Origin: Alphaproteobacteria bacterium
Lineage (GTDB): Bacteria > Pseudomonadota > Alphaproteobacteria > Micropepsales > Micropepsaceae
DNA length: 64,000 bases
Reading direction: 5' to 3'
Assembly: GCA_947474565.1 (NCBI GenBank)
Contig: CANJIS010000002.1
Span: 124,001-188,000, forward strand
Below the pieces are notes generated by a model. The model had not been told where the DNA came from and searched no databases. It saw nothing but the letters and a program-made list of their open reading frames with translations. Made by a program: the position numbers and the translations under genes. This document shows, piece after piece, positions 1 through 64,000 of the stretch; positions within the stretch are counted from its first letter, which is position 1; each line of letters starts with the position of its first letter.

Positions 1-62
1 GGACGGCCATGGTCTGGGCCAATCTGCCCCCTGCCCGGGTTTGGGTTTATCGCAAAATCTAA
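1..62 (+). CDS. Possible 3' end of an upstream gene (partial)
   Basis: An open frame enters from the left edge and ends at a TAA at 60-62, 20 bp before the next start codon. The visible C-terminus ends in ...VWVYRKI. Spacing and strand fit the tail of a gene co-transcribed with the MoeB-like gene. Only about 19 codons are visible, so no family can be assigned and the frame itself is uncertain. Confidence 0.3.
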   Translation, partial: TAMVWANLPPARVWVYRKI

Positions 63-82
63 GGCAAGCTTATATCTAGGCC

Positions 83-835
83 ATGACCCTGAACGACGAA
101 GAGCTGGAGCGTTATGCCCGCCACTTGGCGTTGCGAGAGGTTGGCGGCCCCGGCCAGGCCAAGATCCGCAACGCGCGGGTGCTCGTGATCGGCGCGGGCG
201 GACTGGGCAGCCCCATGGCGCTTTATCTGGCGGCGGCGGGCGTAGGCACGCTGGGATTGGTGGATGACGATGCGGTGTCGCTTTCCAATCTGCAGCGCCA
301 GATTCTGTTCAAGACCGGGGATGTCGGCCGTTCCAAGACCGAAGCGGCGGCAGAGGCCCTGCAGGCGCTCAACCCGGGCGTCACGGTCGTGCCCCACCCA
401 GTCCGGCTGACGGCGGAAAACGCCAAAGAGCTGATCGGGGCGTACGACATCATCGCCGACGGCTCGGACAATTTCGAAACCCGCTTTCTGGTCAATGACA
501 CGTGCAGCGCCTTGAAGAAGACCCTGGTGTTCGCGGCGGTGACGGAATTTGAAGGCCAGCTGGCCACGTTCAAGCCGCATGCCGGCAACTACCCCTGCTA
601 TCGCTGCCTGAACCCGGCCCTGCCGCCGCCCGGCACCATCCCCAATTGCTCCGAGATCGGCGTGCTGGGAGCCGCAGCCGGGGTGATGGGTTCGCTGGCG
701 GCCCTGGAAGTCTTGAAGGAAGTGGCGGGCATTGGCGAAGGCCTGGCCGGAAAGCTGCTGGTTTACGAGGCCCTAACTGCCCGCTTCCGCACCATTATAT
801 TGAACCCCGATCCGGCCTGTCCCCATCTGGGTTAA
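83..835 (+). CDS. HesA/MoeB/ThiF family adenylyltransferase
   Basis: A 250-aa E1-like enzyme that should adenylate the C-terminal glycine of a small sulfur carrier (MoaD/ThiS type) in molybdopterin or thiamine synthesis. The glycine-rich ATP site GAGGLGSPMALYLA is near residues 37-50, the nucleotide-contacting DDDAVSLSNLQRQ near 61-73 and the ADGSDNFETR motif near 125-134. The first zinc CxxC pair is Cys172/Cys175. The second pair, normally CPxCG at the C-terminus, reads CPHLG here, so only Cys246 remains and zinc binding may be altered. Homologues in this family are close to 250 aa. It cannot be decided from sequence whether it serves MoaD, ThiS or another carrier. Confidence 0.88.
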   Translation: MTLNDEELERYARHLALREVGGPGQAKIRNARVLVIGAGGLGSPMALYLAAAGVGTLGLVDDDAVSLSNLQRQILFKTGDVGRSKTEAAAEALQALNPGVTVVPHPVRLTAENAKELIGAYDIIADGSDNFETRFLVNDTCSALKKTLVFAAVTEFEGQLATFKPHAGNYPCYRCLNPALPPPGTIPNCSEIGVLGAAAGVMGSLAALEVLKEVAGIGEGLAGKLLVYEALTARFRTIILNPDPACPHLG

Positions 836-907
836 CCCAGGTTTAAGCGCGAACAATGCAAACTTCAGGCGCTTCCCGTGCTCTTGGGAGGCATGGGGGA
901 TTTGCAC

Positions 908-2623
908 GTGGGCAGAGAGATTCATTACGAGGTTTTCCGCCGTGTCGGCGCCAAGGGCGGCTGGACGCTGCACGATGTGCGCTCAGACCGCGACAGCGCC
1001 ATCGAGATGGCGCAAGGCCTGATGAAGGCGGAGAAGGCCACCGGCGTAAAGGTGGTCAAGGAAACCTACAATGACGACACCGGCGACTATCTTACCCTGA
1101 AGATTTTCGAAGAGGGCCATAACCAGGTCCAGGTGCCGGTGGCGCAGGAAGATGCGCCCCACGCCATTCCCTGTTTCAAGCCGGAAGATCTTTATTCCTA
1201 TCATGCCCGCGCCACCATTCGCCGGCTGATGCCGGACTTTCTGGCGCGCAACAAGATCACCGTCACCGAACTGATCCATCGCGCCGACATGCTGGAAAAA
1301 CTGGAGGCCACCGGCACGGTCTATCAGCACGCCATCCAGAAAGTTGCCGTGGCGCAGGCCGCGTCGACGTCGGCCAATGTGCAGCAGATCGTCAAAAGCC
1401 TGAATGAGCTGGCGACCCAATCCATCCAGCGCGTCTATCGCGACCAGCGCAAGGGCCTGTTTCCCAATCCTGGCGCCAATCAATTTGCCGAGCTGGCGAT
1501 CAAGCTGGCGCCGCAAGGTGACGCTTCCTACATTTTCAATGCCGCGCTGGCCAATCACCTGAAAGACGCGCGCGGCTGGGATCAGAAAGTGGAAATGCTG
1601 CTCACCGTGATGGAGCATGCGCCGCAGGAAGAAGCTCCGCGCAAGCTGGTGCTGTCATCCGTGGACGCCATCCTGTCGGAAGCGATGGGCGGTTCGGCGG
1701 CTTTGCATGAATTGATGGGCAAGACCGAAACCCTGGCGGAATCGCAGGGCCTGCTGATCGAGACGTTCCTGGGCCGCGCGCCCAAGAACGCCAAGGGCGG
1801 CCTTTCGATGCTGACCCAGCATTTCGCCAAGGATGATCTGGCGGAAGCGCGCACCGCCGTGGCGGACCGCATTGTGGCGGAATTCAAAAGCACCAAGCGG
1901 CTGATGCCCGATTCGCTGGTGGAAGAGTTGAAAGCCCTGCGCAGCCTGGCCAACAAGGTGGTGATGGGCGTGGGCAAATATCTGTCTCACGAAGACCTGG
2001 TCGCGGCCTTCACGCTGCGCTCCAAGCGGCTGGTGACCCAGGAAACCTTGTCTTCGTATATCGACGGGGCGGGGGCTGACGAAAAAGTCGAGCGCCTGCT
2101 GTTTGTGGAAGAGAACGTCATCGGCGCTGAAAACAAGCGCCAGCTGGCCAGTTTCGTCTTGCCGGTGGTCAATTCCGCGCCGTTCGAGAATGTCTTCAGC
2201 AACGGCAAAACCCCCATTCTGGGCCGCTTGCAGCGACTGGTGTTCCTGCAAACCCGCGTGCGCCGCTCCAATTTCATCGAGGAGCATCGCCAGGAAATCG
2301 CGACCAAGATCGACAAGATCGCCTTTGCCGCCGCCAATGCCGCCAAGCTGTTTGAAAGCATCGACGGCCGCCCCGGCAGCCATGTTGAAAAAGCCACCAC
2401 GCTTTTGAAACTGTCGTTGAACGGCATGTTCACCGAAGGCTTGCTGGCCAACAAGGCGCGGGAGATGATCCTGGGCTATCTGGCGACGCCGGGATTCCTG
2501 GCAGGCTATTTCGCCACCCTGCCTCAGCCGGGCAAGAACGAAGACGCCATGACGGCGTTGATGGCCGATCTGGGCAAGGCGGGTATCACCGCCGAGACGG
2601 GTTTGAAGTCCATCGCCGCCTAG
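908..2623 (+). CDS. Conserved hypothetical protein, mostly helical
   Basis: A protein of about 571 aa that I cannot assign to a functional family. The N-terminus (GREIHYEVFRRVGAKGGW) looks like a compact conserved domain. The remainder is rich in Ala, Leu, Lys and Glu and probably forms a long helical repeat-type fold. There is no signal peptide or membrane segment. The start is ambiguous: GTG at 878, ATG at 893 and GTG at 908 are in frame. I prefer 908 because a GGGGGA Shine-Dalgarno lies 7 nt upstream, and the 893 ATG has its GGGAGG only 1 nt away. It converges on polA, overlapping its stop by 4 nt. Confidence 0.75.
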   Translation: MGREIHYEVFRRVGAKGGWTLHDVRSDRDSAIEMAQGLMKAEKATGVKVVKETYNDDTGDYLTLKIFEEGHNQVQVPVAQEDAPHAIPCFKPEDLYSYHARATIRRLMPDFLARNKITVTELIHRADMLEKLEATGTVYQHAIQKVAVAQAASTSANVQQIVKSLNELATQSIQRVYRDQRKGLFPNPGANQFAELAIKLAPQGDASYIFNAALANHLKDARGWDQKVEMLLTVMEHAPQEEAPRKLVLSSVDAILSEAMGGSAALHELMGKTETLAESQGLLIETFLGRAPKNAKGGLSMLTQHFAKDDLAEARTAVADRIVAEFKSTKRLMPDSLVEELKALRSLANKVVMGVGKYLSHEDLVAAFTLRSKRLVTQETLSSYIDGAGADEKVERLLFVEENVIGAENKRQLASFVLPVVNSAPFENVFSNGKTPILGRLQRLVFLQTRVRRSNFIEEHRQEIATKIDKIAFAAANAAKLFESIDGRPGSHVEKATTLLKLSLNGMFTEGLLANKAREMILGYLATPGFLAGYFATLPQPGKNEDAMTALMADLGKAGITAETGLKSIAA

Positions 2624-5484
2624 TGGGCGTCATCCCAATTGCCGGCAGCCCGCGCTTCCACAAGCAGCGGCACTGAGATTTCTACGGCAGGGAGCGGCGC
2701 GGCCTGCATAACAGATGCCGCAAGCTTACATGTCGCTTCGGCTTCCTTTTCTGGCGCTTCGAAGATCAGTTCGTCATGCACCTGCAGCAGCATGCGGGCA
2801 GAGAGATTTTTGTCCGCCAGCGCGCCGGGCAGCTTGATCATGGCGCGGCGAATAATGTCGGCGGCCGCGCCCTGGATGGGGGCATTGATGGCGGCCCGTT
2901 CGGCGCCGCCGCGAAAGCCCGGGACCTTCGAATTGATTTCGCGAATATGGATGCGCCGCCCGAACAGGGTTTCAACAAAACCATGAGTGCGGGCGAACTG
3001 CTTGGTTTCTTCCATATAATCGCGGATGCCGGGGAAGCGGGCGAAATACTTCTTGATGTAATCCGAGGCTTCGCTTTGGGCGATGCCCAGCTGGTTGGCC
3101 AGACCGAAACCGGAAATGCCATAGACGATGCCGAAATTGATCGCCTTGGCTTTCCGCCGCACGTCCGCCGGCATGTCCTTCACCGGCACGCCGAAGATTT
3201 CGGATGCCGTCATGGCGTGAATATCGAGGCCTTCGGCAAAGGCTTTTTTCAATTGCGGAATATCGGCGATATGGGCCAGCAGCCGCAGTTCAATCTGGCT
3301 GTAATCGGCGCTGATGAGCTTCATGCCTTTGGCGGCGATGAAAGCCTTTCGGATGCGGCGGCCTTCCTCGGTACGCACCGGGATGTTCTGAAGGTTGGGA
3401 TCGCTGGAGGCGAGCCGCCCGGTGGTGGTGGACGCCATGGCGTAGGAGGTGTGCACGCGGCCGGTTTGCGGATTGATGAAGCCGGGCAGCGCCTCGGTAT
3501 AGGTGCCGCGCAGCTTGGCCAGTGCCCGCCATTCCAGCACTTTCTTGGCGATGGGGTGACCTTCGGCCGCCACTTCTTCCAGCACATCGGAATCGGTGGA
3601 CCAGGCGCCGGTCTTGGTCTTGCGGCCGCCTTCCATTTTCATTTTGTCGAATAGAATTTCGCCCAGCTGCTTGGGCGAGCCGATATTGAAGTCCTGGCCC
3701 GCCAGCTTGTGGATTTCGGTTTCCAGCCCGCTTTGGGTTTTGCCGAAATCATTGGAAAGCCGGCGCAGCATGTCCGGATCAATGGTGATGCCGGCCCGCT
3801 CCATATCAACCAGCACCATCACCAGCGGCCGTTCCAGCGTTTCATAAACGCGCTTCTTGCCGGTTTGCGCCAGCTTCTGCTTGAACAGCAGATAAAGCCG
3901 CAAGGTAACGTCGGCATCTTCGGCGGAATATTTTGTGGCTTCCGCCACGGGCACGCAGTCAAACGTGATCTTGTCCTTGCCCTTGCCGGTGACTTCGCTG
4001 AAAGCGATGGGGGTGTGGGACAGATGCAGCTCGGACAATTCGTCCATGCCATGGCCATGCAGCCCGCCTTCCAGAACATAGGACATCAGCATGGTGTCGT
4101 CGATCGGGTTCAACCGAATGCCGCGCTGTAAAAATATCAGGGCATCATATTTCAGATTCTGCCCGATCTTCAGCACGCTGTCGTCTTCCAGCAGCGGCCC
4201 CAGACGCGCAATCACATCGGCTTCGCGCATCTGCACGATATCGCCCGCGTCTCCCGCTGCGGACAGGTCAAGCTGGGTGCCGTCGCCCTTGCGGTGGCCG
4301 CAGGGAATGTAGCAAGCCTCGCCCGGCGTCACCGAAAGAGAGACCCCGCACAAGCCCGCCTGCATGGGATCAAGCGACGTGGTTTCCGTATCCACGCAGA
4401 CAACGCCCTTGGCGAACGCTTTCGCGATCCAGGCATCCAGATCCTTCGACGATGTCACCGTGACATAGGCATCGCGATTGATGGGCGCGCGAATGGCGGC
4501 GGCTTCCGCCGGCGGCGCTGCCTTGGGCAACGCAATCTTGGGTTCTGCGACATGCGCCACTGTCGGCGCGGCGGCGATAGCGTCCGGGTCATTTACTTCA
4601 AAATGCGAAGCGACCCGCTTGGTGATGGAGGTGAATTCCATCGCTTTGAGAAAAGCGATTAGTTCTTTGGGTTCAGGCTCATGCACCGCGAATTCGGCGG
4701 GCTGTTCTTTCAGCGGCACCTTATCGTCCAGCGTCACCAGCCGGAGAGAGATGCGGGCATTTTCCGCATTCTCGATCAGGGTTTCGCGGCGCTTGTTCTG
4801 CTTGATCTCTCCGGCGCGCTTTAAAAGCGTTTCGACATCGCCATAGAGATTGATCAGTTCGGCAGCCGTCTTGACCCCGACGCCGCGCACACCCGGGACA
4901 TTGTCGGTGGAATCTCCGGCCAGGGCCTGGACATGGATCACCTTGTCGGGCGCAACGCCGAACTTCTCCATCACTTCGGCGGAGGCCAGGCGCTTGTTCT
5001 TCATGGTGTCGTAGAGTTCGACCTTGCCGTCCACCACCAGCTGCATCAGGTCTTTATCAGAAGAAACGATGGTGACTTTCGCGCCCGCTTCGCGCCCCAG
5101 CCGGGCATAGGTGGCGATCAGGTCGTCGGCCTCAAAGCCTTTCATCTCCACGCAGGAAACGCCGAAGGCGCGGGTGGCATCACGCACCAGGGGAAATTGC
5201 GGAATCAGGTCTTCCGGCGCCGGCGGACGGTGCGCTTTGTATTCCTTGTAGATGTCGTTGCGGAAGGTCTTTTCACTGGCGTCGAAAATCACCGCCAGAT
5301 GGGTGGGCGCATCGGACTTCATGTCCTCCAGCAGCTTCCACAGCATGTTGCAGTAACCGGACACCGCGCCAACAGGCAGGCCGTCCGACTTGCGGGTCAG
5401 CGGCGGCAAGGCGTGATAGGCCCGGAAGAGATAGCCGGAGCCGTCAATCAGGTAGAGATGGTCGCCCTTTTTCAGCGCCGTCAA
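2620..5484 (-). CDS. polA: DNA polymerase I
   Basis: A 954-aa repair and Okazaki-fragment polymerase. The N-terminal 5'-3' flap nuclease begins LYLIDGSGYLFRAYHALPPL and contains GVRGVGVKTAAELI. The middle 3'-5' exonuclease keeps the catalytic VDTETTSLDPMQ motif, so proofreading is probably active. The C-terminal polymerase has motif A SADYSQIELRLLAH and motif C VHDELIF. The longest frame starts at 5535 inside the upstream zinc-finger gene. I prefer the TTG at 5484 because it makes a short TTGA overlap with that gene's stop and gives the usual spacing to the LIDGSG motif. The two genes are probably co-transcribed. Confidence 0.95.
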   Translation of the reverse strand: MTALKKGDHLYLIDGSGYLFRAYHALPPLTRKSDGLPVGAVSGYCNMLWKLLEDMKSDAPTHLAVIFDASEKTFRNDIYKEYKAHRPPAPEDLIPQFPLVRDATRAFGVSCVEMKGFEADDLIATYARLGREAGAKVTIVSSDKDLMQLVVDGKVELYDTMKNKRLASAEVMEKFGVAPDKVIHVQALAGDSTDNVPGVRGVGVKTAAELINLYGDVETLLKRAGEIKQNKRRETLIENAENARISLRLVTLDDKVPLKEQPAEFAVHEPEPKELIAFLKAMEFTSITKRVASHFEVNDPDAIAAAPTVAHVAEPKIALPKAAPPAEAAAIRAPINRDAYVTVTSSKDLDAWIAKAFAKGVVCVDTETTSLDPMQAGLCGVSLSVTPGEACYIPCGHRKGDGTQLDLSAAGDAGDIVQMREADVIARLGPLLEDDSVLKIGQNLKYDALIFLQRGIRLNPIDDTMLMSYVLEGGLHGHGMDELSELHLSHTPIAFSEVTGKGKDKITFDCVPVAEATKYSAEDADVTLRLYLLFKQKLAQTGKKRVYETLERPLVMVLVDMERAGITIDPDMLRRLSNDFGKTQSGLETEIHKLAGQDFNIGSPKQLGEILFDKMKMEGGRKTKTGAWSTDSDVLEEVAAEGHPIAKKVLEWRALAKLRGTYTEALPGFINPQTGRVHTSYAMASTTTGRLASSDPNLQNIPVRTEEGRRIRKAFIAAKGMKLISADYSQIELRLLAHIADIPQLKKAFAEGLDIHAMTASEIFGVPVKDMPADVRRKAKAINFGIVYGISGFGLANQLGIAQSEASDYIKKYFARFPGIRDYMEETKQFARTHGFVETLFGRRIHIREINSKVPGFRGGAERAAINAPIQGAAADIIRRAMIKLPGALADKNLSARMLLQVHDELIFEAPEKEAEATCKLAASVMQAAPLPAVEISVPLLVEARAAGNWDDAH

Positions 5485-5657
5485 TGCGAACCTGCGCCGT
5501 CCTTGAGAACAAAACGGCGGTCGCAATAGGGGCATTCGACGAAATGCTCGTCGCCCATTTCCAGGAAGACTTTGGGGTGACCGAGTGTGCCGCCAATGCC
5601 TTCACAGGAGACGCGGTGGGTCTCAACTTCGACGACTTCGGGCGCTTCGACGGGCAT
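5481..5657 (-). CDS. Small zinc-finger (zf-CHCC / NDUFS6-like) protein
   Basis: A 58-aa protein starting MPVEAPEVVEVETHRVSCEG and ending in HFVECPYCDRRFVLKDG. Its Cys17, His26, CPYC pattern matches the zf-CHCC family, the bacterial relatives of the NDUFS6 accessory subunit of complex I. The ATG is at 5655-5657 and the TGA overlaps the TTG start of polA, implying translational coupling. The gene is too short for common ORF cut-offs. Zinc binding is inferred from the ligand pattern; the exact role in bacteria is not established. Confidence 0.85.
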   Translation of the reverse strand: MPVEAPEVVEVETHRVSCEGIGGTLGHPKVFLEMGDEHFVECPYCDRRFVLKDGAGSH

Positions 5658-5740
5658 GGAACACTCTTATGAGGTGGATTTATTTTGAAGATGGGGGCGA
5701 TAATACAAGCTAAGATTTGGCGGGCAAGGCCGGATTCCAA

Positions 5741-6304
5741 ATGGTCACACTATCGAAAATCTACACCAAAACCGGCGATTCCGGGGACACCGGCCTCAGC
5801 GATGGATCGCGCGTGCCCAAGCAGGGTTTGCGGATCGCCGCTATCGGTGCGGTGGATGAATGCAATTCCGCCATCGGGGTTGCGCGCCTCGATGCGGAGG
5901 GTGACATGGATGCCATGCTGGCGCGCATCCAGAATGACCTGTTCGATCTGGGCGCTGACCTGTCCATGCCCGAGCCCGGCCGAAAAGAAGTGCTTGCCCT
6001 GCGCGTTACCGGTTCTCAGGTCGAAAGACTGGAGCGGGAAATTGATGCCATGAACATGAAGCTTTCCCCGCTCAAATCCTTCGTGCTGCCGGGCGGCACG
6101 GCGCTGGCGGCGCATCTGCACGTGGCCCGCGCCATCGCAAGGCGGGCCGAGCGGGCGATGGTGGAATTGGCGGTGGCGGAGACGATCAACAAAGACGCTT
6201 TGCACTACGCCAACCGGCTATCCGATCACCTGTTCGTGATGGCGCGCACCGCCAACGATGGCGGCATGGGAGATGTGCTGTGGGTTCCAGGCGGCACACG
6301 CTGA
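5741..6304 (+). CDS. PduO-type cob(I)alamin adenosyltransferase
   Basis: A 187-aa enzyme that transfers adenosyl from ATP to cob(I)alamin to make coenzyme B12. The N-terminal ATP-binding motif KIYTKTGDSGDTGLSDGSRV and the VDECNSAIG segment are characteristic, as is the C-terminal RAIARRAERAMVEL helix with the conserved Arg residues. The frame is open back to a TTG at 5717. The ATG at 5741 (MVTLSKIYTK) matches family N-termini and is used here. Transcribed away from polA. Confidence 0.92.
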   Translation: MVTLSKIYTKTGDSGDTGLSDGSRVPKQGLRIAAIGAVDECNSAIGVARLDAEGDMDAMLARIQNDLFDLGADLSMPEPGRKEVLALRVTGSQVERLEREIDAMNMKLSPLKSFVLPGGTALAAHLHVARAIARRAERAMVELAVAETINKDALHYANRLSDHLFVMARTANDGGMGDVLWVPGGTR

Positions 6305-6368
6305 CGATGCCAGTTTGCGAGAAGCCTGAGCGACAGCGAAGGCCCCGCCTGGAAGCGGAAACCGATAG

Positions 6369-6668
6369 TTATTCGGGACCGAGCTTGCGGCCGAATATAA
6401 AGGCCAGAATCACGCCAACAACGCCGGTGAGCGCCCAGCCGGGCAACGCCATCGCCTGATAAATGCCTTGCGCCAAGGCGGGCAGATAATGCTGCACCCA
6501 ATCCTTGAAACGAAGCAGGCCGTCATTGTTCAGTGTGGCCCAAACCGCGTCCAGGGAGCGCACGGTTATCTCGCCGCCCTTTTCCAAAGACGTGACGGCA
6601 TCGGCGCCCAGCAGCATCAACGCCGCGACGATCAGAACAAGGCTTACAAGGCGCATCACAACAGCCAT
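6369..6668 (-). CDS. Small membrane protein, unknown function
   Basis: A 99-aa protein with two predicted membrane helices, roughly residues 5-25 (LVSLVLIVAALMLLGADAV) and 74-92 (LPGWALTGVVGVILAFIFG), separated by a soluble segment containing LDAVWATLNNDGLLRFKDW. It converges with the adenosyltransferase gene. No recognised functional motif. The composition supports a real membrane protein rather than a chance frame. Confidence 0.7.
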   Translation of the reverse strand: MAVVMRLVSLVLIVAALMLLGADAVTSLEKGGEITVRSLDAVWATLNNDGLLRFKDWVQHYLPALAQGIYQAMALPGWALTGVVGVILAFIFGRKLGPE

Positions 6669-6736
6669 GATGCGAAACTAGCTGGCGGCCTCCGGGCGCA
6701 CAAGCAATGGCCTGCGTGCAGGGTTAAAGCCGCACA

Positions 6737-7207
6737 TCAGCCCTTTTGGCGCGGCGGATAGGGCGTGCCGTCTTTGTGCGTGTAGCCGCCCTGGCCCATC
6801 ACCACATGCAGATCAATGTCCGGGTAGCTGGCGGTGTCCCGGCCGGTGCGGGTGCCGATTTCCAGATAGAGAGCGTCCCGGGCCGACTTGTTAATGAAGT
6901 GATGCCCATCCGGCGTGTTCTTAGGGAAGGCGGCGCATTCGCCCGGCCCTAAAACAGATTCGCCCGCATCGGTGATGAGCGTGAGTTCGCCCGACAGCAC
7001 ATAGACCAATTCGTCTTCCAGCAGATGCCAATGGCGCTGGCTGGACCAGTTGCCCGGCGGCAGGGTAACCAGATTGACGCCGAAATCGCTGAGACCGCCG
7101 GCATCGCCCAGCGCCTTCTTGATGCGGTCTTTGGCATTCTCATGAAACGGCGCCGGATAGCCGGAGCCCTGGCGCGGCGGAATGGCGGCGATGTTTATCT
7201 TGGCCAT
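6737..7207 (-). CDS. Cupin-domain protein
   Basis: A 156-aa single-domain cupin. Motif 1 reads [20 protein letters not shown] and motif 2 [20 protein letters not shown], giving the His/Glu metal-ligand pattern. The C-terminus [21 protein letters not shown] is typical of a common alphaproteobacterial cupin subgroup. The start is the ATG at 7207, preceded by a good GGGGAG Shine-Dalgarno; the upstream TTG at 7219 overlaps that site and is unlikely. The substrate is unknown. Confidence 0.85.
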
Positions 7208-7218
7208 CTTGCTCCCCA

Positions 7219-7253
7219 AAGAAAAACCGCCCGGAGCGTAAGCCCCGGGCGGT
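7219..7253 (-). terminator. Rho-independent terminator of pnp
   Basis: A 9-bp perfect stem ACCGCCCGG/CCGGGCGGT (7226-7234 with 7245-7253) followed on the minus strand by TTTTTC. It lies 29 bp beyond the pnp stop and ends the long rimP-to-pnp transcript before the cupin gene. Confidence 0.85.
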
Positions 7254-7281
7254 GATTTTCACAATCTGCGGAATGTGCAGA

Positions 7282-9411
7282 TCAGCTTTGCGGCGCGTCG
7301 CCCTTCTTGGACAGGTCTTCGCCAGTTGCCTGGTCAACCTGCTTCATGGACAGGCGCACCTTGCCGCGATCATCGAAGCCGAGCAGCTTGACCTTCACGG
7401 CCTGGCCTTCCTTGACCACGTCGGAGGGCTTGGCGACGCGCGACGACGCCAATTCGCTGACATGGACAAGACCGTCCTTGGGACCGAAGAAGTTCACGAA
7501 GGCGCCGAAATCCATCACCTTGACGATCTTGCCGTCATAGATTTCACCGATTTCGGGTTCGGCGGTGAGCGAACGGATCCACTTCAAAGCCGCCTTGATC
7601 GATTCGCCGTCGGCGGACGCGATCTTCACGGTGCCGTCGTCTTCGATGTTGATCTTGGCGCCGGTCTTTTCCACGATTTCGCGGATGACCTTGCCACCGG
7701 TGCCGATCACGTCACGGATTTTGTCGGTGGGGATCTTGATCTGCTCGATGCGCGGGGCATGTTCGCCCAGCTCAGCGCGAGCGCCATGGATCGCCTTGTC
7801 CATTTCGCCAAGAATATGAAGGCGTCCGCCCTGAGCCTGTGCCAAGGCAACCTTCATGATTTCCTCGGTGATGCCGGCGATCTTGATGTCCATCTGCAAG
7901 GAGGTGATGCCGTCTGCGGTACCGGCCACCTTGAAATCCATATCGCCCAGATGATCTTCGTCACCCAGAATGTCGGACAGGACCACATAACGGCTGCCTT
8001 CCAGGATCAGGCCCATGGCGATGCCCGCGATGGGCTTGGCAATCGGAACGCCCGCATCCATCAGCGCCAATGAGGTGCCGCAGACCGTGGCCATGGAAGA
8101 CGAGCCGTTGGATTCGGTGATCTCAGACACCGCGCGGATGGTGTAGGGGAAGGAATCCTTGCTCGGCAACATGGGATGGATAGCGCGCCAGGCGAGCTTG
8201 CCATGGCCGATTTCGCGGCGGCCGGGCGCACCCATGCGGCCGGTTTCGCCCACGCTGTAGGGAGGGAAGTTGTAGTGCAGCATGAAGGTCTGCTTGCCGG
8301 TGCCTTCCAGGCTATCAACGAACTGTTCGTCTTCGGCAGTACCCAAGGTCACGACGCAAAGCGCCTGGGTTTCGCCGCGGGTGAACAGCGCCGAACCGTG
8401 GGTGCGGGGCAGGATACCGACTTCGCCGATAATCGGGCGGACGGTGCTGAGGTCACGGCCATCGACGCGCTTCTTGGTGTCCAGCACCGCGTTGCGCATC
8501 ACATCGGCTTCGACGTCATGCATCAGGCCGGAATACACATTCGCCGGAACCTTGCCTTCGCCTTCGCCGACAAAATCAGCAGCGAACTTCTTCTTGATGC
8601 CGCTGAGAGCGTCGCGGCGTTCGAACTTGATCGGCAACTGAAACGCCTTGCCCAATTCGGCCGAAGCGGCGGATTTGAGCGTGGCGCGCACCGGAGCATG
8701 GACATCCTGCGGCACCGGACGCGGATCCTTGGCCGCCTTTTCCGCCAGGCGGATAATGGCCTGGATGGCGGTCTGCATCTGCTGATGGCCGAACATCACG
8801 GCGCCCAGCATCACATCTTCGCTGAGTTCCTTGGCTTCGGATTCCACCATCATCACGGCGTCATGGGTGCCGGCAACGACCAGTTCGAGCTTGGAATTGG
8901 GCATCTCGTCAATCGGCGGATTGAGCTTGTACTCGCCGTCAATGTAAGCGACGCGCGCGGCGCCGATCGGGCCCATGAAAGGCAGGCCCGAAAGGGTCAG
9001 CGCTGCCGAGACGGCGATCATCGCCACGATATCGGGATCGTTTTCCAGGTCATGGGAAAGAACCTGAGCCACCACCAGCGTCTCATTGCGATAACCGTCG
9101 GCGAACAGCGGGCGGATAGGGCGGTCGATCAGGCGCGAGATCAGGGTTTCGCGTTCCGTGAGGCCGCGTTCACGCTTGAAATAGCCGCCCGGAATCTTGC
9201 CGGCGGCGTAATAGCGTTCCTGGTAATTCACAGTGAGGGGAAAGAAATCCACCCCTTCCTTGGGATTGGCGGCGCCGACCACGGTGGCCAGCACGATGGT
9301 TTCGCCATAGGTCGCCAACACGGAGCCGTCGGCCTGGCGGGCGATCTTGCCGGTTTCAAGCGTCAGGGTGCGGCCACCCCATTCAAAGCTTTCCTTATGG
9401 ATATTGAACAT
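7282..9411 (-). CDS. pnp: Polynucleotide phosphorylase
   Basis: A 709-aa phosphorolytic 3'-5' exoribonuclease and degradosome component. It has two RNase PH-like domains, the first with the [21 protein letters not shown] stretch and the second with [19 protein letters not shown] and [14 protein letters not shown] domain follows ([17 protein letters not shown], about residues 560-590) and then an S1 domain ([21 protein letters not shown], about 625-695). Full length for the family. It lies downstream of rpsO, the usual bacterial order, with the rpsO terminator between them. Confidence 0.98.
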
Positions 9412-9507
9412 TCTTCGTTTCTTTCATTCACGGGCGCCATATTGCGACCCGCGCGTCATGATCCCCCTATGGGATCGGTCTTTCGCGGAAGCTCATCCCC
9501 CGCGATA

Positions 9508-9544
9508 GCAAAACGGAGGCCTGCACCTTATGTGCAAGCCTCCG
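9508..9544 (-). terminator. Hairpin terminator between rpsO and pnp
   Basis: Long inverted repeat CGGAGGC-TGCAC around the loop CTTAT (9514-9526 with 9532-9544), with TTTTGC following on the minus strand. It would terminate or attenuate rpsO transcripts. In enterobacteria the equivalent region is an RNase III processing site for pnp; that role here is inference. Confidence 0.8.
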
Positions 9545-9565
9545 CAAATTCTGTTTGATGCGAAC

Positions 9566-9832
9566 TCAGCGACGCAGACCCAAACGCGCAATCAGCGACT
9601 CGTAACGCTTGGCGTCGGTCTTCTTCATATAGTCGAGCAGACCACGGCGCTGTGACACCATCTTGATCATGCCGCGGCGGGAGTGGTTGTCCTTGACGTG
9701 AGCCTTGAAGTGCTCGGTCAGGTTGGTAATGCGCTCGGAGAGCACCGCGACCTGGACTTCCGGCGAACCGGTGTCGTCCTTCTTGGTGGCGTATTCGGCG
9801 ATAAGTTCTTTTTTGCGTTCAGGTGTAATCAT
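9566..9832 (-). CDS. rpsO: 30S ribosomal protein S15
   Basis: 88 aa, standard length. It contains the S15 signature [21 protein letters not shown] and the [22 protein letters not shown] helix that binds the 16S rRNA central domain. Located 12 bp downstream of truB in the order truB-rpsO-pnp. Confidence 0.99.
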
Positions 9833-9844
9833 CGGCCATCGTTC

Positions 9845-10786
9845 CTAAAGTTGGAAAACACGGAAGGGACGAAGTTCGCCTTCGGCGACTTCGGCCAATG
9901 CCACGGGGTCATTCCGCTCGTCCGTTAGGAAGACGGTCTGGCCCGCGAGTCCGTCTTCACCCGGCATTCCCTCTTTCAATCGGGCGAAGAGATTCGCGCG
10001 GATCAGGATGGGATTGCCGCTTCGAAGGCGGACCGTATCGCTGCCCGTAACAGCCAGCGCCGGGATGCCGTCCAGCGCGGTTGAAAGGGGCTTTAAATAC
10101 GCAAAAGCGGCGGGACTATGCATAAAAGGGGTCAGTGATTCCAGTGCGGTAGCGTCTTTTTCAGCAAAGGGGCCCAGCCCCGTCCGGCGCAGGGCGCAGA
10201 CATAGCCCAGAGTGCCGGCGGCAAGGGCCACATCCCGCACCCAGGACCGGACGTAAGTGCCTTTGCCACAAAGGATTTCGAACTCCGCCGTGTCCGGCGT
10301 CACCCCCAAAAGACGGGCCTCAAAGACCTCCACCTGGCGGGCTTGTAGGGTGACCTCTTCCCCATCCCGGGCCAGGTCATAGGCCCGCTCCCCCGCCACC
10401 TTGATGGCGGAATAGGCCGGGGGCACCTGGGTCAGCGTCCCGGTAAAGCGGGGCAGCAGGGCTTTAATCTGGGCCTGGGTGGGCCGCACATCCGAGGTGC
10501 CGGTCACTTTGCCTTCGGCATCGTCCGTATCGCGGGCTTCGCCCCATTGGGCGGTGAAGCGATAGCATTTCCGCGAATCCTGAACGAAGGGCACGGTCTT
10601 GGTGGCCTCCCCAAGCGCGATGGCGAGAATGCCGGTGGCGAGCGGGTCGAGCGTGCCGGCATGACCTGCCTTCTGCGCGTCGAAAATCCGGCGCACGGCG
10701 CCAACCGCTTGCGTCGAAGTAATGCCGGAGGGCTTGTCCAGGATTACCCAGCCATGGACCGGGTTGCCTTTCTTTTTACGGCTCAA
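9845..10786 (-). CDS. truB: tRNA pseudouridine(55) synthase
   Basis: 313 aa. Makes pseudouridine 55 in the T-loop of tRNAs. The catalytic motif GHAGTLDPLATG with its Asp is near residues 40-51, and the family motifs GWVILDKPSGITST and VPPAYSAIKVAGERAYDLAR are present. A C-terminal PUA-like segment ends at LRPFRVFQL. The start overlaps the rbfA stop by 11 nt, indicating coupled translation. Confidence 0.97.
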   Translation of the reverse strand: MSRKKKGNPVHGWVILDKPSGITSTQAVGAVRRIFDAQKAGHAGTLDPLATGILAIALGEATKTVPFVQDSRKCYRFTAQWGEARDTDDAEGKVTGTSDVRPTQAQIKALLPRFTGTLTQVPPAYSAIKVAGERAYDLARDGEEVTLQARQVEVFEARLLGVTPDTAEFEILCGKGTYVRSWVRDVALAAGTLGYVCALRRTGLGPFAEKDATALESLTPFMHSPAAFAYLKPLSTALDGIPALAVTGSDTVRLRSGNPILIRANLFARLKEGMPGEDGLAGQTVFLTDERNDPVALAEVAEGELRPFRVFQL

Positions 10787-11252
10787 TTTCGTCTTCTTCT
10801 TCGCCAGGCGTTGCGAGGTCGCGCTGGACTTCGGGAGATTTCAGAATGTCTTCGATCTTCTGCGCCTCGGCAAAACTTTCGTCTTCGACAAAACGCAGGT
10901 CGGGGGTGAATTTGGTGGCGATCATGTGCCCCATCTCGCCGCGCAGAAATCCCTTGTGCCGGTTCAAGGCAGCGACGATTTCCTTGGCGTTCTGTCCGCC
11001 CAGGGGTTCGCAATAGACCGTGGCATAACGCATGTCGGGCGAAGGCTTGACCTGGGTAATGGTGACAGACACCCCTTCCAGGTCGGGATCGCGGATATCG
11101 TTGCGGCGCAAAATTTCAGCCAGGGCGTGGCGCAGTGCCTCGCCGACCCGGAGCTGGCGCTGCGATGGCCCCAAGTCGCGGCGGCCATGGCGGGGGCGGG
11201 GTTCGCGGGGTTCATCCGAACGGCCACCACGCGAAGAGCGATGTCGGGACAT
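10776..11252 (-). CDS. rbfA: 30S ribosome-binding factor A
   Basis: 158 aa. A KH-fold 30S maturation and cold-adaptation factor: RQLRVGEALRHALAEILRR near the N-terminus, VSVTITQVKPSPDMRYATVYCEPLGG in the middle and LRFVEDESF towards the end. A longer start at 11270 is possible, but that ATG is formed by the end of a dispersed repeat. The ATG at 11252 has its own AAGTGAG Shine-Dalgarno and a normal N-terminus (MSRHRSSRGG). Confidence 0.95.
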   Translation of the reverse strand: MSRHRSSRGGRSDEPREPRPRHGRRDLGPSQRQLRVGEALRHALAEILRRNDIRDPDLEGVSVTITQVKPSPDMRYATVYCEPLGGQNAKEIVAALNRHKGFLRGEMGHMIATKFTPDLRFVEDESFAEAQKIEDILKSPEVQRDLATPGEEEDEIEP

Positions 11253-11264
11253 TTGCAACTCACT

Positions 11265-11364
11265 TGTCATTCCCGCAGCTAGCAGGAATCCAGGGATTGG
11301 ACCTGAGCGAACAGTTCAATGGATCCCGGCTCGCGCTTCGCTTCGCTCGCTGGCCGGGATGACA
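11265..11364. repeat. Dispersed inverted-terminus repeat between infB and rbfA
   Basis: About 100 bp starting TGTCATTCCCG and ending CGGGATGACA, imperfect inverted termini with an internal GGATCCCGG and a palindromic GCGCTTCGCTTCGC stretch. This format is familiar from dispersed, non-coding palindromic repeats in proteobacterial intergenic regions. It is the only sizeable gap in the rimP-pnp run and would fold in the mRNA between infB and rbfA. Confidence 0.7.
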
Positions 11365-11368
11365 GGCT

Positions 11369-13903
11369 CTAAAGTACGCGCTGGATTGTTTCGACGTCGA
11401 AACACTCGATCACATCGCCCTTTTGCATGTCCTGATAGTTGGCGAATGCCATGCCGCATTCCTGGCCGTTCTGGACTTCGCGCACTTCATCCTTGAAGCG
11501 CTTGAGGGTCGAAAGCTCGCCTTCATGGATCACCACGTTATCGCGGATCAGGCGAACCTTGGCGCCACGCTTGACCGAACCTTCGGTGACGCGGCAGCCG
11601 GCAACCTTGCCCACTTTGGTGATGTTGAAGACTTCCAGGATCTCGGCATTGCCCAGGAATTTCTCACGGGTTTCCGGCGCCAACAGGCCAGACAGCGCCG
11701 CCTTCACGTCATCCACCACGTTATAGATGATGTTGTAATAACGGATATCGACGCCATCACGCTTGGCGCGCTCACGCGCCTGGGCATTGGCGCGGACATT
11801 GAAGCCGATCACGGCCGCACCGCTGGCATGCGCCAGGATGACGTCGCTTTCGGTGATGCCACCGACGCCGGATTGCAGAATCTGCGCCCCGACTTCATCG
11901 GTACCAATCTTGGCAAGCGCGCCCTGAATGGCTTCCGACGAACCTTGCACGTCGGCCTTGAGCACCAGCGGCAGCAGGCGCTTTTCGCCGGATTCGCGGG
12001 TCTTGAGCAATTGGTCGAGCGTCAGGCGGCCGGATGAAGCCTGGCGGGCTTCGCGGCGCTTGCGGCCGCGATATTCCGCCACTTCGCGCGCGCGGGCTTC
12101 ATTTTCCACCACCACCATTTCGTCACCGGCTTCCGGCGCCGCCGAAAGGCCCAGCACTTCGATGGGCATGGCAGGACCGGCTTCCTTGACGGTTTCGCCG
12201 CGATCATTCTGCAACAGGCGCACACGGCCCCATTCGGAACCGGCGACAACGATGTCGCCGACTTTCAGCGTGCCGCGCTGCACCAGCACGGTGGCGACAG
12301 GACCACGGCCCTTGTCCAGCTTGGCCTCAATCACCGCGCCTTCGGCGGGGCGATCGGGATTGGCCTTGAGGTCAAGAAGTTCGGCCTGGAGAAGAATGGC
12401 TTCTTCCAGCTTGTCGAGATTGATGCCCTTGGTGGCGGAAACTTCCACCGCCTGGGTCTGGCCGCCCAGATCTTCGACCTGGATTTCATGCTGGAGAAGT
12501 TCGGTTTTCACCCGCATGGAATTGGCATCGCCTTTATCAATCTTGTTGATCGCGATGATCATCGGAACATTGGCGGCCTTGGCATGGGCAATGGCTTCCA
12601 CCGTCTGGGGCATTACGCCGTCATCGGCGGCAACCACCAGAATCACCAGATCGGTGACCTTGGCGCCGCGGGCACGCATGGAGGTAAAGGCGGCATGGCC
12701 GGGCGTATCCACAAAGGTGATGCGATGGCCGGATTTGAGCTGCACCTGATAGGCGCCGATATGCTGGGTAATGCCGCCGGCTTCGCCTGCCACAACGTCG
12801 GTCTTGCGCAGGGCATCGAGCAGCGAGGTTTTGCCGTGATCGACATGGCCCATCACGGTCACCACCGGCGGGCGTGAAATCAGTTCGCCGGCATCGTCGG
12901 CGGCGCCGGTGAGGCCTTCCAGCACGTCGCTTTCGGCGACGCGCTTGACCACATGGCCATATTCAGTGGCCACCAGTTCGGCGGTATCGGCATCGATCAC
13001 ATCGGCCGGGGTGGCCATCATGCCGTTCTTCATCAGCACCTTGATCACATCCACGGCGCGGCGCGCCATGCGGTTGGCGAGATCAGAGACGGTGATGGTT
13101 TCGGGAATGGTGATGTCGCGCGGACCGGCAGGACCGGCGGGCTGGGCGTGCTGGGCCTTGTTGACGCGCTGCAGGTGACGCTTATAGGCAGCGACAGAGC
13201 GCACGCGCTCATCATCGCCTTCCAGCGCACGGGTAACGGTAAGCTTGCCTTTGCGGCGCTCGCCTTCGCCCGCCTTTTTGGGCGCGGGCGCCTTAACCGG
13301 AACGATTTTGCCGCCGATTTTCTTGGTGGCGGTTTCTTCTTCTTCTTCCTGGGCCGGGCGGCGGCGGGCGACTTCGCCGGCGGGCGCTGTGGCGGGCGTG
13401 CCCGGCGCGCGGCGCGCGGCTTCCGCCTCGGCATGCTTGCGGGCTTCAGCCTCGGCGGCCTTGCGGACATCTTCTTCGGCCTTGCGCTTTTCAGCAGCGG
13501 CGCGTTCGACCTTCAGTGTTTCTTCTTCGCTGGCCCGGCGGCGCGCATCTTCGTCGGCCTGGCGGCGGGCTTCAACGTCGGAGACCTTGGCGTCGGCCAG
13601 GGCGGCGGCGCGGCGCGCCTTTTCTTCGTCGGAAAGCTGACGCAGCACCACGCCCTTTGAGGCGGGCCTGGCGGCGGCGGACGCCGGTTTGGCAGTTTCG
13701 ACCGGGGCGGGCGCGGGCTTTTCAGTGGCCGGCACTTTCTTCTCGGCTTTGGCAGCTGCGGGAGCGGGCGCGCCCAGGGTGCGCTTCTTCTCCACCACAA
13801 CCGCTTTGGTGCGGCCATGGCTGAAGCTTTGCTTGACGGTGGACGTTTCCGTCTTTTTCAGCGACAGCGTTTTGGGGCGTTTGGTTTCATCGGTATCGCT
13901 CAT
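11369..13903 (-). CDS. infB: Translation initiation factor IF-2
   Basis: 844 aa. GTPase that places initiator tRNA on the 30S subunit. A long low-complexity Ala/Glu/Lys/Arg N-terminal region (about residues 60-250) precedes the conserved part. The G domain has G1 [15 protein letters not shown]3 DTPGHAAF and G4 NKID, and domains II-IV follow. The start overlaps the ylxR stop by 4 nt. The extended charged N-terminus is usual in Alphaproteobacteria. Confidence 0.98.
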
Positions 13904-14589
13904 GGCTTAACTTTCGTTTTCTGCTCGCGTCCGCTTACGGGCGCTTTGCTCACATCCGCGTGCAGGCTTTCATCCGCGCCGCGCAGCGCGTTCAAGCGCT
14001 TAGAATCAAGGGTTAAACGTTCCGCCAGGCCGCCCGGATGGACGGCGGCATGTATCACATTATCGCGCCCCAAGGCCAAGCCCAATTCGGCGCTGGTCAG
14101 GCACTCCATCACCACGGGTTTCAAGCCACGCGCATAAGCCGCGTTGAAGAGTTTACGCTTGCCATCCTTGGAACCATCGGATGCTTCCACCAGCAGCGCG
14201 GGCGCACGAGGGCTGTCCAGCATGCGCGCGACATTGTCGAAGCCCAGCACCAAATTGCCGCCGCGCCGCGCCAGGCCCAGATCGCCCAGGATGCGCGACA
14301 CCAGCGCCTTTTCGGTACGCTCACCCAAATCCGCGTCGGCTTTCACCGGCGCCTTCAGGGACCGGGCGAAAAGTTTCTTCTCAACCGCTTCGATGATGGC
14401 TTTACGTGAGGCGCTGACCCAGGCGCCGCGGCCCGGCAGTTTGGCCGCAACGTCAGGAACGATATTGCCGTCAGGATCAGCGACAAAACGGATGAGACGA
14501 TGCTCGGGCATGATTTCGCCCGACACGATGTCGCGACGCTCTCTGTCGCCCATCGCTTCGTCCTCATCCAATTTGCGCGCTGCCGTCAT
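13900..14589 (-). CDS. YlxR (DUF448) RNA-binding protein with L7Ae-like C-terminus
   Basis: 229 aa. The N-terminal YlxR domain has [23 protein letters not shown] and the [18 protein letters not shown] signature. The C-terminal half ([21 protein letters not shown]...[10 protein letters not shown]) resembles the L7Ae/L30e fold, the two-domain form common in Alphaproteobacteria. It sits between nusA and infB, its normal place, sharing one base with the nusA stop. RNA binding is a family property; the exact role is not established. Confidence 0.9.
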
Positions 14590-16199
14590 CAGGAAGCTTC
14601 ACCCTCTTCCGGCGCATCTTCCAAAACTTCTTCCTCGGCCACGATCTCTTCAATCCAGCCGATCTTCACACGCGCCTTCATGATGATGGCGTTGGCGTCG
14701 TCGGCGGAAAGATTGAAGCCTTCCAGGGCGCCAGGAATGCGGACGCGTTCCTTGTCCTTGCTGGTTTCGTAGTAACCCAGCAGATCGTCGGTGGCCGCAC
14801 CCGCCAGATCTTCAAGCGTCTTGATGCCGCCTTCGCCCAGCGTAACCGCCATGGCGGCGGTGACGCCTTCCACTTCCAGCACTGCGTCTTCGACGCCCAG
14901 TTCCTTGCGCTTTTCATCCAGCGCGGTGTTGCGCGCGTCGATGAATTCAATGGCGCGGTTCTGCAGTTCGTTGGCGGTTTCTTCGTCGAAGGCTTCGATC
15001 TGGGCGAGTTCGCCGGCATCGACATAGGCGACGTCTTCGATGGTGGCGAAGCCTTCCGAAGCCAGCAACTGGGCCACGGTTTCGTCCACGTCCAGCGAAT
15101 CCATGAACAGTTGGGTGCGGGTGGTGAATTCCTTCTGACGGCGTTCGGATTCTTCGGCCTCGGTCAGAATGTCGATCTGCCAGCCGGTGAGCTGGGACGC
15201 CAGGCGCACATTCTGGCCGCGGCGGCCGATGCCCAGAGACAGCTGTTCGTCCGGCACCACCGCTTCGACACGGTTGGTGTCTTCGTCCAGCACCACCTTG
15301 GTCACTTCGGCGGGGGCCAGCGCATTGACGATGAAAGTGGCCGCTTCATTGGACCACGGAATAATGTCGATGCGTTCGCCCTGGAGTTCCTGCACCACCG
15401 CCTGCACGCGCACGCCGCGCATGCCGACGCAGGCGCCGACCGGATCAATCGAGGAATCCTTGCTGATCACAGCGATCTTGGCGCGGGAGCCGGGATCGCG
15501 CGCCACGGCGCGGATTTCGATGACGCCGTCATAGATTTCCGGAACTTCCTGGGCGAACAGGCGCACCATGAATTGCGGATGGCTGCGCGACAGGAAAATC
15601 TGCGGGCCGCGGGCTTCGCGGCGCACATCATAGATATAGGCGCGGATACGGTCGCCGGCGCGAAAGGATTCACGCGGGATCATCTCATCCCGGCGCACCA
15701 CGCCTTCGGCCTTGCCCAGATCCACAACCACCGAACCGAATTCGGAGCGCTTGACCACGCCATGCACGACTTCGCCGATGCGGTCCTTATATTCGTCATA
15801 CTGACGCTCACGCTCGGCATCGCGCACCTTCTGCACGATCACCTGCTTGGCGTTCTGGGCATTGATGCGGTTGAAATCGACGGGCGGAAGCGTTTCGGCA
15901 ATGATATCGCCGATCTGGGCATCGGGATTGCGGCGGCGCGCGTCGGCCAGCGAAATCTCGGTCTTGTCGTTTTCGACCAGCTCGACGACATGCAGATAGC
16001 GGGAGACATGGGTCTCGCCGGTCTTGGGGTCGATATCGACCTTGATGTCGTTTTCGGTGCCGTAATGGGCCTTGGCGGCGCGTTGCATCGCTTCTTCCAT
16101 CGCGGTGAGAACCACCTGCGTGTCGATGGACTTGTCGCGCGCGACGGCGTCTGCGATCTGCAAAAGCTCAAGGCGGTTTGCGGCAATGGCGCTGGGCAT
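14589..16199 (-). CDS. nusA: Transcription termination/antitermination factor NusA
   Basis: 536 aa. RNA polymerase-associated factor controlling pausing, termination and rRNA antitermination. The N-terminal domain begins [17 protein letters not shown]. An S1 domain ([25 protein letters not shown]) is followed by two KH domains ([43 protein letters not shown]). Two C-terminal HhH-type acidic repeats end in ...EEGEAS. The start codon overlaps the rimP stop in a TAATG junction. Confidence 0.98.
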
Positions 16200-16711
16200 T
16201 ACACTTTCTCCTGCTTGTTGGCGTTTTTCTTCGCCTTCAATTCTTCGTCGATAAGTTTGTTGGTCAGAATAAGCTTGGCTTCGGACACGGCGCGGAAAGG
16301 AAACTGGGCGCGGCCTTCCGATGTGGTGATCACCACATCCTGACCGTCCAGGCCTTCCAGCATTCCCTTGAAGCGCTTGCGGCCATCCTGCGGCGCGGCC
16401 AGTTCGATTTTGGCTTCATGGCCCTTCCAGCGGCTGAAATCGGTCAGCCGGGTCAGCGGCCGGTCGATGCCGGGCGAAGAGACTTCAATTTCATATTCGC
16501 CTTCGATGGGGTTTTGCGCTTCGATGAAGTCCAGCAAAATGTGGCTCAGGCTGGTGCAGCCTTCCACGTCCATGCTGCCGTCGGGACGCTCGGCCATGAT
16601 CTGCAGCGTCTTGGCAGCGCCGCCCATGATGCGCAGGCGCACCAGCTTGAACCCGGCCTGTTCAATGACGGGTTCGAAGATCGGCTCCAGATGGGTCGCG
16701 GCAGTGAAGAT
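16199..16711 (-). CDS. rimP: Ribosome maturation factor RimP, start codon unclear
   Basis: 30S maturation factor, first gene of the rimP-nusA-infB operon. The conserved core IMAERPDG...VEGCTSLSHILLDFIEA...VSSPGIDRPLTRL is clear. The conserved N-terminal helix (HLEPIFEPVIEQAGFKLVRLRIMGG) continues upstream of the first ordinary start, a GTG at 16642, but no ATG, GTG or TTG occurs in frame between the TAA upstream and that GTG. The best candidates are ATC at 16711, with a GGAG 7 nt upstream, or ATT further upstream with GGGGGA. I give the ATC version (about 170 aa). A sequencing indel is an alternative. Confidence 0.8.
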   Translation of the reverse strand: MFTAATHLEPIFEPVIEQAGFKLVRLRIMGGAAKTLQIMAERPDGSMDVEGCTSLSHILLDFIEAQNPIEGEYEIEVSSPGIDRPLTRLTDFSRWKGHEAKIELAAPQDGRKRFKGMLEGLDGQDVVITTSEGRAQFPFRAVSEAKLILTNKLIDEELKAKKNANKQEKV

Positions 16712-16820
16712 GCAGAGTCTCCGAAAAACAATGTCTTTCCCCCGCGGCGGACCTTTTTAGGACCGCCACACAACCGGCTTCGTTGTTTGGGATGGGCGCT
16801 ATCTACGCCTGGAAGGCCTT

Positions 16821-16843
16821 AAAAACAAGCGCCCGAGAGGCGC
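16821..16843 (-). terminator. Terminator after the small membrane-protein gene
   Basis: Short stem GCGCC/GGCGC (16829-16833 with 16839-16843) followed on the minus strand by TTGTTTTT, 11 bp past the stop of the 91-aa gene. It separates that gene from the rimP promoter region. Confidence 0.6.
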
Positions 16844-16853
16844 CCGGGAAGCG

Positions 16854-17129
16854 TCAGTGCTTTTTGGCCGGGGCGATACCGACCTCGACCACGCCGGCGG
16901 TTTGCGCGCTACCGGCCTGTTCGCGGGCGGCCTTCTCAGCCTTGGCGATGTTTTCCCGCTGAACCCGGTTGATGACCTGATCGGCCTTGTCCAGGCCCTC
17001 CAAGGGGTTGGATCCGAAGAGAAAAAGCAGAAATCCGACCAGGAACATGACCGCCATGACAACCGCGCTCCAGTCGCCCCAATGGCGGCCGAATTCGACG
17101 CGTTCGTCCGGGTCTTTGTCCCTTTTCAT
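16854..17129 (-). CDS. Small single-span membrane protein, unknown function
   Basis: 91 aa. A charged N-terminus (MKRDKDPDERVEFGRHWGDW) precedes one strong membrane helix (VVMAVMFLVGFLLFLFG, about residues 23-39) and a Lys/Ala/Glu-rich tail likely to be helical. The start overlaps the trmB stop by 4 nt, so it is probably co-translated with trmB. No family recognised. Confidence 0.72.
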   Translation of the reverse strand: MKRDKDPDERVEFGRHWGDWSAVVMAVMFLVGFLLFLFGSNPLEGLDKADQVINRVQRENIAKAEKAAREQAGSAQTAGVVEVGIAPAKKH

Positions 17130-17824
17130 GGCCTTACTTTATCCGTCCGCCGGAAACGAAGGAAGGCGGGCGGGCCCTTGATCGCCTTGGTTTCATAGCG
17201 GGTTGGTGGCCAATCGGCCGGCCGGGACAGCCAGTCTTGGGGGCCTTGCGCCAACCATTCAAATTCGGGATGAAACAACAGCCTTTCAAGGGCATAGGGC
17301 AGATAGGACTTGTCGTCGGTGGCGAAGCGAAGTTCCGCGCCCGGCTTCAGCACCCGGGCCAGTTCATCCAGCATGGCGATCTGAAGGAAGCGGCGCTTAT
17401 GGTGCCGGGTCTTGGGCCAGGGGTCGGGGAAGAGCAGAAAAAACCGGCCCAGCGAGGCGTCCGGAAGGGCCGCGATGATGTCCCGGCCATCGCCCTCATA
17501 GATCCGAACATTGTTCAGGGGCTTCTCGTGCAGCTTGGTGAGAAGCTTGGCGACGCCCATTTCGTAGGGTTCCGCCCCGATCAGGCCGATGTCCGAATGG
17601 TGTTCGGCCTGCCAGGCCAGATGCTCGCCCGCGCCGAAACCGATTTCCAGCCACAGCTCCCGAACATCGTTCGAAAATTGGCTGCGCGCATCCTTCGCGG
17701 GGTCAAAGGCAAGCTCGGCTAACAGCGTTCGGCGCAGACCCGCCTGCCGAGGCGACTGCTTGGGGCCTTTGCGACGGCCATACAGTTTCTGGCGGTGGCG
17801 ATCAGGGTGAGCCGGTTCGGACAT
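17126..17824 (-). CDS. trmB: tRNA (guanine-N7)-methyltransferase
   Basis: 232 aa. Methylates G46 of tRNAs using SAM. The class I motif LEIGFGAGEHLAWQA, GAEPYEMGVAKLL, FFLLFPDPWPKTRHHKRRF (the TrmB signature) and the final ATDDKSYLPYALE segment are all present. ATG at 17824 (MSEPAHPDRH) is preferred over the TTG-type extension at 17842. It lies downstream of metK, which supplies SAM; the pairing is suggestive but not proof of co-regulation. Confidence 0.95.
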   Translation of the reverse strand: MSEPAHPDRHRQKLYGRRKGPKQSPRQAGLRRTLLAELAFDPAKDARSQFSNDVRELWLEIGFGAGEHLAWQAEHHSDIGLIGAEPYEMGVAKLLTKLHEKPLNNVRIYEGDGRDIIAALPDASLGRFFLLFPDPWPKTRHHKRRFLQIAMLDELARVLKPGAELRFATDDKSYLPYALERLLFHPEFEWLAQGPQDWLSRPADWPPTRYETKAIKGPPAFLRFRRTDKVRP

Positions 17825-17842
17825 CGGGGCCTTAAACAGCAT

Positions 17843-17872
17843 TTCGCCGCCCTGCGCGAGCAGGGCGGCGAA
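17843..17872 (-). terminator. Strong hairpin between metK and trmB
   Basis: A 13-bp perfect stem, TTCGCCGCCCTGC with GCAGGGCGGCGAA, around a 4-nt loop, 23 bp past the metK stop. There is no U-tract on the minus strand, so it may be a processing or partial-termination element rather than a complete terminator. Confidence 0.6.
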
Positions 17873-17895
17873 GGATGCGCATGGAACAAGGTAAC

Positions 17896-19086
17896 TTAGA
17901 CAGCGCCCTTGATCTTGTAGGCTAGGTCCGTCTTCTCCCAGGAGAAGCCACCCTCGCTGTCGGGCTCACGGCCGAAATGGCCATAAGCAGCGGTGCGGGC
18001 ATAGATCGGCTTGTTGAGATCCAGATGCTCGCGGATGCCGCGCGGCTTCAGGTTCATCAGCTGGGGCAGAATCATCTCCAGCTTGGCCTCCTCGACTTTG
18101 CCGGTGCCATGGGTGTCGACATAGACCGACAGCGGCTCGGCCACGCCGATGGCGTAGGCCAGCTGGATGGTGCAGCGATCCGCCAGGCCCGAGGCCACGA
18201 CATTCTTCGCCAGATAGCGGGCGGCATAGGCCGCCGAACGGTCCACCTTGGTGGAGTCCTTGCCGCTGAACGCGCCGCCGCCATGCGGGGCCGCGCCGCC
18301 GTAAGTGTCCACGATGATCTTGCGCCCGGTCAGGCCGCAATCGCCATCGGGGCCGCCGATCACAAACGAACCGGTCGGATTGATGTGCCAGACGGTTTTG
18401 GCGTTGATCCATTCCGCCGGCAGAGCCTGGCGGATATAGGGCTCGACGATCTTGCGGATGTCGGCCGAGGTCTGGTCTTCGTGGGAATGCTGGGTGGACA
18501 GCACGATCTGCGTGGCTTCCACCGGAATGCCGTTCACATAACGCAGCGTCACCTGGCTTTTGGCGTCCGGCTGCAGCGTCGACTCCTTGCCGGCATGGCG
18601 CGCATCTGCCAGCAATTTCAAGATTTTATGGCTATAAAACAGCGGCGCCGGCATCAGCGCCGGGGTTTCGCGGCAGGCATAGCCAAACATGATGCCCTGA
18701 TCGCCCGCGCCTTCATCCTTGTTGCCGGACGCGTCCACGCCCTGGGCGATGTGCGCCGACTGGGCGTGCAGCAGAACTTCCACTTGGGCCTTCTGCCAGT
18801 GAAAGCCTTCCTGCTCGTAGCCAATATCCTTGATTGCGGCGCGCGCCACAGCTTCGATTTCCTTGGCGCCCACCGATTTGGGGCCGCGGGTTTCGCCGGC
18901 GATGACAACGCGGTTTGTGGTGCAGAGGGTTTCGCAGGCAGCGCGGATATCCCAGGGGCTCATGCCTTCCTTGGGGCCTTCGCGGAAAAACAGATCCACC
19001 ACTTCATCGGAAATGCGGTCGCTGACCTTGTCGGGATGGCCTTCGGAAACGCTTTCGGACGTGAACAGATAGTCGGACCGGGCCAT
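17896..19086 (-). CDS. metK: S-adenosylmethionine synthetase
   Basis: 396 aa. Makes SAM from methionine and ATP. Signatures: [16 protein letters not shown] near the N-terminus, [12 protein letters not shown] in the middle and the P-loop-like [19 protein letters not shown] with the catalytic Lys. Full length and intact. The 104-bp leader carries a palindrome (see 19144-19165); I could not match a known SAM riboswitch class. Confidence 0.98.
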
Positions 19087-19143
19087 GTGAAAATCCTCAA
19101 GGGGCCGCTTCCTTTACAGGGAATCCGCCAAGGGTCAAAGGGT

Positions 19144-19165
19144 GATATGCCGATTTTGACATATC
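19144..19165. promoter_or_regulatory. Inverted repeat upstream of metK
   Basis: Perfect GATATG-N10-CATATC, 58-79 bp upstream of the metK start in the 104-bp leader. The symmetry and position suit a dimeric regulator operator, for example an ArsR-type methionine-cycle regulator, but no specific factor can be named. Confidence 0.4.
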
Positions 19166-19190
19166 CGTCGCAAAAGGTCGGATTTTGCCG

Positions 19191-19790
19191 CTATTCGCAG
19201 GCCCGCGGTGTGGATTTGCCCAGCGGCCGGATGTCGTGAATCAGCATCTCCACAATGGGAAAGGGCCAGCTTTCGATACCCCGGAATGAGGGCTGACCCG
19301 GGCCGGGGGCGTTGAGCGGGCAAGTCGCGGTCGGCTTCTGGTTGATGCCTTTGACGGTGACCGCGGAGATCACCACATCATACTTGATGGCAGAGGTGGT
19401 GGTGTTGACGGAGGTGAGGACCATGTCCGGCTTGCCGTCGGTCTGCTTGAACTGAAACGCCAGCGTCTTTTCTCCAGCCGCCGCCTTCGCGAAAGCGTGC
19501 TTACCGGAAGCATCAACCGCCTCCAACAGGCGGGGCTTGCCGGAACCATTCCCGGCCAGAGCCAGCGTGATGGTCTCACCCGGATAGATGATCACGTTGC
19601 CGTTGGGATCGACATAGGGATAGGGGTTGGTATCGATCTGGCCCGAGCTGCCTTCAGTACGCAACGTCAAGGTGCTGACTTTGCGGCAGGGTACCTGGGC
19701 GCACATCTGCTTGAGCATCTGGGCGGAGGGCTGCCCAACAGCCGGTACAGCCGCCAAAAGCAGCATTCCAGATAGCCAGATCGCACGCAT
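19191..19790 (-). CDS. Exported hypothetical protein, tandem paralogue 1
   Basis: 199 aa with a signal peptide (MRAIWLSGMLLLAAVPAVGQ, cleavage after about residue 20). The mature part carries YPGETITLALAGNG, cysteines in QVPCRKV, TATCPLNAPG and the C-terminal ACE, and an IKYDVVISAV beta segment. It probably folds as a small periplasmic beta-sandwich. It is clearly paralogous to the next gene, 11 bp away. No known family recognised. Confidence 0.8.
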   Translation of the reverse strand: MRAIWLSGMLLLAAVPAVGQPSAQMLKQMCAQVPCRKVSTLTLRTEGSSGQIDTNPYPYVDPNGNVIIYPGETITLALAGNGSGKPRLLEAVDASGKHAFAKAAAGEKTLAFQFKQTDGKPDMVLTSVNTTTSAIKYDVVISAVTVKGINQKPTATCPLNAPGPGQPSFRGIESWPFPIVEMLIHDIRPLGKSTPRACE

Positions 19791-19801
19791 ATCAATACTC
19801 C

Positions 19802-20413
19802 CTATTCACAAGCCCGGCTGGCCGATGCCGCAAGCGGGCGGATGTTCCGAATGATCATCCGCATAATAGGGTGCTGCCAGCTTTCGGTGTTGAAGAACGC
19901 CGCCTGCCCAGAACTGGGCGGATTGACTGGGCATGTCGAAGTCCCGACCCGGTCAATACCCCGGTCACTCACGGCGGACATCACTGCGTCGTATTTTATC
20001 ACCGCGCTGGTGGCGTTGCTGACCATGAGCATCATGTCTGTCTTGCCGTCCATCTGGGAGAACTGAAATTCCAAGGTCGCGTCGTTGGCGGAGGGTTGGG
20101 CGAATTGCTGAGCGCCTTTGGCATCAGCGAATTTCAGCAGGCGGGGCATTCCCGTGCCGTCCTTGGCCAAGGCCAACGTGATGGTCTCGCCCGGGTAAAT
20201 GATCAGATTGCCGCTGGGATCGAGATAGGGATAAGGGCCCGTCTCGACCTCCCCCACGCGGCCATCCGGCCCGCGCAAGGGAATCTTTGTAACATTGCGG
20301 CAGGGGACCTGAGCGCGCATCTGCTTGATACGAGCGTCGGGATCACTGGCGGGCTGCCCAAAAGCCGGGGTAGCCGCCAAAAGCAACATCCCACATAGCC
20401 AGATCGCGCGCAT
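19802..20413 (-). CDS. Exported hypothetical protein, tandem paralogue 2
   Basis: 203 aa, signal peptide MRAIWLCGMLLLAATPAFGQ almost identical to its neighbour's. Shared positions include VPCRNV, the NLIIYPGETITLALA stretch, IKYDAVMSAV, TSTCPVNPP and the terminal RACE. The tandem, co-oriented arrangement shows local duplication with substantial divergence since. Both are probably transcribed together and secreted to the periplasm; the function is unknown. Confidence 0.8.
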   Translation of the reverse strand: MRAIWLCGMLLLAATPAFGQPASDPDARIKQMRAQVPCRNVTKIPLRGPDGRVGEVETGPYPYLDPSGNLIIYPGETITLALAKDGTGMPRLLKFADAKGAQQFAQPSANDATLEFQFSQMDGKTDMMLMVSNATSAVIKYDAVMSAVSDRGIDRVGTSTCPVNPPSSGQAAFFNTESWQHPIMRMIIRNIRPLAASASRACE

Positions 20414-20492
20414 ATCAGCCCTCCCCCGTTAACCCTTCCCCGCCAAAGGCTGGTTAGATTATAGAGAGACCGCAAATCAGACGAAAGCCGCC

Positions 20493-21080
20493 ATGCGCAC
20501 CGCCACCGTTGAGCGCAAGACCCGTGAGACCGAGATCGCCGTGTCCCTGGACCTGGACGGCACGGGGATTTGCGACATAGACACCGGCATCGGCTTTCTG
20601 GATCACATGCTGGACAGCTTCGGCCGCCATTCCATGATGGACCTGAAGGTCCGCGCCGCGGGCGACCTGCATGTCGATTTCCATCACACCACCGAAGACA
20701 CCGCCATTGTCATCGGCCAGGCCGTGAAAAAGGCGCTGGGTGATTTTTCCGGCATCAGCCGTTTCGGCAGCGCCCTGATCCCCATGGACGAAGCCCTCAC
20801 GCGGGTGGTGATTGACGTTTCCAACCGGCCCTATCTGGTTTGGAAAGTTCAGATCCCCAAGCCCAAGCTGGGCGAGATGGACACCGAACTGTTCAAGGAA
20901 TGGTTCCAGGCCTTCGCCCAGAATGCCGGGGTGTGCCTGCACATCGAAAATCTTTATGCCGACAACAGCCACCACATCGTCGAGACCTGCTTCAAGGGTC
21001 TGGCGCGGGCATTACGCCAGGCGGTGACGCCGGACGAGAGGCTCGAAGGCGGAGTCGCCTCGACCAAGGGTTCGCTCTAA
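20493..21080 (+). CDS. hisB: Imidazoleglycerol-phosphate dehydratase
   Basis: 195 aa. Sixth step of histidine synthesis. Metal-binding motifs [24 protein letters not shown] and the C-terminal [20 protein letters not shown] are intact (the sequence has DNSHH). This is the monofunctional form. It stands alone here; hisH and hisA are about 25 kb away and hisF is not in the window. Confidence 0.97.
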
Positions 21081-21089
21081 ACTTCTCTG

Positions 21090-21557
21090 ATGATCTCTTC
21101 CTCCACCGCTGCCGAGGTCGCGCGCGGTATTTGCAAGCTTCTGATTCAGGAAGGCTATTCGCCCATCCTGGAATTCACCTTGCCCAATGGACGCCGCCTG
21201 GATGTCGCCGCGCTTGGGCCGGGCGGCGAGATGCTGGGTGTCGAGATCAAGGTGGCGCTGGCCGATCTGCGCGGCGATGTGAAATGGCCGGAGTATCTGG
21301 ATTATTGCGACCTGTTCTATTTCGCCATTCCGCCGGATTTCCCGCCCGAGCATGTACCTGCCGAGACCGGATTGATGATCGCGGACCGCTATGGCGGCGC
21401 CATCGTCAAACCGGCAGAGGCGCAATCACTGCACGCCAGCCGCCGCAAGGCGGTGACACTGAGCTTCGCCAAGGTGGCGGCGGAGCGGTTGAGCGCGGTG
21501 ATGGAAAGCATGGCGGCGGCTTCGGTGCCAAATCTGGTCATTCCCGATGCTGAGTAA
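21090..21557 (+). CDS. MmcB family DNA repair protein
   Basis: 155 aa. Resembles MmcB, a predicted PD-(D/E)XK-type nuclease-like protein linked to mitomycin C tolerance in Alphaproteobacteria. The core contains FTLPNGRRLDVAALG and LGVEIKVALADLRGDVKWPEYLDYCDLFYFAIP, with the D...E-x-K pattern visible as RRLDV...VEIKV. It starts 9 bp after hisB and overlaps the next gene by 11 nt. Confidence 0.85.
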   Translation: MISSSTAAEVARGICKLLIQEGYSPILEFTLPNGRRLDVAALGPGGEMLGVEIKVALADLRGDVKWPEYLDYCDLFYFAIPPDFPPEHVPAETGLMIADRYGGAIVKPAEAQSLHASRRKAVTLSFAKVAAERLSAVMESMAAASVPNLVIPDAE

Positions 21558-21921
21558 AGCCCAGGCGCGCAAGACCATGCTGGGTGTGGAAGGCACATCG
21601 GAAGGGCCCTACTTCGGACGGCCTTCGGTATTTTACGGCGAAGCCTTTGGCGGGCGCGTGCATGACAAGGAAGAGGCCGTGGCGCTTCGGGTCGCCAGTA
21701 TCGAGATGCGCGATGTGATGCTGGAGGCGGAGCCCAAGCTTTTCTACATCACCGATCACTATCGGCCCTGGCCGATGCTGCTGGCGCGGTTATAGGCGCT
21801 GGATGTGAAGACGCTGAAGAGTCTGGTGATGGCGCGGATCGGTGAAGTCCAGGCCAAGGCGGCAAAGAAGCGCGCCAAAAAGCCGGCGAAGAAAGCCGCG
21901 AAGAAAAAGAAGAAAGTTTAG
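21547..21921 (+). pseudogene. MmcQ/YjbR-like protein interrupted by an amber codon
   Basis: The frame begins MLSKAQARKTMLGVEGTSEG and runs through AVALRVASIEMRDVMLEAEPKLFYITDHYRPWPMLLARL to a TAG at 21793-21795, giving 82 aa. The same frame continues without a break as ALDVKTLKSLVMARIGEVQ and a Lys/Ala-rich tail to the TAG at 21919-21921. The part after the stop looks like the normal C-terminal helix of YjbR/MmcQ-type DNA-binding proteins. It is therefore a gene with one in-frame nonsense codon: a fresh pseudogene, a readthrough gene or a base-call error. Confidence 0.72.
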
Positions 21922-22448
21922 CGCGGCGAGCGTTTGGCCAAGATTCTTTGAAGCGTACGGCGATGCATGTTCAAGCGGCGCGCCGTTTCCGACACGTTAT
22001 GGCCGCACAGTTCATAGACCCGCTGAATATGTTCCCAGCGCACACGGTCGGCCGACATGGGATTTTCCGGCGGCTTGGGCTTGGAGCCCGGCGTCGCCAT
22101 CAAGGCGGTGAGAATGTCATCGGCATCGGCAGGCTTGGGCAGATAATCGACGGCGCCATACTTCACCGCTGCCACGGCGGTGGCGATATTGCCGAAACCC
22201 GTCAGAACCACGACGCGCGTGGAAGGGCTGACGGCGTGCAGGGTTTCCACCACATCCAGGCCATTGCCGTCATCCAGCTTCAGATCCACCACCGCATAAG
22301 CGGGCGGGGTTTCCTTGGCGCGGGCTTTACCCTCGGCCACCGATTCCGCGATCGCCACCGTGAAGCCGCGCGTTTCCATGGCGCGAGCAAGCCGTTCCCG
22401 TAGCGGACGATCATCCTCCACAATAAGCAGGGTTTTTTCTTCGCTCAC
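21918..22448 (-). CDS. actR: Redox response regulator ActR/RegA/PrrA
   Basis: 176 aa. Receiver domain with acidic pocket VEDD (residues 10-13) and phospho-acceptor Asp55 in VVDLKLDDGNG, followed by a Fis-type helix-turn-helix (NVSETARRLNMHRRTLQRIL) highly characteristic of the RegA/ActR/PrrA family. It works with the upstream kinase to control redox-responsive genes. The start is the GTG at 22448, whose GTGA overlaps the stop of a truncated copy of its own 5' end. Codons 6-21 use less-favoured synonyms (CTT, ATT, CGT, CTA, CGG) than the rest of the gene. Confidence 0.95.
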   Translation of the reverse strand: MSEEKTLLIVEDDRPLRERLARAMETRGFTVAIAESVAEGKARAKETPPAYAVVDLKLDDGNGLDVVETLHAVSPSTRVVVLTGFGNIATAVAAVKYGAVDYLPKPADADDILTALMATPGSKPKPPENPMSADRVRWEHIQRVYELCGHNVSETARRLNMHRRTLQRILAKRSPR

Positions 22449-22588
22449 GCCATGGCCTTTTTATTGGTCGCGCGGCCGGACGGAAAACCACGAGGCCGCA
22501 CTTTTCCTGGCCGACGCTCGGCGCGCGCCAAGCGCTCGCGCAGGGGGCGGTCGTCTTCGACGATCAGGAGGGTTTTCTCTACTGTCAT
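22445..22588 (-). pseudogene. Orphan, synonymously diverged copy of the actR 5' end
   Basis: A 47-codon frame, ATG at 22588, TGA at 22445-22447. Residues 4-23 (ending in VEDDRPLRERLARA) are identical to ActR, yet 16 of these 20 codons differ at synonymous positions. After codon 23 it runs into a palindromic repeat and is unrelated to ActR. Its TGA overlaps the GTG start of actR, so if translated it would be coupled to it. It could be a remnant gene 5' end, a leader peptide or a footprint of an insertion. Confidence 0.75.
22465..22507 (-). repeat. GGAAAAGTG...TTTTCC palindromic element, copy A
   Basis: Read on the minus strand it starts GGAAAAGTGCGG, has the inverted arm TTTTCC and ends GCGACCAA. 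The end lies about 16 nt before the actR start. Same orientation relative to the downstream gene as the other copies at 22596-22628, 29538-29577 and 30140-30180. Confidence 0.75.
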
Positions 22589-22595
22589 ATCCACT

Positions 22596-22628
22596 TGTCG
22601 CGCGGCAACCGCGAGGCCGCACTTTTGC
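22596..22628 (-). repeat. Palindromic element, copy B (shortened)
   Basis: Read on the minus strand: GCAAAAGTGCGGCCTCGCGG then a 10-bp deletion relative to copy A and the ending GCGCGACAA. It lies 7 nt upstream of the orphan actR start, so element plus gene 5' end are tandemly repeated with a period of 140 bp. Confidence 0.65.
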
Positions 22629-22683
22629 GGGCCGTCGCTCCGGGCGGGGACATAGTACCCGAGACCGGCTGCGTCAATCGGTC

Positions 22684-24075
22684 TTAATCAGGCGCCGTGG
22701 TGGGAGGTTCTTCCCCGTCAATCACGCCCCGCGCCCAATTAATGGATACACGCGCGCCGCCGCTGTCGGGGTTTACCGCTTTAACCACGCCGCCGGTCTG
22801 TTCCAGCAGCACTTTGGCGATGAAAAAGCCAAGCCCCATGCCTTCATGCTCGTCCAGGGAACCGCGCGGGCCCATCTCGGTCTCGCCCAAAGCATAATGG
22901 CCGGGCCGCGAGGTGACATAAGGCTCGCCGATCCGCTCATAAATCTCGGGCGCGAAGCCGGGGCCGTCATCTTCGATCACGACAGAAAGCTGCGTCTCGG
23001 TCCATGCGGTGGTAATGCGGACCTGGCCGGAGGCAAAATCGGCGGCATTTTCGATCAGGTTGCCAAGACCGTGCAACAATTCGGGCACGCGCCAGACTTG
23101 CGGCTCCGGCGTGCCGGTGTCGGGCGCGGTGACTGCAATATCTATATCGCTCCCACGATAGGAAGCGGCGATATCATCCAGCAGCGCGCCAAGCGGCAAA
23201 CGCGAGGTGGCGCCCAGCATACCCTCTTCGGGCGTTGCCAGCCGGGCAATGATGGCGCGGCAACGCTCTGCCTGGGCGCGCAGCAAACGCACATCTTCTA
23301 TCTCAGGCGAATTCTCTTTCATGCCGCGTTCCAGCTCGCGCGCCACCACCGCGATGGTGCCGAGCGGCGTGCCCAGCTCATGCGCCGCAGCTGTCGCCAA
23401 AGCACCGATGGAAGCCAGACGATGTTCGCGCGATAGCGCCAATTGCGTGGCGGCAAGGCCCGCCGACATGCGGGTGGCTTCAGAGGCGATGCGCCAGGCA
23501 TAGACCGAGGTAAAGCCGATGCCGATGATCAACGCCGCCCAGATGCCGGCCTGATAGAGCTGCGGCAGCATCAAGGGCTCGCCCACCGGCCAGGGCAGCG
23601 GGTAATGGACCATGCCGATGATGGAAACCGAAATGAAGGCGATGAACGCAAGGATCAGGGTGTTGCCCAGATTGAGCGTGGCGGCGGCGATAACCACCGG
23701 CGCCACGAACATCAGCGAAAAGGGATTGGCGATGCCGCCAGTGAAATAAAGCAGAGCCGCCAGCTGCACCACGTCAAAGGACAGATAGAAGGTGGCTTCG
23801 CGATTGGAGAGGCGGTGGCTGGGCGGATAGCGCAAAGTCAGCACCACATTCAGCACCGCGCTCGCCGCGATGGCCGCGATGCAATATGTAAGCGGCAGGG
23901 GATAACCCAGCGCGAAATAAACCAGGAAAAGCGCCACCGATTGGCCGGCAATGGCCAGCCAGCGCAGAACGGACAAGGTGCGAAGCCTGACCCGGCCGCG
24001 TTCGGCCCCGGTGGGCGAGGGAAAATATACCCTGGGTCTTGAGACTTTTGCGCGCTCCCGCGCTGCTGCCGCCAC
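22684..24075 (-). CDS. actS: Redox sensor histidine kinase RegB/ActS/PrrB
   Basis: 463 aa. About six N-terminal membrane helices (roughly residues 35-195) contain the quinone-sensing GGIANPF motif at 113-119. The H-box AAAHELGTPLGT has phospho-His232. Cys272 lies exactly 40 residues after it, the same spacing as the redox-active His225/Cys265 pair of Rhodobacter RegB. A HATPase domain with DDGPGF and GMGLGFFIAK follows. Intact, so a functional aerobic/anaerobic redox sensor is likely. Divergent from sco and upstream of actR on the same strand. Confidence 0.95.
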   Translation of the reverse strand: MAAAARERAKVSRPRVYFPSPTGAERGRVRLRTLSVLRWLAIAGQSVALFLVYFALGYPLPLTYCIAAIAASAVLNVVLTLRYPPSHRLSNREATFYLSFDVVQLAALLYFTGGIANPFSLMFVAPVVIAAATLNLGNTLILAFIAFISVSIIGMVHYPLPWPVGEPLMLPQLYQAGIWAALIIGIGFTSVYAWRIASEATRMSAGLAATQLALSREHRLASIGALATAAAHELGTPLGTIAVVARELERGMKENSPEIEDVRLLRAQAERCRAIIARLATPEEGMLGATSRLPLGALLDDIAASYRGSDIDIAVTAPDTGTPEPQVWRVPELLHGLGNLIENAADFASGQVRITTAWTETQLSVVIEDDGPGFAPEIYERIGEPYVTSRPGHYALGETEMGPRGSLDEHEGMGLGFFIAKVLLEQTGGVVKAVNPDSGGARVSINWARGVIDGEEPPTTAPD

Positions 24076-24117
24076 TGCCCGCTTCCTTTTTCCTGCAGGA
24101 TATTAGAGCATGGGGTC

Positions 24118-24720
24118 ATGTTTAAAACCAAGGAAGCCCTGATCCCCTATCTGCTGCTGGTCGCCGCCATAGCGGGCGGGCTGATCTGGCACGAAACCGA
24201 AAATGTGCCCCGCCTGGGCAAGACGGTGAGCCAAGGCAAGGTTGATCTGGGCGGACCATTCACCCTGACCGGTCAAGACGGCCAAAAAGTTTCCAGCACG
24301 GATTTCCGCGGCAAGTATCAGCTTATCTATTTCGGCTACAGCTTTTGCCCCGATGTCTGCCCCACCACGCTAGGCGTTATCGCCCAGGCGCTGGATAAAA
24401 TGGGCGTCGAGCAGAAGCGTATCGTGCCTGTCTTCATCACCATCGATCCGGCGCGCGACACGCCTGCGGTATTGAAAAAATATATGTCGGCGTTCGGAGA
24501 GCGGTTTGTCGGGCTAACCGGCACGGTGGACGAGATTGCTGCGGTGGAAAAGAAGTATCGGGTCTATGCCAAGAAAACCCCGTTGCCCGAAGGCGAAGGC
24601 TACGGCATGGATCATTCCAGTGTCATCTATCTGATGGCGCCGGATGGGCGGCTGGTCAGCTTTTATGACGAGCTGATTTCGCCCGACGATCTGCTCAAAG
24701 AATTAAAAGCGAAGATCTAA
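24118..24720 (+). CDS. senC: SCO1/SenC family copper chaperone
   Basis: 200 aa. One N-terminal membrane anchor (about residues 10-24) and a periplasmic thioredoxin-like domain. The copper ligands are Cys77 and Cys81 in YSFCPDVCPTT and the distal His in GMDHSS. It delivers copper to the CuA site of cytochrome c oxidase or serves as a thiol reductase. Its place beside regB/regA is the classic regB-senC-regA association. The stop overlaps folD by 4 nt. Confidence 0.95.
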   Translation: MFKTKEALIPYLLLVAAIAGGLIWHETENVPRLGKTVSQGKVDLGGPFTLTGQDGQKVSSTDFRGKYQLIYFGYSFCPDVCPTTLGVIAQALDKMGVEQKRIVPVFITIDPARDTPAVLKKYMSAFGERFVGLTGTVDEIAAVEKKYRVYAKKTPLPEGEGYGMDHSSVIYLMAPDGRLVSFYDELISPDDLLKELKAKI

Positions 24721-25601
24721 AGCGCCGGGACCGGCAGCTTGTTCTGATGGCAGGCCGCGATAAGCGTGTTCTGCATCAGGCACACGATTGTCATCGCCCC
24801 GACGCCGCCGGGAACGGGCGTGATCGCGCCAGCGATTTCCTTCGCGGCATTGTAATCCACATCGCCGACCAGTTTGGTTTTGCCCTCGCCGGCATCGACA
24901 CGGTTGATGCCGACATCAATCACCACCGCGCCTGGCTTGATCCAATCGGCCTTGACCATTTCCGGCTTGCCGATGGCGGCAACGACAATATCGGCGCGGC
25001 GCGCGATGGCGGGCAGATCACGCGAACGGGAATGCGCCATGGTGACGGTGGCATTGGCGGCCAGCAGCAATTGCGCCGCCGGTTTGCCGAATAGCAGCGA
25101 GCGGCCGATCACCAGCACATCCTTGCCGGCGATGTCGCCGACATATTCCTTGAGCAGCAGCATCACACCCGCCGGAGTGCAGGAGACAAGATGCGCCCGG
25201 CCCGACAGCAATAGCCCAGCATTGGTGGGCGTCAGCGCATCCACATCCTTGGCAGGATCGAGCGCGTCCAGAACCAGAGTTTCGTCCAGACCTTTGGGCA
25301 GCGGCAGTTGCACCAGGATGCCGTGCACCGATTTGTCCTGGTTCAACTCGCGAACCTTGGCGAGCAGCGTATCCATGCCGGTGTCAGCGGGAAGCGAGAC
25401 ATGGACGGATTTGAAGCCCAGCGCTTCTGCCGTCTTGCCCTTGTTGCGGACATAGACTTCCGAAGCCGGATCATTGCCCACCAGGACGGTGGCCAGACCG
25501 GGCACCAGACCATGCGCAGTTTTCAGGCGTGTGGCTTCGGCGGCAATTTTCTCACGCAGCTTCGCGGCGCTGGCCTTGCCGTCGATGATGGTGCCGGTCA
25601 T
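24717..25601 (-). CDS. folD: Bifunctional methylene-THF dehydrogenase/cyclohydrolase
   Basis: 294 aa. Interconverts 5,10-methylene-THF and 10-formyl-THF with NADP. The substrate motif VGNDPASEVYVRNKGKTAE carries the catalytic Lys, followed by ILVQLPLPKGLDE and the NADP-binding VIGRSLLFGKPAAQLLL. The C-terminus VPGGVGAMTIVCLMQNT is typical. Complete. It is 4 bp from yggT, probably the same transcript. Confidence 0.97.
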   Translation of the reverse strand: MTGTIIDGKASAAKLREKIAAEATRLKTAHGLVPGLATVLVGNDPASEVYVRNKGKTAEALGFKSVHVSLPADTGMDTLLAKVRELNQDKSVHGILVQLPLPKGLDETLVLDALDPAKDVDALTPTNAGLLLSGRAHLVSCTPAGVMLLLKEYVGDIAGKDVLVIGRSLLFGKPAAQLLLAANATVTMAHSRSRDLPAIARRADIVVAAIGKPEMVKADWIKPGAVVIDVGINRVDAGEGKTKLVGDVDYNAAKEIAGAITPVPGGVGAMTIVCLMQNTLIAACHQNKLPVPAL

Positions 25602-25604
25602 GGG

Positions 25605-25913
25605 TCAGTACAAATTGTAATGGCTGACGAGCCAGGGAAGGACATAGGACCTGAGCCAGAGGATCGCGAAAAACACGATCAGCGGCGACAAGTCCAATCC
25701 GCCCATGGACGGTATCTCCCGGCGAATTTGACGAAACACCGGTTCCGTCAGCGCGTACAGGATGCGCAGCACCGAGCGCGCGAAGTTATTGTGGACGTTG
25801 ATGACGTTAAAAGCGGTCAGCCAACTGACAATAACGGCCGCCAGCACCACCCACCAATAAAAGTCCAGAACGAGATAAATCAGGCCAATGATTGGGTTTA
25901 TGGTGCCGGGCAT
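25605..25913 (-). CDS. YggT family membrane protein
   Basis: 102 aa. Two predicted membrane segments, about residues 5-29 (IIGLIYLVLDFYWWVVLAAVIVS) and 76-97 (LSPLIVFFAILWLRSYVLPWLV), joined by the family motif RILYALTEPVFRQIRREIPSMGGLDLSP. YggT proteins are small inner-membrane proteins of uncertain role, sometimes linked to osmotic stress or cell division. Confidence 0.92.
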   Translation of the reverse strand: MPGTINPIIGLIYLVLDFYWWVVLAAVIVSWLTAFNVINVHNNFARSVLRILYALTEPVFRQIRREIPSMGGLDLSPLIVFFAILWLRSYVLPWLVSHYNLY

Positions 25914-26023
25914 GTTCCCTTGTACCGGCCCTTCTCGGGGCCCCGCAAGCGGCGGCTTGACCTGCCGGGACGGTATTCCTAAAACCCACGCCCCAGCCGG
26001 GATTTACCGGCCGGGAACGGTTC

Positions 26024-26099
26024 GGGGCTGTAGCTCAGTTGGGAGAGCGCCTCGTTCGCAATGAGGAGGCCAGCGGTTCGATTCCGCTCAGCTCCACCA
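26024..26099 (+). tRNA. tRNA-Ala (anticodon CGC)
   Basis: 76 nt including the encoded CCA. Acceptor GGGGCTG/CAGCTCC, D arm GCTC-AGTTGGGA-GAGC, anticodon stem CCTCG/TGAGG around loop TTCGCAA (anticodon CGC, reads GCG), T arm AGCGG-TTCGATT-CCGCT. The 3' end is repeated about 160 bp downstream. Confidence 0.95.
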
Positions 26100-26297
26100 C
26101 CCTAAAAAGGTGGTCTTCGAACCGGCAAACACCTTTCAGGCACCTTTTCAGTCAGGCCAGCGGTTCTGCCCGGCCTCGTGGCGTTCGCCCACTGCGGCGT
26201 TCGGGCTGCGAAAGATCCGCCGGACCTTTCACTTTTCGCCCTCACCCACTCAGCTCCACCATCCCCCAAGGGGTGGTCCTCGAACCGGAACCCGCCG
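26087..26297 (+). repeat. tRNA-Ala 3' end plus hairpin repeated downstream
   Basis: ACTCAGCTCCACCA-type sequence followed by a hairpin (ACCACC/GGTGGT) and TTCGAACCGG occurs at the tRNA end (26087-26126) and again at 26247-26289 with arms ACCATCCCC/GGGGTGGT and CTCGAACCGG. The 120 bp between has no gene. The pattern fits either duplication of a tRNA terminus and its terminator, or attL/attR-like scars of a lost integrated element. Confidence 0.55.
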
Positions 26298-26339
26298 TCT
26301 TAAATTTTGATTTACCACTCCGGGGCTTAAGTCAGGCCC

Positions 26340-26771
26340 ATGCGCGTGAGCCGCCTGATTCCCGTCCTGGCCGCCTGCCTTCTGGCAGCAGCCCCCCTGC
26401 GCGCTGCGGAGGAGGGGGCGAAGAAAAAGCCGGAACACAAGGTCACCCAGTCCGAGAGCTATCTGGAAGTGGAGCCGATCTACACCACCATCGTGGGCGA
26501 TAATCGCGCCCGGGGCATGCTGATGGTGGGCGTTGGCCTGGATGTTCCCAATGAAGAGTTGCGGGAAGAAGCCACCCGCTCTTTGCCGGTGCTGCGCGAC
26601 GCTTATGTCCGCAACCTGATGGCTTTCACCTCCAGTTCGGTGCGCACCGATGCCCAGCCGGATGTGGGCATGATCGCTGACCGGCTGCAGAGCGTCACCG
26701 ACCGGGCCCTGAAAAAGAAGGGCGCCAAGGTGCTTCTGGCCCAGGTGGCGCTGCGCGTTACCAATCACTGA
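26340..26771 (+). CDS. Exported protein, weakly FliL-like
   Basis: 143 aa. Signal peptide (MRVSRLIPVLAACLLAAAPLRA) and a Lys-rich linker precede YLEVEPIYTTIVGDNRARGMLMVGVGLDV, an acidic helix with LPVLRDAYVRNLMAF and a C-terminal VLLAQVALRV strand. This order resembles the periplasmic part of FliL-type proteins, but similarity is weak and no flagellar genes are nearby. Best called a periplasmic protein of unknown function. Confidence 0.65.
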   Translation: MRVSRLIPVLAACLLAAAPLRAAEEGAKKKPEHKVTQSESYLEVEPIYTTIVGDNRARGMLMVGVGLDVPNEELREEATRSLPVLRDAYVRNLMAFTSSSVRTDAQPDVGMIADRLQSVTDRALKKKGAKVLLAQVALRVTNH

Positions 26772-26832
26772 TCTTCCGGCGATAGCTCTCAAAGCCTAGG
26801 CTGCCCCGACGTCCGATTCGGGGCCGCCAGAA

Positions 26833-28729
26833 ATGAGTTTCGCAAAACCGGTCACGGGCTTGATGCCGCCCCTGCTGGTGCTTGGCCTGGCGGCGGCGTG
26901 CGTGCTGTTCGATCCTTTGGGCGCCACCAGCACCCTGCGCGGCAAACTGTTCGACACCTATCAGCGCCATGCGCAGGCCGCCCCCGATCCCAAGGTCGAA
27001 CTCGTCACGCTGGATTCCGGCAGCCTGGCCCGTTTCGGCCGCTGGCCTTGGGCCAATAACGGCCTTGGCCAGCTTACCCGCGCCATCGCCGCCAGCGGCG
27101 CTGACACGCTGGTCTTCGCCACACCGCTTGATAGACCCGAGAACGATGCTGTGCCCGCGCCTTTGTCAGGCGTGCCGACCGTGGTGCCAGTCTTGCTGGG
27201 GGTGGGCGGGTTGAACCCGCATCCCATCGCCCGCTTCGACTATGGCGGCCAGAAAAATCCGTTCGGGACCGCGCCCAGTTTTTCCAGCGCCGCGGGACCG
27301 ATTGAAGCGGTGGCCACCACCAGCGCCGGGCTGGGCGCACCCAACCTGATTGCCGATCCCGATGGCGTGGTGCGGCGGATGCCGGTGGTGTTCCGGCTGG
27401 GCAATCAACTTGTTCCTTCGCTCGCGATGGAAGCGGCACGGCTGGCCGAAAAAGAAAAAGCCATCGCCGTTGCCAGCGACGAGAAAGATTTGTTCGCGCT
27501 GCATTGGGGCGTTGCCGGAATGGCGGGCCTGACCACGCGGGGCGGGTTCATTCCTACCGCCAGCGACGGCCGTTTCTGGATCGATCATGCCCGCGCGCCA
27601 GAACAGATTTCTGCCGGTGCGTTGCTGTCGCAAGAGATGGCGGCGGGCCAACTCAAGGGCAAGATTCTGGTGCTGGATACGCCCGAGTACGTGGTGACAA
27701 CGTCGCTGGGCCAGCAGACCCGTGGCGCGGTCATCGCGCAAGGTATCGAAACCCTGGTTTCGGGGCATGTGCTGAGGCGGCCCAATTTCGCGGTGGCCGC
27801 CGAGTTCTGGAGCCTGATCCTACTGGGCGGCGCCACCATGCTGTTGATGCTGCGCTTTCGCGGTTATTGGGCGGCGCTGTTCGTCGCCAGCGCGATTGTC
27901 GCTGGGTTTTACGGCGCCTGGTTCGCCTTTGTGCGCGCTCATATCCTGCTGGATGCCGCCACACCTTCCATAAGTCTGGCTTTGATTTTCGCCGCCGGCG
28001 CCATCATGCGCGCCGCCGAGATCAATACGGCGCGCGCGAATTTGCGCCTGGCCTTCTCGGAATCCCTGCCCCATGCGAGCGTGGAAAAAATCGCGCACTC
28101 GCCGCAGCTTTTGTCGGTCGAGGGCGAGAACCGCACCGTTACCTATCTGGTATGGGGGGTGCGCGGACTTTCAGAGCTGGCCTCGTCGCTCACCGATAAT
28201 CCCAAAGCCTTCACGCAGATCATGCAGAAGGTCATGACGCCGTTGATGGATCAGGCGTTGGCGCATGGCGGCACCATCGACCGGCGGGGCGAGCCGCATG
28301 GGCTACAGCGTCACCGGGGGCGTGGTGCAATTGGCCGGGCGCATCCAGGCGCTATCGCCGCAATATGGCCCGGCAGTGATTGTGGCGGAAGAAACGCAAG
28401 CACAGGCGCAGCGCGGCTTTGCCTTTCTGGAAGTCGATTATATCGCAGCCGGCGTGGAGGACGTGCCGGTACGGCTTTATGCGCTGCTGGGAAGCCCGGT
28501 GGTGCGCGCCTCGCCCAAATTCCGCGCCTTGATCACGTTCCACGAACACATCTTCGCGTCGCTGCATCGCCAGCAATGGGCCAAGGCGCGCGCCTTGATC
28601 GACCAGTGCCGCAAATTATCGGGCGCCAGCCAGAAGCTGTATGACCTGCATCTCACACGCATCGGTTATTTTGAATCGAATCCGCCGGGGCCGAATTGGG
28701 ATGGCGCGTTCCGGCCGATATTGAAATAA
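26833..28729 (+). pseudogene. CHASE2-adenylate/guanylate cyclase, deleted and frameshifted
   Basis: Reading frame 1 (from 26833) encodes an N-terminal anchor, a periplasmic CHASE2 sensor domain, three membrane helices (about residues 320-395) and the start of a class III cyclase domain up to GGTIDR. The frame then shifts at about 28285-28300 and the rest of the domain (MGYSVTGGVVQLAGRIQAL... to 28729) continues in another frame. Relative to the family, the middle of the catalytic domain (around 70 residues) is missing. The first metal site also reads VWGVRG instead of FSDIRG, so cyclase activity was probably lost. Confidence 0.82.
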
Positions 28730-28739
28730 GCGCCGTCCG

Positions 28740-29522
28740 TTACTCTGCGATCCCCGCGCCATAATGTGCATGCGGTGCGCCGCTCAGCGCCGCCCACATC
28801 TGGTCGCCCCAGGAAAAATGCCACCATTCATCGGGATGGCCGGCAAAACCTTCTTCCGTCATCAGCCAGTGCAGCAGACGGCGATTGGCTTGCGCCTCCT
28901 GGTCGGAAAAGGAAAAGTTTTCCGCATCAAGCGTTTCAAACCGGTCGCGATTGGCGAGTGCGGTGACATCATCGAACAGCGAGCCCATCCATAGGGTCTC
29001 ACCGGTTTTCCATTTGAGCGTAAGGTCCACCGCCCCGCCCGTGGCATGGGGCGCAGGCGAATTTTCATCCACCGACGGCGCAGCCCAATAGCGCTCGACT
29101 TCTTCGATAAGGGCCGCGCCGTTGAGACCGGGGTCGCGGCGCTGAAGCTCACGCGGCATCCAGATATCGTGGAAAAAAGCCTGCACGGCGCGCGGCCTCC
29201 AGGCATCAAACACAAACAATTCAAGCCCCGCTTCACTGGCCCGGGCGTTCACCTTGCCAAGCTTGTCCGCCACGCTTTGGCGCAGCAGCAGCTTTTCAGT
29301 GGCGCCTTCAACGCGTTGCCAATAAGGCGGATTGCGCGGATTGGCATAGAAATTTTCGCCTTTGAGGCCAGCATCCCGCGCTTCCACCATCGCTTCGCCA
29401 AACAGCGCATTGTCGCGCCGGATGGGCATGGTCTTGCGGCTGTTCTTGCGCGCCGCCCGCGCCGGGCCCTGGTCGCCGATGGGGCGCTGGCGCAATGCTT
29501 CCAGGCTTTTAAATACCGTCAT
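28740..29522 (-). CDS. D-Ala-D-Ala dipeptidase, VanX/M15D family
   Basis: 260 aa. Zinc peptidase that cleaves D-Ala-D-Ala. The zinc motif SPAPHATGGAVDLTL supplies His and Asp, EWWHFSWGDQ supplies the catalytic Glu and third ligand His, and FDAWRPRAVQ holds the conserved Arg. There is no obvious signal peptide, so it may be cytoplasmic and used for peptidoglycan peptide recycling rather than vancomycin resistance (no vanHA neighbours). ATG at 29522 is chosen; the upstream extension runs into a dispersed repeat. Confidence 0.88.
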   Translation of the reverse strand: MTVFKSLEALRQRPIGDQGPARAARKNSRKTMPIRRDNALFGEAMVEARDAGLKGENFYANPRNPPYWQRVEGATEKLLLRQSVADKLGKVNARASEAGLELFVFDAWRPRAVQAFFHDIWMPRELQRRDPGLNGAALIEEVERYWAAPSVDENSPAPHATGGAVDLTLKWKTGETLWMGSLFDDVTALANRDRFETLDAENFSFSDQEAQANRRLLHWLMTEEGFAGHPDEWWHFSWGDQMWAALSGAPHAHYGAGIAE

Positions 29523-29537
29523 GCCCGACTTTATCCA

Positions 29538-29577
29538 TGGTCGCACGGCCGGACGGAAAACCGCTGCACACTTTTCC
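29538..29577 (-). repeat. GGAAAAGTG...TTTTCC palindromic element, copy C
   Basis: Minus-strand reading GGAAAAGTGTGCAGCGG, arm TTTTCC, end GTGCGACCA. It ends 15 nt before the start codon of the VanX-like gene, the same orientation and spacing as copy A at actR. Confidence 0.75.
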
Positions 29578-29600
29578 TAGCCGCGCTTATATTACCCGCG

Positions 29601-30104
29601 ATGGGGAATGAAGCAAATTTGACGAAACACTATCGCCAAGCGCGGCGGGATTTCATCTCTGCCTGCGAAAAACTTGGCGCAGATGTGATAGCCCGCGTGC
29701 ATCCGCAGCGGGGTCCGGACGGCAAGCCCCTATTCTGTGACTGCGCCGCCTTTGGACCGCGCGGGGCAGAGCGCGGGTTGCTGGTGATCGCGGGCGCGGA
29801 AACCATCACGGCCTTGCTCCACAATGCGTTGCCTGGGGCGCAACGGGTGGTGGTGGTGCATGATCCCGATCCCTATGCCCGGACCTGGGGCAAACCAGGA
29901 GAAACGGACTGGCCGGCGAAAACGCTTTGCGCCATAGCCACGGAAAACTTGGCCCGCGTTAAAAAACTGATGGTGCTGGATTTGAGCGAGATCGCGGAGG
30001 AATCCGGCCTGAAGCAGGCCCTGCCCGCTGCAGCCGTAACCTTCCGAACCGTCAAGCCGAAACAGGCCGAAGAGGCTTTTATGGCGGCGATTGCCGCGCT
30101 TTGA
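29601..30104 (+). CDS. Protein with DUF2817-like N-terminus, truncated relative to that family
   Basis: 167 aa from the ATG at 29601; the frame is open much further upstream but that part is antisense to the VanX-like gene. Residues 9-60 (YRQARRDFISACEKLGADVI, HPQRGPDGKPL, GPRGAERGLLVIAG) resemble the start of DUF2817 (M14-like) proteins, which are usually around 360 aa. The remainder (HDPDPYARTWGKPG...LMVLDLSEI) does not, and the zinc motif is not evident. It may be a shortened relative without peptidase activity. Confidence 0.55.
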   Translation: MGNEANLTKHYRQARRDFISACEKLGADVIARVHPQRGPDGKPLFCDCAAFGPRGAERGLLVIAGAETITALLHNALPGAQRVVVVHDPDPYARTWGKPGETDWPAKTLCAIATENLARVKKLMVLDLSEIAEESGLKQALPAAAVTFRTVKPKQAEEAFMAAIAAL

Positions 30105-30139
30105 GCTTTCGGGTTATAGGGTTGTTGGAGCGTCGGTCC

Positions 30140-30180
30140 GGAAAAGTGGTTTCCCGGTTTTCCGCAGACCGCGCGACCAA
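30140..30180 (+). repeat. GGAAAAGTG...TTTTCC palindromic element, copy D
   Basis: Plus-strand GGAAAAGTGGTTTCCCGG, arm TTTTCC, end GCGCGACCAA. It lies 11 bp upstream of tRNA-Arg in the same orientation, extending the pattern seen at actR and the VanX-like gene. Confidence 0.7.
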
Positions 30181-30191
30181 ACGCTAAGTAC

Positions 30192-30268
30192 GCGCCCGTA
30201 GCTCAGCTGGATAGAGTGCTGCCCTCCGAAGGCAGAGGTCATAGGTTCGAATCCTATCGGGCGCGCCA
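30192..30268 (+). tRNA. tRNA-Arg (anticodon CCG)
   Basis: 77 nt including encoded CCA. Acceptor GCGCCCG/CGGGCGC, D arm GCTC...GAGT, anticodon stem CTGCC/GGCAG with loop CTCCGAA (anticodon CCG, reads CGG), T arm ATAGG-TTCGAAT-CCTAT. All four arms pair well. Confidence 0.96.
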
Positions 30269-30295
30269 CTTCCACTTCCGAACGCATACAAGCCG

Positions 30296-30766
30296 TCAGG
30301 CGTGAGCGTGATTGCCGGGCGGGTCTTGCGCCTTCTGCACCGTGATGGCGGGCTGCACGAACAGTGCTTTCACTCTGCGCCAGGCGCGGATGGGAAGCGC
30401 AACGGCTTCCGGCAGTTGGTGATGACAATAGGCGATTTTGCGGACATAGCGTTCCACATGCCAATGCACGATCATGCCCTGGCGGAACAGAGCGACGTCG
30501 CCGGGCGCGAGCATGTGCGACACACCGTCGGCGCCGGTGACGGTGACGCCGCCATCGATCACATGGATGACTTCATCAAAGTCATAGGTCCAGGTGAACT
30601 TGCCGGCGGTGCAATCCCACATCATGCTGAAGCCGGTCTTGTCGCTGCTGTTCGACAACATGCGATTGCGCGCGCGCGGATTGTTTTCGAGAATCCAGGC
30701 CGGATTGATCGGCGCGTCGCCCAAGTCGAGGCGACCAGAAAAGACGGGAATGTCGGTCCTGCGCAT
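30296..30766 (-). CDS. Cupin (cupin_3-like) protein
   Basis: 156 aa. Contains [20 protein letters not shown] and [31 protein letters not shown], the two cupin beta-barrel motifs in the form seen in the cupin_3 family, whose members include ureidoglycine aminohydrolase relatives. The substrate is unknown. It stands alone, facing the tRNA. Confidence 0.82.
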
Positions 30767-30840
30767 TCCGAAATCATAGCCGCAGGGCGTTAATGATTGC
30801 TGACCTGTAATGTTACTTTAGATTGCTGAGTACAGGCCAA

Positions 30841-30873
30841 AAACGCTGAAGGCCGGGCTTTCGCCCGGCCTTC
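30841..30873 (-). terminator. Terminator of the beta-propeller gene
   Basis: An 11-bp perfect stem GAAGGCCGGGC/GCCCGGCCTTC (30848-30858 with 30863-30873), followed on the minus strand by AGCGTTTTTGG. Located 33 bp beyond the stop of the 361-aa gene. Confidence 0.8.
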
Positions 30874-30905
30874 AACAATTCGCAATTGCAGAACTTCTGC
30901 CCGTT

Positions 30906-31991
30906 CTAGTTTTTCACGTATTTGTTGAGGGTCTTGGGACCGACTTCGGCGCCATAGATATTTCCGGCGGCATCCACCGCAACACCTTCCGCGGCGCTGG
31001 TGCCGGTGGTCTTGTCAACCGGATCAGGAATAAAGCCGACAATCTTGCCGTCCTTCAGGCTGCCCCACCGGAGGCCGCGCTTCCAGCCATCGTGATTTTT
31101 GGAAACCGATTCCGATTCCGAATCGGCGACATACAGAACATCGTCCTTGGTGACGAAGATTCCGCTGGGCCGGCTGAACTGATGGAATTGTTCAATGAAC
31201 TTTCCATCCTGGTCGAAGACCTGAACGCGGTTGTTGTTGCGGTCACCCACCAGCAAGCGGCCCTTCGAGTCGAAGGCCAGCGCGTGCGGCTGGTCGAATT
31301 CACCCGGCGCGGTGCCCAGCTTGCCCCATTCCTTGATGAACTTGCCGGTCTTGTCGAACTTGATGACGCGGTTGTTGCCCGAGCCATGACCTTCCGAGAC
31401 GAAAATATCGCCATTGGGCGCGGTGATGACGTCGTTCGGGGCATAGAAATAACCCGGTGACGCAGCGCCACCCGGCGTACCCAGTTTCAGAAGCACCTGA
31501 CCTGTCGGGCTGAACTTCCACACCTGGTTGCCGACCTTGGCATCGGCGGGCGGGCCGACCGGGCCGGGCGGACGCGCCTGACCGCGCGCCAGCTGCGTGC
31601 CGTTGTCCTGATAGTCGGTGACCCAGATATTATTGTCCGCGTCGACATAGATGCCGTGCGGCGTGATGAAGAGGCCCTTGCCGAACGAACCCAACAGCTT
31701 ACCGTTGGTATCGTAATGCAGCACTGGGTCCATGTCGGCGATCTTGCCGGTCTTGGCGTCATAGCAGGTGTTCTGGCCGCAGCGATCAACGGTCCAGATG
31801 GTTTTGCCGTCGCGGTCAATGTCCACCAGGCTGGTCGAACCCCAGCTGCGGCCATCCGGCAATTTAAAATTGTCCTTGATCGTCTTGTACGGATTGGGCG
31901 CGTCATTAGTGGGAGTGGTGGTATCCATCCCCTGAGCGAAGGCCGGCGCCAGCGTGAGCGCGGCGGCCAACAGATAAATTGCAGTGCGCAT
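30906..31991 (-). CDS. Exported NHL-repeat beta-propeller protein
   Basis: 361 aa, signal peptide MRTAIYLLAAALTLAPAFAQ. The mature protein has repeated blade motifs such as ITPHGIYVDADNNIWVTDY, YAPNDVITAPNGDIFVSEGHG and FDQPHALAFDSKGRLLVGDRNNNR, giving a six-bladed NHL propeller like peptidyl-hydroxyglycine amidating lyases. Whether it is an enzyme or binding protein is unknown. It is likely periplasmic and a single-gene unit with its own terminator. Confidence 0.85.
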   Translation of the reverse strand: MRTAIYLLAAALTLAPAFAQGMDTTTPTNDAPNPYKTIKDNFKLPDGRSWGSTSLVDIDRDGKTIWTVDRCGQNTCYDAKTGKIADMDPVLHYDTNGKLLGSFGKGLFITPHGIYVDADNNIWVTDYQDNGTQLARGQARPPGPVGPPADAKVGNQVWKFSPTGQVLLKLGTPGGAASPGYFYAPNDVITAPNGDIFVSEGHGSGNNRVIKFDKTGKFIKEWGKLGTAPGEFDQPHALAFDSKGRLLVGDRNNNRVQVFDQDGKFIEQFHQFSRPSGIFVTKDDVLYVADSESESVSKNHDGWKRGLRWGSLKDGKIVGFIPDPVDKTTGTSAAEGVAVDAAGNIYGAEVGPKTLNKYVKN

Positions 31992-32101
31992 GATTTTCCC
32001 ACCCTTTATTGAAACCGGTAATCCGGATTGGGGCGGAGACTAGCGTTTTTTGGGCCGCGGTTGAAGCGCCCCCAAACGGAAAGGTGGGGCGGGAAAGAGG
32101 C

Positions 32102-32713
32102 CTAGAGTTTTTTCAAATCCGCCGGGTCCTGAACCGTCACATCCTGGTCATTCACAATCCCGGTCCCCAGGGAATAAACCCAGCCATGCACGCTGAGGGT
32201 CTGGCCCCGCGCCCAGGCCTCTTGCACGAATATGTCCGAAGCGACGTTTTTCACCTGGCGCTTGACGTTCAGTTCGCAAAGCCGGTCCAGGCGCTTTTTC
32301 CCGTCGGCGATGGCCATCAATTCCGGCTGATGCTCGTCATAGATTTCCCGGATGGGGTGCAGCCAATGATCCACCAACCCGCGCCTTTTGCCGTCCACCG
32401 CCGCGGCGATGCCGCCACAGCCATAATGGCCGACCACGATGATGTGGCGCACCTTGATGACATCTACGGCGAATTGCAGCACCGACAGATAGTTGGCGTC
32501 CTGCGGCGGGGCCAGGTTGGCGACATTGCGGTGAACGAACAATTCGCCCGGCGCCAGGCCCACAATTTCATTGGCCGGCACCCGGCTATCGGAACAGCCG
32601 ATCCAGAGATAGTGCGGGCCCTGTTGCGCTTCCAGCCGCTTGAAGAATTGGGGATCCCGCTGGAGCATACGGTCTGCCCAGGCGCGGTTATTGGCTTTCA
32701 GGTCGTCCAGCAT
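32102..32713 (-). CDS. Beta-class carbonic anhydrase
   Basis: 203 aa. Interconverts CO2 and bicarbonate. The zinc ligands Cys40, His96 and Cys99 lie in GCSDSRVPANE and VVGHYGCGG, with the Asp42/Arg44 dyad present. The Shine-Dalgarno GAGG of this gene is part of the stop region (TGAGGC) of a 24-nt repeat directly upstream, so a leader-peptide type coupling is possible. Confidence 0.96.
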   Translation of the reverse strand: MLDDLKANNRAWADRMLQRDPQFFKRLEAQQGPHYLWIGCSDSRVPANEIVGLAPGELFVHRNVANLAPPQDANYLSVLQFAVDVIKVRHIIVVGHYGCGGIAAAVDGKRRGLVDHWLHPIREIYDEHQPELMAIADGKKRLDRLCELNVKRQVKNVASDIFVQEAWARGQTLSVHGWVYSLGTGIVNDQDVTVQDPADLKKL

Positions 32714-32722
32714 TACAGGGCC

Positions 32723-32746
32723 TCAGGCAGCGAAGCGGTAGGCCAT
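32723..32746 (-). repeat. 24-nt minigene-like repeat, copy 1 (Met-Ala-Tyr-Arg-Phe-Ala-Ala-stop)
   Basis: Minus-strand ATGGCCTACCGCTTCGCT followed by GCC TGA. The whole unit also reads as an imperfect palindrome (GGCCT...AGGCC). Its TGAGG supplies the ribosome-binding site of the carbonic anhydrase gene 9 nt further on. Confidence 0.6.
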
Positions 32747-32757
32747 AATTAAGCGCC

Positions 32758-32781
32758 TCAAATAGCGAAGCGGTAGGCCAT
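32758..32781 (-). repeat. 24-nt minigene-like repeat, copy 2 (Met-Ala-Tyr-Arg-Phe-Ala-Ile-stop)
   Basis: Same unit as copy 1 with ATT in place of GCC as codon 7, placed 35 nt upstream. Its TGAGG lies at Shine-Dalgarno distance from the ATG of copy 1, so the two copies and the carbonic anhydrase form a chain of potential ribosome sites. Confidence 0.6.
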
Positions 32782-32795
32782 CAAGGGAGCAATTC

Positions 32796-33248
32796 CTAAG
32801 GTGCTTTGCGCCGCCAGACCAGCAGCTTGGTGGTCTGGATCTGCAGCACTTCGCCCTTCTGGTTGAGGGTCTGGCTTTTGAGGGTCATGAAGCCCCGGTC
32901 CGGCTTGGAGCGGGACGGGGTGACATCCAGAATTTCACTTTCCACGTGCAGGATATCGCCGGGCCGGGTGGGCCTGGGCCAGGCAAGTTCCATGCTGGCG
33001 CCGATCATGCCACCGGCCAAAGATGGCCCTGACTCCACTTGCAATCGCATACTGATGGCAGCGGTCTGCCAGCCGGAAGCGGCCAGGCCGCCGAAAAAAC
33101 TGTCGCGGGCCGCTTCGGGATCGATGTGGAAAGGCTGCGGATCGTAATCGCGAGCGAATGATTTGATTTCATCCTCGGTCAAAGGATGACTGCCGGTCGT
33201 GAAACGCTGACCGGGCTTGAGGTCTTCCAGATAGAGCAACTCGCGCAT
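32796..33248 (-). CDS. MaoC-like hot-dog hydratase/dehydratase
   Basis: 150 aa. Hot-dog fold with the hydratase motif YDPQPFHIDPEAARDSFFGGLAASGW containing the catalytic Asp/His pair, and the middle RPGDILHVESEILDV. Probably acts on an acyl-CoA or acyl thioester. It is upstream of the carbonic anhydrase on the same strand with only the minigene repeats between, so they may share a transcript. Confidence 0.9.
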   Translation of the reverse strand: MRELLYLEDLKPGQRFTTGSHPLTEDEIKSFARDYDPQPFHIDPEAARDSFFGGLAASGWQTAAISMRLQVESGPSLAGGMIGASMELAWPRPTRPGDILHVESEILDVTPSRSKPDRGFMTLKSQTLNQKGEVLQIQTTKLLVWRRKAP

Positions 33249-33284
33249 GATGGTTCTCCCGCCTCAGGTTATAGCAAACACAGG

Positions 33285-33323
33285 GCCGCCTCCCCTATGC
33301 GCGAAGCGCAGATGGGGGAGGTG
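33285..33323. repeat. Palindromic repeat CCTCCCC...GGGGGAGG
   Basis: GCCTCCCCTATGCGC and GCGCAGATGGGGGAGG form an inverted repeat around GAA, of the kind found dispersed between genes. It occupies the first part of the 293-bp gap between maoC and the histone-like gene. Confidence 0.5.
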
Positions 33324-33418
33324 GCTGTAGCTGGCCGAGGGCGTGGGCTACTGCCGCGCACCCGACAGTCAGCGAAAGCCGGAGGGGGAAACAAAAAGGC
33401 GGGGCACCAAAACATGCA

Positions 33419-33508
33419 GGGCCCCTGCTCCATGATGGAACGACTGTCGCGATCTGGACTTATTGATCGCGGGACTATGAATCTGTCGCCACCAGCAGCA
33501 GGGGCGCC
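33419..33508 (+). other. Structured intergenic segment, possible RNA element
   Basis: Long-range perfect arms CCCCTGCT (33422-33429) and AGCAGGGG (33497-33504), with flanking G/C pairs, enclose a second stem GCGATC/GATCGC (33439-33444 with 33455-33460). It ends 33 bp before the histone-like gene and could be a 5' UTR structure. No known RNA family recognised. Confidence 0.35.
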
Positions 33509-33541
33509 TAAGCTCTGCCGCCCTTCAACGGAGAACGCCTC

Positions 33542-33922
33542 ATGGCCAAAGCCAAGAAGTCCAAAGCGAAGAAATCCGCTAACAAGAAGACCAAGAAGGT
33601 GAAGAAGCCTGCCAAGCGCGCCGCCGCCAAAAGCGCGCCCGCGAAAAAGTCCAAGACAAAGAAATCCAAAAAGCCGGCAGCCCGCAAAGCCGCTCCGCGC
33701 AAGGCCAAGAAAGCCGCGCCGAAGAAAAAACAGAAGCTGGTCGGCGAAGGCGATTACGCCGCCAGCCGCACTTTCCTGAAAGACCAGTCCAGCTTCGTGA
33801 AAAAGAACAAGGCCAAGATTCCCGAACTGGGCCGGGAAGCCCAGCGCGCCCTGGATGGGCCGGAAGGCGACAATCTGCGCGCCGCCGAACAGGAAGCGAT
33901 GAACCGCTCCACGATCGATTGA
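33542..33922 (+). CDS. Lysine-rich histone H1-like protein
   Basis: 126 aa. The first 67 residues are almost entirely Lys, Ala, Pro and Arg (KKSKAKKSANKKTKKVKKPA and similar repeats), a natively unfolded, DNA- or RNA-binding tail like bacterial H1/AlgP-type proteins. The C-terminal 55 residues (DYAASRTFLKDQSSFVKKNKAKIPELGREAQRALDGPEG split across the segment) form an acidic, helical part. Probably a nucleoid-associated protein. Low complexity makes orthology hard to judge. Confidence 0.75.
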   Translation: MAKAKKSKAKKSANKKTKKVKKPAKRAAAKSAPAKKSKTKKSKKPAARKAAPRKAKKAAPKKKQKLVGEGDYAASRTFLKDQSSFVKKNKAKIPELGREAQRALDGPEGDNLRAAEQEAMNRSTID

Positions 33923-33930
33923 TGGATCAA

Positions 33931-33966
33931 AAAACGCCGCGGCCCGAGGGTCGCGGCGTTTTCATT
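33931..33966. terminator. Bidirectional terminator between histone-like gene and msrB
   Basis: AACGCCGCG (33933-33941) pairs with CGCGGCGTT (33952-33960), with A-rich and T-rich sequence on either side (AAAAAACG and GTTTTCATTTG). It separates the two convergent genes. Confidence 0.85.
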
Positions 33967-33968
33967 TG

Positions 33969-34340
33969 TTACTTCTTGTCACCCGCCTGAAATTCCAGGG
34001 CGCATCCGTTGGTACAATAACGCAGGCCAGTCGGCTCAGGCCCATCTTCAAATATATGGCCAAGATGACCGCCGCACTGGGCGCAATGGAACTCGGTTCG
34101 AGTCATGCCATGACTTGAATCCGTGGTGGTCGCCACCGCGCCGGGCTTGACCTCGTAAAAACTGGGCCAGCCGGAACCGCTTTCATACTTGGTGTCGGAA
34201 TCGAACAGTTCCGCGCCGCAGCCCGCACACATGAACTTGCCCGTGCGCTTTTCATAATTCAGCGGGCTTGAGCCCGGCCGTTCGGTGCCATGCTCTTTGA
34301 GAATGTGATGTTGTTCGGGGCTGAGTTTACGGGTTTCCAT
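33969..34340 (-). CDS. msrB: Peptide-methionine (R)-S-oxide reductase
   Basis: 123 aa. Repairs oxidised methionine R-epimers. Zinc ligands Cys38/Cys41 (CAGC) and Cys86/Cys89 (CAQC), substrate motif SGSGWPSF and the catalytic Cys109 in [12 protein letters not shown]. No signal peptide, so cytoplasmic. 10 bp from the next gene upstream. Confidence 0.96.
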
Positions 34341-34350
34341 GGAATCCTTT

Positions 34351-34893
34351 CTATGGCGCTTGGGCTTGCGCCATTTTCAGCATCTGGTTGAGGGTGCCGG
34401 TATTGCCGGATGATAGATTGGCATCGTAGGCCACATCTTCAACCTTCCAGCCGCCCTGATTGACCAGAACCAGCGTGTCGACCCAGTTGATCGCGGCCTT
34501 GCCCTGGTCCTGGCGTGTAAGGGCGATACTGCAACGTGCTTTGGCGCTGTCGCCGCTGCAACTATTCACTGTCCAGGCCGTGGGGCCTTCGAACAACGAC
34601 GAAAAGATATCGCCAGCGATCATCGGTGGCGCGCCTTTGTTTTTGGTCATGAAACGGGTTTGCGCAGAGGCGGCCGCAGCGAGTGCCTGATTGAGCTGAG
34701 GCGACAGCAACGGCGAAAGACGAAGGCGCCCGCCTGCGTCGGGAATCCCGGCGGAGGAAAACCCCTTGCCGGCCACCACGGTATAAAAGCCATTCGCTGC
34801 CGCCGCCATGGCGTCGTCAGCCCGCGCCGGGACCGGCAGCCCGAAAAGAGAGGCGAAAAGAAAAAGAAAAACGAAACCGGCGTTCCGGATCAC
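34351..34893 (-). CDS. Exported hypothetical protein
   Basis: 180 aa. Signal peptide [20 protein letters not shown]...ARA, then a soluble domain with two cysteines ([11 protein letters not shown]) likely forming a disulfide, and [19 protein letters not shown], a pattern seen in small periplasmic NTF2-like or DUF3828-like proteins. Overlaps the mscL stop by 4 nt. The function is unknown. Confidence 0.75.
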
Positions 34894-35309
34894 GCCCGGC
34901 CTTTCAGGGAGTCGCGAATTTCACGCAACAGCTGAACTTCTTCCGAGGGCGGAGCCGGAACATCAGAGGCGGGCGGCGGGGCCGCCAGCTTGTTGATCTG
35001 GCGGATCATCAGGAACAGCACAAAGGCGACGATCAGAAAATTGATGACCGCATTGACGAACAAACCGTAGTTGATGGTGACGGCCTTGGCGGCCTTCGCC
35101 GCGGCCAGCGTGTCGACGGCACGATCACCCTTGATCACAAAGAAGAAGTTTGAGAAATCCACCCCGCCCAGCGCCAACCCGATTGGGGGCATCAGCACGT
35201 CATTGACCAGCGAATTGACGATACCGGTGAAGGAGGCGCCGATGATCACACCGACCGCCAGATCCATGACGTTGCCGCGCATGGCGAATTTTTTGAATTC
35301 TTCAAACAT
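34890..35309 (-). CDS. mscL: Large-conductance mechanosensitive channel
   Basis: 139 aa from the ATG at 35309. The N-terminal [20 protein letters not shown] with the pore-lining TM1 ([27 protein letters not shown]), the periplasmic loop, TM2 ([18 protein letters not shown]) and the C-terminal helix [16 protein letters not shown] are all standard. It relieves pressure on osmotic downshock. The longer frame to 35441 is antisense-type extension and is rejected. Confidence 0.97.
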
Positions 35310-35343
35310 CGCAATCGTCCCGTTCAAAATGCGTGGGCTAAGG

Positions 35344-35709
35344 CTATTCCATTCGCGGCGCCAAACGCCAGACCAGGAGCGCAACGGTAAAGCCGGAAAT
35401 TGCGCCCATGCTGTTGGCAACCAAATCCAGAACGTCTGCATCGCGGCCGGTTAGGCGTTGCAGCAATTCCAGCAAGCCGCTGAGGAGAATAATGTCCAAA
35501 ATGATGGAAGGCCTGGGTTTCGGACCCAGAATCATGGTGACCATGCTGGCCAAGCCGAAATAGGCGGTGAAATGCTGCAGCTTGTCCCACCCAAAACCGG
35601 TGGTGAGATCAGGCGGGTTGGGGGTCAGCTCCCCCCATACGACCAGGATCACGCCCGGCCAGAACAGCCAGCGCGACAGCGTGCGTAAAAGGAAAGGCAG
35701 GCGTGACAT
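35344..35709 (-). CDS. VanZ-like membrane protein
   Basis: 121 aa with about four membrane helices and the VanZ-type motif [16 protein letters not shown] near residues 39-54, plus [25 protein letters not shown]. Family function is unclear; in Gram-positives VanZ gives low-level teicoplanin tolerance. 34 bp upstream of mscL on the same strand. Confidence 0.85.
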
Positions 35710-35754
35710 CGCGTGATTCCCGAAGCGCGATGGTTATAGCGGGATCGGCTGCCC

Positions 35755-36423
35755 TCAAGCCATCCGCGCGTTGGCGACCACGGCCTGCGGCACAGTGAGC
35801 CGGAAGGTGGTGCCGAGTGTGTCGGAATGTACATCCAGAACGCCGCCAACCTCGCCGGTGAGCGCGCGGATCACTTGAAAACCGATACCGCCGTCTTTCT
35901 TGGGATCGAAGCCATCCGGCAGGCCGACGCCGTCATCGCTGACCGTAACCAGCAGCGTATCATCGGATTGGGTTTCGCAAGACAGGGTCATGTGCAACGG
36001 CGCGCCGGCAGGATGGGCGTATTTCAACGAGTTGATCAGGATTTCGCACACGATCAGGGTGATCGGCTGCACATGGCGGGTGATGACATGGCAAGACGCG
36101 CCATTGTGCTCGATCGAAACTGCCTGCTGTTCCGACGAAAAGGCCGTAATCAGATTGCTGCAGACATCTGTCAGATGGGCGTTGAGCAAAAGGGCGCCGT
36201 GAGACGGCAGGGTCGCCAGCATGCGGTGAAGCTGGCCGATGGTGGAGATGCGGGCGGCGATGCCGTCGAACAGCATGCGGATTTCAGCATTGCTGTAAGC
36301 CCGGGGATTTTTCCCGATGGCCCGAGACTGCATGCGAACAAGCCCGCCCAGAAGGGCCAAACTGTTGGCGAGGCGATGATTGGCTTCGGCGACTAGGTCG
36401 GTCTGCGGAATGGATTGATCCAT
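35755..36423 (-). CDS. HisKA_2/HWE-type sensor histidine kinase
   Basis: 222 aa. A soluble kinase with phospho-acceptor His16 in EANHRLANSLALLGGLVRMQSR and a HATPase domain (CEILINSLKYAHPAG, DDGVGLPDGFDPKKDGGIGF). There is no sensor domain, so it may receive a signal from a partner. ATG at 36423 has a strong GGAGG upstream. This kinase class often feeds the PhyR-NepR-EcfG general stress response; the EcfG promoter in the divergent intergenic space supports that link by inference only. Confidence 0.88.
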   Translation of the reverse strand: MDQSIPQTDLVAEANHRLANSLALLGGLVRMQSRAIGKNPRAYSNAEIRMLFDGIAARISTIGQLHRMLATLPSHGALLLNAHLTDVCSNLITAFSSEQQAVSIEHNGASCHVITRHVQPITLIVCEILINSLKYAHPAGAPLHMTLSCETQSDDTLLVTVSDDGVGLPDGFDPKKDGGIGFQVIRALTGEVGGVLDVHSDTLGTTFRLTVPQAVVANARMA

Positions 36424-36549
36424 GGGGGACCTCCGATCAACAGGCAGCCTCCTCCGTTTTCTGTATTCTGACAAGTCAAATTATATAACAATTTCAAGTA
36501 GTTATATTAGTATAAGCCCCTATTTGAGCGGGATTCGGCGGAGCGGTAT

Positions 36550-36575
36550 GGAACTATTCTGATGAGTTCCCCGTT
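36550..36575 (+). promoter_or_regulatory. Sigma-EcfG (general stress response) promoter
   Basis: GGAAC at 36550-36554, 17-bp spacer, CGTT at 36572-36575: an exact match to the alphaproteobacterial EcfG consensus GGAAC-N16/17-CGTT. It points to the RHH gene, whose start is about 90 nt downstream. The surrounding 36430-36660 region is conspicuously AT-rich. Confidence 0.75.
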
Positions 36576-36665
36576 CTTTCAGCTCTAGGCACGCTTCACT
36601 CAATGACAGTAAAATGAGTAAGTTGCTAAAAATACTGTTTCGTACGAAGAGGGAGGGATCCCAGG

Positions 36666-36917
36666 ATGAATGACCTAACCCGCGGCGAACGCCTCCAGAT
36701 TATGCTGACGCCGCAAGAGCTTGAGGCTTTGGACGATTGGCGCTTTCAAAAGCGCATGCCTAGCCGTGCCGCCGCTGTGCGCGAACTTTTAAAGCGCGGC
36801 CTGGTGGCGGAAGGTTTCGACTTGGCCGAAGGGGGCGCCAAATCCCAGGATTTCGGCGTCACCGGCGGCTCCAGTTCGCGACCCATCCGCGACCGGCGCG
36901 AAAAAGACGGCGGCTGA
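36666..36917 (+). CDS. Small ribbon-helix-helix-like protein
   Basis: 83 aa. Begins MNDLTRGERLQIMLTPQELEALDDWRF and continues with KRMPSRAAAVRELLKRGLVA, matching the strand-helix-helix order of RHH DNA-binding proteins. A hydrophilic tail (SSSRPIRDRREKDGG) follows. It has a GGGAGGGATCCCAGG ribosome site and lies under an EcfG promoter, so it may be a stress-induced regulator. No toxin partner is adjacent. Confidence 0.78.
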   Translation: MNDLTRGERLQIMLTPQELEALDDWRFQKRMPSRAAAVRELLKRGLVAEGFDLAEGGAKSQDFGVTGGSSSRPIRDRREKDGG

Positions 36918-37045
36918 GCCGCCATCTGCTTGCCTTTTCTCAGAATTTCCTTTTAAACGCGCGCTCTTTCGGGCCGCCCGGCTGGGCATGCCGTGGCGAC
37001 CCATGAAAGCGACCGAGGTCCTGTGGACCTCCAGAGGAGAGCGAA

Positions 37046-37243
37046 ATGCCCAAAATGAAGACCAAGTCGGGCGCTAAAAAGCGCTTCAAGTTCACTGCGA
37101 ACGGCAAGATCAAGACCCACCAGGTCGGCAAGCGCCACCGGTTGATCAACAATTCGCCGGCCCGCACCCGCGATCTGCGCGGCACCGCGGTCCTGTCCGA
37201 ATCCGAAACCCAGCGCGTCAAGCGCTGGATGCCGTACGGTTGA
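37046..37243 (+). CDS. rpmI: 50S ribosomal protein L35
   Basis: 65 aa. Basic protein with MPKMKTKSGAKKRFKFTANG and GKRHRLINNSPARTRDLRG, standard for L35. It precedes rplT as usual, but infC, its normal upstream neighbour, is not here. A GAGGAGAG ribosome site lies upstream. Confidence 0.98.
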   Translation: MPKMKTKSGAKKRFKFTANGKIKTHQVGKRHRLINNSPARTRDLRGTAVLSESETQRVKRWMPYG

Positions 37244-37255
37244 GGGAGATAGACC

Positions 37256-37606
37256 ATGTCACGTTCACCCCGTTCCGTACCCAGCCGCGCCCGCCGCAAC
37301 AAGGTTCTGAAAGCCGCCAAGGGCTTTCGCGGCCGCCGCAAAAACAACATCACCACGGCCAATGCCGCGGTCGATAAGTCGCTGCAGCACAATTATATCG
37401 GCCGCAAGGAGCGTAAGCGGAATTTCCGCGCGCTCTGGATCCAGCGCATCAACGCTGCTGTCCGCGAGCATGGCCTGACCTATAGCCGATTTATCAGCGG
37501 GCTCGCCGGCGCCGGTATCGAGATTGACCGCAAGGTTCTCTCGGACCTCGCCATCCACGAGCCTGTTGCGTTCAAGGCTCTGGTGGACCAGGCGTCCAAG
37601 CCGTAA
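37256..37606 (+). CDS. rplT: 50S ribosomal protein L20
   Basis: 116 aa. Contains the L20 signature [19 protein letters not shown] and [19 protein letters not shown]. Needed for early 50S assembly. 12 bp after rpmI, followed by a hairpin before pheS. Confidence 0.98.
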
Positions 37607-37629
37607 TCAAACTCCCACCAGGGCGAATC

Positions 37630-37660
37630 GGGGCGCTATCCATGCGCCCCGCTTTCTTCC
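37630..37660 (+). terminator. Hairpin between rplT and pheS
   Basis: GGGGCGC (37630-37636) pairs with GCGCCCC (37644-37650), followed by GCTTTCTTCCTT. It is either the rplT terminator or an attenuator for pheST; the T-run is short and broken. Confidence 0.6.
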
Positions 37661-37669
37661 TTCGGAGTA

Positions 37670-38752
37670 TTGATGACCGATATCGCCGCGCTTCAGTCCG
37701 ATCTTCTTGCGCAGGTTTCCGCCGCTGGCGATGAGGCCGCGCTGGAAGCTGTGCGCGTGGCCGCCCTGGGCAAGAAAGGCTCCGTCAGCGAGCTGATGAA
37801 AAGCCTGGGCGGCATGAGCCCGGACGAGCGCAAGACACAAGGCCCTCTGCTCAACGGCCTGCGCGATGCGGTGGCGGACGCCATTGCCGCCCGCAAAAGC
37901 GAGCTGGGCGATGTGGCGCTGAATGCGCGGCTGGCATCCGAGAAGATCGATGTCAGCCTGCCGCCGCGACCCGAAGCGCAAGGCAGCGTGCATCCCATCT
38001 CCCAGGTGCTGGAAGAAATCACCGCCATCTTCGCCGATCTTGGCTTCGCTGTGGCCGAAGGCCCCGATGTCGAATTCGACGATTACAATTTCACCAAGCT
38101 GAACATTCCCCCTGACCATCCCGCGCGGCAGATGCAGGACACGTTCTATGTGTCGCCGCAGGCCGATGGCTCTTCGCATGTTCTGCGCACCCACACTTCG
38201 CCGGTGCAGGTCCGCACCATGCTGAACCAGAAACCGCCGATCCGGGTGATTTCGCCCGGCCGCACCTACCGCGTGGATTCCGACGCCACCCATTCGCCCA
38301 TGTTCCATCAGGTCGAAGCCCTGGTGGTGGATGAAGGCATTCACCTGGGCCATTTGAAATGGACGGTGGAAGAATTCTGCAAGGCGTTCTTCGAAATCGA
38401 CAAAATCGAACTGCGCGCCCGTCCCAGCTTCTTTCCCTTCACCGAGCCCTCGCTGGAATGGGATATGCGCTGCGACCGCTCCGTTCCCGGCCAGATCAAA
38501 TTCGGTCAGGGCAATGACTGGCTGGAGCTGGGCGGCAGCGGCATGGTGCACCCACGCGTGTTGACCAATTGCGGCATCGATCCCAATCGTTATCAGGGCT
38601 TTGCGTTCGGCTTCGGCCTGGATCGCATGGCGATGCTGAAATATGCCATTCCCGATATTCGCAGTTTCTTTGAATCCGACCTGCGCTGGCTGAAGGCCTA
38701 TGGCTTTGCTGCGCTCGATATCCCCACCTTGGACGGAGGGCTGTCGAAGTGA
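37670..38752 (+). CDS. pheS: Phenylalanine-tRNA ligase alpha subunit
   Basis: 360 aa. Class II synthetase subunit carrying the active site. N-terminal coiled coil, then motif 2 [20 protein letters not shown] and motif 3 [18 protein letters not shown], with [13 protein letters not shown] for Phe and ATP binding. GGAG ribosome site at -9. The stop overlaps pheT (GTGA). Confidence 0.98.
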
Positions 38753-41151
38753 AATTCACGCTCTCATGGCTGAAAGAGCATCTGGAAACGGATGCCGATG
38801 CGCAGACCATCGCCGACAAGCTGACCAGCATTGGGCTGGAAGTGGAAAGCATCACCGACGCGAGTGCGGCGCTGAAGGATTTTGTGGTGGGTGAAGTGAT
38901 CACCGCCGACAAACATCCCAATGCCGACAAGCTGCGGCTGTGCACCGTCAATGATGGCGGCAAAGAACCGTTGCAGATCGTTTGCGGCGCGCCCAATGCA
39001 CGGGCGGGCATCAAGGTGGTATTGGCGCGGCCCGGCACGGTTATACCGGCCAGCGGCGAAGCCTTGAAGATCGGCAAGATCCGCGACGTCGAATCACGCG
39101 GCATGATGTGTTCGGCCCGTGAATTGCTGTTGGGCGAAGACCATGACGGCATCATTGAACTGAACGCGGATGCCAAGGTGGGCGCGAACGTTGCCGATGC
39201 CTTGGCGGCCAAGGGCCTTCTTTCCACCAATCCGGTGATTGACGTTTCCATCACTCCCAATCGCGGCGACGCGGCCAGTGTGTGGGGCATTGCCCGCGAT
39301 CTGGCGGCGGCGGGCCTGGGCAAGCTCAAGACCGAAAAGGTTCAGCCGGTGGCGGGTAAATTCCCTTCGCCCAAGAAAATCACGTTGGATTTCTCTCCGG
39401 AGAACAAAGATGCCTGCCCGATTTTCGCCGGCCGGCTTATTCGCGGCGTGAAGAACGGCCCGGCGCCCAAATGGGTCCAGGATCGCTTCAAGGCAGTGGG
39501 CATGAAATCCATCTCGGCCCTGGTGGATGCCACCAACTTCGTGGCCCAGGATCGCGGCCGTCCGCTGCATGTGTTCGATGCCGATAAGCTGTCGGGCAAT
39601 CTGTCCGCCCGCATGGCCAAAGACCATGAGCAGGTGCTGGCGTTGGATGAAAAGACTTACGTCCTCGACAAGGACACCATTGTCATTGCCGACGACAGTT
39701 TCGCCCGCGGCATTGCCGGCATCATGGGCGGCATGGATACCGGCAGTTTTGAAGATACCAAGAATGTTTTTCTGGAATCTGCGTGGTTCGATCCGGCGCG
39801 GATCGCCCGCGCCGGACGCAAGCAGGCAATCATTTCCGACGCGCGTTATCGTTTTGAGCGCGGCGTTGACCCTGAGTTCGTGTTGCCCGGCCTGGAACTG
39901 GTCACGCGCCTGATCCTGGAATGGTGCGGCGGGGAGCCTTCCGACGTGGTGATCGCGGGCAGTTTGCCGCCGCCGCACAAGCCTATCGCATTCGATCCGG
40001 GCCTGGTGGAAAGCCTGGGCAATGTGCGTATCGCCAAGAGCGAGATCATTTCCATTCTGGAAAGCCTGGGCTTTGTTGTGGCCCAGCACGCCACGCTGCA
40101 TGTGACGCCGCCGAGCTGGCGTCGCGACATTGATGGCCCCGCCGATCTGGTGGAAGAAGTGGTGCGCATCCACGGCTTGGCCGATGTGGCTTCGGTGGCG
40201 CTGCTGCGCGATGCAGCTGTCGCCAAGCCGGTTCTGTCATCGGCGCAGCGCCGGGCGCGCGGTGTGCGCCGGGCGCTGGCGGCGCGCGGTTTCAATGAGT
40301 GTGTCAGCTTTTCCTTCATCGCCCGCGAACAGGCCAAGCTATTCGGCGGCGGTGATGACGCGCGGCAATTGTCCAATCCCATCGCTTCCGATCTGGATGC
40401 GATGCGGCCTTCTTTGTTGCCCTCGCTGCTGGCAGCCGCGTCGCGCAATGCCGCGCGGGGTCTTGTCGATTTGCGCCTGTTCGAGATCGGCGCGGCTTTC
40501 CAAAGCGGCATGCCGGGCGCGCAGACGCTGAATGCCGCCGGACTGATCATGGGATCAGGGACACGCGACTGGACCAAGTCCGGCCACCCCGCCGATGCCT
40601 TCGATGCCAAGGGCGCCATGCTGGCGGCGCTGGAAGCAGCGCAAGGCGCGCCGATGGCGGCCCCGGTGACGGCGAATACGCCTTCCTATTTTCATCCCGG
40701 CCGCAGCGGCACCATCGCGCTGGGGCCCAAGGTGATTGCCCATTTCGGCGAGGTTCATCCCAAAATTCTGGCAGCGTTCGATATCAAGCTGCCGGTGGCT
40801 GCTTTTGAAATTGTGCTGGATGCCCTGCCCGAACCCAAAGCCCGCAATCGCGCGCCTTTCGCGCCCTCACCGTTCCAGGCCATCGAACGCGATTTCGCCT
40901 TTGTCGTGGACCAAAGCGTAGCGGCGGGCGATCTGATCCGGGCGGTGAAGAATGCCGAACGGGTGCTGATCGATACCGTCAGCCTGTTCGATGTCTATGA
41001 AGGCAAGGGCGTGCCCGAAGGCAAGAAATCCATTGCCATCGCGGTGCGTTTGCAGCCCAAGGACAAGACCCTCACCGATGCCGAGATAGAAGCGGTGGCG
41101 CAGAAAATTATAGCGGCGGCGATCAAGCTGGGCGCGACGCTTCGCGCTTAG
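38749..41151 (+). CDS. pheT: Phenylalanine-tRNA ligase beta subunit
   Basis: 800 aa from a GTG. Editing and tRNA-binding subunit. An N-terminal tRNA-binding (EMAP-like) domain with [16 protein letters not shown], the B3/B4 editing domain with [22 protein letters not shown], the B5 domain and a C-terminal anticodon-binding FDX domain ([13 protein letters not shown]...) are present in order. Converges on the methyltransferase gene, overlapping its stop by 4 nt. Confidence 0.98.
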
Positions 41152-41948
41152 GCGAAAGTCAGAAGCTTCGGCTGGGCGCCAATCTCTTGCGCCAGCTTTT
41201 CAAACTCCGCTTTGGCTTTGGGATTGGAGCGCTGATGGCGCTCGGCAAAGATGAATTCGTTTTTCAGGGAATGCTCCAACCCGGTCAGTTCGGTGACCCG
41301 CACCTTGTAGCCATGGGCTTCCAGATAAAGCCCGCGCAGCACGTTTGTTAAATGAGAGCCAAGCTCCCGGCGGTGATGGGGATGACGCCATAGCTGATCC
41401 AGATCATTTTTCACGCCGTCCAGTTCGCGCGCCAGCTCGGCCTGGCAGCATGGCACCAGGGCGACATACTTCGCCTCATGCTTGAGCGCGAACAGGATCG
41501 CTTCATCGGTGGCGGTGTCACAGGCATGCAGCGCGGTGACGATATCCACCTTGCCGATGTCAGCCTCCGCGATCTTGCCGGAGACAAATTCCATCCGCGC
41601 GAAATTGCTGTCGGCGGCAATCTTCTGGGCGGTCTTGACCAGCTCGGGCCGCGATTCCACGGCGATGACTTTGCCCCGCCCCGCCGGACCGAAATAAAGG
41701 TCATAGAGCACAAAGCCGAGATAGGATTTGCCTGCGCCCAGGTCGGCCAGAACCGTCTGCGGGTTTTCCTTCAGGCTGGCGTCGATGGCGGGCTTGATGA
41801 GCTGCGCCAGGTGCTGGACCTGTTTCAGCTTGCGCCGGGAATCCGCATTCAGCCCGCCATTATGGGTGAGGATGTGCAACGCCTTCAGCAGCGGCACCGA
41901 TTGGCCCGGCCAAAGGTCGGAAATGGCTTCTTTAGCGGCGGAACTCAT
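41148..41948 (-). CDS. SAM-dependent methyltransferase (Methyltransf_32-like)
   Basis: 266 aa. Class I Rossmann motif VLADLGAGKSYLGFVLYDL, acidic VIAVESRPELVKTAQ, then IVTALHACDTATDEAILFAL and VALVPCCQAELARE, the pattern of the Methyltransf_32 (GSTCD-related) group. The C-terminus HHRRELGSHLTNVLRGLYLEAHGY is conserved in this group. The substrate is unknown, possibly RNA. A minigene-like repeat precedes it. Confidence 0.85.
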   Translation of the reverse strand: MSSAAKEAISDLWPGQSVPLLKALHILTHNGGLNADSRRKLKQVQHLAQLIKPAIDASLKENPQTVLADLGAGKSYLGFVLYDLYFGPAGRGKVIAVESRPELVKTAQKIAADSNFARMEFVSGKIAEADIGKVDIVTALHACDTATDEAILFALKHEAKYVALVPCCQAELARELDGVKNDLDQLWRHPHHRRELGSHLTNVLRGLYLEAHGYKVRVTELTGLEHSLKNEFIFAERHQRSNPKAKAEFEKLAQEIGAQPKLLTFA

Positions 41949-42014
41949 GGCCCCTTATAGCTGCAAAAACGCCTGTTTACCGGGAAAGTGTGGCCTGCTA
42001 GACCCCGCGCGGCC

Positions 42015-42038
42015 TCAAGCAGCAAAGCGGTAGGCCAT
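42015..42038 (-). repeat. 24-nt minigene-like repeat, copy 3 (Met-Ala-Tyr-Arg-Phe-Ala-Ala-stop)
   Basis: Minus-strand ATGGCCTACCGCTTTGCT followed by GCT TGA. Compared with copy 1, the two base changes are both synonymous (TTC to TTT, GCC to GCT). Located 66 nt upstream of the methyltransferase start on the same strand and 12 bp from the divergent lepA. Confidence 0.6.
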
Positions 42039-42050
42039 TAAAGAAGACCG

Positions 42051-43853
42051 ATGCCGGACCTCTCGCAAATCCGCAATTTTTCCATTGTCGCCCATATCGA
42101 CCATGGCAAATCCACCCTCGCCGACCGGCTGATCCAGTTCACCGGTACCGTGGCCGCGCGCGAGATGACCAACCAGATCCTGGATTCGATGGATATCGAA
42201 CGGGAGCGCGGCATCACCATCAAGGCCCAGACCGTTCGCCTGGATTACAGGGCCAAGGACGGCAAGGACTATGTCCTGAACCTGATGGACACGCCGGGCC
42301 ATGTCGACTTCGGGTACGAAGTGTCGCGCTGTCTGGCCGCCTGTGAAGGCGCGCTGCTGGTGGTGGATGCCAGCCAGGGCGTCGAAGCCCAGACGCTTGC
42401 CAACGTCTATCAGGCGATTGATGCCGGGCTGGATATCGTGCCCGTTCTCAACAAGATTGACCTTCCCGCCGCCGAGCCCGATCGGGTGAAGCAGCAGATC
42501 GAAGATGTGATCGGGCTGGATGCGTCCGACGCGATCCCGATCAGCGCCAAGACCGGCATTGGCATCGACCTGGTGCTGGAAGCGGTGGTCACACGCTTGC
42601 CGCCGCCCAAAGGCGAAATCAACGCGCCGCTGAAGGCGTTGCTGATCGATTCCTATTACGATGCCTATCTGGGCGTGGTGGTTCTGGTGCGCATCATCGA
42701 TGGCGAACTGAAGAAGGGCCAGAAGATCCGCATGATGGCCACCGATGCCTTTTATCAGGTGGAACAGATCGGCGTGTTCAAGCCCAAGAAGGTGGGCGTC
42801 GAAAAACTGGGTCCGGGCGAAGTGGGTTACATCACCGCCCAGATCAAGCAGGTCGCTGACACCAAGGTGGGCGACACCATCACCGATGAGCGCAAGGGCA
42901 CGACCGAACCCCTGCCCGGCTTCAAGCCGGCGCAGCAAGTGGTGTTCTGCGGCCTGTTCCCGGTGGATGCGGCCCAGTTCGAAGATCTGCGCGAAGCTTT
43001 GGGCAAGCTGCATCTGAATGACGCCAGCTTTACCTATGAGACGGAATCATCTGCCGCGCTGGGCTTCGGCTTCCGCTGCGGCTTTCTGGGATTGTTGCAT
43101 CTGGAAATCGTGCGCGAGCGGGTGGAGCGGGAATTCAATCTCGACCTGATCACCACCGCGCCATCGGTCATCTATCACATCTATATGAATGACGGCTCTA
43201 TGAAGGAGCTGCACAATCCCGCCGACATGCCCGATGTGACCTATATCGATCACATCGAAGAGCCCTGGATCAAGGCGACCATCCTGGTGCCAGATGAGTA
43301 TCTGGGCGCGGTGCTGAAGCTGTGCGAAGACCGCCGCGGGCGCCAGATCGAGCTGACCTATGCCGGCAATCGCGCCATGGTGATCTATGCCTTGCCGCTC
43401 AACGAAGTGGTGTTCGATTTCTATGACCGCCTGAAAAGCGTGTCGCGCGGCTATGCCAGCTTCGATTATCACATCGAGAAGTATGAAGAAGGCGATCTGG
43501 TGAAGATGTCCATCCTGGTCAATGACGACCCGGTGGATGCGCTTTCCATGATCGTCAACCGCCAGCGCGCCGAAGGCCGTGGCCGCGCCATGTGCGAAAA
43601 GCTGAAAGACCTGATCCCGCGCCACATGTTCAAGATTCCAATCCAAGCGGCGATTGGCGGCAAGGTGATTGCCCGCGAAACCCTTTCGGCCCTGCGCAAG
43701 GACGTTACCGCCAAATGTTATGGCGGCGATATCAGCCGCAAGCGCAAGCTGCTCGACAAGCAGAAAGAGGGCAAAAAGAAAATGCGCCAGTTCGGCAAGG
43801 TGGAGATCCCCCAGGAAGCCTTCATCGCCGCGCTTAAAATGGACGACAACTGA
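42051..43853 (+). CDS. lepA: Elongation factor 4 (LepA)
   Basis: 600 aa. Translational GTPase that acts on stalled or mistranslocated ribosomes. G1 [15 protein letters not shown]2 RGITIK, G3 DTPGHVDF and G4 NKID are intact, with the LepA-specific C-terminal domain ([36 protein letters not shown]). Full length. Confidence 0.98.
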
Positions 43854-43889
43854 GCCGCTTCTTCCGGAAATCCGTGTCTTGAGAGCCGC

Positions 43890-43908
43890 GTTAACCGCGC
43901 CGGTTAAC
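43890..43908. promoter_or_regulatory. Perfect palindrome upstream of the large membrane-protein gene
   Basis: GTTAACCG-CGC-CGGTTAAC. It resembles a TTAA-containing operator but the TTAA spacing is 9 bp rather than the 7 bp of CtrA sites. A second inverted repeat GTGCTT-N5-AAGCAC (43940-43956) covers the ribosome-site region of the next gene. Confidence 0.45.
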
Positions 43909-43962
43909 CACGGTATCTGACGTAACAAGACTGCTATCGGTGCTTGGATTAAGCACGTTGGC

Positions 43963-45858
43963 ATGACTCACGAGCCCGATCATTGGACCGATACGCCGGC
44001 GTTCAACTGGACGCCCGAGGTGCCGATGAGAGTCGAGCCGAAATTCGAAGCCGCGCCTCTGGCGGACGCCGAAGACTATGAGCCCAGATTTGAGAATCCG
44101 GTTCTGGTTGAGCGTCCGGTTCCGGCCGCACAACCCCGATCTACGCGCCAGCAAGCCAAACGGTTTGTAATCACGGAGCCGGAGGCGGTGCAGCCAACGC
44201 CCTTGTTTTTGCCGCGGCTCTTGGTGGGGTTGATCCAGGGTGCAGGACTGACGCTGTTGTTCGCGGCGCGCCCGGCGATGGATCCGTATGTTTTTTCCGC
44301 CGCCATGATGGTGGGCCTGTTCGCGCCGTTGCTATTTTTGTCGGGCCTGGGGCGGGCGCGGATCACGCCGCTGTTGCTTTGGACGCTGTTCGCCGCAGCG
44401 CTTCTGGCCGCCGCCGGCTTCTATCATCATGGGCGCACACTCACCTCTGACAGTGGCCATCCTGGCTTCGCGCTGATCGGATTGACCGCGCTGTTCCTGT
44501 TCATCGGTCAGGCGCTGGTGGAAGCGCGCGCTGGCGATTATTCATCGCATTACCGTAGCGCCTGGCGGCTGGCGATCCGGGTTTTCATTTGCGTCGCGAT
44601 CGCGGGCCTGGCCTGGGCCGCAGCCGGCGCCGGAACTGGATGGATGCGGGCGCATTACCCCGCCCTGCCCTATGGCGTTTTCATTATTCCCATTGTTGCG
44701 CTCAGCATCGTGCTGGCGGCGCAGCTGACCGGCGACCGGCTGTTGGGTGTGCTGCAATCCGGCGTGGTGTTTGTGTTTGGTCTGGGCCTGATCCCGCTTC
44801 TGCTTTTGACCATGGCGGTGGTGGGATTGGGCGCGGCGAATATCTGGCAGCCTTCGCTGGCTATTTCATTGGGCTTGGGCTTTGGCCTGATCCTTTGCAT
44901 CAACGCCTCTTATCGTGACGGCACAAGCATGCGGCCCTACTGGCGCAGGCGCGCAGAGTTTGCTGGCGGCCTGGTGTTGTTGCCGCTGGCGCTGATCGCT
45001 GGTACCGCGCTGGCGGTGCGGGTGGCGCAGCATGGCTGGAGCGACAATCGGATTTTCGCCGCTGCCTGTGCGCTGCTGCTGGCTGGCTATGCCCTCACCT
45101 ATGCCGGCTCGGCGCTGATTTCGCTGGGCGGCGGCGGCTGGATGCAGCGGATCGAGGGCAGCAACCTGGCGCTGGCTTTCGCCGGGTTGATGCTGGTGCT
45201 GGTGTTGGCGTCACCCATCGCCGATCCCGTGCGGTTGGCAGTGGAATCGCAAAGTTTGCGGCTGGACCAAAAACGCGTGACAGCGGATGCGTTCGATTAT
45301 GTCTGGCTGCGGGATCACGGCTTGCGCTTCGGACGAGATGCGTTGACCCAAATGGCCGCGTCCAAAACGCAGCCGCTGGTGGCGCGCGGGGCTTTTCTCG
45401 CCCTGACCGCGCCGCCTGCCGGATTGCGCCCTACCCCGACCGAGATCGGCGCCAATATCCATGTCTATTCCGGCAAAGGCCTGCCGGCGGCGTTGCTCAA
45501 ACAAGACTGGTCGGCCGCGCAAGGTGCGCCGCCGTGTCTTACCAATGCCTCACTGAGCTGTGACGGCTTTTTCGCCGACATCGATGGCGATGGGCGTGAC
45601 GAGATCATTTTGGCCTATGGCAACGACGCGCGCTGGTGGGCCAGCGTCATGAAACAAGACACGGCCGTGGGTCCGCACGGCGACTGGCGTGTGGCGGGTA
45701 CCCTGGCCGCACCGTCCTGCCCCGGCGGCTTAACCGCCCTGCGTTCCGGACAATTCGCCCTGGTCCAGCCCAACAATGCGTGGCGGGATCTGGTGGTGGG
45801 CGGGGTCCGCGTGCCGGTGGCGCGGCCGAAAATGCCCGCTGGCTGCCCGCTCTCCTAG
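43963..45858 (+). CDS. Polytopic membrane protein, DUF4153-like
   Basis: 631 aa. A roughly 80-residue acidic/Pro-rich cytoplasmic start, then about a dozen membrane helices between residues 85 and 420, and a C-terminal soluble domain. The latter contains DIDGDGRDEIILAYG, a calcium-loop (FG-GAP/EF-like) motif, and several Cys residues, so it is probably periplasmic. The membrane part resembles DUF4153. It lacks a clear Shine-Dalgarno, and a hairpin lies where one would be expected. The function is unknown. Confidence 0.8.
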   Translation: MTHEPDHWTDTPAFNWTPEVPMRVEPKFEAAPLADAEDYEPRFENPVLVERPVPAAQPRSTRQQAKRFVITEPEAVQPTPLFLPRLLVGLIQGAGLTLLFAARPAMDPYVFSAAMMVGLFAPLLFLSGLGRARITPLLLWTLFAAALLAAAGFYHHGRTLTSDSGHPGFALIGLTALFLFIGQALVEARAGDYSSHYRSAWRLAIRVFICVAIAGLAWAAAGAGTGWMRAHYPALPYGVFIIPIVALSIVLAAQLTGDRLLGVLQSGVVFVFGLGLIPLLLLTMAVVGLGAANIWQPSLAISLGLGFGLILCINASYRDGTSMRPYWRRRAEFAGGLVLLPLALIAGTALAVRVAQHGWSDNRIFAAACALLLAGYALTYAGSALISLGGGGWMQRIEGSNLALAFAGLMLVLVLASPIADPVRLAVESQSLRLDQKRVTADAFDYVWLRDHGLRFGRDALTQMAASKTQPLVARGAFLALTAPPAGLRPTPTEIGANIHVYSGKGLPAALLKQDWSAAQGAPPCLTNASLSCDGFFADIDGDGRDEIILAYGNDARWWASVMKQDTAVGPHGDWRVAGTLAAPSCPGGLTALRSGQFALVQPNNAWRDLVVGGVRVPVARPKMPAGCPLS

Positions 45859-45900
45859 AGCTTGGTATTCCGGACCCGCGTGGGTTATAGACGCCGCGAA

Positions 45901-46536
45901 ATGCGCGCGGCTCTTATCGATTACGGCTCCGGCAACCTCGCCTCAGCGGCGAAGGCCCTGGCGCGCGCGGCCGGCAGCACCGGACTTGAAATCATTACCA
46001 CCGCCGATCCGGAAATCGTGCGCGATGCCGAACGCATTGTGCTGCCCGGCGTGGGCGCCTTTGCCGATTGCATGCGCGGCCTGTCCGCCGTGCCCGGCAT
46101 GGTGGACGTGCTGCGCGAAAAAGTTTTGAAAGAAGGCGCGCCGTTTCTGGGCATCTGTGTCGGCATGCAGTTGCTGGCCACGGTGGGGCGCGAGTTCGGC
46201 GATCATGCCGGACTGGGCTGGATCGCGGGCGACGTGGTGAAGATCACCCCCAGCGATACAGCGCTGAAGATTCCGCACATGGGTTGGAATGAATTGAAGA
46301 TGGTCCGCAGCCACGCGGTGCTGGACGGAATTCCCGATGGCGCGAATGTCTATTTCGTCCATTCCTTTCAATTAAACCCGGCCCTGGAGGATGATCTTCT
46401 TGCCACCACTGATTATGGCGGGCCCATCACCGCTATGGTTGGTAACGAGAATATTGTCGGTACCCAGTTTCACCCTGAAAAAAGCCAGGCCTATGGCCTG
46501 AGGCTTTTGGAAAACTTTCTGCGCTGGAAGCCATGA
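45901..46536 (+). CDS. hisH: Imidazole glycerol phosphate synthase subunit HisH
   Basis: 211 aa. Glutamine amidotransferase subunit feeding ammonia to HisF. Nucleophile Cys86 in [10 protein letters not shown] and the His/Glu pair in TQFHPEKSQ complete the triad. ATG at 45901 is chosen over a longer start inside the preceding intergenic region. The stop overlaps hisA by 4 nt. Its obligate partner hisF is not in this window. Confidence 0.97.
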
Positions 46537-47264
46537 TCATATTCCCCGCCATCGATCTGAAAGACGGCCAGTGCGTGCGCTTGAAGCGCGGCGTGATGGA
46601 AGATGCCACCGTGTTCAATTCCGACCCCGGTGCGCAGGCCGCGATTTTTCAGAGCCAAGGATTTCAATGGCTGCACTGCGTCGACCTGAACGGCGCCTTT
46701 GCCGGCAAAAGCGCCAACAGCGATGCGATCAAGGCCATCCGTGCCGCCATAACCCTTCCCATCCAGATGGGTGGAGGCATCCGCGATCTGGCCGCGGTCG
46801 AGGGCTGGCTGGCAGCCGGCATCACCCGCGTGATCCTGGGCACCGCGGCCCTGACCAATCCGGAATTCGTGAAAGAGGCGGCCCGCAAATTTCCTGGCCA
46901 GATTGTGGTCGGGGCAGACGCCAAAGGGGGCAGGATCGCCACCGAGGGCTGGGCCGAGGTTTCCGCGCTGACCCCTGTGGAACTGGGAAAGCGGTTCGAG
47001 GACGCCGGGGTGGCCGCGATCCTGTTCACGGACGTGGACGGGGACGGGCTGCTCAAAGGGGTGAATGTGACGGCGACCGCCGCCCTCGCCCGGGCCCTGA
47101 CCATCCCGGTCATCGCCTCGGGCGGAGTAGGGTCCATCGCCGATATTGACGCCTTGAAGGTGGCCGAGGCCGATATCGCCCCTAAGAAAATCGAAGGCGT
47201 GGTGGTGGGCCGCGCCCTGTATGACGGGCGGATCGATCCGGCAGAGGCCTTGGCCCGCGCCTAA
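46533..47264 (+). CDS. hisA: Phosphoribosylformimino-AICAR-P isomerase
   Basis: 243 aa (beta/alpha)8 barrel. Begins [20 protein letters not shown] with the catalytic Asp, has [18 protein letters not shown] and the second Asp in [12 protein letters not shown], and ends with the phosphate motif [16 protein letters not shown]. Fourth step of histidine synthesis. It converges with parB 14 bp away, where hisF would usually follow. Confidence 0.98.
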
Positions 47265-47278
47265 GGTTTGATCGGCGG

Positions 47279-48133
47279 CTAAACTTTAGACAGGCGGCGG
47301 ACGACCTCGTCCAGCTGCTCCAGGGTTTTGTAGCTCACCCGGATTTCCCCACCTTTATCCCCTTTGTATAAAACTTGAACCTTCAGGCCCAAGGCATTGG
47401 AGACGCTGGATTCCAGTTGGCTAATATTGGGGTCCGAACGCTGTTTATTCACAGGCTTTTTCTTCGGCACCGAACGCTGTTCGGCCTGCCGGACATTCAT
47501 GCCCCCGGCGAGAATCTCACGGGCGGCAGCTTCCGGGTCGGGGGCGTTTAACAGTGTTCGGGCATGCCCGGCCGTCAGCTTGCCTTCCCGGATCAGGGCC
47601 TTCACCCCCTCCGGCAGCTTCAGCAGCCGGATGGTGTTGGCGACATGGGGGCGGGACTTGCCGACCTCCTGGGCCACCTGTTCCTGGGTGCGGCCGAAGC
47701 GGTCGATCAGCTCCTGATAGGCCAGCGCCTCTTCCAGCACATTCAGGTCGGCGCGCTGGACGTTCTCGATGATGGCCAGTTCCAGGGCCTCAACATCGGC
47801 CAGTTCCCGAACCACCACCGGCACGTCATGCAGCTTGGCCATCTGGGCGGCGCGCCAGCGGCGCTCGCCCGCCACGATCTCATAGCTCTCCCCCCCTAAG
47901 GGCCGGACCAGGATGGGGGACAGAACCCCCTTCTCTTTTATGGATGCCGCCAGGCTGGCGAGCTCATCTTCGCCGAAAAATTTGCGCGGCTGAAATTTGC
48001 CGGGCTTGAGAAACGCCACCGGCAGACTGCGCGTCGGTTTGGGCGCCTCGGCCCGCACCGGCACATTCTCGTCGCCGATCAGAGCGGACAGGCCCCGGCC
48101 CAATCCGCGACGCGGTTCTTCCTTGGGTGTCAT
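47279..48133 (-). CDS. parB: Chromosome partitioning protein ParB
   Basis: 284 aa. Binds parS and spreads as a CTP-dependent clamp. N-terminal RRGLGRGLSALIGDE, CTP-binding GERRWRAAQMAKLHDVPVVV and ENVQRADLNVLEEALAY, HTH EQVAQEVGKSRPHVANTIRLLKLP, C-terminal dimerisation domain. The stop of parA overlaps its start by 4 nt. Two parS sites lie 1.4 and 1.9 kb away. Confidence 0.98.
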   Translation of the reverse strand: MTPKEEPRRGLGRGLSALIGDENVPVRAEAPKPTRSLPVAFLKPGKFQPRKFFGEDELASLAASIKEKGVLSPILVRPLGGESYEIVAGERRWRAAQMAKLHDVPVVVRELADVEALELAIIENVQRADLNVLEEALAYQELIDRFGRTQEQVAQEVGKSRPHVANTIRLLKLPEGVKALIREGKLTAGHARTLLNAPDPEAAAREILAGGMNVRQAEQRSVPKKKPVNKQRSDPNISQLESSVSNALGLKVQVLYKGDKGGEIRVSYKTLEQLDEVVRRLSKV

Positions 48134-48939
48134 GCCGCGACCCGAATCTTTTCGCGTTGAATCAATTCGCCGGCGAGCTTGATGTAAGCCTGACTGCCGG
48201 GACAGCGCAGATCATAGACCAGCGCCGGCACGCCATGACTGGGCGCTTCGGAAATCCGGACATTGCGTGGAATCACGGTGGAATAGACTTTTTCGCCCAT
48301 GTTCTGGCGCACATCCGCCGCCACCTGGTCGGAGAGTTTGTTGCGCTTGTCGAACATGGTGAGAACGATGCCCTGGATCTCCAGACCCGGATTGATATTG
48401 GCGCGCACCAGCTCAATCGTCTTGAGCAGCTGGCTGAGACCTTCCAGGGCAAAGAATTCGCATTGCAGCGGCACCATCACCGCATCGGCCGCCGTCATCG
48501 CATTGATGGTGAGCAGCGTGAGGGACGGCGGGCAATCAATCAGCACATAGGAAAAAGCATTTTCTCCGTGTGCGGAGTATTCCTCGAGCGCGTCCTTCAA
48601 AATGAAATTGCGGCGGGGTAGGTCGATCAGCTCCAGCTCGGCGCCGGACAGATCCACCGTCGCCGGCACGATCGAAAGTTTGGGAATGCGGGTGGGGACG
48701 ATGGCCTCGCCCAGGCTGGCTGTGCCGGTGAGGACGTCATAGGTGGTGAGCTTGCGCGACGCCCGGGGAATGCCCAGCCCGGTGGAGGCATTGCCCTGAG
48801 GGTCGATGTCGATCACCAGGGTGGACTCGCCAATCGCGGCAAGCGCCGTACCCAGATTGATGGCCGTGGTCGTCTTACCGACGCCGCCCTTTTGGTTGGC
48901 CACGACCAGAACGCGCGGTTTTTTGGGAGTCGTGATCAT
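48130..48939 (-). CDS. parA: Chromosome partitioning ATPase ParA
   Basis: 269 aa. Deviant Walker [19 protein letters not shown], Walker A' IDIDPQGNASTGLG and DCPPSLTLLTINAM. Moves ParB-bound origins. The ATG at 48939 gives [19 protein letters not shown] and makes an unusual 65-nt overlap with the end of rsmG, whose tail is rich in Arg and Lys; a shorter ParA start is not available before the Walker motif. Confidence 0.97.
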   Translation of the reverse strand: MITTPKKPRVLVVANQKGGVGKTTTAINLGTALAAIGESTLVIDIDPQGNASTGLGIPRASRKLTTYDVLTGTASLGEAIVPTRIPKLSIVPATVDLSGAELELIDLPRRNFILKDALEEYSAHGENAFSYVLIDCPPSLTLLTINAMTAADAVMVPLQCEFFALEGLSQLLKTIELVRANINPGLEIQGIVLTMFDKRNKLSDQVAADVRQNMGEKVYSTVIPRNVRISEAPSHGVPALVYDLRCPGSQAYIKLAGELIQREKIRVAA

Positions 48940-49558
48940 TGTTCGCCAGCTCGGTGAGCTCCAGAAGCGTCCCGGAGGGATCGCTCAGGCTTGGATGCTG
49001 CCTGACTTTCATCTTCCAAGATTTATGGGCTTCCGTCAATTCAGACCCCACATTTTGTCCTTTTAGAAACAGACAAACGCTGTTCGGACCTGTGAATGCC
49101 TGCGCGTAGCCGAGAAGCTGGGGCAGGGAGGCCAAGGCCCGGGCCGTCACCACATCAAAGGGCTGGCGGGGAGCGTCTTCCATCCGAAGATTGCGGACTG
49201 TGACGTCCAGCTTCATGCGCTCTGCCGCCGCCACCAAGAAAGCAGACTTCTTGGCGGTGGCCTCATACAAGGTAACAGAAACCCGGCCTCGCAGCATCTC
49301 CGCCAGAACCAGCCCCGGAAAGCCTGCACCAGAGCCCAGGTCAGCCAATGTTCGGGCTGTGGCCGGAACCAGAGGTGCGAGCTGGGCAGAATCCCAGAAA
49401 TGACGATGCCAGAGGCCTTCCAGGGAACGGGCGGACACCAGATTATGGCGGGCATTCCAGTCTGTCAGGGTGTCGGCATAGGCCTTCAGATGGGCCAATG
49501 TTTCACGTGAAACACCGGTTTTTTCGGCGAATTCTTGGGGTCCGAAGTCGGAACTCAA
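48875..49558 (-). CDS. rsmG: 16S rRNA (guanine527-N7)-methyltransferase
   Basis: 227 aa. SAM fold with [19 protein letters not shown] and the RsmG signature [19 protein letters not shown], plus [13 protein letters not shown]. The first parS site lies in its codons 15-21 (VSRET). The last 22 residues lie in the overlap with parA and are basic and non-conserved in appearance. Confidence 0.95.
49499..49514. promoter_or_regulatory. parS site 1 (in rsmG)
   Basis: TGTTTCACGTGAAACA, a perfect 16-bp palindrome and an exact match to the canonical ParB binding site. It codes for part of VSRET in RsmG. Confidence 0.95.
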
Positions 49559-51453
49559 GCTGTTTTGGCCCGCTTTTGGCTCTTTACATGCGCCAACACC
49601 AGGGACAGCGCGGCGGCAGTGATCCCTTCGATACGAGCGGCCTGGCCGAGGGTGGCAGGGCGGATACGCTCCAGCTTCTGGCGAACTTCGTTGGAAAGGC
49701 CGGTGACGGACCCATAATCGAGGGCGGCAGGCAGGGCGCGGCCTTCATCCCGGCGGAAAGCCAGAATGTCGGCATCCTGGCGATCCAGATACCCGGCATA
49801 TTGGGCATCGATCTCCAGCTGCTCCACCATATCGGGAGCCAGATCAGCCAGCTGCGGCCAGATGCGGGTGAGGGCGGAGAAATCCACGTCCGGCAGACTC
49901 AATAGATCGAGGGCTGTGCGGCGAACCCCGTCCTGACGGACGGCCAGGCCATGCTGGGCCGCCTGGTTGGGGGTGAGGGTAAGGGCGGTCATTGTTTCAC
50001 GTGAAACAGCCAGCTTTTTCATCTTTCCGGCAAAGGCCTGGGAACGGTTAAACCCAACAATTCCATTGGTTTGCCCTACGGCCGTCAAGCGCTGGTCGGC
50101 GTTGTCGGCCCGCAGCGACAGGCGATATTCGGCCCGGGACGTGAACATGCGATAGGGCTCGCTGACCCCCTTGGTCACCAGATCGTCGATCATCACGCCG
50201 ATATAGGCGGCGGCGCGGTCCAGAATGACGGGCGCCTGGCCGCCAGCGGCGCGGGCGGCATTCCAGCCCGCGATCAGGCCTTGGGCCGCAGCTTCTTCAT
50301 AACCGGTGGTGCCGTTGATCTGGCCGGCCAGATACAGGCGGGGGACTTTCTTCACCCCCAGGGCGGGGCTGAGTTCACGCGGATCGACATAGTCATATTC
50401 GATGGCGTAGCCGGAGCGGCGCACCACGGCCTTTTCCAGCCCCGGAATAGTGGCGATCAAAGCCAGCTGAACATCCTGGGGCAGGGAAGTGGAAATGCCG
50501 TTGGGATAGATGGTGTCATCGCTAAGCCCTTCTGGCTCAAGGAAAATCTGATGCGATTCCTTGTCCGCGAAACGGGTGACCTTGTCCTCGATGGAGGGGC
50601 AATAGCGCGGGCCAACCGAAGCGATCTGGCCGCTATACATCGGCGACCGATGCAGATTGGCCCGGATGACGGCATGGGTCGCCAGGGTTGTCCGGGTGAT
50701 GCCGCATTCGATCTGCGGCGTGCTGATTTTTTTGGTCAGAAAAGAAAAAGGCACCGGCGGATCATCGCCCGGCTGCATTTGCAGCGCGGCCCAATCAATC
50801 GTGCGGCCATCCAGACGGGGCGGCGTGCCGGTCTTGAGCCGGCCCATCGCCAGACCGAAGCCATAAAGCGTTTTGGACAATCCGATGGCCGGCGGATCGG
50901 CTTTATCGGCATCGGCTGTATGCACCGCCATGCGGCCGGCGGGAAATTGCACTTCGCCGATATGCACCAGGCCGCGCAAAAACGTGCCGGTGGTGAGCAC
51001 GACAGAGGCGCAGGAAATTTCCTCGCCGCTGGCGAGCAAAACGCCGGTGGCAATGCGTTGATCGTTTTGGACCTTTAAAATCAGGTCTTCTGCGCTCGCC
51101 TCGCGAATTTCCAGATTGGGAACCTCGCGTAAAGCGCCTTGCATCGCGGCGCGATAGAGCGCGCGATCGGCTTGCGCCCGCGGCCCGCGCACCGCCGGAC
51201 CTTTGCGCCGGTTGAGCAAACGAAATTGAATTCCCGCGGCATCGGCAACACGGCCCATCAAGCCATCAAGCGCATCGATCTCGCGCACCAGATGGCCCTT
51301 GCCCACGCCGCCGATGGCGGGGTTGCAGGACATCTCGCCTAACGTAGAAATTTTGTGCGTGAGCAGCAGAGTTTTCGCGCCCATGCGCGCGGACGCTGCT
51401 GCGGCTTCACAGCCGGCATGACCACCGCCGATCACGATCACGTCGTATTTCAT
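49555..51453 (-). CDS. mnmG: tRNA U34 carboxymethylaminomethyl-modifying enzyme, FAD subunit
   Basis: 632 aa. Works with MnmE to modify wobble U34. FAD-binding [22 protein letters not shown] at the N-terminus, [29 protein letters not shown] and the C-terminal HTH region. ATG at 51453 fits the family; the extension to 51489 overlaps mnmE. Contains the second parS site. The stop overlaps rsmG by 4 nt. Confidence 0.97.
49993..50008. promoter_or_regulatory. parS site 2 (in mnmG)
   Basis: Second exact TGTTTCACGTGAAACA, 494 bp from the first. It also encodes VSRET, here in MnmG. Two closely spaced sites are typical of alphaproteobacterial origin-proximal parS clusters. Confidence 0.95.
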
Positions 51454-51473
51454 GGGCGGGGAAATACGCCGAT

Positions 51474-52763
51474 TTATTTCCCTATGCAAAAATCGCGGAA
51501 GACGGAATCCAATATCTCTTCCACATCCACGGCACCGGTGATGCGGCCGATGGCCCGCATCGCCAGCCGCAAATCTTCGGCAAAGAGTTCCGGAGCCGTC
51601 GCCGAGGCCGCGTGGCGCAAGGATTTCAGCGCTTCGTTCAGCGCATGGCGATGGCGCGGGCGGGTGAGGGCAGGGGCATCGCCTTGCGTTTCCAGCCGCA
51701 CAGAAACCAGCGCAGTCAGCGCCTTCACCAAATCATTCAGGCCTTCGCCGGTCTTCAAGGACAGCGAAAGCCCATCTGCATTTTTGAATCCCGGCAGATC
51801 GCTTTTGTTGCGCACCACCAGATCGGCTTTGATCGCAGGCACGTCCATTTCGGTGCCGTCCAGCAGCAACAGCGTGAGATGGCTGGCCGCCGCTTCGGCC
51901 TTGGCCCGGCGCACGCCTTCCGCCTCGATGGCATCCTGGGTTTCGCGTAAGCCTGCCGTGTCGGAGACATGGAGCGGGTAACCACCCAGATCCAGGCGCA
52001 CCCCGATGACATCCCGGGTGGTGCCCGGCGTTTCCGAAACAATGGCGATATCGCGCCGGGCCAGAGCGTTGATCAGCGAGCTTTTACCGGCATTGGGCGG
52101 GCCAACAATGGCCAGCCGCAAGCCTTCCCGCAGCGCCTCGCCGCGCCCCGAATCATCGATATGTATTTGTAATTGTTTTGTTATTTCAGAAGCCTGGGCG
52201 CGCGCAGCGGCCAATTCCGTCTCATCCACCCCATCATCCGAAAAATCGATCGCCGCCTCGGCCCGGGCCAGGGCGTGGAGCAGTCCCGTCCGCCAGCCTT
52301 CATAAAGTTCGGCCAGACCGCCTTCATATTGTTTGAGCGCCTGGCGAAGCTGAGCCGGGGTTTCGGCATCCGTCAGATCGGCCACCGCCTCTGCCCTTGT
52401 GAGATCGAAACGGCTGTTTTCCACCGCCCGGCGCGAAAACTCCCCCGGCTCGGCCGGGCGCAGGCCTTGATCCAGCAGCGCTGCAAACAAAGCCTCACGC
52501 ACCGCCCGCCCGCCATGAATATGGAATTCGGCGACATCCTCGCCGGTAAAACTGTCCGGCCCCGGAAACCAGAGCAGCAAAGCCTGATCCAGCACCGCCC
52601 CCTTCCAGGAAAGCCGGCGCAGGCTGGCGCGGCGGGGCGGCGGTGTCTGACCCGCCAAAGCGGCAAGCACCAAGGCTGCCGCCGGGCCGGAAACCCGAAC
52701 CACAGCCAACCCGGCCCGCCCTGGCGCACTCGCCAGGGCGAAGATCGTGGCGCCCTCAGACAA
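51474..52763 (-). CDS. mnmE: tRNA U34 modification GTPase MnmE
   Basis: 429 aa. N-terminal THF-binding domain ([28 protein letters not shown]), helical domain interrupted by a G domain with [22 protein letters not shown] and DTAGLRET, and the C-terminal FCIGK motif with the catalytic Cys. 20 bp upstream of mnmG, probably one operon from mnmE through parB. Confidence 0.97.
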
Positions 52764-53036
52764 TCAGGGCTTGCCCTTCTTGCCGGCCGCCATGCTGGCG
52801 CTGTCCCACAAAAACTTCTGGAATTGCTCAAACGCCTTGGCGCCGCCACCCCCACTTCCATTCCAAAGTGGCATCCAGGCCTGCATCATGGCCTCGGGAT
52901 CGCCGGTATCGAAGGCGGCTTTCATCCGCGCCTGCATCTCTTCCATCATTTTCTGCTGCATCGGCGCGACATCGGGCAGGCCCATGAAACGGCGGGCCTC
53001 TTCCGGGGTCATATCCACTTCAACATGCACCTTCAT
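52764..53036 (-). CDS. Small conserved protein (DUF6489-like)
   Basis: 90 aa starting MKVHVEVDMTPEEARRFMGLPDV, with a Met-rich helical middle (QQKMMEEMQARMKAAF) and FEQFQKFLWDS. ATG at 53036 follows an AAAGGAGAA ribosome site. This small protein is commonly found just upstream of mnmE in Alphaproteobacteria. No enzymatic motif; it may act in granule or membrane association, which is not supported directly. Confidence 0.75.
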   Translation of the reverse strand: MKVHVEVDMTPEEARRFMGLPDVAPMQQKMMEEMQARMKAAFDTGDPEAMMQAWMPLWNGSGGGGAKAFEQFQKFLWDSASMAAGKKGKP

Positions 53037-53152
53037 GGCGGCTTCTCCTTTCAAGAGGGCCTCTCAAGACTGGCCTTTCTGAGGCCCCCGGGCTAAGAAG
53101 CGCGGCCCAAAAACAACCCTAAAATCATGCCAAACCTTTGGCCGGGAACAGA

Positions 53153-55267
53153 ATGATGACCGTGAACACACTGGACAAGTCCGCCAGCCCCTTCCTTCTC
53201 CAGCATAAGGACAATCCGGTTGCCTGGCAGCCCTGGAGCGATGCGGTGTTCCAGGCGGCGAAAGACCAAAACAAGCCGGTCTTCGTTTCTATCGGCTATC
53301 CGGGCTGCTACGGCTCCGAGAAGTTGAACGAAGAGAGCTTCAACAATCCCGACATCGCCCAGCTGATCAACGACAATTTCATTCCCGTGCTGGTGGACCG
53401 TGATGAGCGGCCGGATATCGACCAGCTCTATCAGACCGCCTCGGTCGCCATGGGCCATACCGGCGGCTGGCCGCTGAACATGTTCCTCACCGCCGAGGGC
53501 GCGCCCTTCTTTACCGGCGGCTATGTCCCCAATCCGCCTTTTGAAGATCTGTCGTCCGGCTCCAGCGGCATGGGGATTGATTCGACCCAGCGCCTGAGCG
53601 CCGACCGCAGCGGTCAGGGCGCGCAGCCTTCCTTCAAGCGCGTACTGGGCGACATGATCGCGCTGATCAAGGACAAGCCTGAGGAAGTGGCCAGGAACGC
53701 CGCCTTCGTGATGGGCCAGATGAACAGCACCTTCAATGTGGACGCCAGCGGCAGTCTGGAATCCATTCAGCTGGACCTTGCCGCCATGCGCATCGGTCAG
53801 CGCTTCGATATTTTCATGGGCGGGTTGCAGGGCAACGCCAAATTCCCCGCCGTGGTACCGCTGGAAATTCAGTGGCGCGCTTTCCTGCGCACTGGCCTGC
53901 CGCAATATCTGCAGATTGTCTCCACCAGCCTGAACAGCATGCTGCTGGGCGGAATGTACGATCATGTCGGCGGCGGCTTCTTCCGTTACGCCATGGATGA
54001 ACGCTGGCTGGTGCCGCTATTTGAGAAGACGCTGGCCGACAATGCCCAGCTGCTCTCTATTGTCACCACCTTGTGGCAGTTCAACCGCAACGAACTCAGC
54101 CGCCAGCGCGTCGCCGAAACCATCGACTGGCTGATGCGTGAGATGCAGCTCGAAAACGGCTTCGCCAACGGGCTTGCCTCCGGCACCGACGGTGAAGAAG
54201 GCCGTTTCTATGTGTGGAGCGAAGCAGAAATCGATGCCGCTCTGGCGGGCACGTTCTCGGCGCGCTTCAAGCAGGTTTATGGCATCAAACGGGACGGCGA
54301 CTTCAACGGCAAGAATATCCTGCGCCGTTTCGGCGCCGCCACCTCGACCACCGATGCCGATGAAACCTTGATGGCAAAGCAGCGGGAAACGCTGCGGGCC
54401 CAGCGCGATAAGCGTACGCGCCCGGCGCGCGACGAAAAAATTCTGGCCGACGCCAATGGCTTTGCCATCCGCGCCCTGGCTTTTGCGGGCTCGGTGTTCG
54501 AGCGTCCCGACTGGATCGCAGCCGCGGCCAGCAATTTCGACAAAGTGGTCAAGGTTCTGGGCGAGGGCGATCAACTCTCCCATGCCTGGATCAATGGCAA
54601 GGTGCTCTCGCGCGGCATCGCCGACGATTATGTTCACATGGCCGAAGCGGCGCTGCAGCTTTACGAATCCACCGGCGACAAGCGTTATGTCGAACAGGCG
54701 CGCCAATGGGTCGAAACGCTGGATGCCAAATTCTGGGATCAGATCCGCGGCGGCTATTGTTTCACCGCCCATGATGCCGATCAGCTTCTGATCCGCATTC
54801 GTCCGATCTTTGATCAGCCTGCGCCTTCCGCCAACGGCGCGATGATTTCCATCCTGACCAAGCTGGCCCTGATCACTGGCGAAGACCGTTATGGCGAGCG
54901 CGCCCAGGCCGTGCTTCTGGCTTTTGCCGGCGAGTCCGCCCGCAACCTGATTTCCTGCGGTGAGTATCTCAACGGTTTTGAGACCTTCGCCACCGGGTTG
55001 CAGATGGTTGTGCTGGGCGACAAATCCCGTACCCAGGAATTGATGCGCACCATCTGGGGCAAGGCGATGCCCAGCCGCCTGGTTGTGCAGGTGGACCGCA
55101 GCGAAGAGCTGCCGCCCAACCACCCCGTGTTTGGCAAGCTGATGGAAAGCGGCAAGCCCACCGTCTATCTGTGCCAGCGCAACAGCCATTCCGAACCCAT
55201 CACCAGCGCGGCCATTCTGGCGCAGGCCCTGACCCTGCCGCAGCAACAGCAGGGCGCTCCAAACTAA
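53153..55267 (+). CDS. DUF255 / YyaL-like thioredoxin-fold protein, atypical active site
   Basis: About 704 aa. The N-terminal thioredoxin-like domain has SPFLLQHKDNPVAWQPW and VDRDERPDIDQLYQT, followed by an (alpha/alpha)6-type barrel typical of the YyaL/SSP411 family. Members normally carry CHWCHVM; here the site reads GYPGCYGSEKLNEESF, so the second Cys and the following His are lost. It cannot act as a dithiol oxidoreductase, although the single Cys could still react. Starts at 53153 or 53156 are equally possible. Intact frame. Confidence 0.88.
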   Translation: MMTVNTLDKSASPFLLQHKDNPVAWQPWSDAVFQAAKDQNKPVFVSIGYPGCYGSEKLNEESFNNPDIAQLINDNFIPVLVDRDERPDIDQLYQTASVAMGHTGGWPLNMFLTAEGAPFFTGGYVPNPPFEDLSSGSSGMGIDSTQRLSADRSGQGAQPSFKRVLGDMIALIKDKPEEVARNAAFVMGQMNSTFNVDASGSLESIQLDLAAMRIGQRFDIFMGGLQGNAKFPAVVPLEIQWRAFLRTGLPQYLQIVSTSLNSMLLGGMYDHVGGGFFRYAMDERWLVPLFEKTLADNAQLLSIVTTLWQFNRNELSRQRVAETIDWLMREMQLENGFANGLASGTDGEEGRFYVWSEAEIDAALAGTFSARFKQVYGIKRDGDFNGKNILRRFGAATSTTDADETLMAKQRETLRAQRDKRTRPARDEKILADANGFAIRALAFAGSVFERPDWIAAAASNFDKVVKVLGEGDQLSHAWINGKVLSRGIADDYVHMAEAALQLYESTGDKRYVEQARQWVETLDAKFWDQIRGGYCFTAHDADQLLIRIRPIFDQPAPSANGAMISILTKLALITGEDRYGERAQAVLLAFAGESARNLISCGEYLNGFETFATGLQMVVLGDKSRTQELMRTIWGKAMPSRLVVQVDRSEELPPNHPVFGKLMESGKPTVYLCQRNSHSEPITSAAILAQALTLPQQQQGAPN

Positions 55268-55364
55268 CCCCCTCTGCCTGTGTTTCCGCAAAGCTGGCAG
55301 TCTGCGGAAGGGGCTAGGATTCTGAGGCGGCGCCCGTTTAACTGGAGACCGAAAGCGGGGTCAT

Positions 55365-56066
55365 ATGGCAAATCAGCAGGTCACCATCACGGCCAAGGAC
55401 GGCGGCAGTTTCGGGGGCTATCTCGCCAGCCCGGGATCGGATCGCGGCCCGGGCATTGTGATTCTTCAGGAGATTTTCGGGGTCAACAAGGGGATGCGCG
55501 ACATCGCCGATGGCCTGGCCTCGCGCGGCTTTTATGCCCTGGTGCCGGACCTGTTCTGGCGCATCAGGCCGGGGATCGAATTGACCGACCAGAGCGAAAC
55601 CGAATGGAAAGAGGCGTTCGGCCTGTTCCAGCAATTCGACGTCGATAAGGGCGTGGACGATGTCCAGGCTGCGATCAGCTTTTTGCGCGGCCACAAGGGC
55701 GTCACCGGCAAGGTCGGCACGCTGGGTTATTGCCTGGGCGGACGCCTGGCTTATCTGTCTGCCGCTCGCACCGACACCGATGCGGCGGTCGGCTATTACG
55801 GCATCGGCATTGAAAATCTGCTGAACGAGGCCTTCCGGATCAAAAAGCCGCTTCTGCTGCATATCGCCGAGGGCGACGATTATGTTCCCCCGCCGGCGCA
55901 GGAGATGATCAAGGATCGGTTGAAGTCCAACCCCAACATCACCATCCATTCCTACCCCAATGTCGGGCATGCCTTCGCGCGCATCGGCGGCAAGCATTAT
56001 GACAAGGCCATCGCTGATCTGGCCAATGTGCGCAGCCAGACGTTCTTCCGCCAGCATCTGAGCTGA
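55365..56066 (+). CDS. Dienelactone hydrolase family protein
   Basis: 233 aa alpha/beta hydrolase. The nucleophile is Cys123 in GYCLGGRLAYL, with Asp in EGDDYVPP and His in YPNVGHAFAR. QEIFGVNKGMRDIADGLASRG is the family N-terminus. Members hydrolyse dienelactones or related esters; no aromatic degradation genes are nearby, so the physiological substrate is open. Confidence 0.92.
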   Translation: MANQQVTITAKDGGSFGGYLASPGSDRGPGIVILQEIFGVNKGMRDIADGLASRGFYALVPDLFWRIRPGIELTDQSETEWKEAFGLFQQFDVDKGVDDVQAAISFLRGHKGVTGKVGTLGYCLGGRLAYLSAARTDTDAAVGYYGIGIENLLNEAFRIKKPLLLHIAEGDDYVPPPAQEMIKDRLKSNPNITIHSYPNVGHAFARIGGKHYDKAIADLANVRSQTFFRQHLS

Positions 56067-56086
56067 AACGATCCGAGGACACAGCC

Positions 56087-57061
56087 ATGGTCAAAGCCAT
56101 TCGTTTTGAAAAGCCCGGCGGCATCGAAGTGCTGGAATACAAGGACATCGATCTGGCGCCGCCGGCCGCGGGCCAGGTGCGGGTCAAGCACACCGCCATC
56201 GGCGTGAACTTCATCGATATCTATCATCGCAGCGGCCTTTATCCGTTGCCGCTTCCTTCGGGCTTGGGCTCGGAAGCCGCCGGCGTGGTGGAAGCCGTCG
56301 GGCCCGGCGTCACCAATTTCAAAGTGGGCGAGCGGATTGGTTATTGCACGGGCGCAATCGGCTCTTATGCGCAAGCCGCCAATGTGCCGGCCGAGAAACT
56401 GGTGCGGCTTCCTGCCAATATCAGCGACGACGTCGCGGCGGCGGTGATGCTGAAGGGCATGACCGCGCAATATCTGCTTCGCCGCATCCATCCGGTGAAG
56501 GCGGGTGAGACAATTGTGTTTCACGCCGCGGCCGGGGGCGTGGGCCAGATCGGGGTGCAGTGGGCCAAGGCGCTGGGCGCTACCGTGATCGGCACCACCA
56601 CCTCGCCGAAGAAGGTGGCGTTGGCCAAGCAGCTGGGTTGCGATCATGTGCTCAACTCCCAGGATGCCGGCTGGGAAAAACAGGTGCGCGAGATCACCGG
56701 CGGCAAAGGCGTGCCGGTGGTTTATGACTCCATCGGCAAGGCGACGTTCCTGGCCGGGCTGGATTGCCTTCAACCACGCGGCATCATGGCGACGTATGGG
56801 AATGCGTCAGGTCCGGTTGATGCCTTTGCGCCAGGAATCCTGGCCGCCAAAGGATCGCTGTTCGTGACGCGGCCGACCCTGGCGCATTATGTGCGCACGC
56901 CCGAAGAGATGCAGGAAACCGCTGATGATGTTTTTGCAGTGGTGGCGTCGGGCAAGGTGAAGGTGGCAATCAATCAGCGTTATGCGCTGAAGGATGCGGC
57001 CCAGGCGCAAGCCGATCTGGCCGCCAAGAAAACAACCGGCGCGACGATTCTGACTCCATAG
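56087..57061 (+). CDS. qor: Quinone oxidoreductase (zinc-independent MDR family)
   Basis: 324 aa. Contains GVNFIDIYHRSGLYPLPLPSGLGSEAAGVV and the NADPH-binding AAAGGVGQIGVQWAKALGATVIGT. The catalytic zinc ligands of alcohol dehydrogenases are absent, as expected. Reduces quinones with NADPH. 20 bp after the hydrolase gene, so probably co-transcribed. Confidence 0.93.
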   Translation: MVKAIRFEKPGGIEVLEYKDIDLAPPAAGQVRVKHTAIGVNFIDIYHRSGLYPLPLPSGLGSEAAGVVEAVGPGVTNFKVGERIGYCTGAIGSYAQAANVPAEKLVRLPANISDDVAAAVMLKGMTAQYLLRRIHPVKAGETIVFHAAAGGVGQIGVQWAKALGATVIGTTTSPKKVALAKQLGCDHVLNSQDAGWEKQVREITGGKGVPVVYDSIGKATFLAGLDCLQPRGIMATYGNASGPVDAFAPGILAAKGSLFVTRPTLAHYVRTPEEMQETADDVFAVVASGKVKVAINQRYALKDAAQAQADLAAKKTTGATILTP

Positions 57062-57082
57062 GCCCACGCACCGCGCAAAATA

Positions 57083-57112
57083 AAAGGCCGGGCGTTGGCC
57101 CGGCCTTTTTTC
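57083..57112. terminator. Bidirectional terminator between qor and rho
   Basis: AAAGGCCGGGC-GTTG-GCCCGGCCTTT, an 11-bp stem with TTTTTTC on the plus strand and ATTTTATTTTGC-like sequence on the minus. It serves the convergent qor and rho genes. Confidence 0.9.
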
Positions 57113-57132
57113 ATTCAGTGCGATGGCGCCGT

Positions 57133-58416
57133 TTACGTATTCATGCTTTCGAAGAAATCGGCATTGTTCTTCGCATGGCGCAGCTTTTCGAGCAGGAACT
57201 CGATCGCGTCCACCGTGCCCATGGGCGAGAGAATGCGGCGCAGGACATAGGTTTTCGCCAGCGTGCCCTTCTCGACCAGCAGCTCGTCCTTGCGGGTGCC
57301 CGAGCGCATGATGTCGATGGCCGGGAAGACGCGCTTGTCGGCGACCTTGCGGTCCAGAATGATTTCGCTGTTGCCGGTGCCTTTGAACTCTTCGAAAATC
57401 ACTTCATCCATGCGGCTGCCGGTATCGATCAGCGCCGTGGCGATGATGGTCAGCGAGCCGCCTTCTTCGATATTGCGGGCGGCGCCGAAGAAGCGCTTGG
57501 GGCGCTGCAGGGCGTTGGCGTCCACGCCACCGGTCAGCACCTTGCCTGAAGACGGCACAACGGTGTTGTAGGCGCGGCCGAGGCGGGTAATCGAATCCAG
57601 CAGGATGATCACATCGCGCTTGTGCTCGACCAGGCGCTTGGCCTTTTCGATCACCATTTCAGCGACCTGAACGTGGCGTGTCGCCGGTTCGTCAAAGGTC
57701 GAGGAAATCACTTCGCCGACCACGGTGCGCTGCATGTCGGTGACTTCTTCCGGACGTTCATCGATCAGAAGCACGATCAGGAAAGCGTCGGGATGGTTGG
57801 CCGCCATCGCCTTGGCGATGTTCTGCAGAATAACGGTTTTGCCGGTGCGCGGCGGCGCGGTAATCAGCGCGCGCTGGCCCATGCCCTGGGGCGAGACGAT
57901 GTCGATGACGCGGCCGGTCTTGTCCTTGATGGTCGGGTCATCCAATTCCATCTTCAGCCAGCGGGTAGGATAGAGCGGCGTCAGATTGTCGAAATGGACC
58001 TTGTGCTTGATCTGCTCGGGGTCTTCAAAATTGATGGTCGAGACCTTCAGCAGCGCGAAATACCGTTCGCCGTCCTTGGGTGCGCGGATCGGGCCTTCCA
58101 CCGTGTCACCGGTGCGAAGACCGAAGCGGCGGATCTGGGACGGGGAAACGTAAATATCGTCGGGGCCGGGCAGATAGTTTGATTCCGGCGAGCGCAGGAA
58201 GCCGAAGCCGTCCTGCAAAGTTTCAACCACGCCCTGGCCCATGATCTCGACATTGCGCTCAGCCAATTCCTTGAGGATGGCGAACAGCATGTCCTGCTTG
58301 CGCATGGACGAGGCATTCTCGATTTCGAGCTCCTCGGCGAAGGCCAGCAGATCGGCGGGTTTTTTATTCTTGAGCTCCTGCAGCTTCATGGTCTGCAGGC
58401 CTTCTTGAACGGTCAT
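57133..58416 (-). CDS. rho: Transcription termination factor Rho
   Basis: 427 aa. Hexameric RNA helicase. N-terminal [27 protein letters not shown]-binding [35 protein letters not shown], Walker [16 protein letters not shown], and [17 protein letters not shown] start 9 codons later (58389) would match many Rho proteins better; both are in frame. A 239-nt leader separates it from hemJ, which may be used for autogenous control. Confidence 0.98.
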
Positions 58417-58655
58417 GGGAATTCAAACCTTGAGAGGGATTGGCCCGGTGAACGGAGCCTTTGAAGCCGGCTCCTGGGTTTTTTCATCGGGATTTCTGCG
58501 ATCCGCACCGGTGAAATCTTTGGAGGATTTTCCGGCCCCGGCTTCCGGCGATCATCTCGCGGGAGGCCTGCGGTTCATGGGGGAACGGTCGGTTTATAGC
58601 CTGATTTTAGAGGCTTGCAAACCGCCCTCCGGCCAGGCGGCGGCGGTTTTAATGA

Positions 58656-59111
58656 TCAGCCAAAGGGCTGCACCACCACCAGGATCACAATCAGCACCAT
58701 CAACAGGGCCGGAATCTCGTTGATGATGCGGTAAAAGCGGGCGCTGCGCGTGTTTCTGTCCGCTTCAAAATCCCGCCAGCACCGCGCCAGAAAACCATGA
58801 ATTCCGCTCAAGATCACGACCAGGACGAATTTTAGCTGCATCCAGGTATCGAGATAGGCGCCGGTCAGCCAGGCCAGCAGCGGACCCAAAATCCAGACTG
58901 CAATCATGGAGGGATTGGTAATGCCCCTGAGCAGACGCCGCTCCATCACCTTGAAGCGTTCGCTGGCTTCCGAGCCGGGCTTGGTCTCGGTGTGATACAC
59001 AAACAGACGCGGCAGATAGAGCATGCCGCACATCCACGCGATCACCGCGATGACATGGAACGCCTTGATCCAGGGAATATAGTTCGCCAGAAAATCGCGT
59101 AGCGCATCCAT
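58656..59111 (-). CDS. hemJ: Protoporphyrinogen IX oxidase HemJ
   Basis: 151 aa with four membrane helices. Motifs IKAFHVIAVIAWMCGMLYLPRLFVYH and WMQLKFVLVVILSGIHGF carry the conserved His and Lys/Arg residues of HemJ (UPF0093). Oxidises protoporphyrinogen in heme synthesis, the step before ferrochelatase. 15 bp downstream of hemH. Confidence 0.95.
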   Translation of the reverse strand: MDALRDFLANYIPWIKAFHVIAVIAWMCGMLYLPRLFVYHTETKPGSEASERFKVMERRLLRGITNPSMIAVWILGPLLAWLTGAYLDTWMQLKFVLVVILSGIHGFLARCWRDFEADRNTRSARFYRIINEIPALLMVLIVILVVVQPFG

Positions 59112-59126
59112 GCCAAACTCCCCGGA

Positions 59127-60158
59127 TTATTTTCGCTCTTGGGCGCAGCGGCAGAATTCCGCCGGACAGATGCGCCCGCTGCCACTGTTGATGATGCCGG
59201 TGCTTTGCATCGCGCGCCGGGCCAGTTCGGCCAGACCGGCAATGAACAAAGGATCAGCGCCCACCGTGGCTGCGCGGCGATAATCGGGCACACCCGATTG
59301 CTGTGCAAGGTGGGCGTATTCGATATCCAGCTCCACCAGCGTTTCGGAATGTTCGCTGACAAAAGCAACCGGCGCGACAATGACGCCCACGCCCTCTTGC
59401 CCGGCCCGAATGATTTCCGCATCGCAAGCCGGCTCCAGCCATTTCAGAGGTCCAACCCGGCTTTGATAGCAAACGCGATAATCCAACCCCTCTATCCCCA
59501 GGCTGTCCACAAGGGCCTTGGCCGTCTGTTCCACTTGCCATTGATAAGGATCGCCGCCGGCAACAATTTTTTTCGGCAGGCCATGGGCCGAGAACAGCAA
59601 GCGATAGCGAAGCCCGGGCTGGGGATTTTTCCATGCGTTGCGGATTGAAGCCGCCGCCGCGGTGATAAATCCCGCTTCATCCGGATAGCAACAAACCTGC
59701 GTTGTCGGCTGGGCAAGGCCCGCTTTGGCGGCCGCGCGCTCCCAATCCTTGAACGAAGACGCTGTCGTGGTGGTGGAGAACTGCGGATAAAGCGGCAACG
59801 CCACAATATGATCCGGCGCGAAGTTCTTCACAGCCAGTGCCGCACCATCGCTGAACGGGTGCCAATAGCGCATCGCGATAAAAGCTTTGACCTCAAGCCC
59901 AGGCGCCGTGAGCGCCAATTCCAGCGCGCGGGCCTGTTTCTGCGTTTCCTCCAGGATCGGCGAGCGACCACCGATATGGCCATAGATTTTTCCGGCTAGC
60001 GGGGCACGGCGGGCAGCGATGAACCGTGCCAGCGGCTTCCGTACGATCCAGGGAAGAGAAATGATGGCGGGATCGGAAAACAGGTTTCTCAGAAACGGCT
60101 CAACCGCTTCCGTACTGTCTGGTCCACCCAGGTTGAACAGGACGATCGCCAGCTTCAC
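59127..60158 (-). CDS. hemH: Ferrochelatase
   Basis: 343 aa. Inserts iron into protoporphyrin IX. Begins MKLAIVLFNLGGPDSTEAVEPFL, with ALPLYPQFSTTTTAS, LLFSAHGLPKKIV (catalytic His) and VAFVSEHSETLVELDIEY. The C-terminus contains CPAEFCRC, a cysteine cluster that may hold the [2Fe-2S] cluster found in some bacterial ferrochelatases. First gene of a hemH-hemJ-rho run; a palindrome sits 14-27 nt upstream. Confidence 0.97.
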   Translation of the reverse strand: MKLAIVLFNLGGPDSTEAVEPFLRNLFSDPAIISLPWIVRKPLARFIAARRAPLAGKIYGHIGGRSPILEETQKQARALELALTAPGLEVKAFIAMRYWHPFSDGAALAVKNFAPDHIVALPLYPQFSTTTTASSFKDWERAAAKAGLAQPTTQVCCYPDEAGFITAAAASIRNAWKNPQPGLRYRLLFSAHGLPKKIVAGGDPYQWQVEQTAKALVDSLGIEGLDYRVCYQSRVGPLKWLEPACDAEIIRAGQEGVGVIVAPVAFVSEHSETLVELDIEYAHLAQQSGVPDYRRAATVGADPLFIAGLAELARRAMQSTGIINSGSGRICPAEFCRCAQERK

Positions 60159-60440
60159 AGCACATCTCTCATAAGAACATTCTTAGATAAGGTAATGGTG
60201 AAGATGTTGTTTGGCATGTGAATCTGTGGAGGACTTGGCCGAGAAGGGTGGAAATACATGCTGCCTGGATGCGAATTCAAGGGCTTAGGGTAAAGACGCA
60301 TTTCACCAAACTGTCCCGAAATGCTATTCTTGTCATCCCTTTTTCATCCACATCCATCCCCATGGGGACCCGGATCTGTGAGGTGGAGGCAGGCAGAATG
60401 TGTGTGGCTCTGGGTAAGACGGAAGTAATCGGGACGATCT
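60159..60440. other. Candidate replication origin (oriC) region
   Basis: The 282-bp gap lies between divergent hemH and ppsR, AT-richer than its surroundings. It has three copies of ATCTGTG (60222-60228, 60374-60380, 60437-60443), a near DnaA box TCATCCACA (60344-60352, one mismatch to TTATCCACA), TGTGGAAAA (60440-60448, one mismatch) and a GANTC methylation site (60220-60224). In Caulobacter the origin lies immediately before the gene homologous to ppsR. Identification rests mainly on this synteny. Confidence 0.5.
60172..60185. promoter_or_regulatory. Palindrome upstream of hemH
   Basis: TAAGAA-CA-TTCTTA, 14 nt before the hemH start. It resembles, but does not match, the Irr-type iron control element (TTAGAA...TTCTAA). 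Possible heme/iron operator, or part of the origin. Confidence 0.35.
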
Positions 60441-61262
60441 GTGGAAAAGAAGTTTCATATTCATTTGGTGTCGGATTCAACCGGCGAAACCTTGAACGCC
60501 CTGGCCAACGCCGCCCTGGCGCAATTCGAAAATGTGGATGTACAGATCCACTTCTACGCGCTGGTGCGAACTGAGCATCAGCTGGCAAAGGCCTTGGACC
60601 ATATCACGATTGCTCCGGGCCTGGTGTTCTTCACTTTGGCCAACCCGATCCTGCGCGAAAAACTGATGGCCCGCTGCGATGCCATGTTGATGGAATGTGT
60701 AGATATCCTGGAGGGGCCGGTCGGCGCCCTCCGGCAATTTCTCGGTTCCGAGGAAACCCACCGGGTGGGTCGCCAGCATCAGGTGGATCAGCGCTATCTG
60801 GAGCGTATTGATACCCTGAACTTCACCATCGCCCATGATGACGGTCAGTCGCTGGATACCATCGGCGAAGCGGAAGTGATCCTGACCGGCGCCAGCCGCA
60901 CCTCCAAGACGCCGACTTGTGTCTATCTGGCGATACGCGGCGTCAAAGCCGCGAATGTCCCGCTGGTCCCCGGCATGCCGCCGCCCGAAGCTTTGCTGAG
61001 AGCCAAGAAGCCGCTGATCGTGGGCCTGTGGGTATCTCCCGACCGGCTGATACAGGTCCGCCGCAACCGGCTCAGCACCATGGGGGAAACCCGCAGCACC
61101 GATTACATCGACCTGGATACGGTGCGCGAAGAGATCAACGTCACCAGAAGGCTGTTTGAACAGCATGACTGGCCTACTCTCGACGTCTCACGACGCTCGA
61201 TTGAGGAAACGGCTGCCGCAGTGATGAACCTGCTCAATGAGCGCGGCGAGGCCAAGCCGTGA
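60441..61262 (+). CDS. ppsR: DUF299 kinase/pyrophosphorylase (PEP synthase/PPDK regulatory protein)
   Basis: 273 aa from GTG. Bifunctional ADP-dependent kinase and Pi-dependent pyrophosphorylase that regulates PEP synthase or pyruvate phosphate dikinase. Begins EKKFHIHLVSDSTGETLNAL; the P-loop GASRTSKT is at residues 150-157; DFAHDDGQ-like IAHDDGQSLDTI is present. First gene of ppsR-maf-aroE-coaE-dnaQ, each overlapping the next by about 4 nt. Confidence 0.95.
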   Translation: MEKKFHIHLVSDSTGETLNALANAALAQFENVDVQIHFYALVRTEHQLAKALDHITIAPGLVFFTLANPILREKLMARCDAMLMECVDILEGPVGALRQFLGSEETHRVGRQHQVDQRYLERIDTLNFTIAHDDGQSLDTIGEAEVILTGASRTSKTPTCVYLAIRGVKAANVPLVPGMPPPEALLRAKKPLIVGLWVSPDRLIQVRRNRLSTMGETRSTDYIDLDTVREEINVTRRLFEQHDWPTLDVSRRSIEETAAAVMNLLNERGEAKP

Positions 61263-61852
61263 ATCTGGTGCTGGCGTCGGCCAGCGCCTCGCGCCGGCGG
61301 ATGCTGGAAGCAGCAGGGATCAAGTTCCAGATCTCAGCCGCCGATCTCAATGAAGATGCGCTGACCGCCGATCTGCAATCCAAAGGTGCAGATGCCGCGG
61401 GAATCGCTCTGGGCCTGGCTGAACAGAAGGCCATGGCCGTGTCACGACGCATGCCCGGGGATATGGTGCTGGGGGCGGATTCTGTTCTGGCGCTGGGGCC
61501 AGAGCTGATCGGCAAATGCCGTGACCTGGACGCGCTGAAGACGTTGCTGCGCAAAATGTCGGGCAAGACCCACCATTTGATTTCGGCTGCGGCCCTGGCG
61601 CGGGACGGCGCGGTGTTCTGGCGGCACAGCGATATGGCGCGCCTGACCATGCGCCGTTTCACCCACAGCTTCCTGGATGCCTATGTCGCGGCGGAAGGCC
61701 GGGCGGTGCTTTCCAGCGTGGGCGGTTATCATTATGAAGGCCGCGGGGCTCAATTGTTCGAGCACGTCACGGGCGATAGTTTCACCATCCAGGGTCTGCC
61801 CTTGCTGCCGGTGTTGGCGGCGCTTCGCGCTGAAGGATTTCTGACAGCATGA
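61259..61852 (+). CDS. maf: Maf-family nucleoside triphosphate pyrophosphatase
   Basis: 197 aa, GTG start overlapping ppsR. LVLASASASRRRMLEAAGI at the N-terminus and VLGADSVLAL in the middle, KCRDLDALKTLLRKMSGKTHHLISA and VGGYHYEGRGAQLFEHVTGD at the end. Removes non-canonical or modified nucleotides (house-cleaning). Confidence 0.95.
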   Translation: MNLVLASASASRRRMLEAAGIKFQISAADLNEDALTADLQSKGADAAGIALGLAEQKAMAVSRRMPGDMVLGADSVLALGPELIGKCRDLDALKTLLRKMSGKTHHLISAAALARDGAVFWRHSDMARLTMRRFTHSFLDAYVAAEGRAVLSSVGGYHYEGRGAQLFEHVTGDSFTIQGLPLLPVLAALRAEGFLTA

Positions 61853-62691
61853 AACGCGCAGGAATTGTCGGCTGGCCGCTTTCGCATTCCCTGTCGCCGG
61901 TGCTGCATGGCTATTGGTTGAATCAGCTCGGGCTTGAAGGCGAGTTCGTCAAATTGCCTGCTGCGCCGGAAGATTTCGCGGCCACGATTGCAACCACGCG
62001 CGCGCAAGGTTTCACAGGGGTCAATGTCACGGTGCCGCATAAGGAAGCGGCTTTTGGACTGGCCGATGAACCACGTCCCGCCGCCAGAATTGCTGGTGCT
62101 GCCAATCTTCTTGTTTTCACAAGCGACGGGCGGATTGGGGCAGACAATACCGACTCCTCCGCCTTGGCGGACAGCCTGGAAGACGAACTGGGTATCGGTT
62201 CGCTGGCAGGAAAACATATCGTTCTATTGGGTGCTGGCGGTGCGGCACGGGGAGCAGCGTATGGATTACAAACCCGTGGTGCCGCCAAGATAAGCATCCT
62301 CAATCGCAATGTGGACCGCGCAAAAAATCTTGCGGATCGCATTCAACATTATCTTCCTGAAGCGAAGTTTGCCCCCAGACCGCTGGAGGACTGGAGCGAC
62401 GTTGCCAAGGACGCCTGGCTTGTCATCAACACCACCAGCGCCGGCATGGCCGGCAGTCCGCCTTTGGCAATCGACCTGTCCGCCTTGCCGCAAACAGCGG
62501 CGGTTTGTGACATTGTCTATAATCCGCTGACGACGGAATTTCTGAAAGATGCCGCCGCGCGCGGGCACAAAACCATCGACGGGCTGGGCATGCTGATGCA
62601 TCAAGCCGTGCCGTCTTTTGAATCGTTCTTTGGGGTGCGGCCCCAGGTGTCGCCGGGCCTTCGCGCCGCGCTGGAAAAGGCGCTGGCTTGA
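61849..62691 (+). CDS. aroE: Shikimate dehydrogenase
   Basis: 280 aa. Reduces 3-dehydroshikimate with [37 protein letters not shown] (catalytic Lys), [24 protein letters not shown] (NADP site) and [19 protein letters not shown] are all standard. ATGA overlaps at both ends. Confidence 0.97.
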
Positions 62692-63323
62692 AAAGCCCCC
62701 GCGGCCGGAGGCCGTCCAACAAACCTTATGTCATCGGCCTGACCGGCTCGCTCGCCATGGGCAAAAGCCAGACCGCCCGGTTGTTCGCCGCCGAAGGTGT
62801 ACCGGTGCATGACGCCGATGCCGTCATTCAGAAACTGTATGGCAAGGGCGGGGCTGCGGTGGCGAAAGTCGCGCAAGCATTTCCCAGCGCCGTGAAGGAG
62901 GGCGCGGTGGACCGCGCCACTTTATCCCGGCTTGTCACCGGCGATGACGCAGCCCTCAAAAAGCTGGAAGCCCTGGTGCATCCCCTGGTGATCGCCGACC
63001 GCGATGAATTCCTGGCAGCCAACCGGCAAGCGGACATGGTGGTGCTGGATATTCCCCTGTTGCTGGAAACCGGGGCGGATGACGGGATTGACGCTCTGGT
63101 GGTGGTGAGCGCGCCGGCATCGGTGCAGCGCGAGCGCGCGCTGAAACGCCCCGGCATGTCGGAAGAAAAATTCCAGGCTCTGCTGGTCCGGCAGTTGCCG
63201 GATGTGGACAAGCGGGCCAGGGCCGATTTCGTGATTGTCACCGACCAAGGTCTGGAGCACGCTCGGGAACAAGTGAAAAAGGCGCTCGGGGCCATCCGGG
63301 ACAAAATTCAAAAACATGCGTGA
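62688..63323 (+). CDS. coaE: Dephospho-CoA kinase
   Basis: 211 aa from a TTG that overlaps the aroE stop (TTGA). Last step of CoA synthesis. P-loop [18 protein letters not shown] near residues 17-34, [37 protein letters not shown]. The stop TGA overlaps the ATG of the orphan dnaQ copy (ATGCGTGA), the expected position of the original dnaQ start. Confidence 0.95.
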
Positions 63324-63438
63324 GATTGTTTTCGATACGGAAACCACGGGCTTTAAGCCAGGCGATGGCCACCGCCCCCGCGGCTTTCGCGCAGCGAAGG
63401 TCGCCATTAAAAAAACGGTGCGGCGATGCGAGAGATAG
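63316..63438 (+). pseudogene. Orphan, synonymously diverged copy of the dnaQ 5' end
   Basis: A 40-codon frame beginning [13 protein letters not shown]. Its first 20 residues differ from intact DnaQ only by Lys/Glu at position 14, while six codons differ synonymously. It then runs into an unrelated 50-bp linker holding the hairpin CTTTCGC/GCGAAGG and stops at a TAG 11-13 nt inside the intact gene, out of frame with it. The ATG overlaps the coaE stop as in the rest of the operon, so this is probably the original start of dnaQ. Confidence 0.78.
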
Positions 63439-64000
63439 TTTTCGACACGGAAACGACGGGCTTCGAGCCAGGCGATGGTCACCGCATCGTTGAAATTGGC
63501 TGTGTCGAACTGATCGATCATTTCCCAACCGGCAAAAGCTTCCAGGCCTATCTCAACCCCGAACGCGATGTGCCCATCGAGTCCCAGCGGGTGCACGGCC
63601 TGTCTGATGAATTCCTGCGCGACAAGCCTTTCTTTTCCCACGTGGTCGAAGAATTCCTGGCCTTTATCGGCGATGCGCCGCTGGTCATTCACAACGCCAG
63701 CTTCGACATCAAATTCATCAACGCCGAACTGAAGCGTACCGGCCATGCCGCCATTCCCCTGGCGCGCGCCATCGACACCATCGAAATCGCCAAGCGCAAA
63801 TTTCCGGGCGCGCGCTATTCACTCGATGAATTGTGCAAACGCTTCAGTGTCGATCTGTCAGGGCGCACCAAGCACGGCGCGTTGCTGGACGCCGATCTCA
63901 CGGCGCAAATCTATCTGGAGCTGATCGGCGGCCGGCAGCGCGGCTTGGCATTGGCGCCGGTGGAAATGGCTGTGACTGAAGTCGCGATGGATTCCGTTCG
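63426..64000 (+). CDS. dnaQ: DNA polymerase III epsilon subunit (partial, runs off the end)
   Basis: At least 191 aa visible. Proofreading 3'-5' exonuclease of the replicative polymerase. Exo I FDTETTGFEPGDGHRIVEIG with the catalytic Asp/Glu, Exo II HNASFDIKFINAEL and Exo III KHGALLDADLTAQIYLEL are intact. The start at 63426 is separated from coaE by about 100 bp, unlike the other overlaps in this operon. The first codons include rare CGA and ATA. Confidence 0.95.
   Translation, partial: MREIVFDTETTGFEPGDGHRIVEIGCVELIDHFPTGKSFQAYLNPERDVPIESQRVHGLSDEFLRDKPFFSHVVEEFLAFIGDAPLVIHNASFDIKFINAELKRTGHAAIPLARAIDTIEIAKRKFPGARYSLDELCKRFSVDLSGRTKHGALLDADLTAQIYLELIGGRQRGLALAPVEMAVTEVAMDSV

Follow-up and report, generated by a model that had tools for sequence, protein, structure and literature searches.

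The window, the whole 64,000-nucleotide stretch of DNA analyzed here, belongs to a draft assembly of 39 contigs (G000) from a group of uncultured alphaproteobacteria and carries on its minus strand, in this order, actS (24075–22684), a degenerate copy of a palindromic repeat (E1, 22640–22597), an orphan repeat of actR codons 1–23 (22588–22520), a hairpin repeat (E2, 22519–22455) and actR itself (22448–21918). The product of actR, 176 amino acids long and read from a GTG start, is a response regulator of the ActR/PrrA/RegA type, as indicated by a match to the NCBIfam equivalog NF033791 (310.9 bits, cut-off 250) together with the neighboring upstream partner, actS, which encodes a sensor kinase of the ActS/PrrB/RegB type (NF033792). 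The minus-strand ATG at 22588 opens MTVEKTLLIVEDDRPLRERLARA, and actR from its GTG at 22448 reads MSEEKTLLIVEDDRPLRERLARA, so that the orphan repeats ActR residues 4–23 without a single amino-acid change and with 16 of the 20 codons, or 17 of the 60 nucleotides, different. The frame that contains the orphan (22594–22445) stays open across E2, and its TGA stop shares two bases with the actR GTG. The two actR 5′ copies lie 140 bp apart, each with a palindromic element ahead of it. E2 is placed with its GAGC foot abutting the orphan at 22519 and its A-rich tail, AATAAAAAGG, facing actR, whereas E1 is the counterpart of a lone repeat ahead of actR in the sister species (G092). In another congener (G014), a composite repeat with a long additional loop insert occupies the E1 position upstream of actR (L012). 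The initial annotation had described and placed the orphan correctly, and the anatomy of the locus can be regarded as established, with two amendments: nearly all codons are indeed recoded, but the oddly spelled copy is the 5′ end of actR itself rather than the orphan, and the palindromes are present, but the one before actR belongs to a dispersed repeat family, which we call E.

The identity of the native copy emerges from comparison with related genomes. At actR the sister species has one E and one start, the state that the initial annotation had expected of relatives if the 140-bp unit was inserted, and its DUF815, dnaQ and ilvD ends are likewise uninterrupted. Measured against this species, silent codon differences in actR amount to 6/20 in the orphan, 15/22 in the active end and 18/60 in the body; for dnaQ the corresponding fractions are 6/18, 11/19 and 20/55, and for ilvD the orphan differs at 2 of 10 codons and the active end at 8 of 10 (1/9 and 8/9, respectively, in differences from G009). 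The DUF815 contrast with the sister species is weak (7/14 and 8/13), and in G014 the DUF815 orphan is much closer to E-less congeners (3/16) than is the active end (8–11/16). Across 26 congeners, codons for the same residue differ in 67% of cases in the active actR end, 53% in the orphan and 34–49% in the body, and the anomaly stops near the junction, with 0.67 for codons 4–23 and 0.45 for the next 20. The recoded codons 4–23 (22439–22380) have a GC3 of 0.45, compared with 0.59–0.80 in the remaining gene. Because the orphan resembles the sister-species end and the active end does not, the orphan is, by this sequence comparison, the native end kept in place, whereas E2 and the 5′ end that actR has now are newly acquired, which supports the earlier suggestion that one of these 5′ ends is a recoded replacement. 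The 16/20 codon differences are high yet within the range for two congeners (median 12, 95th percentile 16 among 26 congeners, counting all codon differences). No donor of the active end was found among 69 genomes of the genus, the best match being 84% over 63 nt, and an origin from a phage or plasmid was rejected, as phage and plasmid records contain no similar sequence.

When the 221-bp actR region was compared with its own genome by BLAST, it matched 45 places, nearly all of them through the ~60 bp between the orphan and actR. A covariance model recognizes 54 E copies in G000 and tens in G006–G009, G014, G017 and G019, and none in several other congeners; matches in G044, all on one strand and seemingly unrelated, were left out. 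The consensus of 23 aligned copies, GAGCGTCGGCCCGGAAAAGTG-loop-GGTTTTCCGCAGGCCGCGCGACCA followed by an A-rich tail, folds far better than shuffled sequences (z −4.31). In an Rfam scan of positions 21500–31000 only tRNAs reach the gathering score, and E matches no described RNA. As a dispersed, short intergenic imperfect hairpin with a conserved purine-rich foot (often GGAG in REP sequences), many copies and tandem arrays, E resembles REP sequences. However, no Y1 (RAYT) transposase was found in G000, G006, G007 or G009, all of which are E-rich, and Y1 does not track E copy number, so a RAYT was rejected as the driver of E. We know of no report of REP sequences carrying gene ends.

Recurrence of the actR anatomy was assessed by translating the flanks of E copies, within the genome stretches around them, and looking for the same peptide abutting both sides. 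Among 284 distinct E copies this yielded 12 genuine gene-end pairs with scores of 39–102 (96 for actR), against a maximum of 44 among 850 re-paired flanks; the three pairs in or near this null range (39, 40 and 46) draw additional support from a stop codon at the end of each copy, and high scores caused by adjacent tandem E copies were excluded. A control scan of 9,808 places without a recognized E revealed two further true cases, dnaQ in the window and secA in G006, the latter with a degenerate E as its spacer. Altogether, the displacement recurs at 14 gene ends in six species: actR, dnaQ, DUF815 and ilvD in G000; DUF815, a suhB-like gene and two others in G014; a fabG-like gene, zapA and one other in G008; and one each in G009, G017 and G006. 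The 5′ end of the gene is involved in five cases and the 3′ end in nine. Distant duplications around E amounted to chance alignments only, with no orphan remote from E. The polarity is the same in all cases, the orphan lying on the GAGC side of E (0–3 nt away where E is well recognized) and the active end on the GACCA/A-rich side (0–18 nt away). The insert, consisting of E and a gene end, sits at a distance of 22–70 nt from the native gene's end; the similarity between the two copies ends at or beside the start or stop codon. Over the 198 codon pairs of the 14 cases there are 84 silent and 12 replacement changes, silent divergence ranges from 1/11 to 9/11 codons per case, and no pair consists of identical copies. 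AU-rich recoding for translation initiation alone was rejected as an explanation, since it accounts for neither the C-to-G changes in actR nor the 3′ cases.

The second case in the window, dnaQ, lies on the plus strand, with an orphan of its first 20 codons (63316–63375), a 50-bp spacer (63376–63425) and dnaQ itself (TIGR01406; 63426–63998, running off the window), the first 20 codons of which are anomalous. The spacer has a short hairpin and an A-run but is not recognizably E and gives no fold signal (z +0.81). Orphan and active end differ by six silent changes and one replacement. The first bases of the dnaQ orphan overlap the end of the upstream frame, an arrangement that may account for native ends staying put. 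At the ilvD 3′ end (L132, G000:C8, 719–860), 9 of 11 codons are recoded, the stop included (TGA to TAA), and the adjacent E belongs to a subfamily whose inner sequence is different (GGCAGGCGAGC) and which also occurs at secA (L364). The DUF815 units of G000, G014 and G009 have the junction between E tail and gene in common and are therefore probably of one origin. In G014, which has this gene end twice in tandem (L175 and L220, at the end of C15 and the start of C23, in the order body, end, E, end, E, orphan), the repeat apparently breaks the assembly, and two silent changes separate the pair of ends that precede the orphan.

In our judgment the likeliest explanation, though far from a certain one, is that E2 together with a ready-made copy of actR codons 1–23 was inserted into the native gene directly after codon 23. 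The native DNA is still there, the orphan (codons 1–23) and the body (codons 24–176) together making up the native gene. The body would have been joined to the incoming end, so that the protein stays the same and the original 5′ end survives as a stub upstream. The conserved GAGC edge of E2 starts exactly after orphan codon 23, in support of such a takeover. The incoming end would owe its different spelling to a diverged homologue in which E already stood beside that gene end, and we infer that E and the new end arrived together from another lineage, since decay would have produced replacements as well and the orphan is scarcely altered. The constant polarity hints at an incoming strand that starts at the foot of E and ends at the junction. 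Such DNA might have entered as a short single strand that began 5′ with the E hairpin and carried, in its 3′ portion, a stretch homologous to the gene end; the strand would anneal to the gene end, the 5′ hairpin would shield the flap from removal, and ligation of the shielded flap to the displacing native strand would yield exactly the observed product.

Several observations count against this reading. No recombinase or transposase could be linked to E. E-adjacent gene ends overall show no codon anomaly, so that most E copies may have come in by another route or be old. The native actR copy carries an E as well (E1), and duplication may therefore be part of the history of this locus. The active ilvD end retains two residues (D and Q) that differ in G092 and/or G009 and that a distant donor need not share. 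Finally, the anomaly in the G014 DUF815 gene extends ~17 codons beyond the junction, and thus the inner edge of the insert is not always sharp. It is improbable, if conceivable, that E and the recoded gene end form a minimal mobile cassette without any protein, homing to conserved gene ends via a trans-acting machine; in that case the orphan and hairpin could even guide an attack on the native gene end and the recoded end could provide the rescue, making up a natural cleave-and-rescue drive.

The foremost competitor to a takeover by a short insert, which we nevertheless consider unlikely, is that ordinary homologous recombination brought in a long donor tract, one joint of which was illegitimate and fell at the foot of E, which would then be merely the breakpoint. 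The donor part might continue far into the gene body, as the overrun at the G014 DUF815 gene would allow, and import would account for the foreign spelling with its silent changes; E in general also sits close against gene ends. However, the orphans are always short, with none at a distance, the body right after the junction looks native in actR and dnaQ, and a passive breakpoint would not be expected to show a fixed polarity.

Somewhat less likely still is a duplication in place when E was inserted, either as a long target-site duplication or as a hairpin-driven tandem duplication of E and the gene end, after which the active copy would have diverged at silent positions, a change perhaps favored since it prevents the repeats from recombining E away. 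The tandem E arrays, the tandem repeat of gene end and E in G014, the position of E1 and E2, each before an actR 5′ end, and the G000-type residues retained in the active ilvD end all speak for it. Yet the ilvD orphan is almost unchanged relative to G092 and G009, whereas the active copy is changed at 9 of 11 codons; even young pairs, zapA for one, lose their similarity once the start or stop codon is reached; and no identical pair is among those found. A long target-site duplication in particular finds no support in the least diverged pairs, which differ and have only coding sequence in common.

The initial annotation had also considered that the short orphan peptide is itself under selection. 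As the origin of the arrangement, in the form of an attenuator or regulatory upstream frame of actR, this is very improbable: although the frame is open across E2 and coupled to the actR GTG, nine of the 14 cases are 3′ ends, where a leader is impossible, and codons 2–3 of the orphan encode T-V, in contrast to S-E in both the sister species and the active copy. The orphan frame may still act as a translated leader. All five 5′ orphan frames are open across the spacer and stop within −4 to +10 nt of the new start, compared with 20 of 120 arbitrary frames across other pre-gene E copies, a stop window picked after the data were seen. This suggests translational coupling, in which survivors retain the native initiation region as a leader whose translation would open the hairpin and lead to re-initiation at the recoded gene; at 5′ insertions the native start region would thus probably remain translated and pass ribosomes to the new start codon. 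Least credible are the remaining two proposals of the initial annotation, a chimeric assembly or the relic of two diverged full-length tandem actR genes: G000 is indeed a draft of 39 contigs, but the same anatomy and polarity recur in six separately assembled genomes, the junctions lack a long overlap that an assembler could bridge, and no second actR body is left, with no trace of one past codon 23.

Our literature search returned no account of gene-end duplication tied to bacterial palindromes. Rickettsia palindromic elements are hairpin repeats of alphaproteobacteria that lie in frame inside genes and are read through by an open frame; E shares the read-through frame but stands between a stub and a complete gene. 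By analogy, the nearest known systems appear to be prophage e14 in icd and the mobile ORFs of fungal mitochondria. In Escherichia coli K-12, the cryptic prophage e14 replaces the native end of icd with a recoded end of 165 bp and displaces icdC (PMC11148124); in this case, which served as a positive control, 12 nucleotides are changed, with 9 silent and 2 replacement codons out of 55 (PMC11148124). As at actR, the insert brings a new gene end with mostly silent changes, the native end is displaced by the recoded one, and it is left on the far side. Unlike e14, which spans 15 kb and has its own integrase, the units described here consist of a 60–75-bp non-coding hairpin and a gene end, with no site-specific integrase gene in the 140-bp actR insert, and they occur at many different genes, at 5′ as well as 3′ ends. 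In the mitochondrial genes atp6 of Allomyces and atp6, atp9, cox2 and nad3 of Glomus, mobile endonuclease ORFs come with a carboxy-terminal duplication, and the native end clusters with relatives whereas the inserted end does not (PMC3630166). The likeness to E lies in a foreign gene end that is in phase with the resident gene, with the native end pushed downstream. However, those ORFs carry a homing endonuclease, whereas the bacterial E carries none, none of the 14 inserts having room for such a gene, and takes 5′ ends too.

REP-type repeats usually count as intergenic passengers. The present family of hairpin repeats is linked, in case after case, to replaced coding ends in core genes (actR, dnaQ, ilvD, secA and zapA), with the protein little changed or unchanged, and the gene-end replacements would represent polarized insertion footprints of a non-coding repeat. 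The route by which such repeats enter compact genomes with overlapping neighbor genes thereby becomes open to inquiry. The findings also caution that a cluster of silent changes at the end of a gene can be the trace of an insertion and not of selection. Should the unit be able to move by itself, it would be, to our knowledge, the smallest element that restores the gene it invades.

Further E copies were encountered in other settings. Two more lie in the window, at 29538–29587 and 30126–30182, one leading straight into an ATG (GACCATGG) and the other ending ~10 nt ahead of the tRNA gene at 30192. Head-to-tail arrays with a ~60-bp period are present at L103 and L245 (G019:C160) and at G008:C330:5781–6121, and E alone is therefore also prone to tandem duplication. 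Three viral contigs (L555–L557) have the same E copy at one shared locus, with no flanking gene-end repeat. Elsewhere in the window, two adjacent, similar frames for small secreted proteins (19191–20413; MRAIWL...) are apparently diverged tandem duplicates.

Follow-up and report, generated by a model that had tools for sequence, protein, structure and literature searches.

A tandem repeat of a palindromic element and the first 23 codons of actR, with synonymously diverged copies

Lowered GC content and weak mRNA structure are known from the 5' ends of coding sequences. Intact actR of the locus described here resembles the genes so characterized, at least as outlined in PMC12204400, in carrying AT-ending codons within its first ~20 codons. 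Homology-facilitated illegitimate recombination, in the account given in part by PMC3240628, combines homology at one end with an illegitimate join at the other and leaves behind a diverged partial duplication, the kind of structure to which we compare this locus. The CGTC-tagged or REP-type repeats of Alphaproteobacteria, which include Rickettsia RPE-4/6, are similar to the repeat E of this locus in being dispersed short palindromes that end in CCA, as far as the description in PMC3733652 goes. We analysed a 64,000-nucleotide stretch of DNA, here called the window, in which a unit composed of one such palindromic repeat and the first 23 codons of actR is present twice in tandem.

Layout of the actS-actR locus and its repeat

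Read along the minus strand, the locus runs in the order actS, E1, orphan actR start, E2, 16-base AAGG leader and the GTG of intact actR. The features are:

22684..24075, minus strand: actS, the ActS/PrrB/RegB histidine kinase gene, upstream of the duplication (NF033792, 535.6 bits)
22596..22640, minus strand: E1, a shortened, 45-nt copy of the same dispersed repeat as E2, upstream of the orphan
22520..22588, minus strand: orphan 5' copy of actR (codons 1-23, MTVEKTLLIVEDDRPLRERLARA; ATG at 22588)
22445..22588, minus strand: orphan ORF of 47 codons, which runs through E2 and whose TGA overlaps the actR GTG by 4 nt (GTGA)
22465..22519, minus strand: E2, a 55-nt copy of the dispersed palindromic repeat, joined directly to orphan codon 23
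22449..22464, minus strand: leader of intact actR, 16 bases, with AAGG seven bases 5' of the GTG
22380..22448, minus strand: 5' block of intact actR, codons 1-23, duplicated and diverged at synonymous sites
21918..22448, minus strand: intact actR, encoding the ActR/PrrA/RegA redox response regulator (GTG start; 176 aa; NCBIfam NF033791; Pfam Response_reg and HTH_8)

Both actS and actR score above their NCBIfam equivalog cut-offs. Intact actR reaches 310.9 bits against NF033791 (cut-off 250) over residues 4-176, which places it in the ActR/PrrA/RegA group, and the product of the orphan ORF gives a weak ActR match (residues 4-26, E 0.00083) that falls far under the same cut-off. A scan of the whole window against Rfam at gathering scores returned two tRNAs and nothing else, and a search of a plasmid collection returned 25 records with actR homologs at 60-80% identity, the best covering 64% of the query. 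Elsewhere in the window, two adjoining minus-strand ORFs (199 and 203 aa, 19191-20413) look like tandem paralogs, with repeats of 146 nt (74%), 78 nt (85%) and 37 nt (89%) across the pair at spacings of 611-623.

E1 and E2 are members of a dispersed, genus-level family of palindromic repeats. At least 28 matches to a 221-base leader query, the query included, are found in the window's own genome with 40 of the 63 candidates scored. The consensus stem of 19 chosen and aligned copies has 17 pairs, four of them with changes on both sides, and dispersed copies with such a conserved stem-loop are what is expected of a REP-type or CGTC-tagged repeat. The end tag is not invariant, since some of the 19 aligned copies have CATC, CGAC, CGCC or CAGC in place of CGTC. 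A search for a Y1 tyrosine transposase (RAYT, PF01797) found none in the window's genome, with 5 of 14 controls positive. Across the order, a match to one copy (E <= 0.001) occurs in 25 of 96 genomes, 24 of them in the genus; few candidates were scored per genome, and copy numbers from this search are lower bounds.

We further note additional copies of E in the window at 29529-29583 and 30128-30181, the latter lying close upstream of a tRNA gene (30192-30265). Two copies at other loci (L019:1366-1452 and L028:1499-1592) hold a second, nested palindrome (CGTCGCC..GGCGACT) in the loop, and copies on L027 and L029 have longer apical inserts, indicating that the loop of E varies in both length and sequence. 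When 28 placements of E were scanned for flanking duplications (two more rows that repeat places in the window were left out), the actR case was clear, with a score of 56 against a shuffle maximum of 34. The L027 copy was marginal (34 against 30), and copies on L016 and L025 and one on L019 gave p of 0.02-0.04, none above the shuffle maximum.

The unduplicated state is seen in relatives. In G091 a single E stands directly 5' of intact actR (..gtcccccgcc, then GAGCGTCGG..GCGCGACaaggttgaatATG). One E-like element was found upstream of actR by pattern match in G070, G071 and G069, and one E with a long inner insertion by eye in G014; the E1-orphan segment of the window occupies the position held in these five genomes by the repeat and the actR start. 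A pattern search found no E upstream of actR in G009. That genome has at least nine copies of E elsewhere and none at actR (L035), and its actR-linked element may have been lost. No second actR-like start lies within 230 bases upstream of any of 56 genus actR genes, and the same scan recovers the orphan of the window. From these observations, the E upstream of actR predates the doubling, and among the genomes seen the doubling of the actR start is special to the window's genome (G000). A tree of 17 non-overlapping genes around actR resolves the closest genomes as ((G000,G009),G091), with support of 96/98 for the inner pair and p-AU of 0.018 and 0.028 for the alternatives.

Synonymous divergence and codon usage of the two copies

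The two copies encode the same residues in different codons. In codons 5-23, 15 of 19 codons differ between the intact block and the orphan (16 of 20 in codons 4-23), and all differences are synonymous. As the orphan has no amino-acid change relative to the intact copy in codons 4-23, it is either young or constrained. An earlier note had proposed, from codon style, that the functional gene carries a replaced 5' end and that the orphan is native. The direction of this proposal is favoured by comparison with relatives. The intact block differs from G091 at 15 of 19 codons and from G009 at 13 of 19, with nine codons unique to G000 relative to both; the corresponding values for the orphan are 5, 8 and 2. 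For the rest of actR, 49 of 137 codons differ from G091, close to the 68-gene median of 0.375. The orphan together with E1 matches G091 at 83% over 141 query bases. The intact block is an outlier, and the orphan looks, as judged from its sequence, like ordinary native DNA.

The rarity of such divergence was measured against several backgrounds. Among gene starts with at least 15 comparable codons none of 31 reaches the divergence of the intact block from G091, and among those with at least 10, one of 53 does. Of 14175 windows of 19 synonymous codons in G000/G091 orthologs (67 genes, actR excluded), 40 have 15 or more differences and nine have 16 or more. Nine G000-unique codons, the maximum seen, are reached by 0.18% of 3421 windows, the window mean being 2.96. 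With G091 as outgroup, codons 7-23 show 13 changes unique to the intact copy and two unique to the orphan. Codons 1-6 show the reverse, with four sites unique to the orphan and one to the intact copy, and there the intact copy is nearer G091.

A genus-wide comparison drew on 56 actR genes, 54 of them full length, recovered among the 68 other genomes of the genus that were searched. Against each of the 56 relatives the intact block differs at nine or more codons (of 16-19 comparable). Corrected for position, its excess over the genus is 0.158, and none of 54 other genomes shows this in the block; a value as high is reached by 214 of 8316 windows, and such windows occur at some position of actR in 17 of 54 genomes. 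By the uncorrected measure intact actR ranks second of 55, behind G016. The position-corrected excess falls to zero at about codon 22-23, which, within the resolution of 19 codons, bears out the earlier claim that the change lies exactly at the end of the duplicated stretch.

The codon preferences themselves are less distinctive, and the observation is sharper in divergence. The claim that the first 21 codons of intact actR are deviant holds for the place and for the presence of CTT, ATT, GAT, CGT, CTA, CGG, CTT and GCT; the duplicated stretch is 23 codons long (22380-22448), and GAT is no deviant codon (0.53, with GAC at 0.47). The mean log relative adaptiveness of codons 5-23 is -0.82 for the intact block and -0.31 for the orphan, and the latter, equal to that of the rest of actR (-0.31), agrees with the description of the orphan as written mostly in genome-preferred codons. 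A sliding window of codon adaptation, suggested as a check, does recover a low 5' block, although not a rare one. A score as low is found in 2.6% of 18997 windows of 19 codons and at 6 of 66 other gene starts, and a drop as large at 4 of 66. Windows of actR itself starting at codons 151 and 157 are nearly as low (-0.68 and -0.72). The 66 control genes are those whose start is shared with G091, and these gene nulls were drawn from about one contig of the genome rather than genome-wide. With 6 of 66 gene starts as low and the end of actR nearly so, codon adaptation alone does not carry the conclusion; it is weak evidence for an odd 5' end, and while the orphan does look native and the intact 5' end odd, codon style is no proof of that direction.

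Third-position GC is more discriminating. It is 0.47 in the intact block and 0.74 in the rest of actR, and no other gene start of 66 is as low. Within the genus, 3 of 56 actR genes (G025, G026 and G030) are at or below 0.47 over this block, and in 2 of 54 (G025 and G030) the drop is as large. The possibility that such codons are simply common at gene 5' ends, which would have undercut the earlier claim, is thus borne out in part for codon adaptation and not for third-position GC or divergence. Over the 17 genes around actR, third-position GC in G000 is 0.738, the lowest of eight genomes (the next is 0.761), and the lineage may be drifting toward AT.

Origin of the duplication and its present role

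The arrangement would be explained by a short head-to-tail partial duplication whose unit is E, leader and actR codons 1-23. At the junction, codon 23 (..GCGCGCC at its end) abuts the base of the E hairpin (GAGCG..); a four-base microhomology, CGCC, would have served for the join, provided that the flank resembled that of G091. The G091 flank, CGCC/GAGCG, has CGCC in common with the orphan end, four bases only; the window's own E1 flank, CCCCGCCCG/GAGCG, is two bases off it, and from this flank the junction would need the loss of two bases. The upstream copy (E1-orphan) would be the native start, severed after codon 23, and the downstream copy (E2 and the intact 5' end) would supply the working gene. 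Divergence of the two as alleles probably preceded their joining, which would then not have involved an identical self-copy. Related DNA may have been taken in through homologous pairing within actR at one end and through microhomology at the opposite end, the course of homology-facilitated illegitimate recombination.

A recent joining of long-diverged alleles would explain most with least, because the orphan is unchanged in codons 4-23 and unique changes stand at 13 to 2 in codons 7-23. We tentatively favour, at a little short of an even chance, the joining of two diverged versions in a tandem partial duplication with import from a related, unsampled strain or species. Such an import is consistent with the marks CCAGG, CCGTCCGG and GACCA that E2 has in common with G070/G071 and the mark GACAAG that E1 has in common with G091, with the end of the genus-corrected excess at about codon 22 and its absence from the 54 other genomes, and with G014 (86%) as the next-best match of the intact block, besides itself, within 96 order genomes. 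Several observations weigh against it. The 3' crossover would need to fall almost exactly at codon 23, and no close donor of the block was found in the 96 order genomes or, at E 1e-4, in 385 genomes drawn from the class. Dispersed copies elsewhere in this genome (L010 and L018) carry the E2 marks too, and the left edge of E2, CGAGCG, is G091-like, where G070/G014 have GGAGCG instead. Like G091 and G009, the intact block has retained MSEEK and METRGF, together with the rare CTT-GCT pair of G009 at codons 20-21, and its codons 1-6 are nearer G091 than those of the orphan. The uncorrected rank, the comparable windows in 17 of 54 genomes and the nine or more codon differences from each of the 56 relatives point the same way. 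Phylogeny of the 5' fragments, the other suggested check, does not decide the matter: with the 60-nt block, none of the groupings tested is rejected at the 0.05 level (p-AU from 0.063 to 0.315), a single clade of intact, orphan, G091 and G009 in the 60-column tree having a p-AU of 0.063. Replacement of the 5' end by foreign DNA is thus not proven, given the lack of a close donor in these genomes, the retained MSEEK, METRGF and CTT-GCT, the equally low adaptation at 6 of 66 gene starts and the equally low third-position GC of three genus actR genes.

The main rival is fast synonymous change after self-copy: the lineage would have duplicated its own start, by a template switch at the E hairpin with CGCC microhomology, and the working 5' block alone would then have changed fast, for example by selection on the new translation start beside E2. 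We consider this rather unlikely. It gains from a junction that fits a G091-like own flank exactly, from the native MSEEK and METRGF, from the recurrence of low third-position GC at the actR start in G025, G026 and G030, from the lowest third-position GC of the eight compared genomes (0.738), and from the 9 of 16 differing sites in codons 5-23 that are A/T in the intact copy and G/C in the orphan. It would, however, have to place 13 unique changes against two in codons 7-23 without decay of the orphan there, E1 and E2 carry different subtype marks, and the start-region fold is steadier than 97% of 600 synonymous recodings, which opposes a recoding that opens the start. Given differences at 15 of 19 codons, a divergence reached by only 40 of 14175 windows, a self-copy after the G000/G091 split is unlikely at ordinary rates.

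It is improbable, in our estimate, that the intact gene is wholly native, the E1-orphan having been added from a G091-like relative and the odd start codons reflecting a lineage-specific shift. G000 and G009 are sisters (96/98) with CTT-GCT at codons 20-21 in common, the orphan equals G091 at 13 of the 16 sites where it differs from the intact copy, and no coincidence of crossover point is needed. The outlier rank of the block on the G000 branch (0.2-0.3% level) would nevertheless coincide with the duplicated stretch by chance, and the orphan is just as unremarkable if taken for native sequence. We give hardly any credence to an assembly artefact in which alleles of two strains were joined. 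The assembly has 39 contigs and a strain mix could yield two diverged alleles in tandem, but only a few bases are shared at the junction, the reading frame of actR is unbroken and the genome is listed as 99.84% complete and 0.1% contaminated. Usual assembly overlaps are far longer than such a junction.

The folding predictions also bear on the present role of the locus. The actR start region is predicted to pair with codons 20-24, and the real block (mfe -39.2 against a mean of -31.4) is more stable than 97.2% of the 600 synonymous recodings. A recoding that served to open the start was rejected on the comparison with the 600 recodings, although with the orphan codons swapped into the intact block the start is about as paired (unpaired 0.234 vs 0.231). 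ActR may be expressed from the AAGG-GTG or through translational coupling with the orphan ORF, and the GTGA overlap and the predicted fold would fit coupled translation. In an elaborate form, the locus would be a maintained control device in which translation of the orphan ORF opens the E2 and start hairpins, ActR is made by coupled translation only, and recoding of almost all synonymous sites in the working copy prevents loss of the repeats by recombination; we regard this as very doubtful. On a simpler view, ActR synthesis continues unchanged and the orphan is debris.

Significance and comparison with described systems

Partial duplication at a palindromic repeat is an ordinary type of event. 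This locus illustrates in compact form how the start of a redox regulator gene can be doubled, with the gene kept intact, by a small hairpin repeat together with a microhomology of a few bases. Its importance would be greater if the orphan leader controls ActR synthesis, or if recoding shields such duplications from loss.

Compared with homology-facilitated illegitimate recombination as PMC3240628 partly sets it out, the event here would be read from one sequence, without donor or lineage history; the identifiable donor that marks such products was not found in the 96 order and 385 class genomes. Relative to the weak mRNA structure at coding 5' ends outlined in PMC12204400, the predicted fold of the actR start region is more stable, not less. 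E departs from the CGTC families, so far as PMC3733652 describes them, in its CGTC, which is not invariant and is preceded by GGAG, and in its size, with ~55 nt and 17 pairs compared with stems of 8-9 bp.
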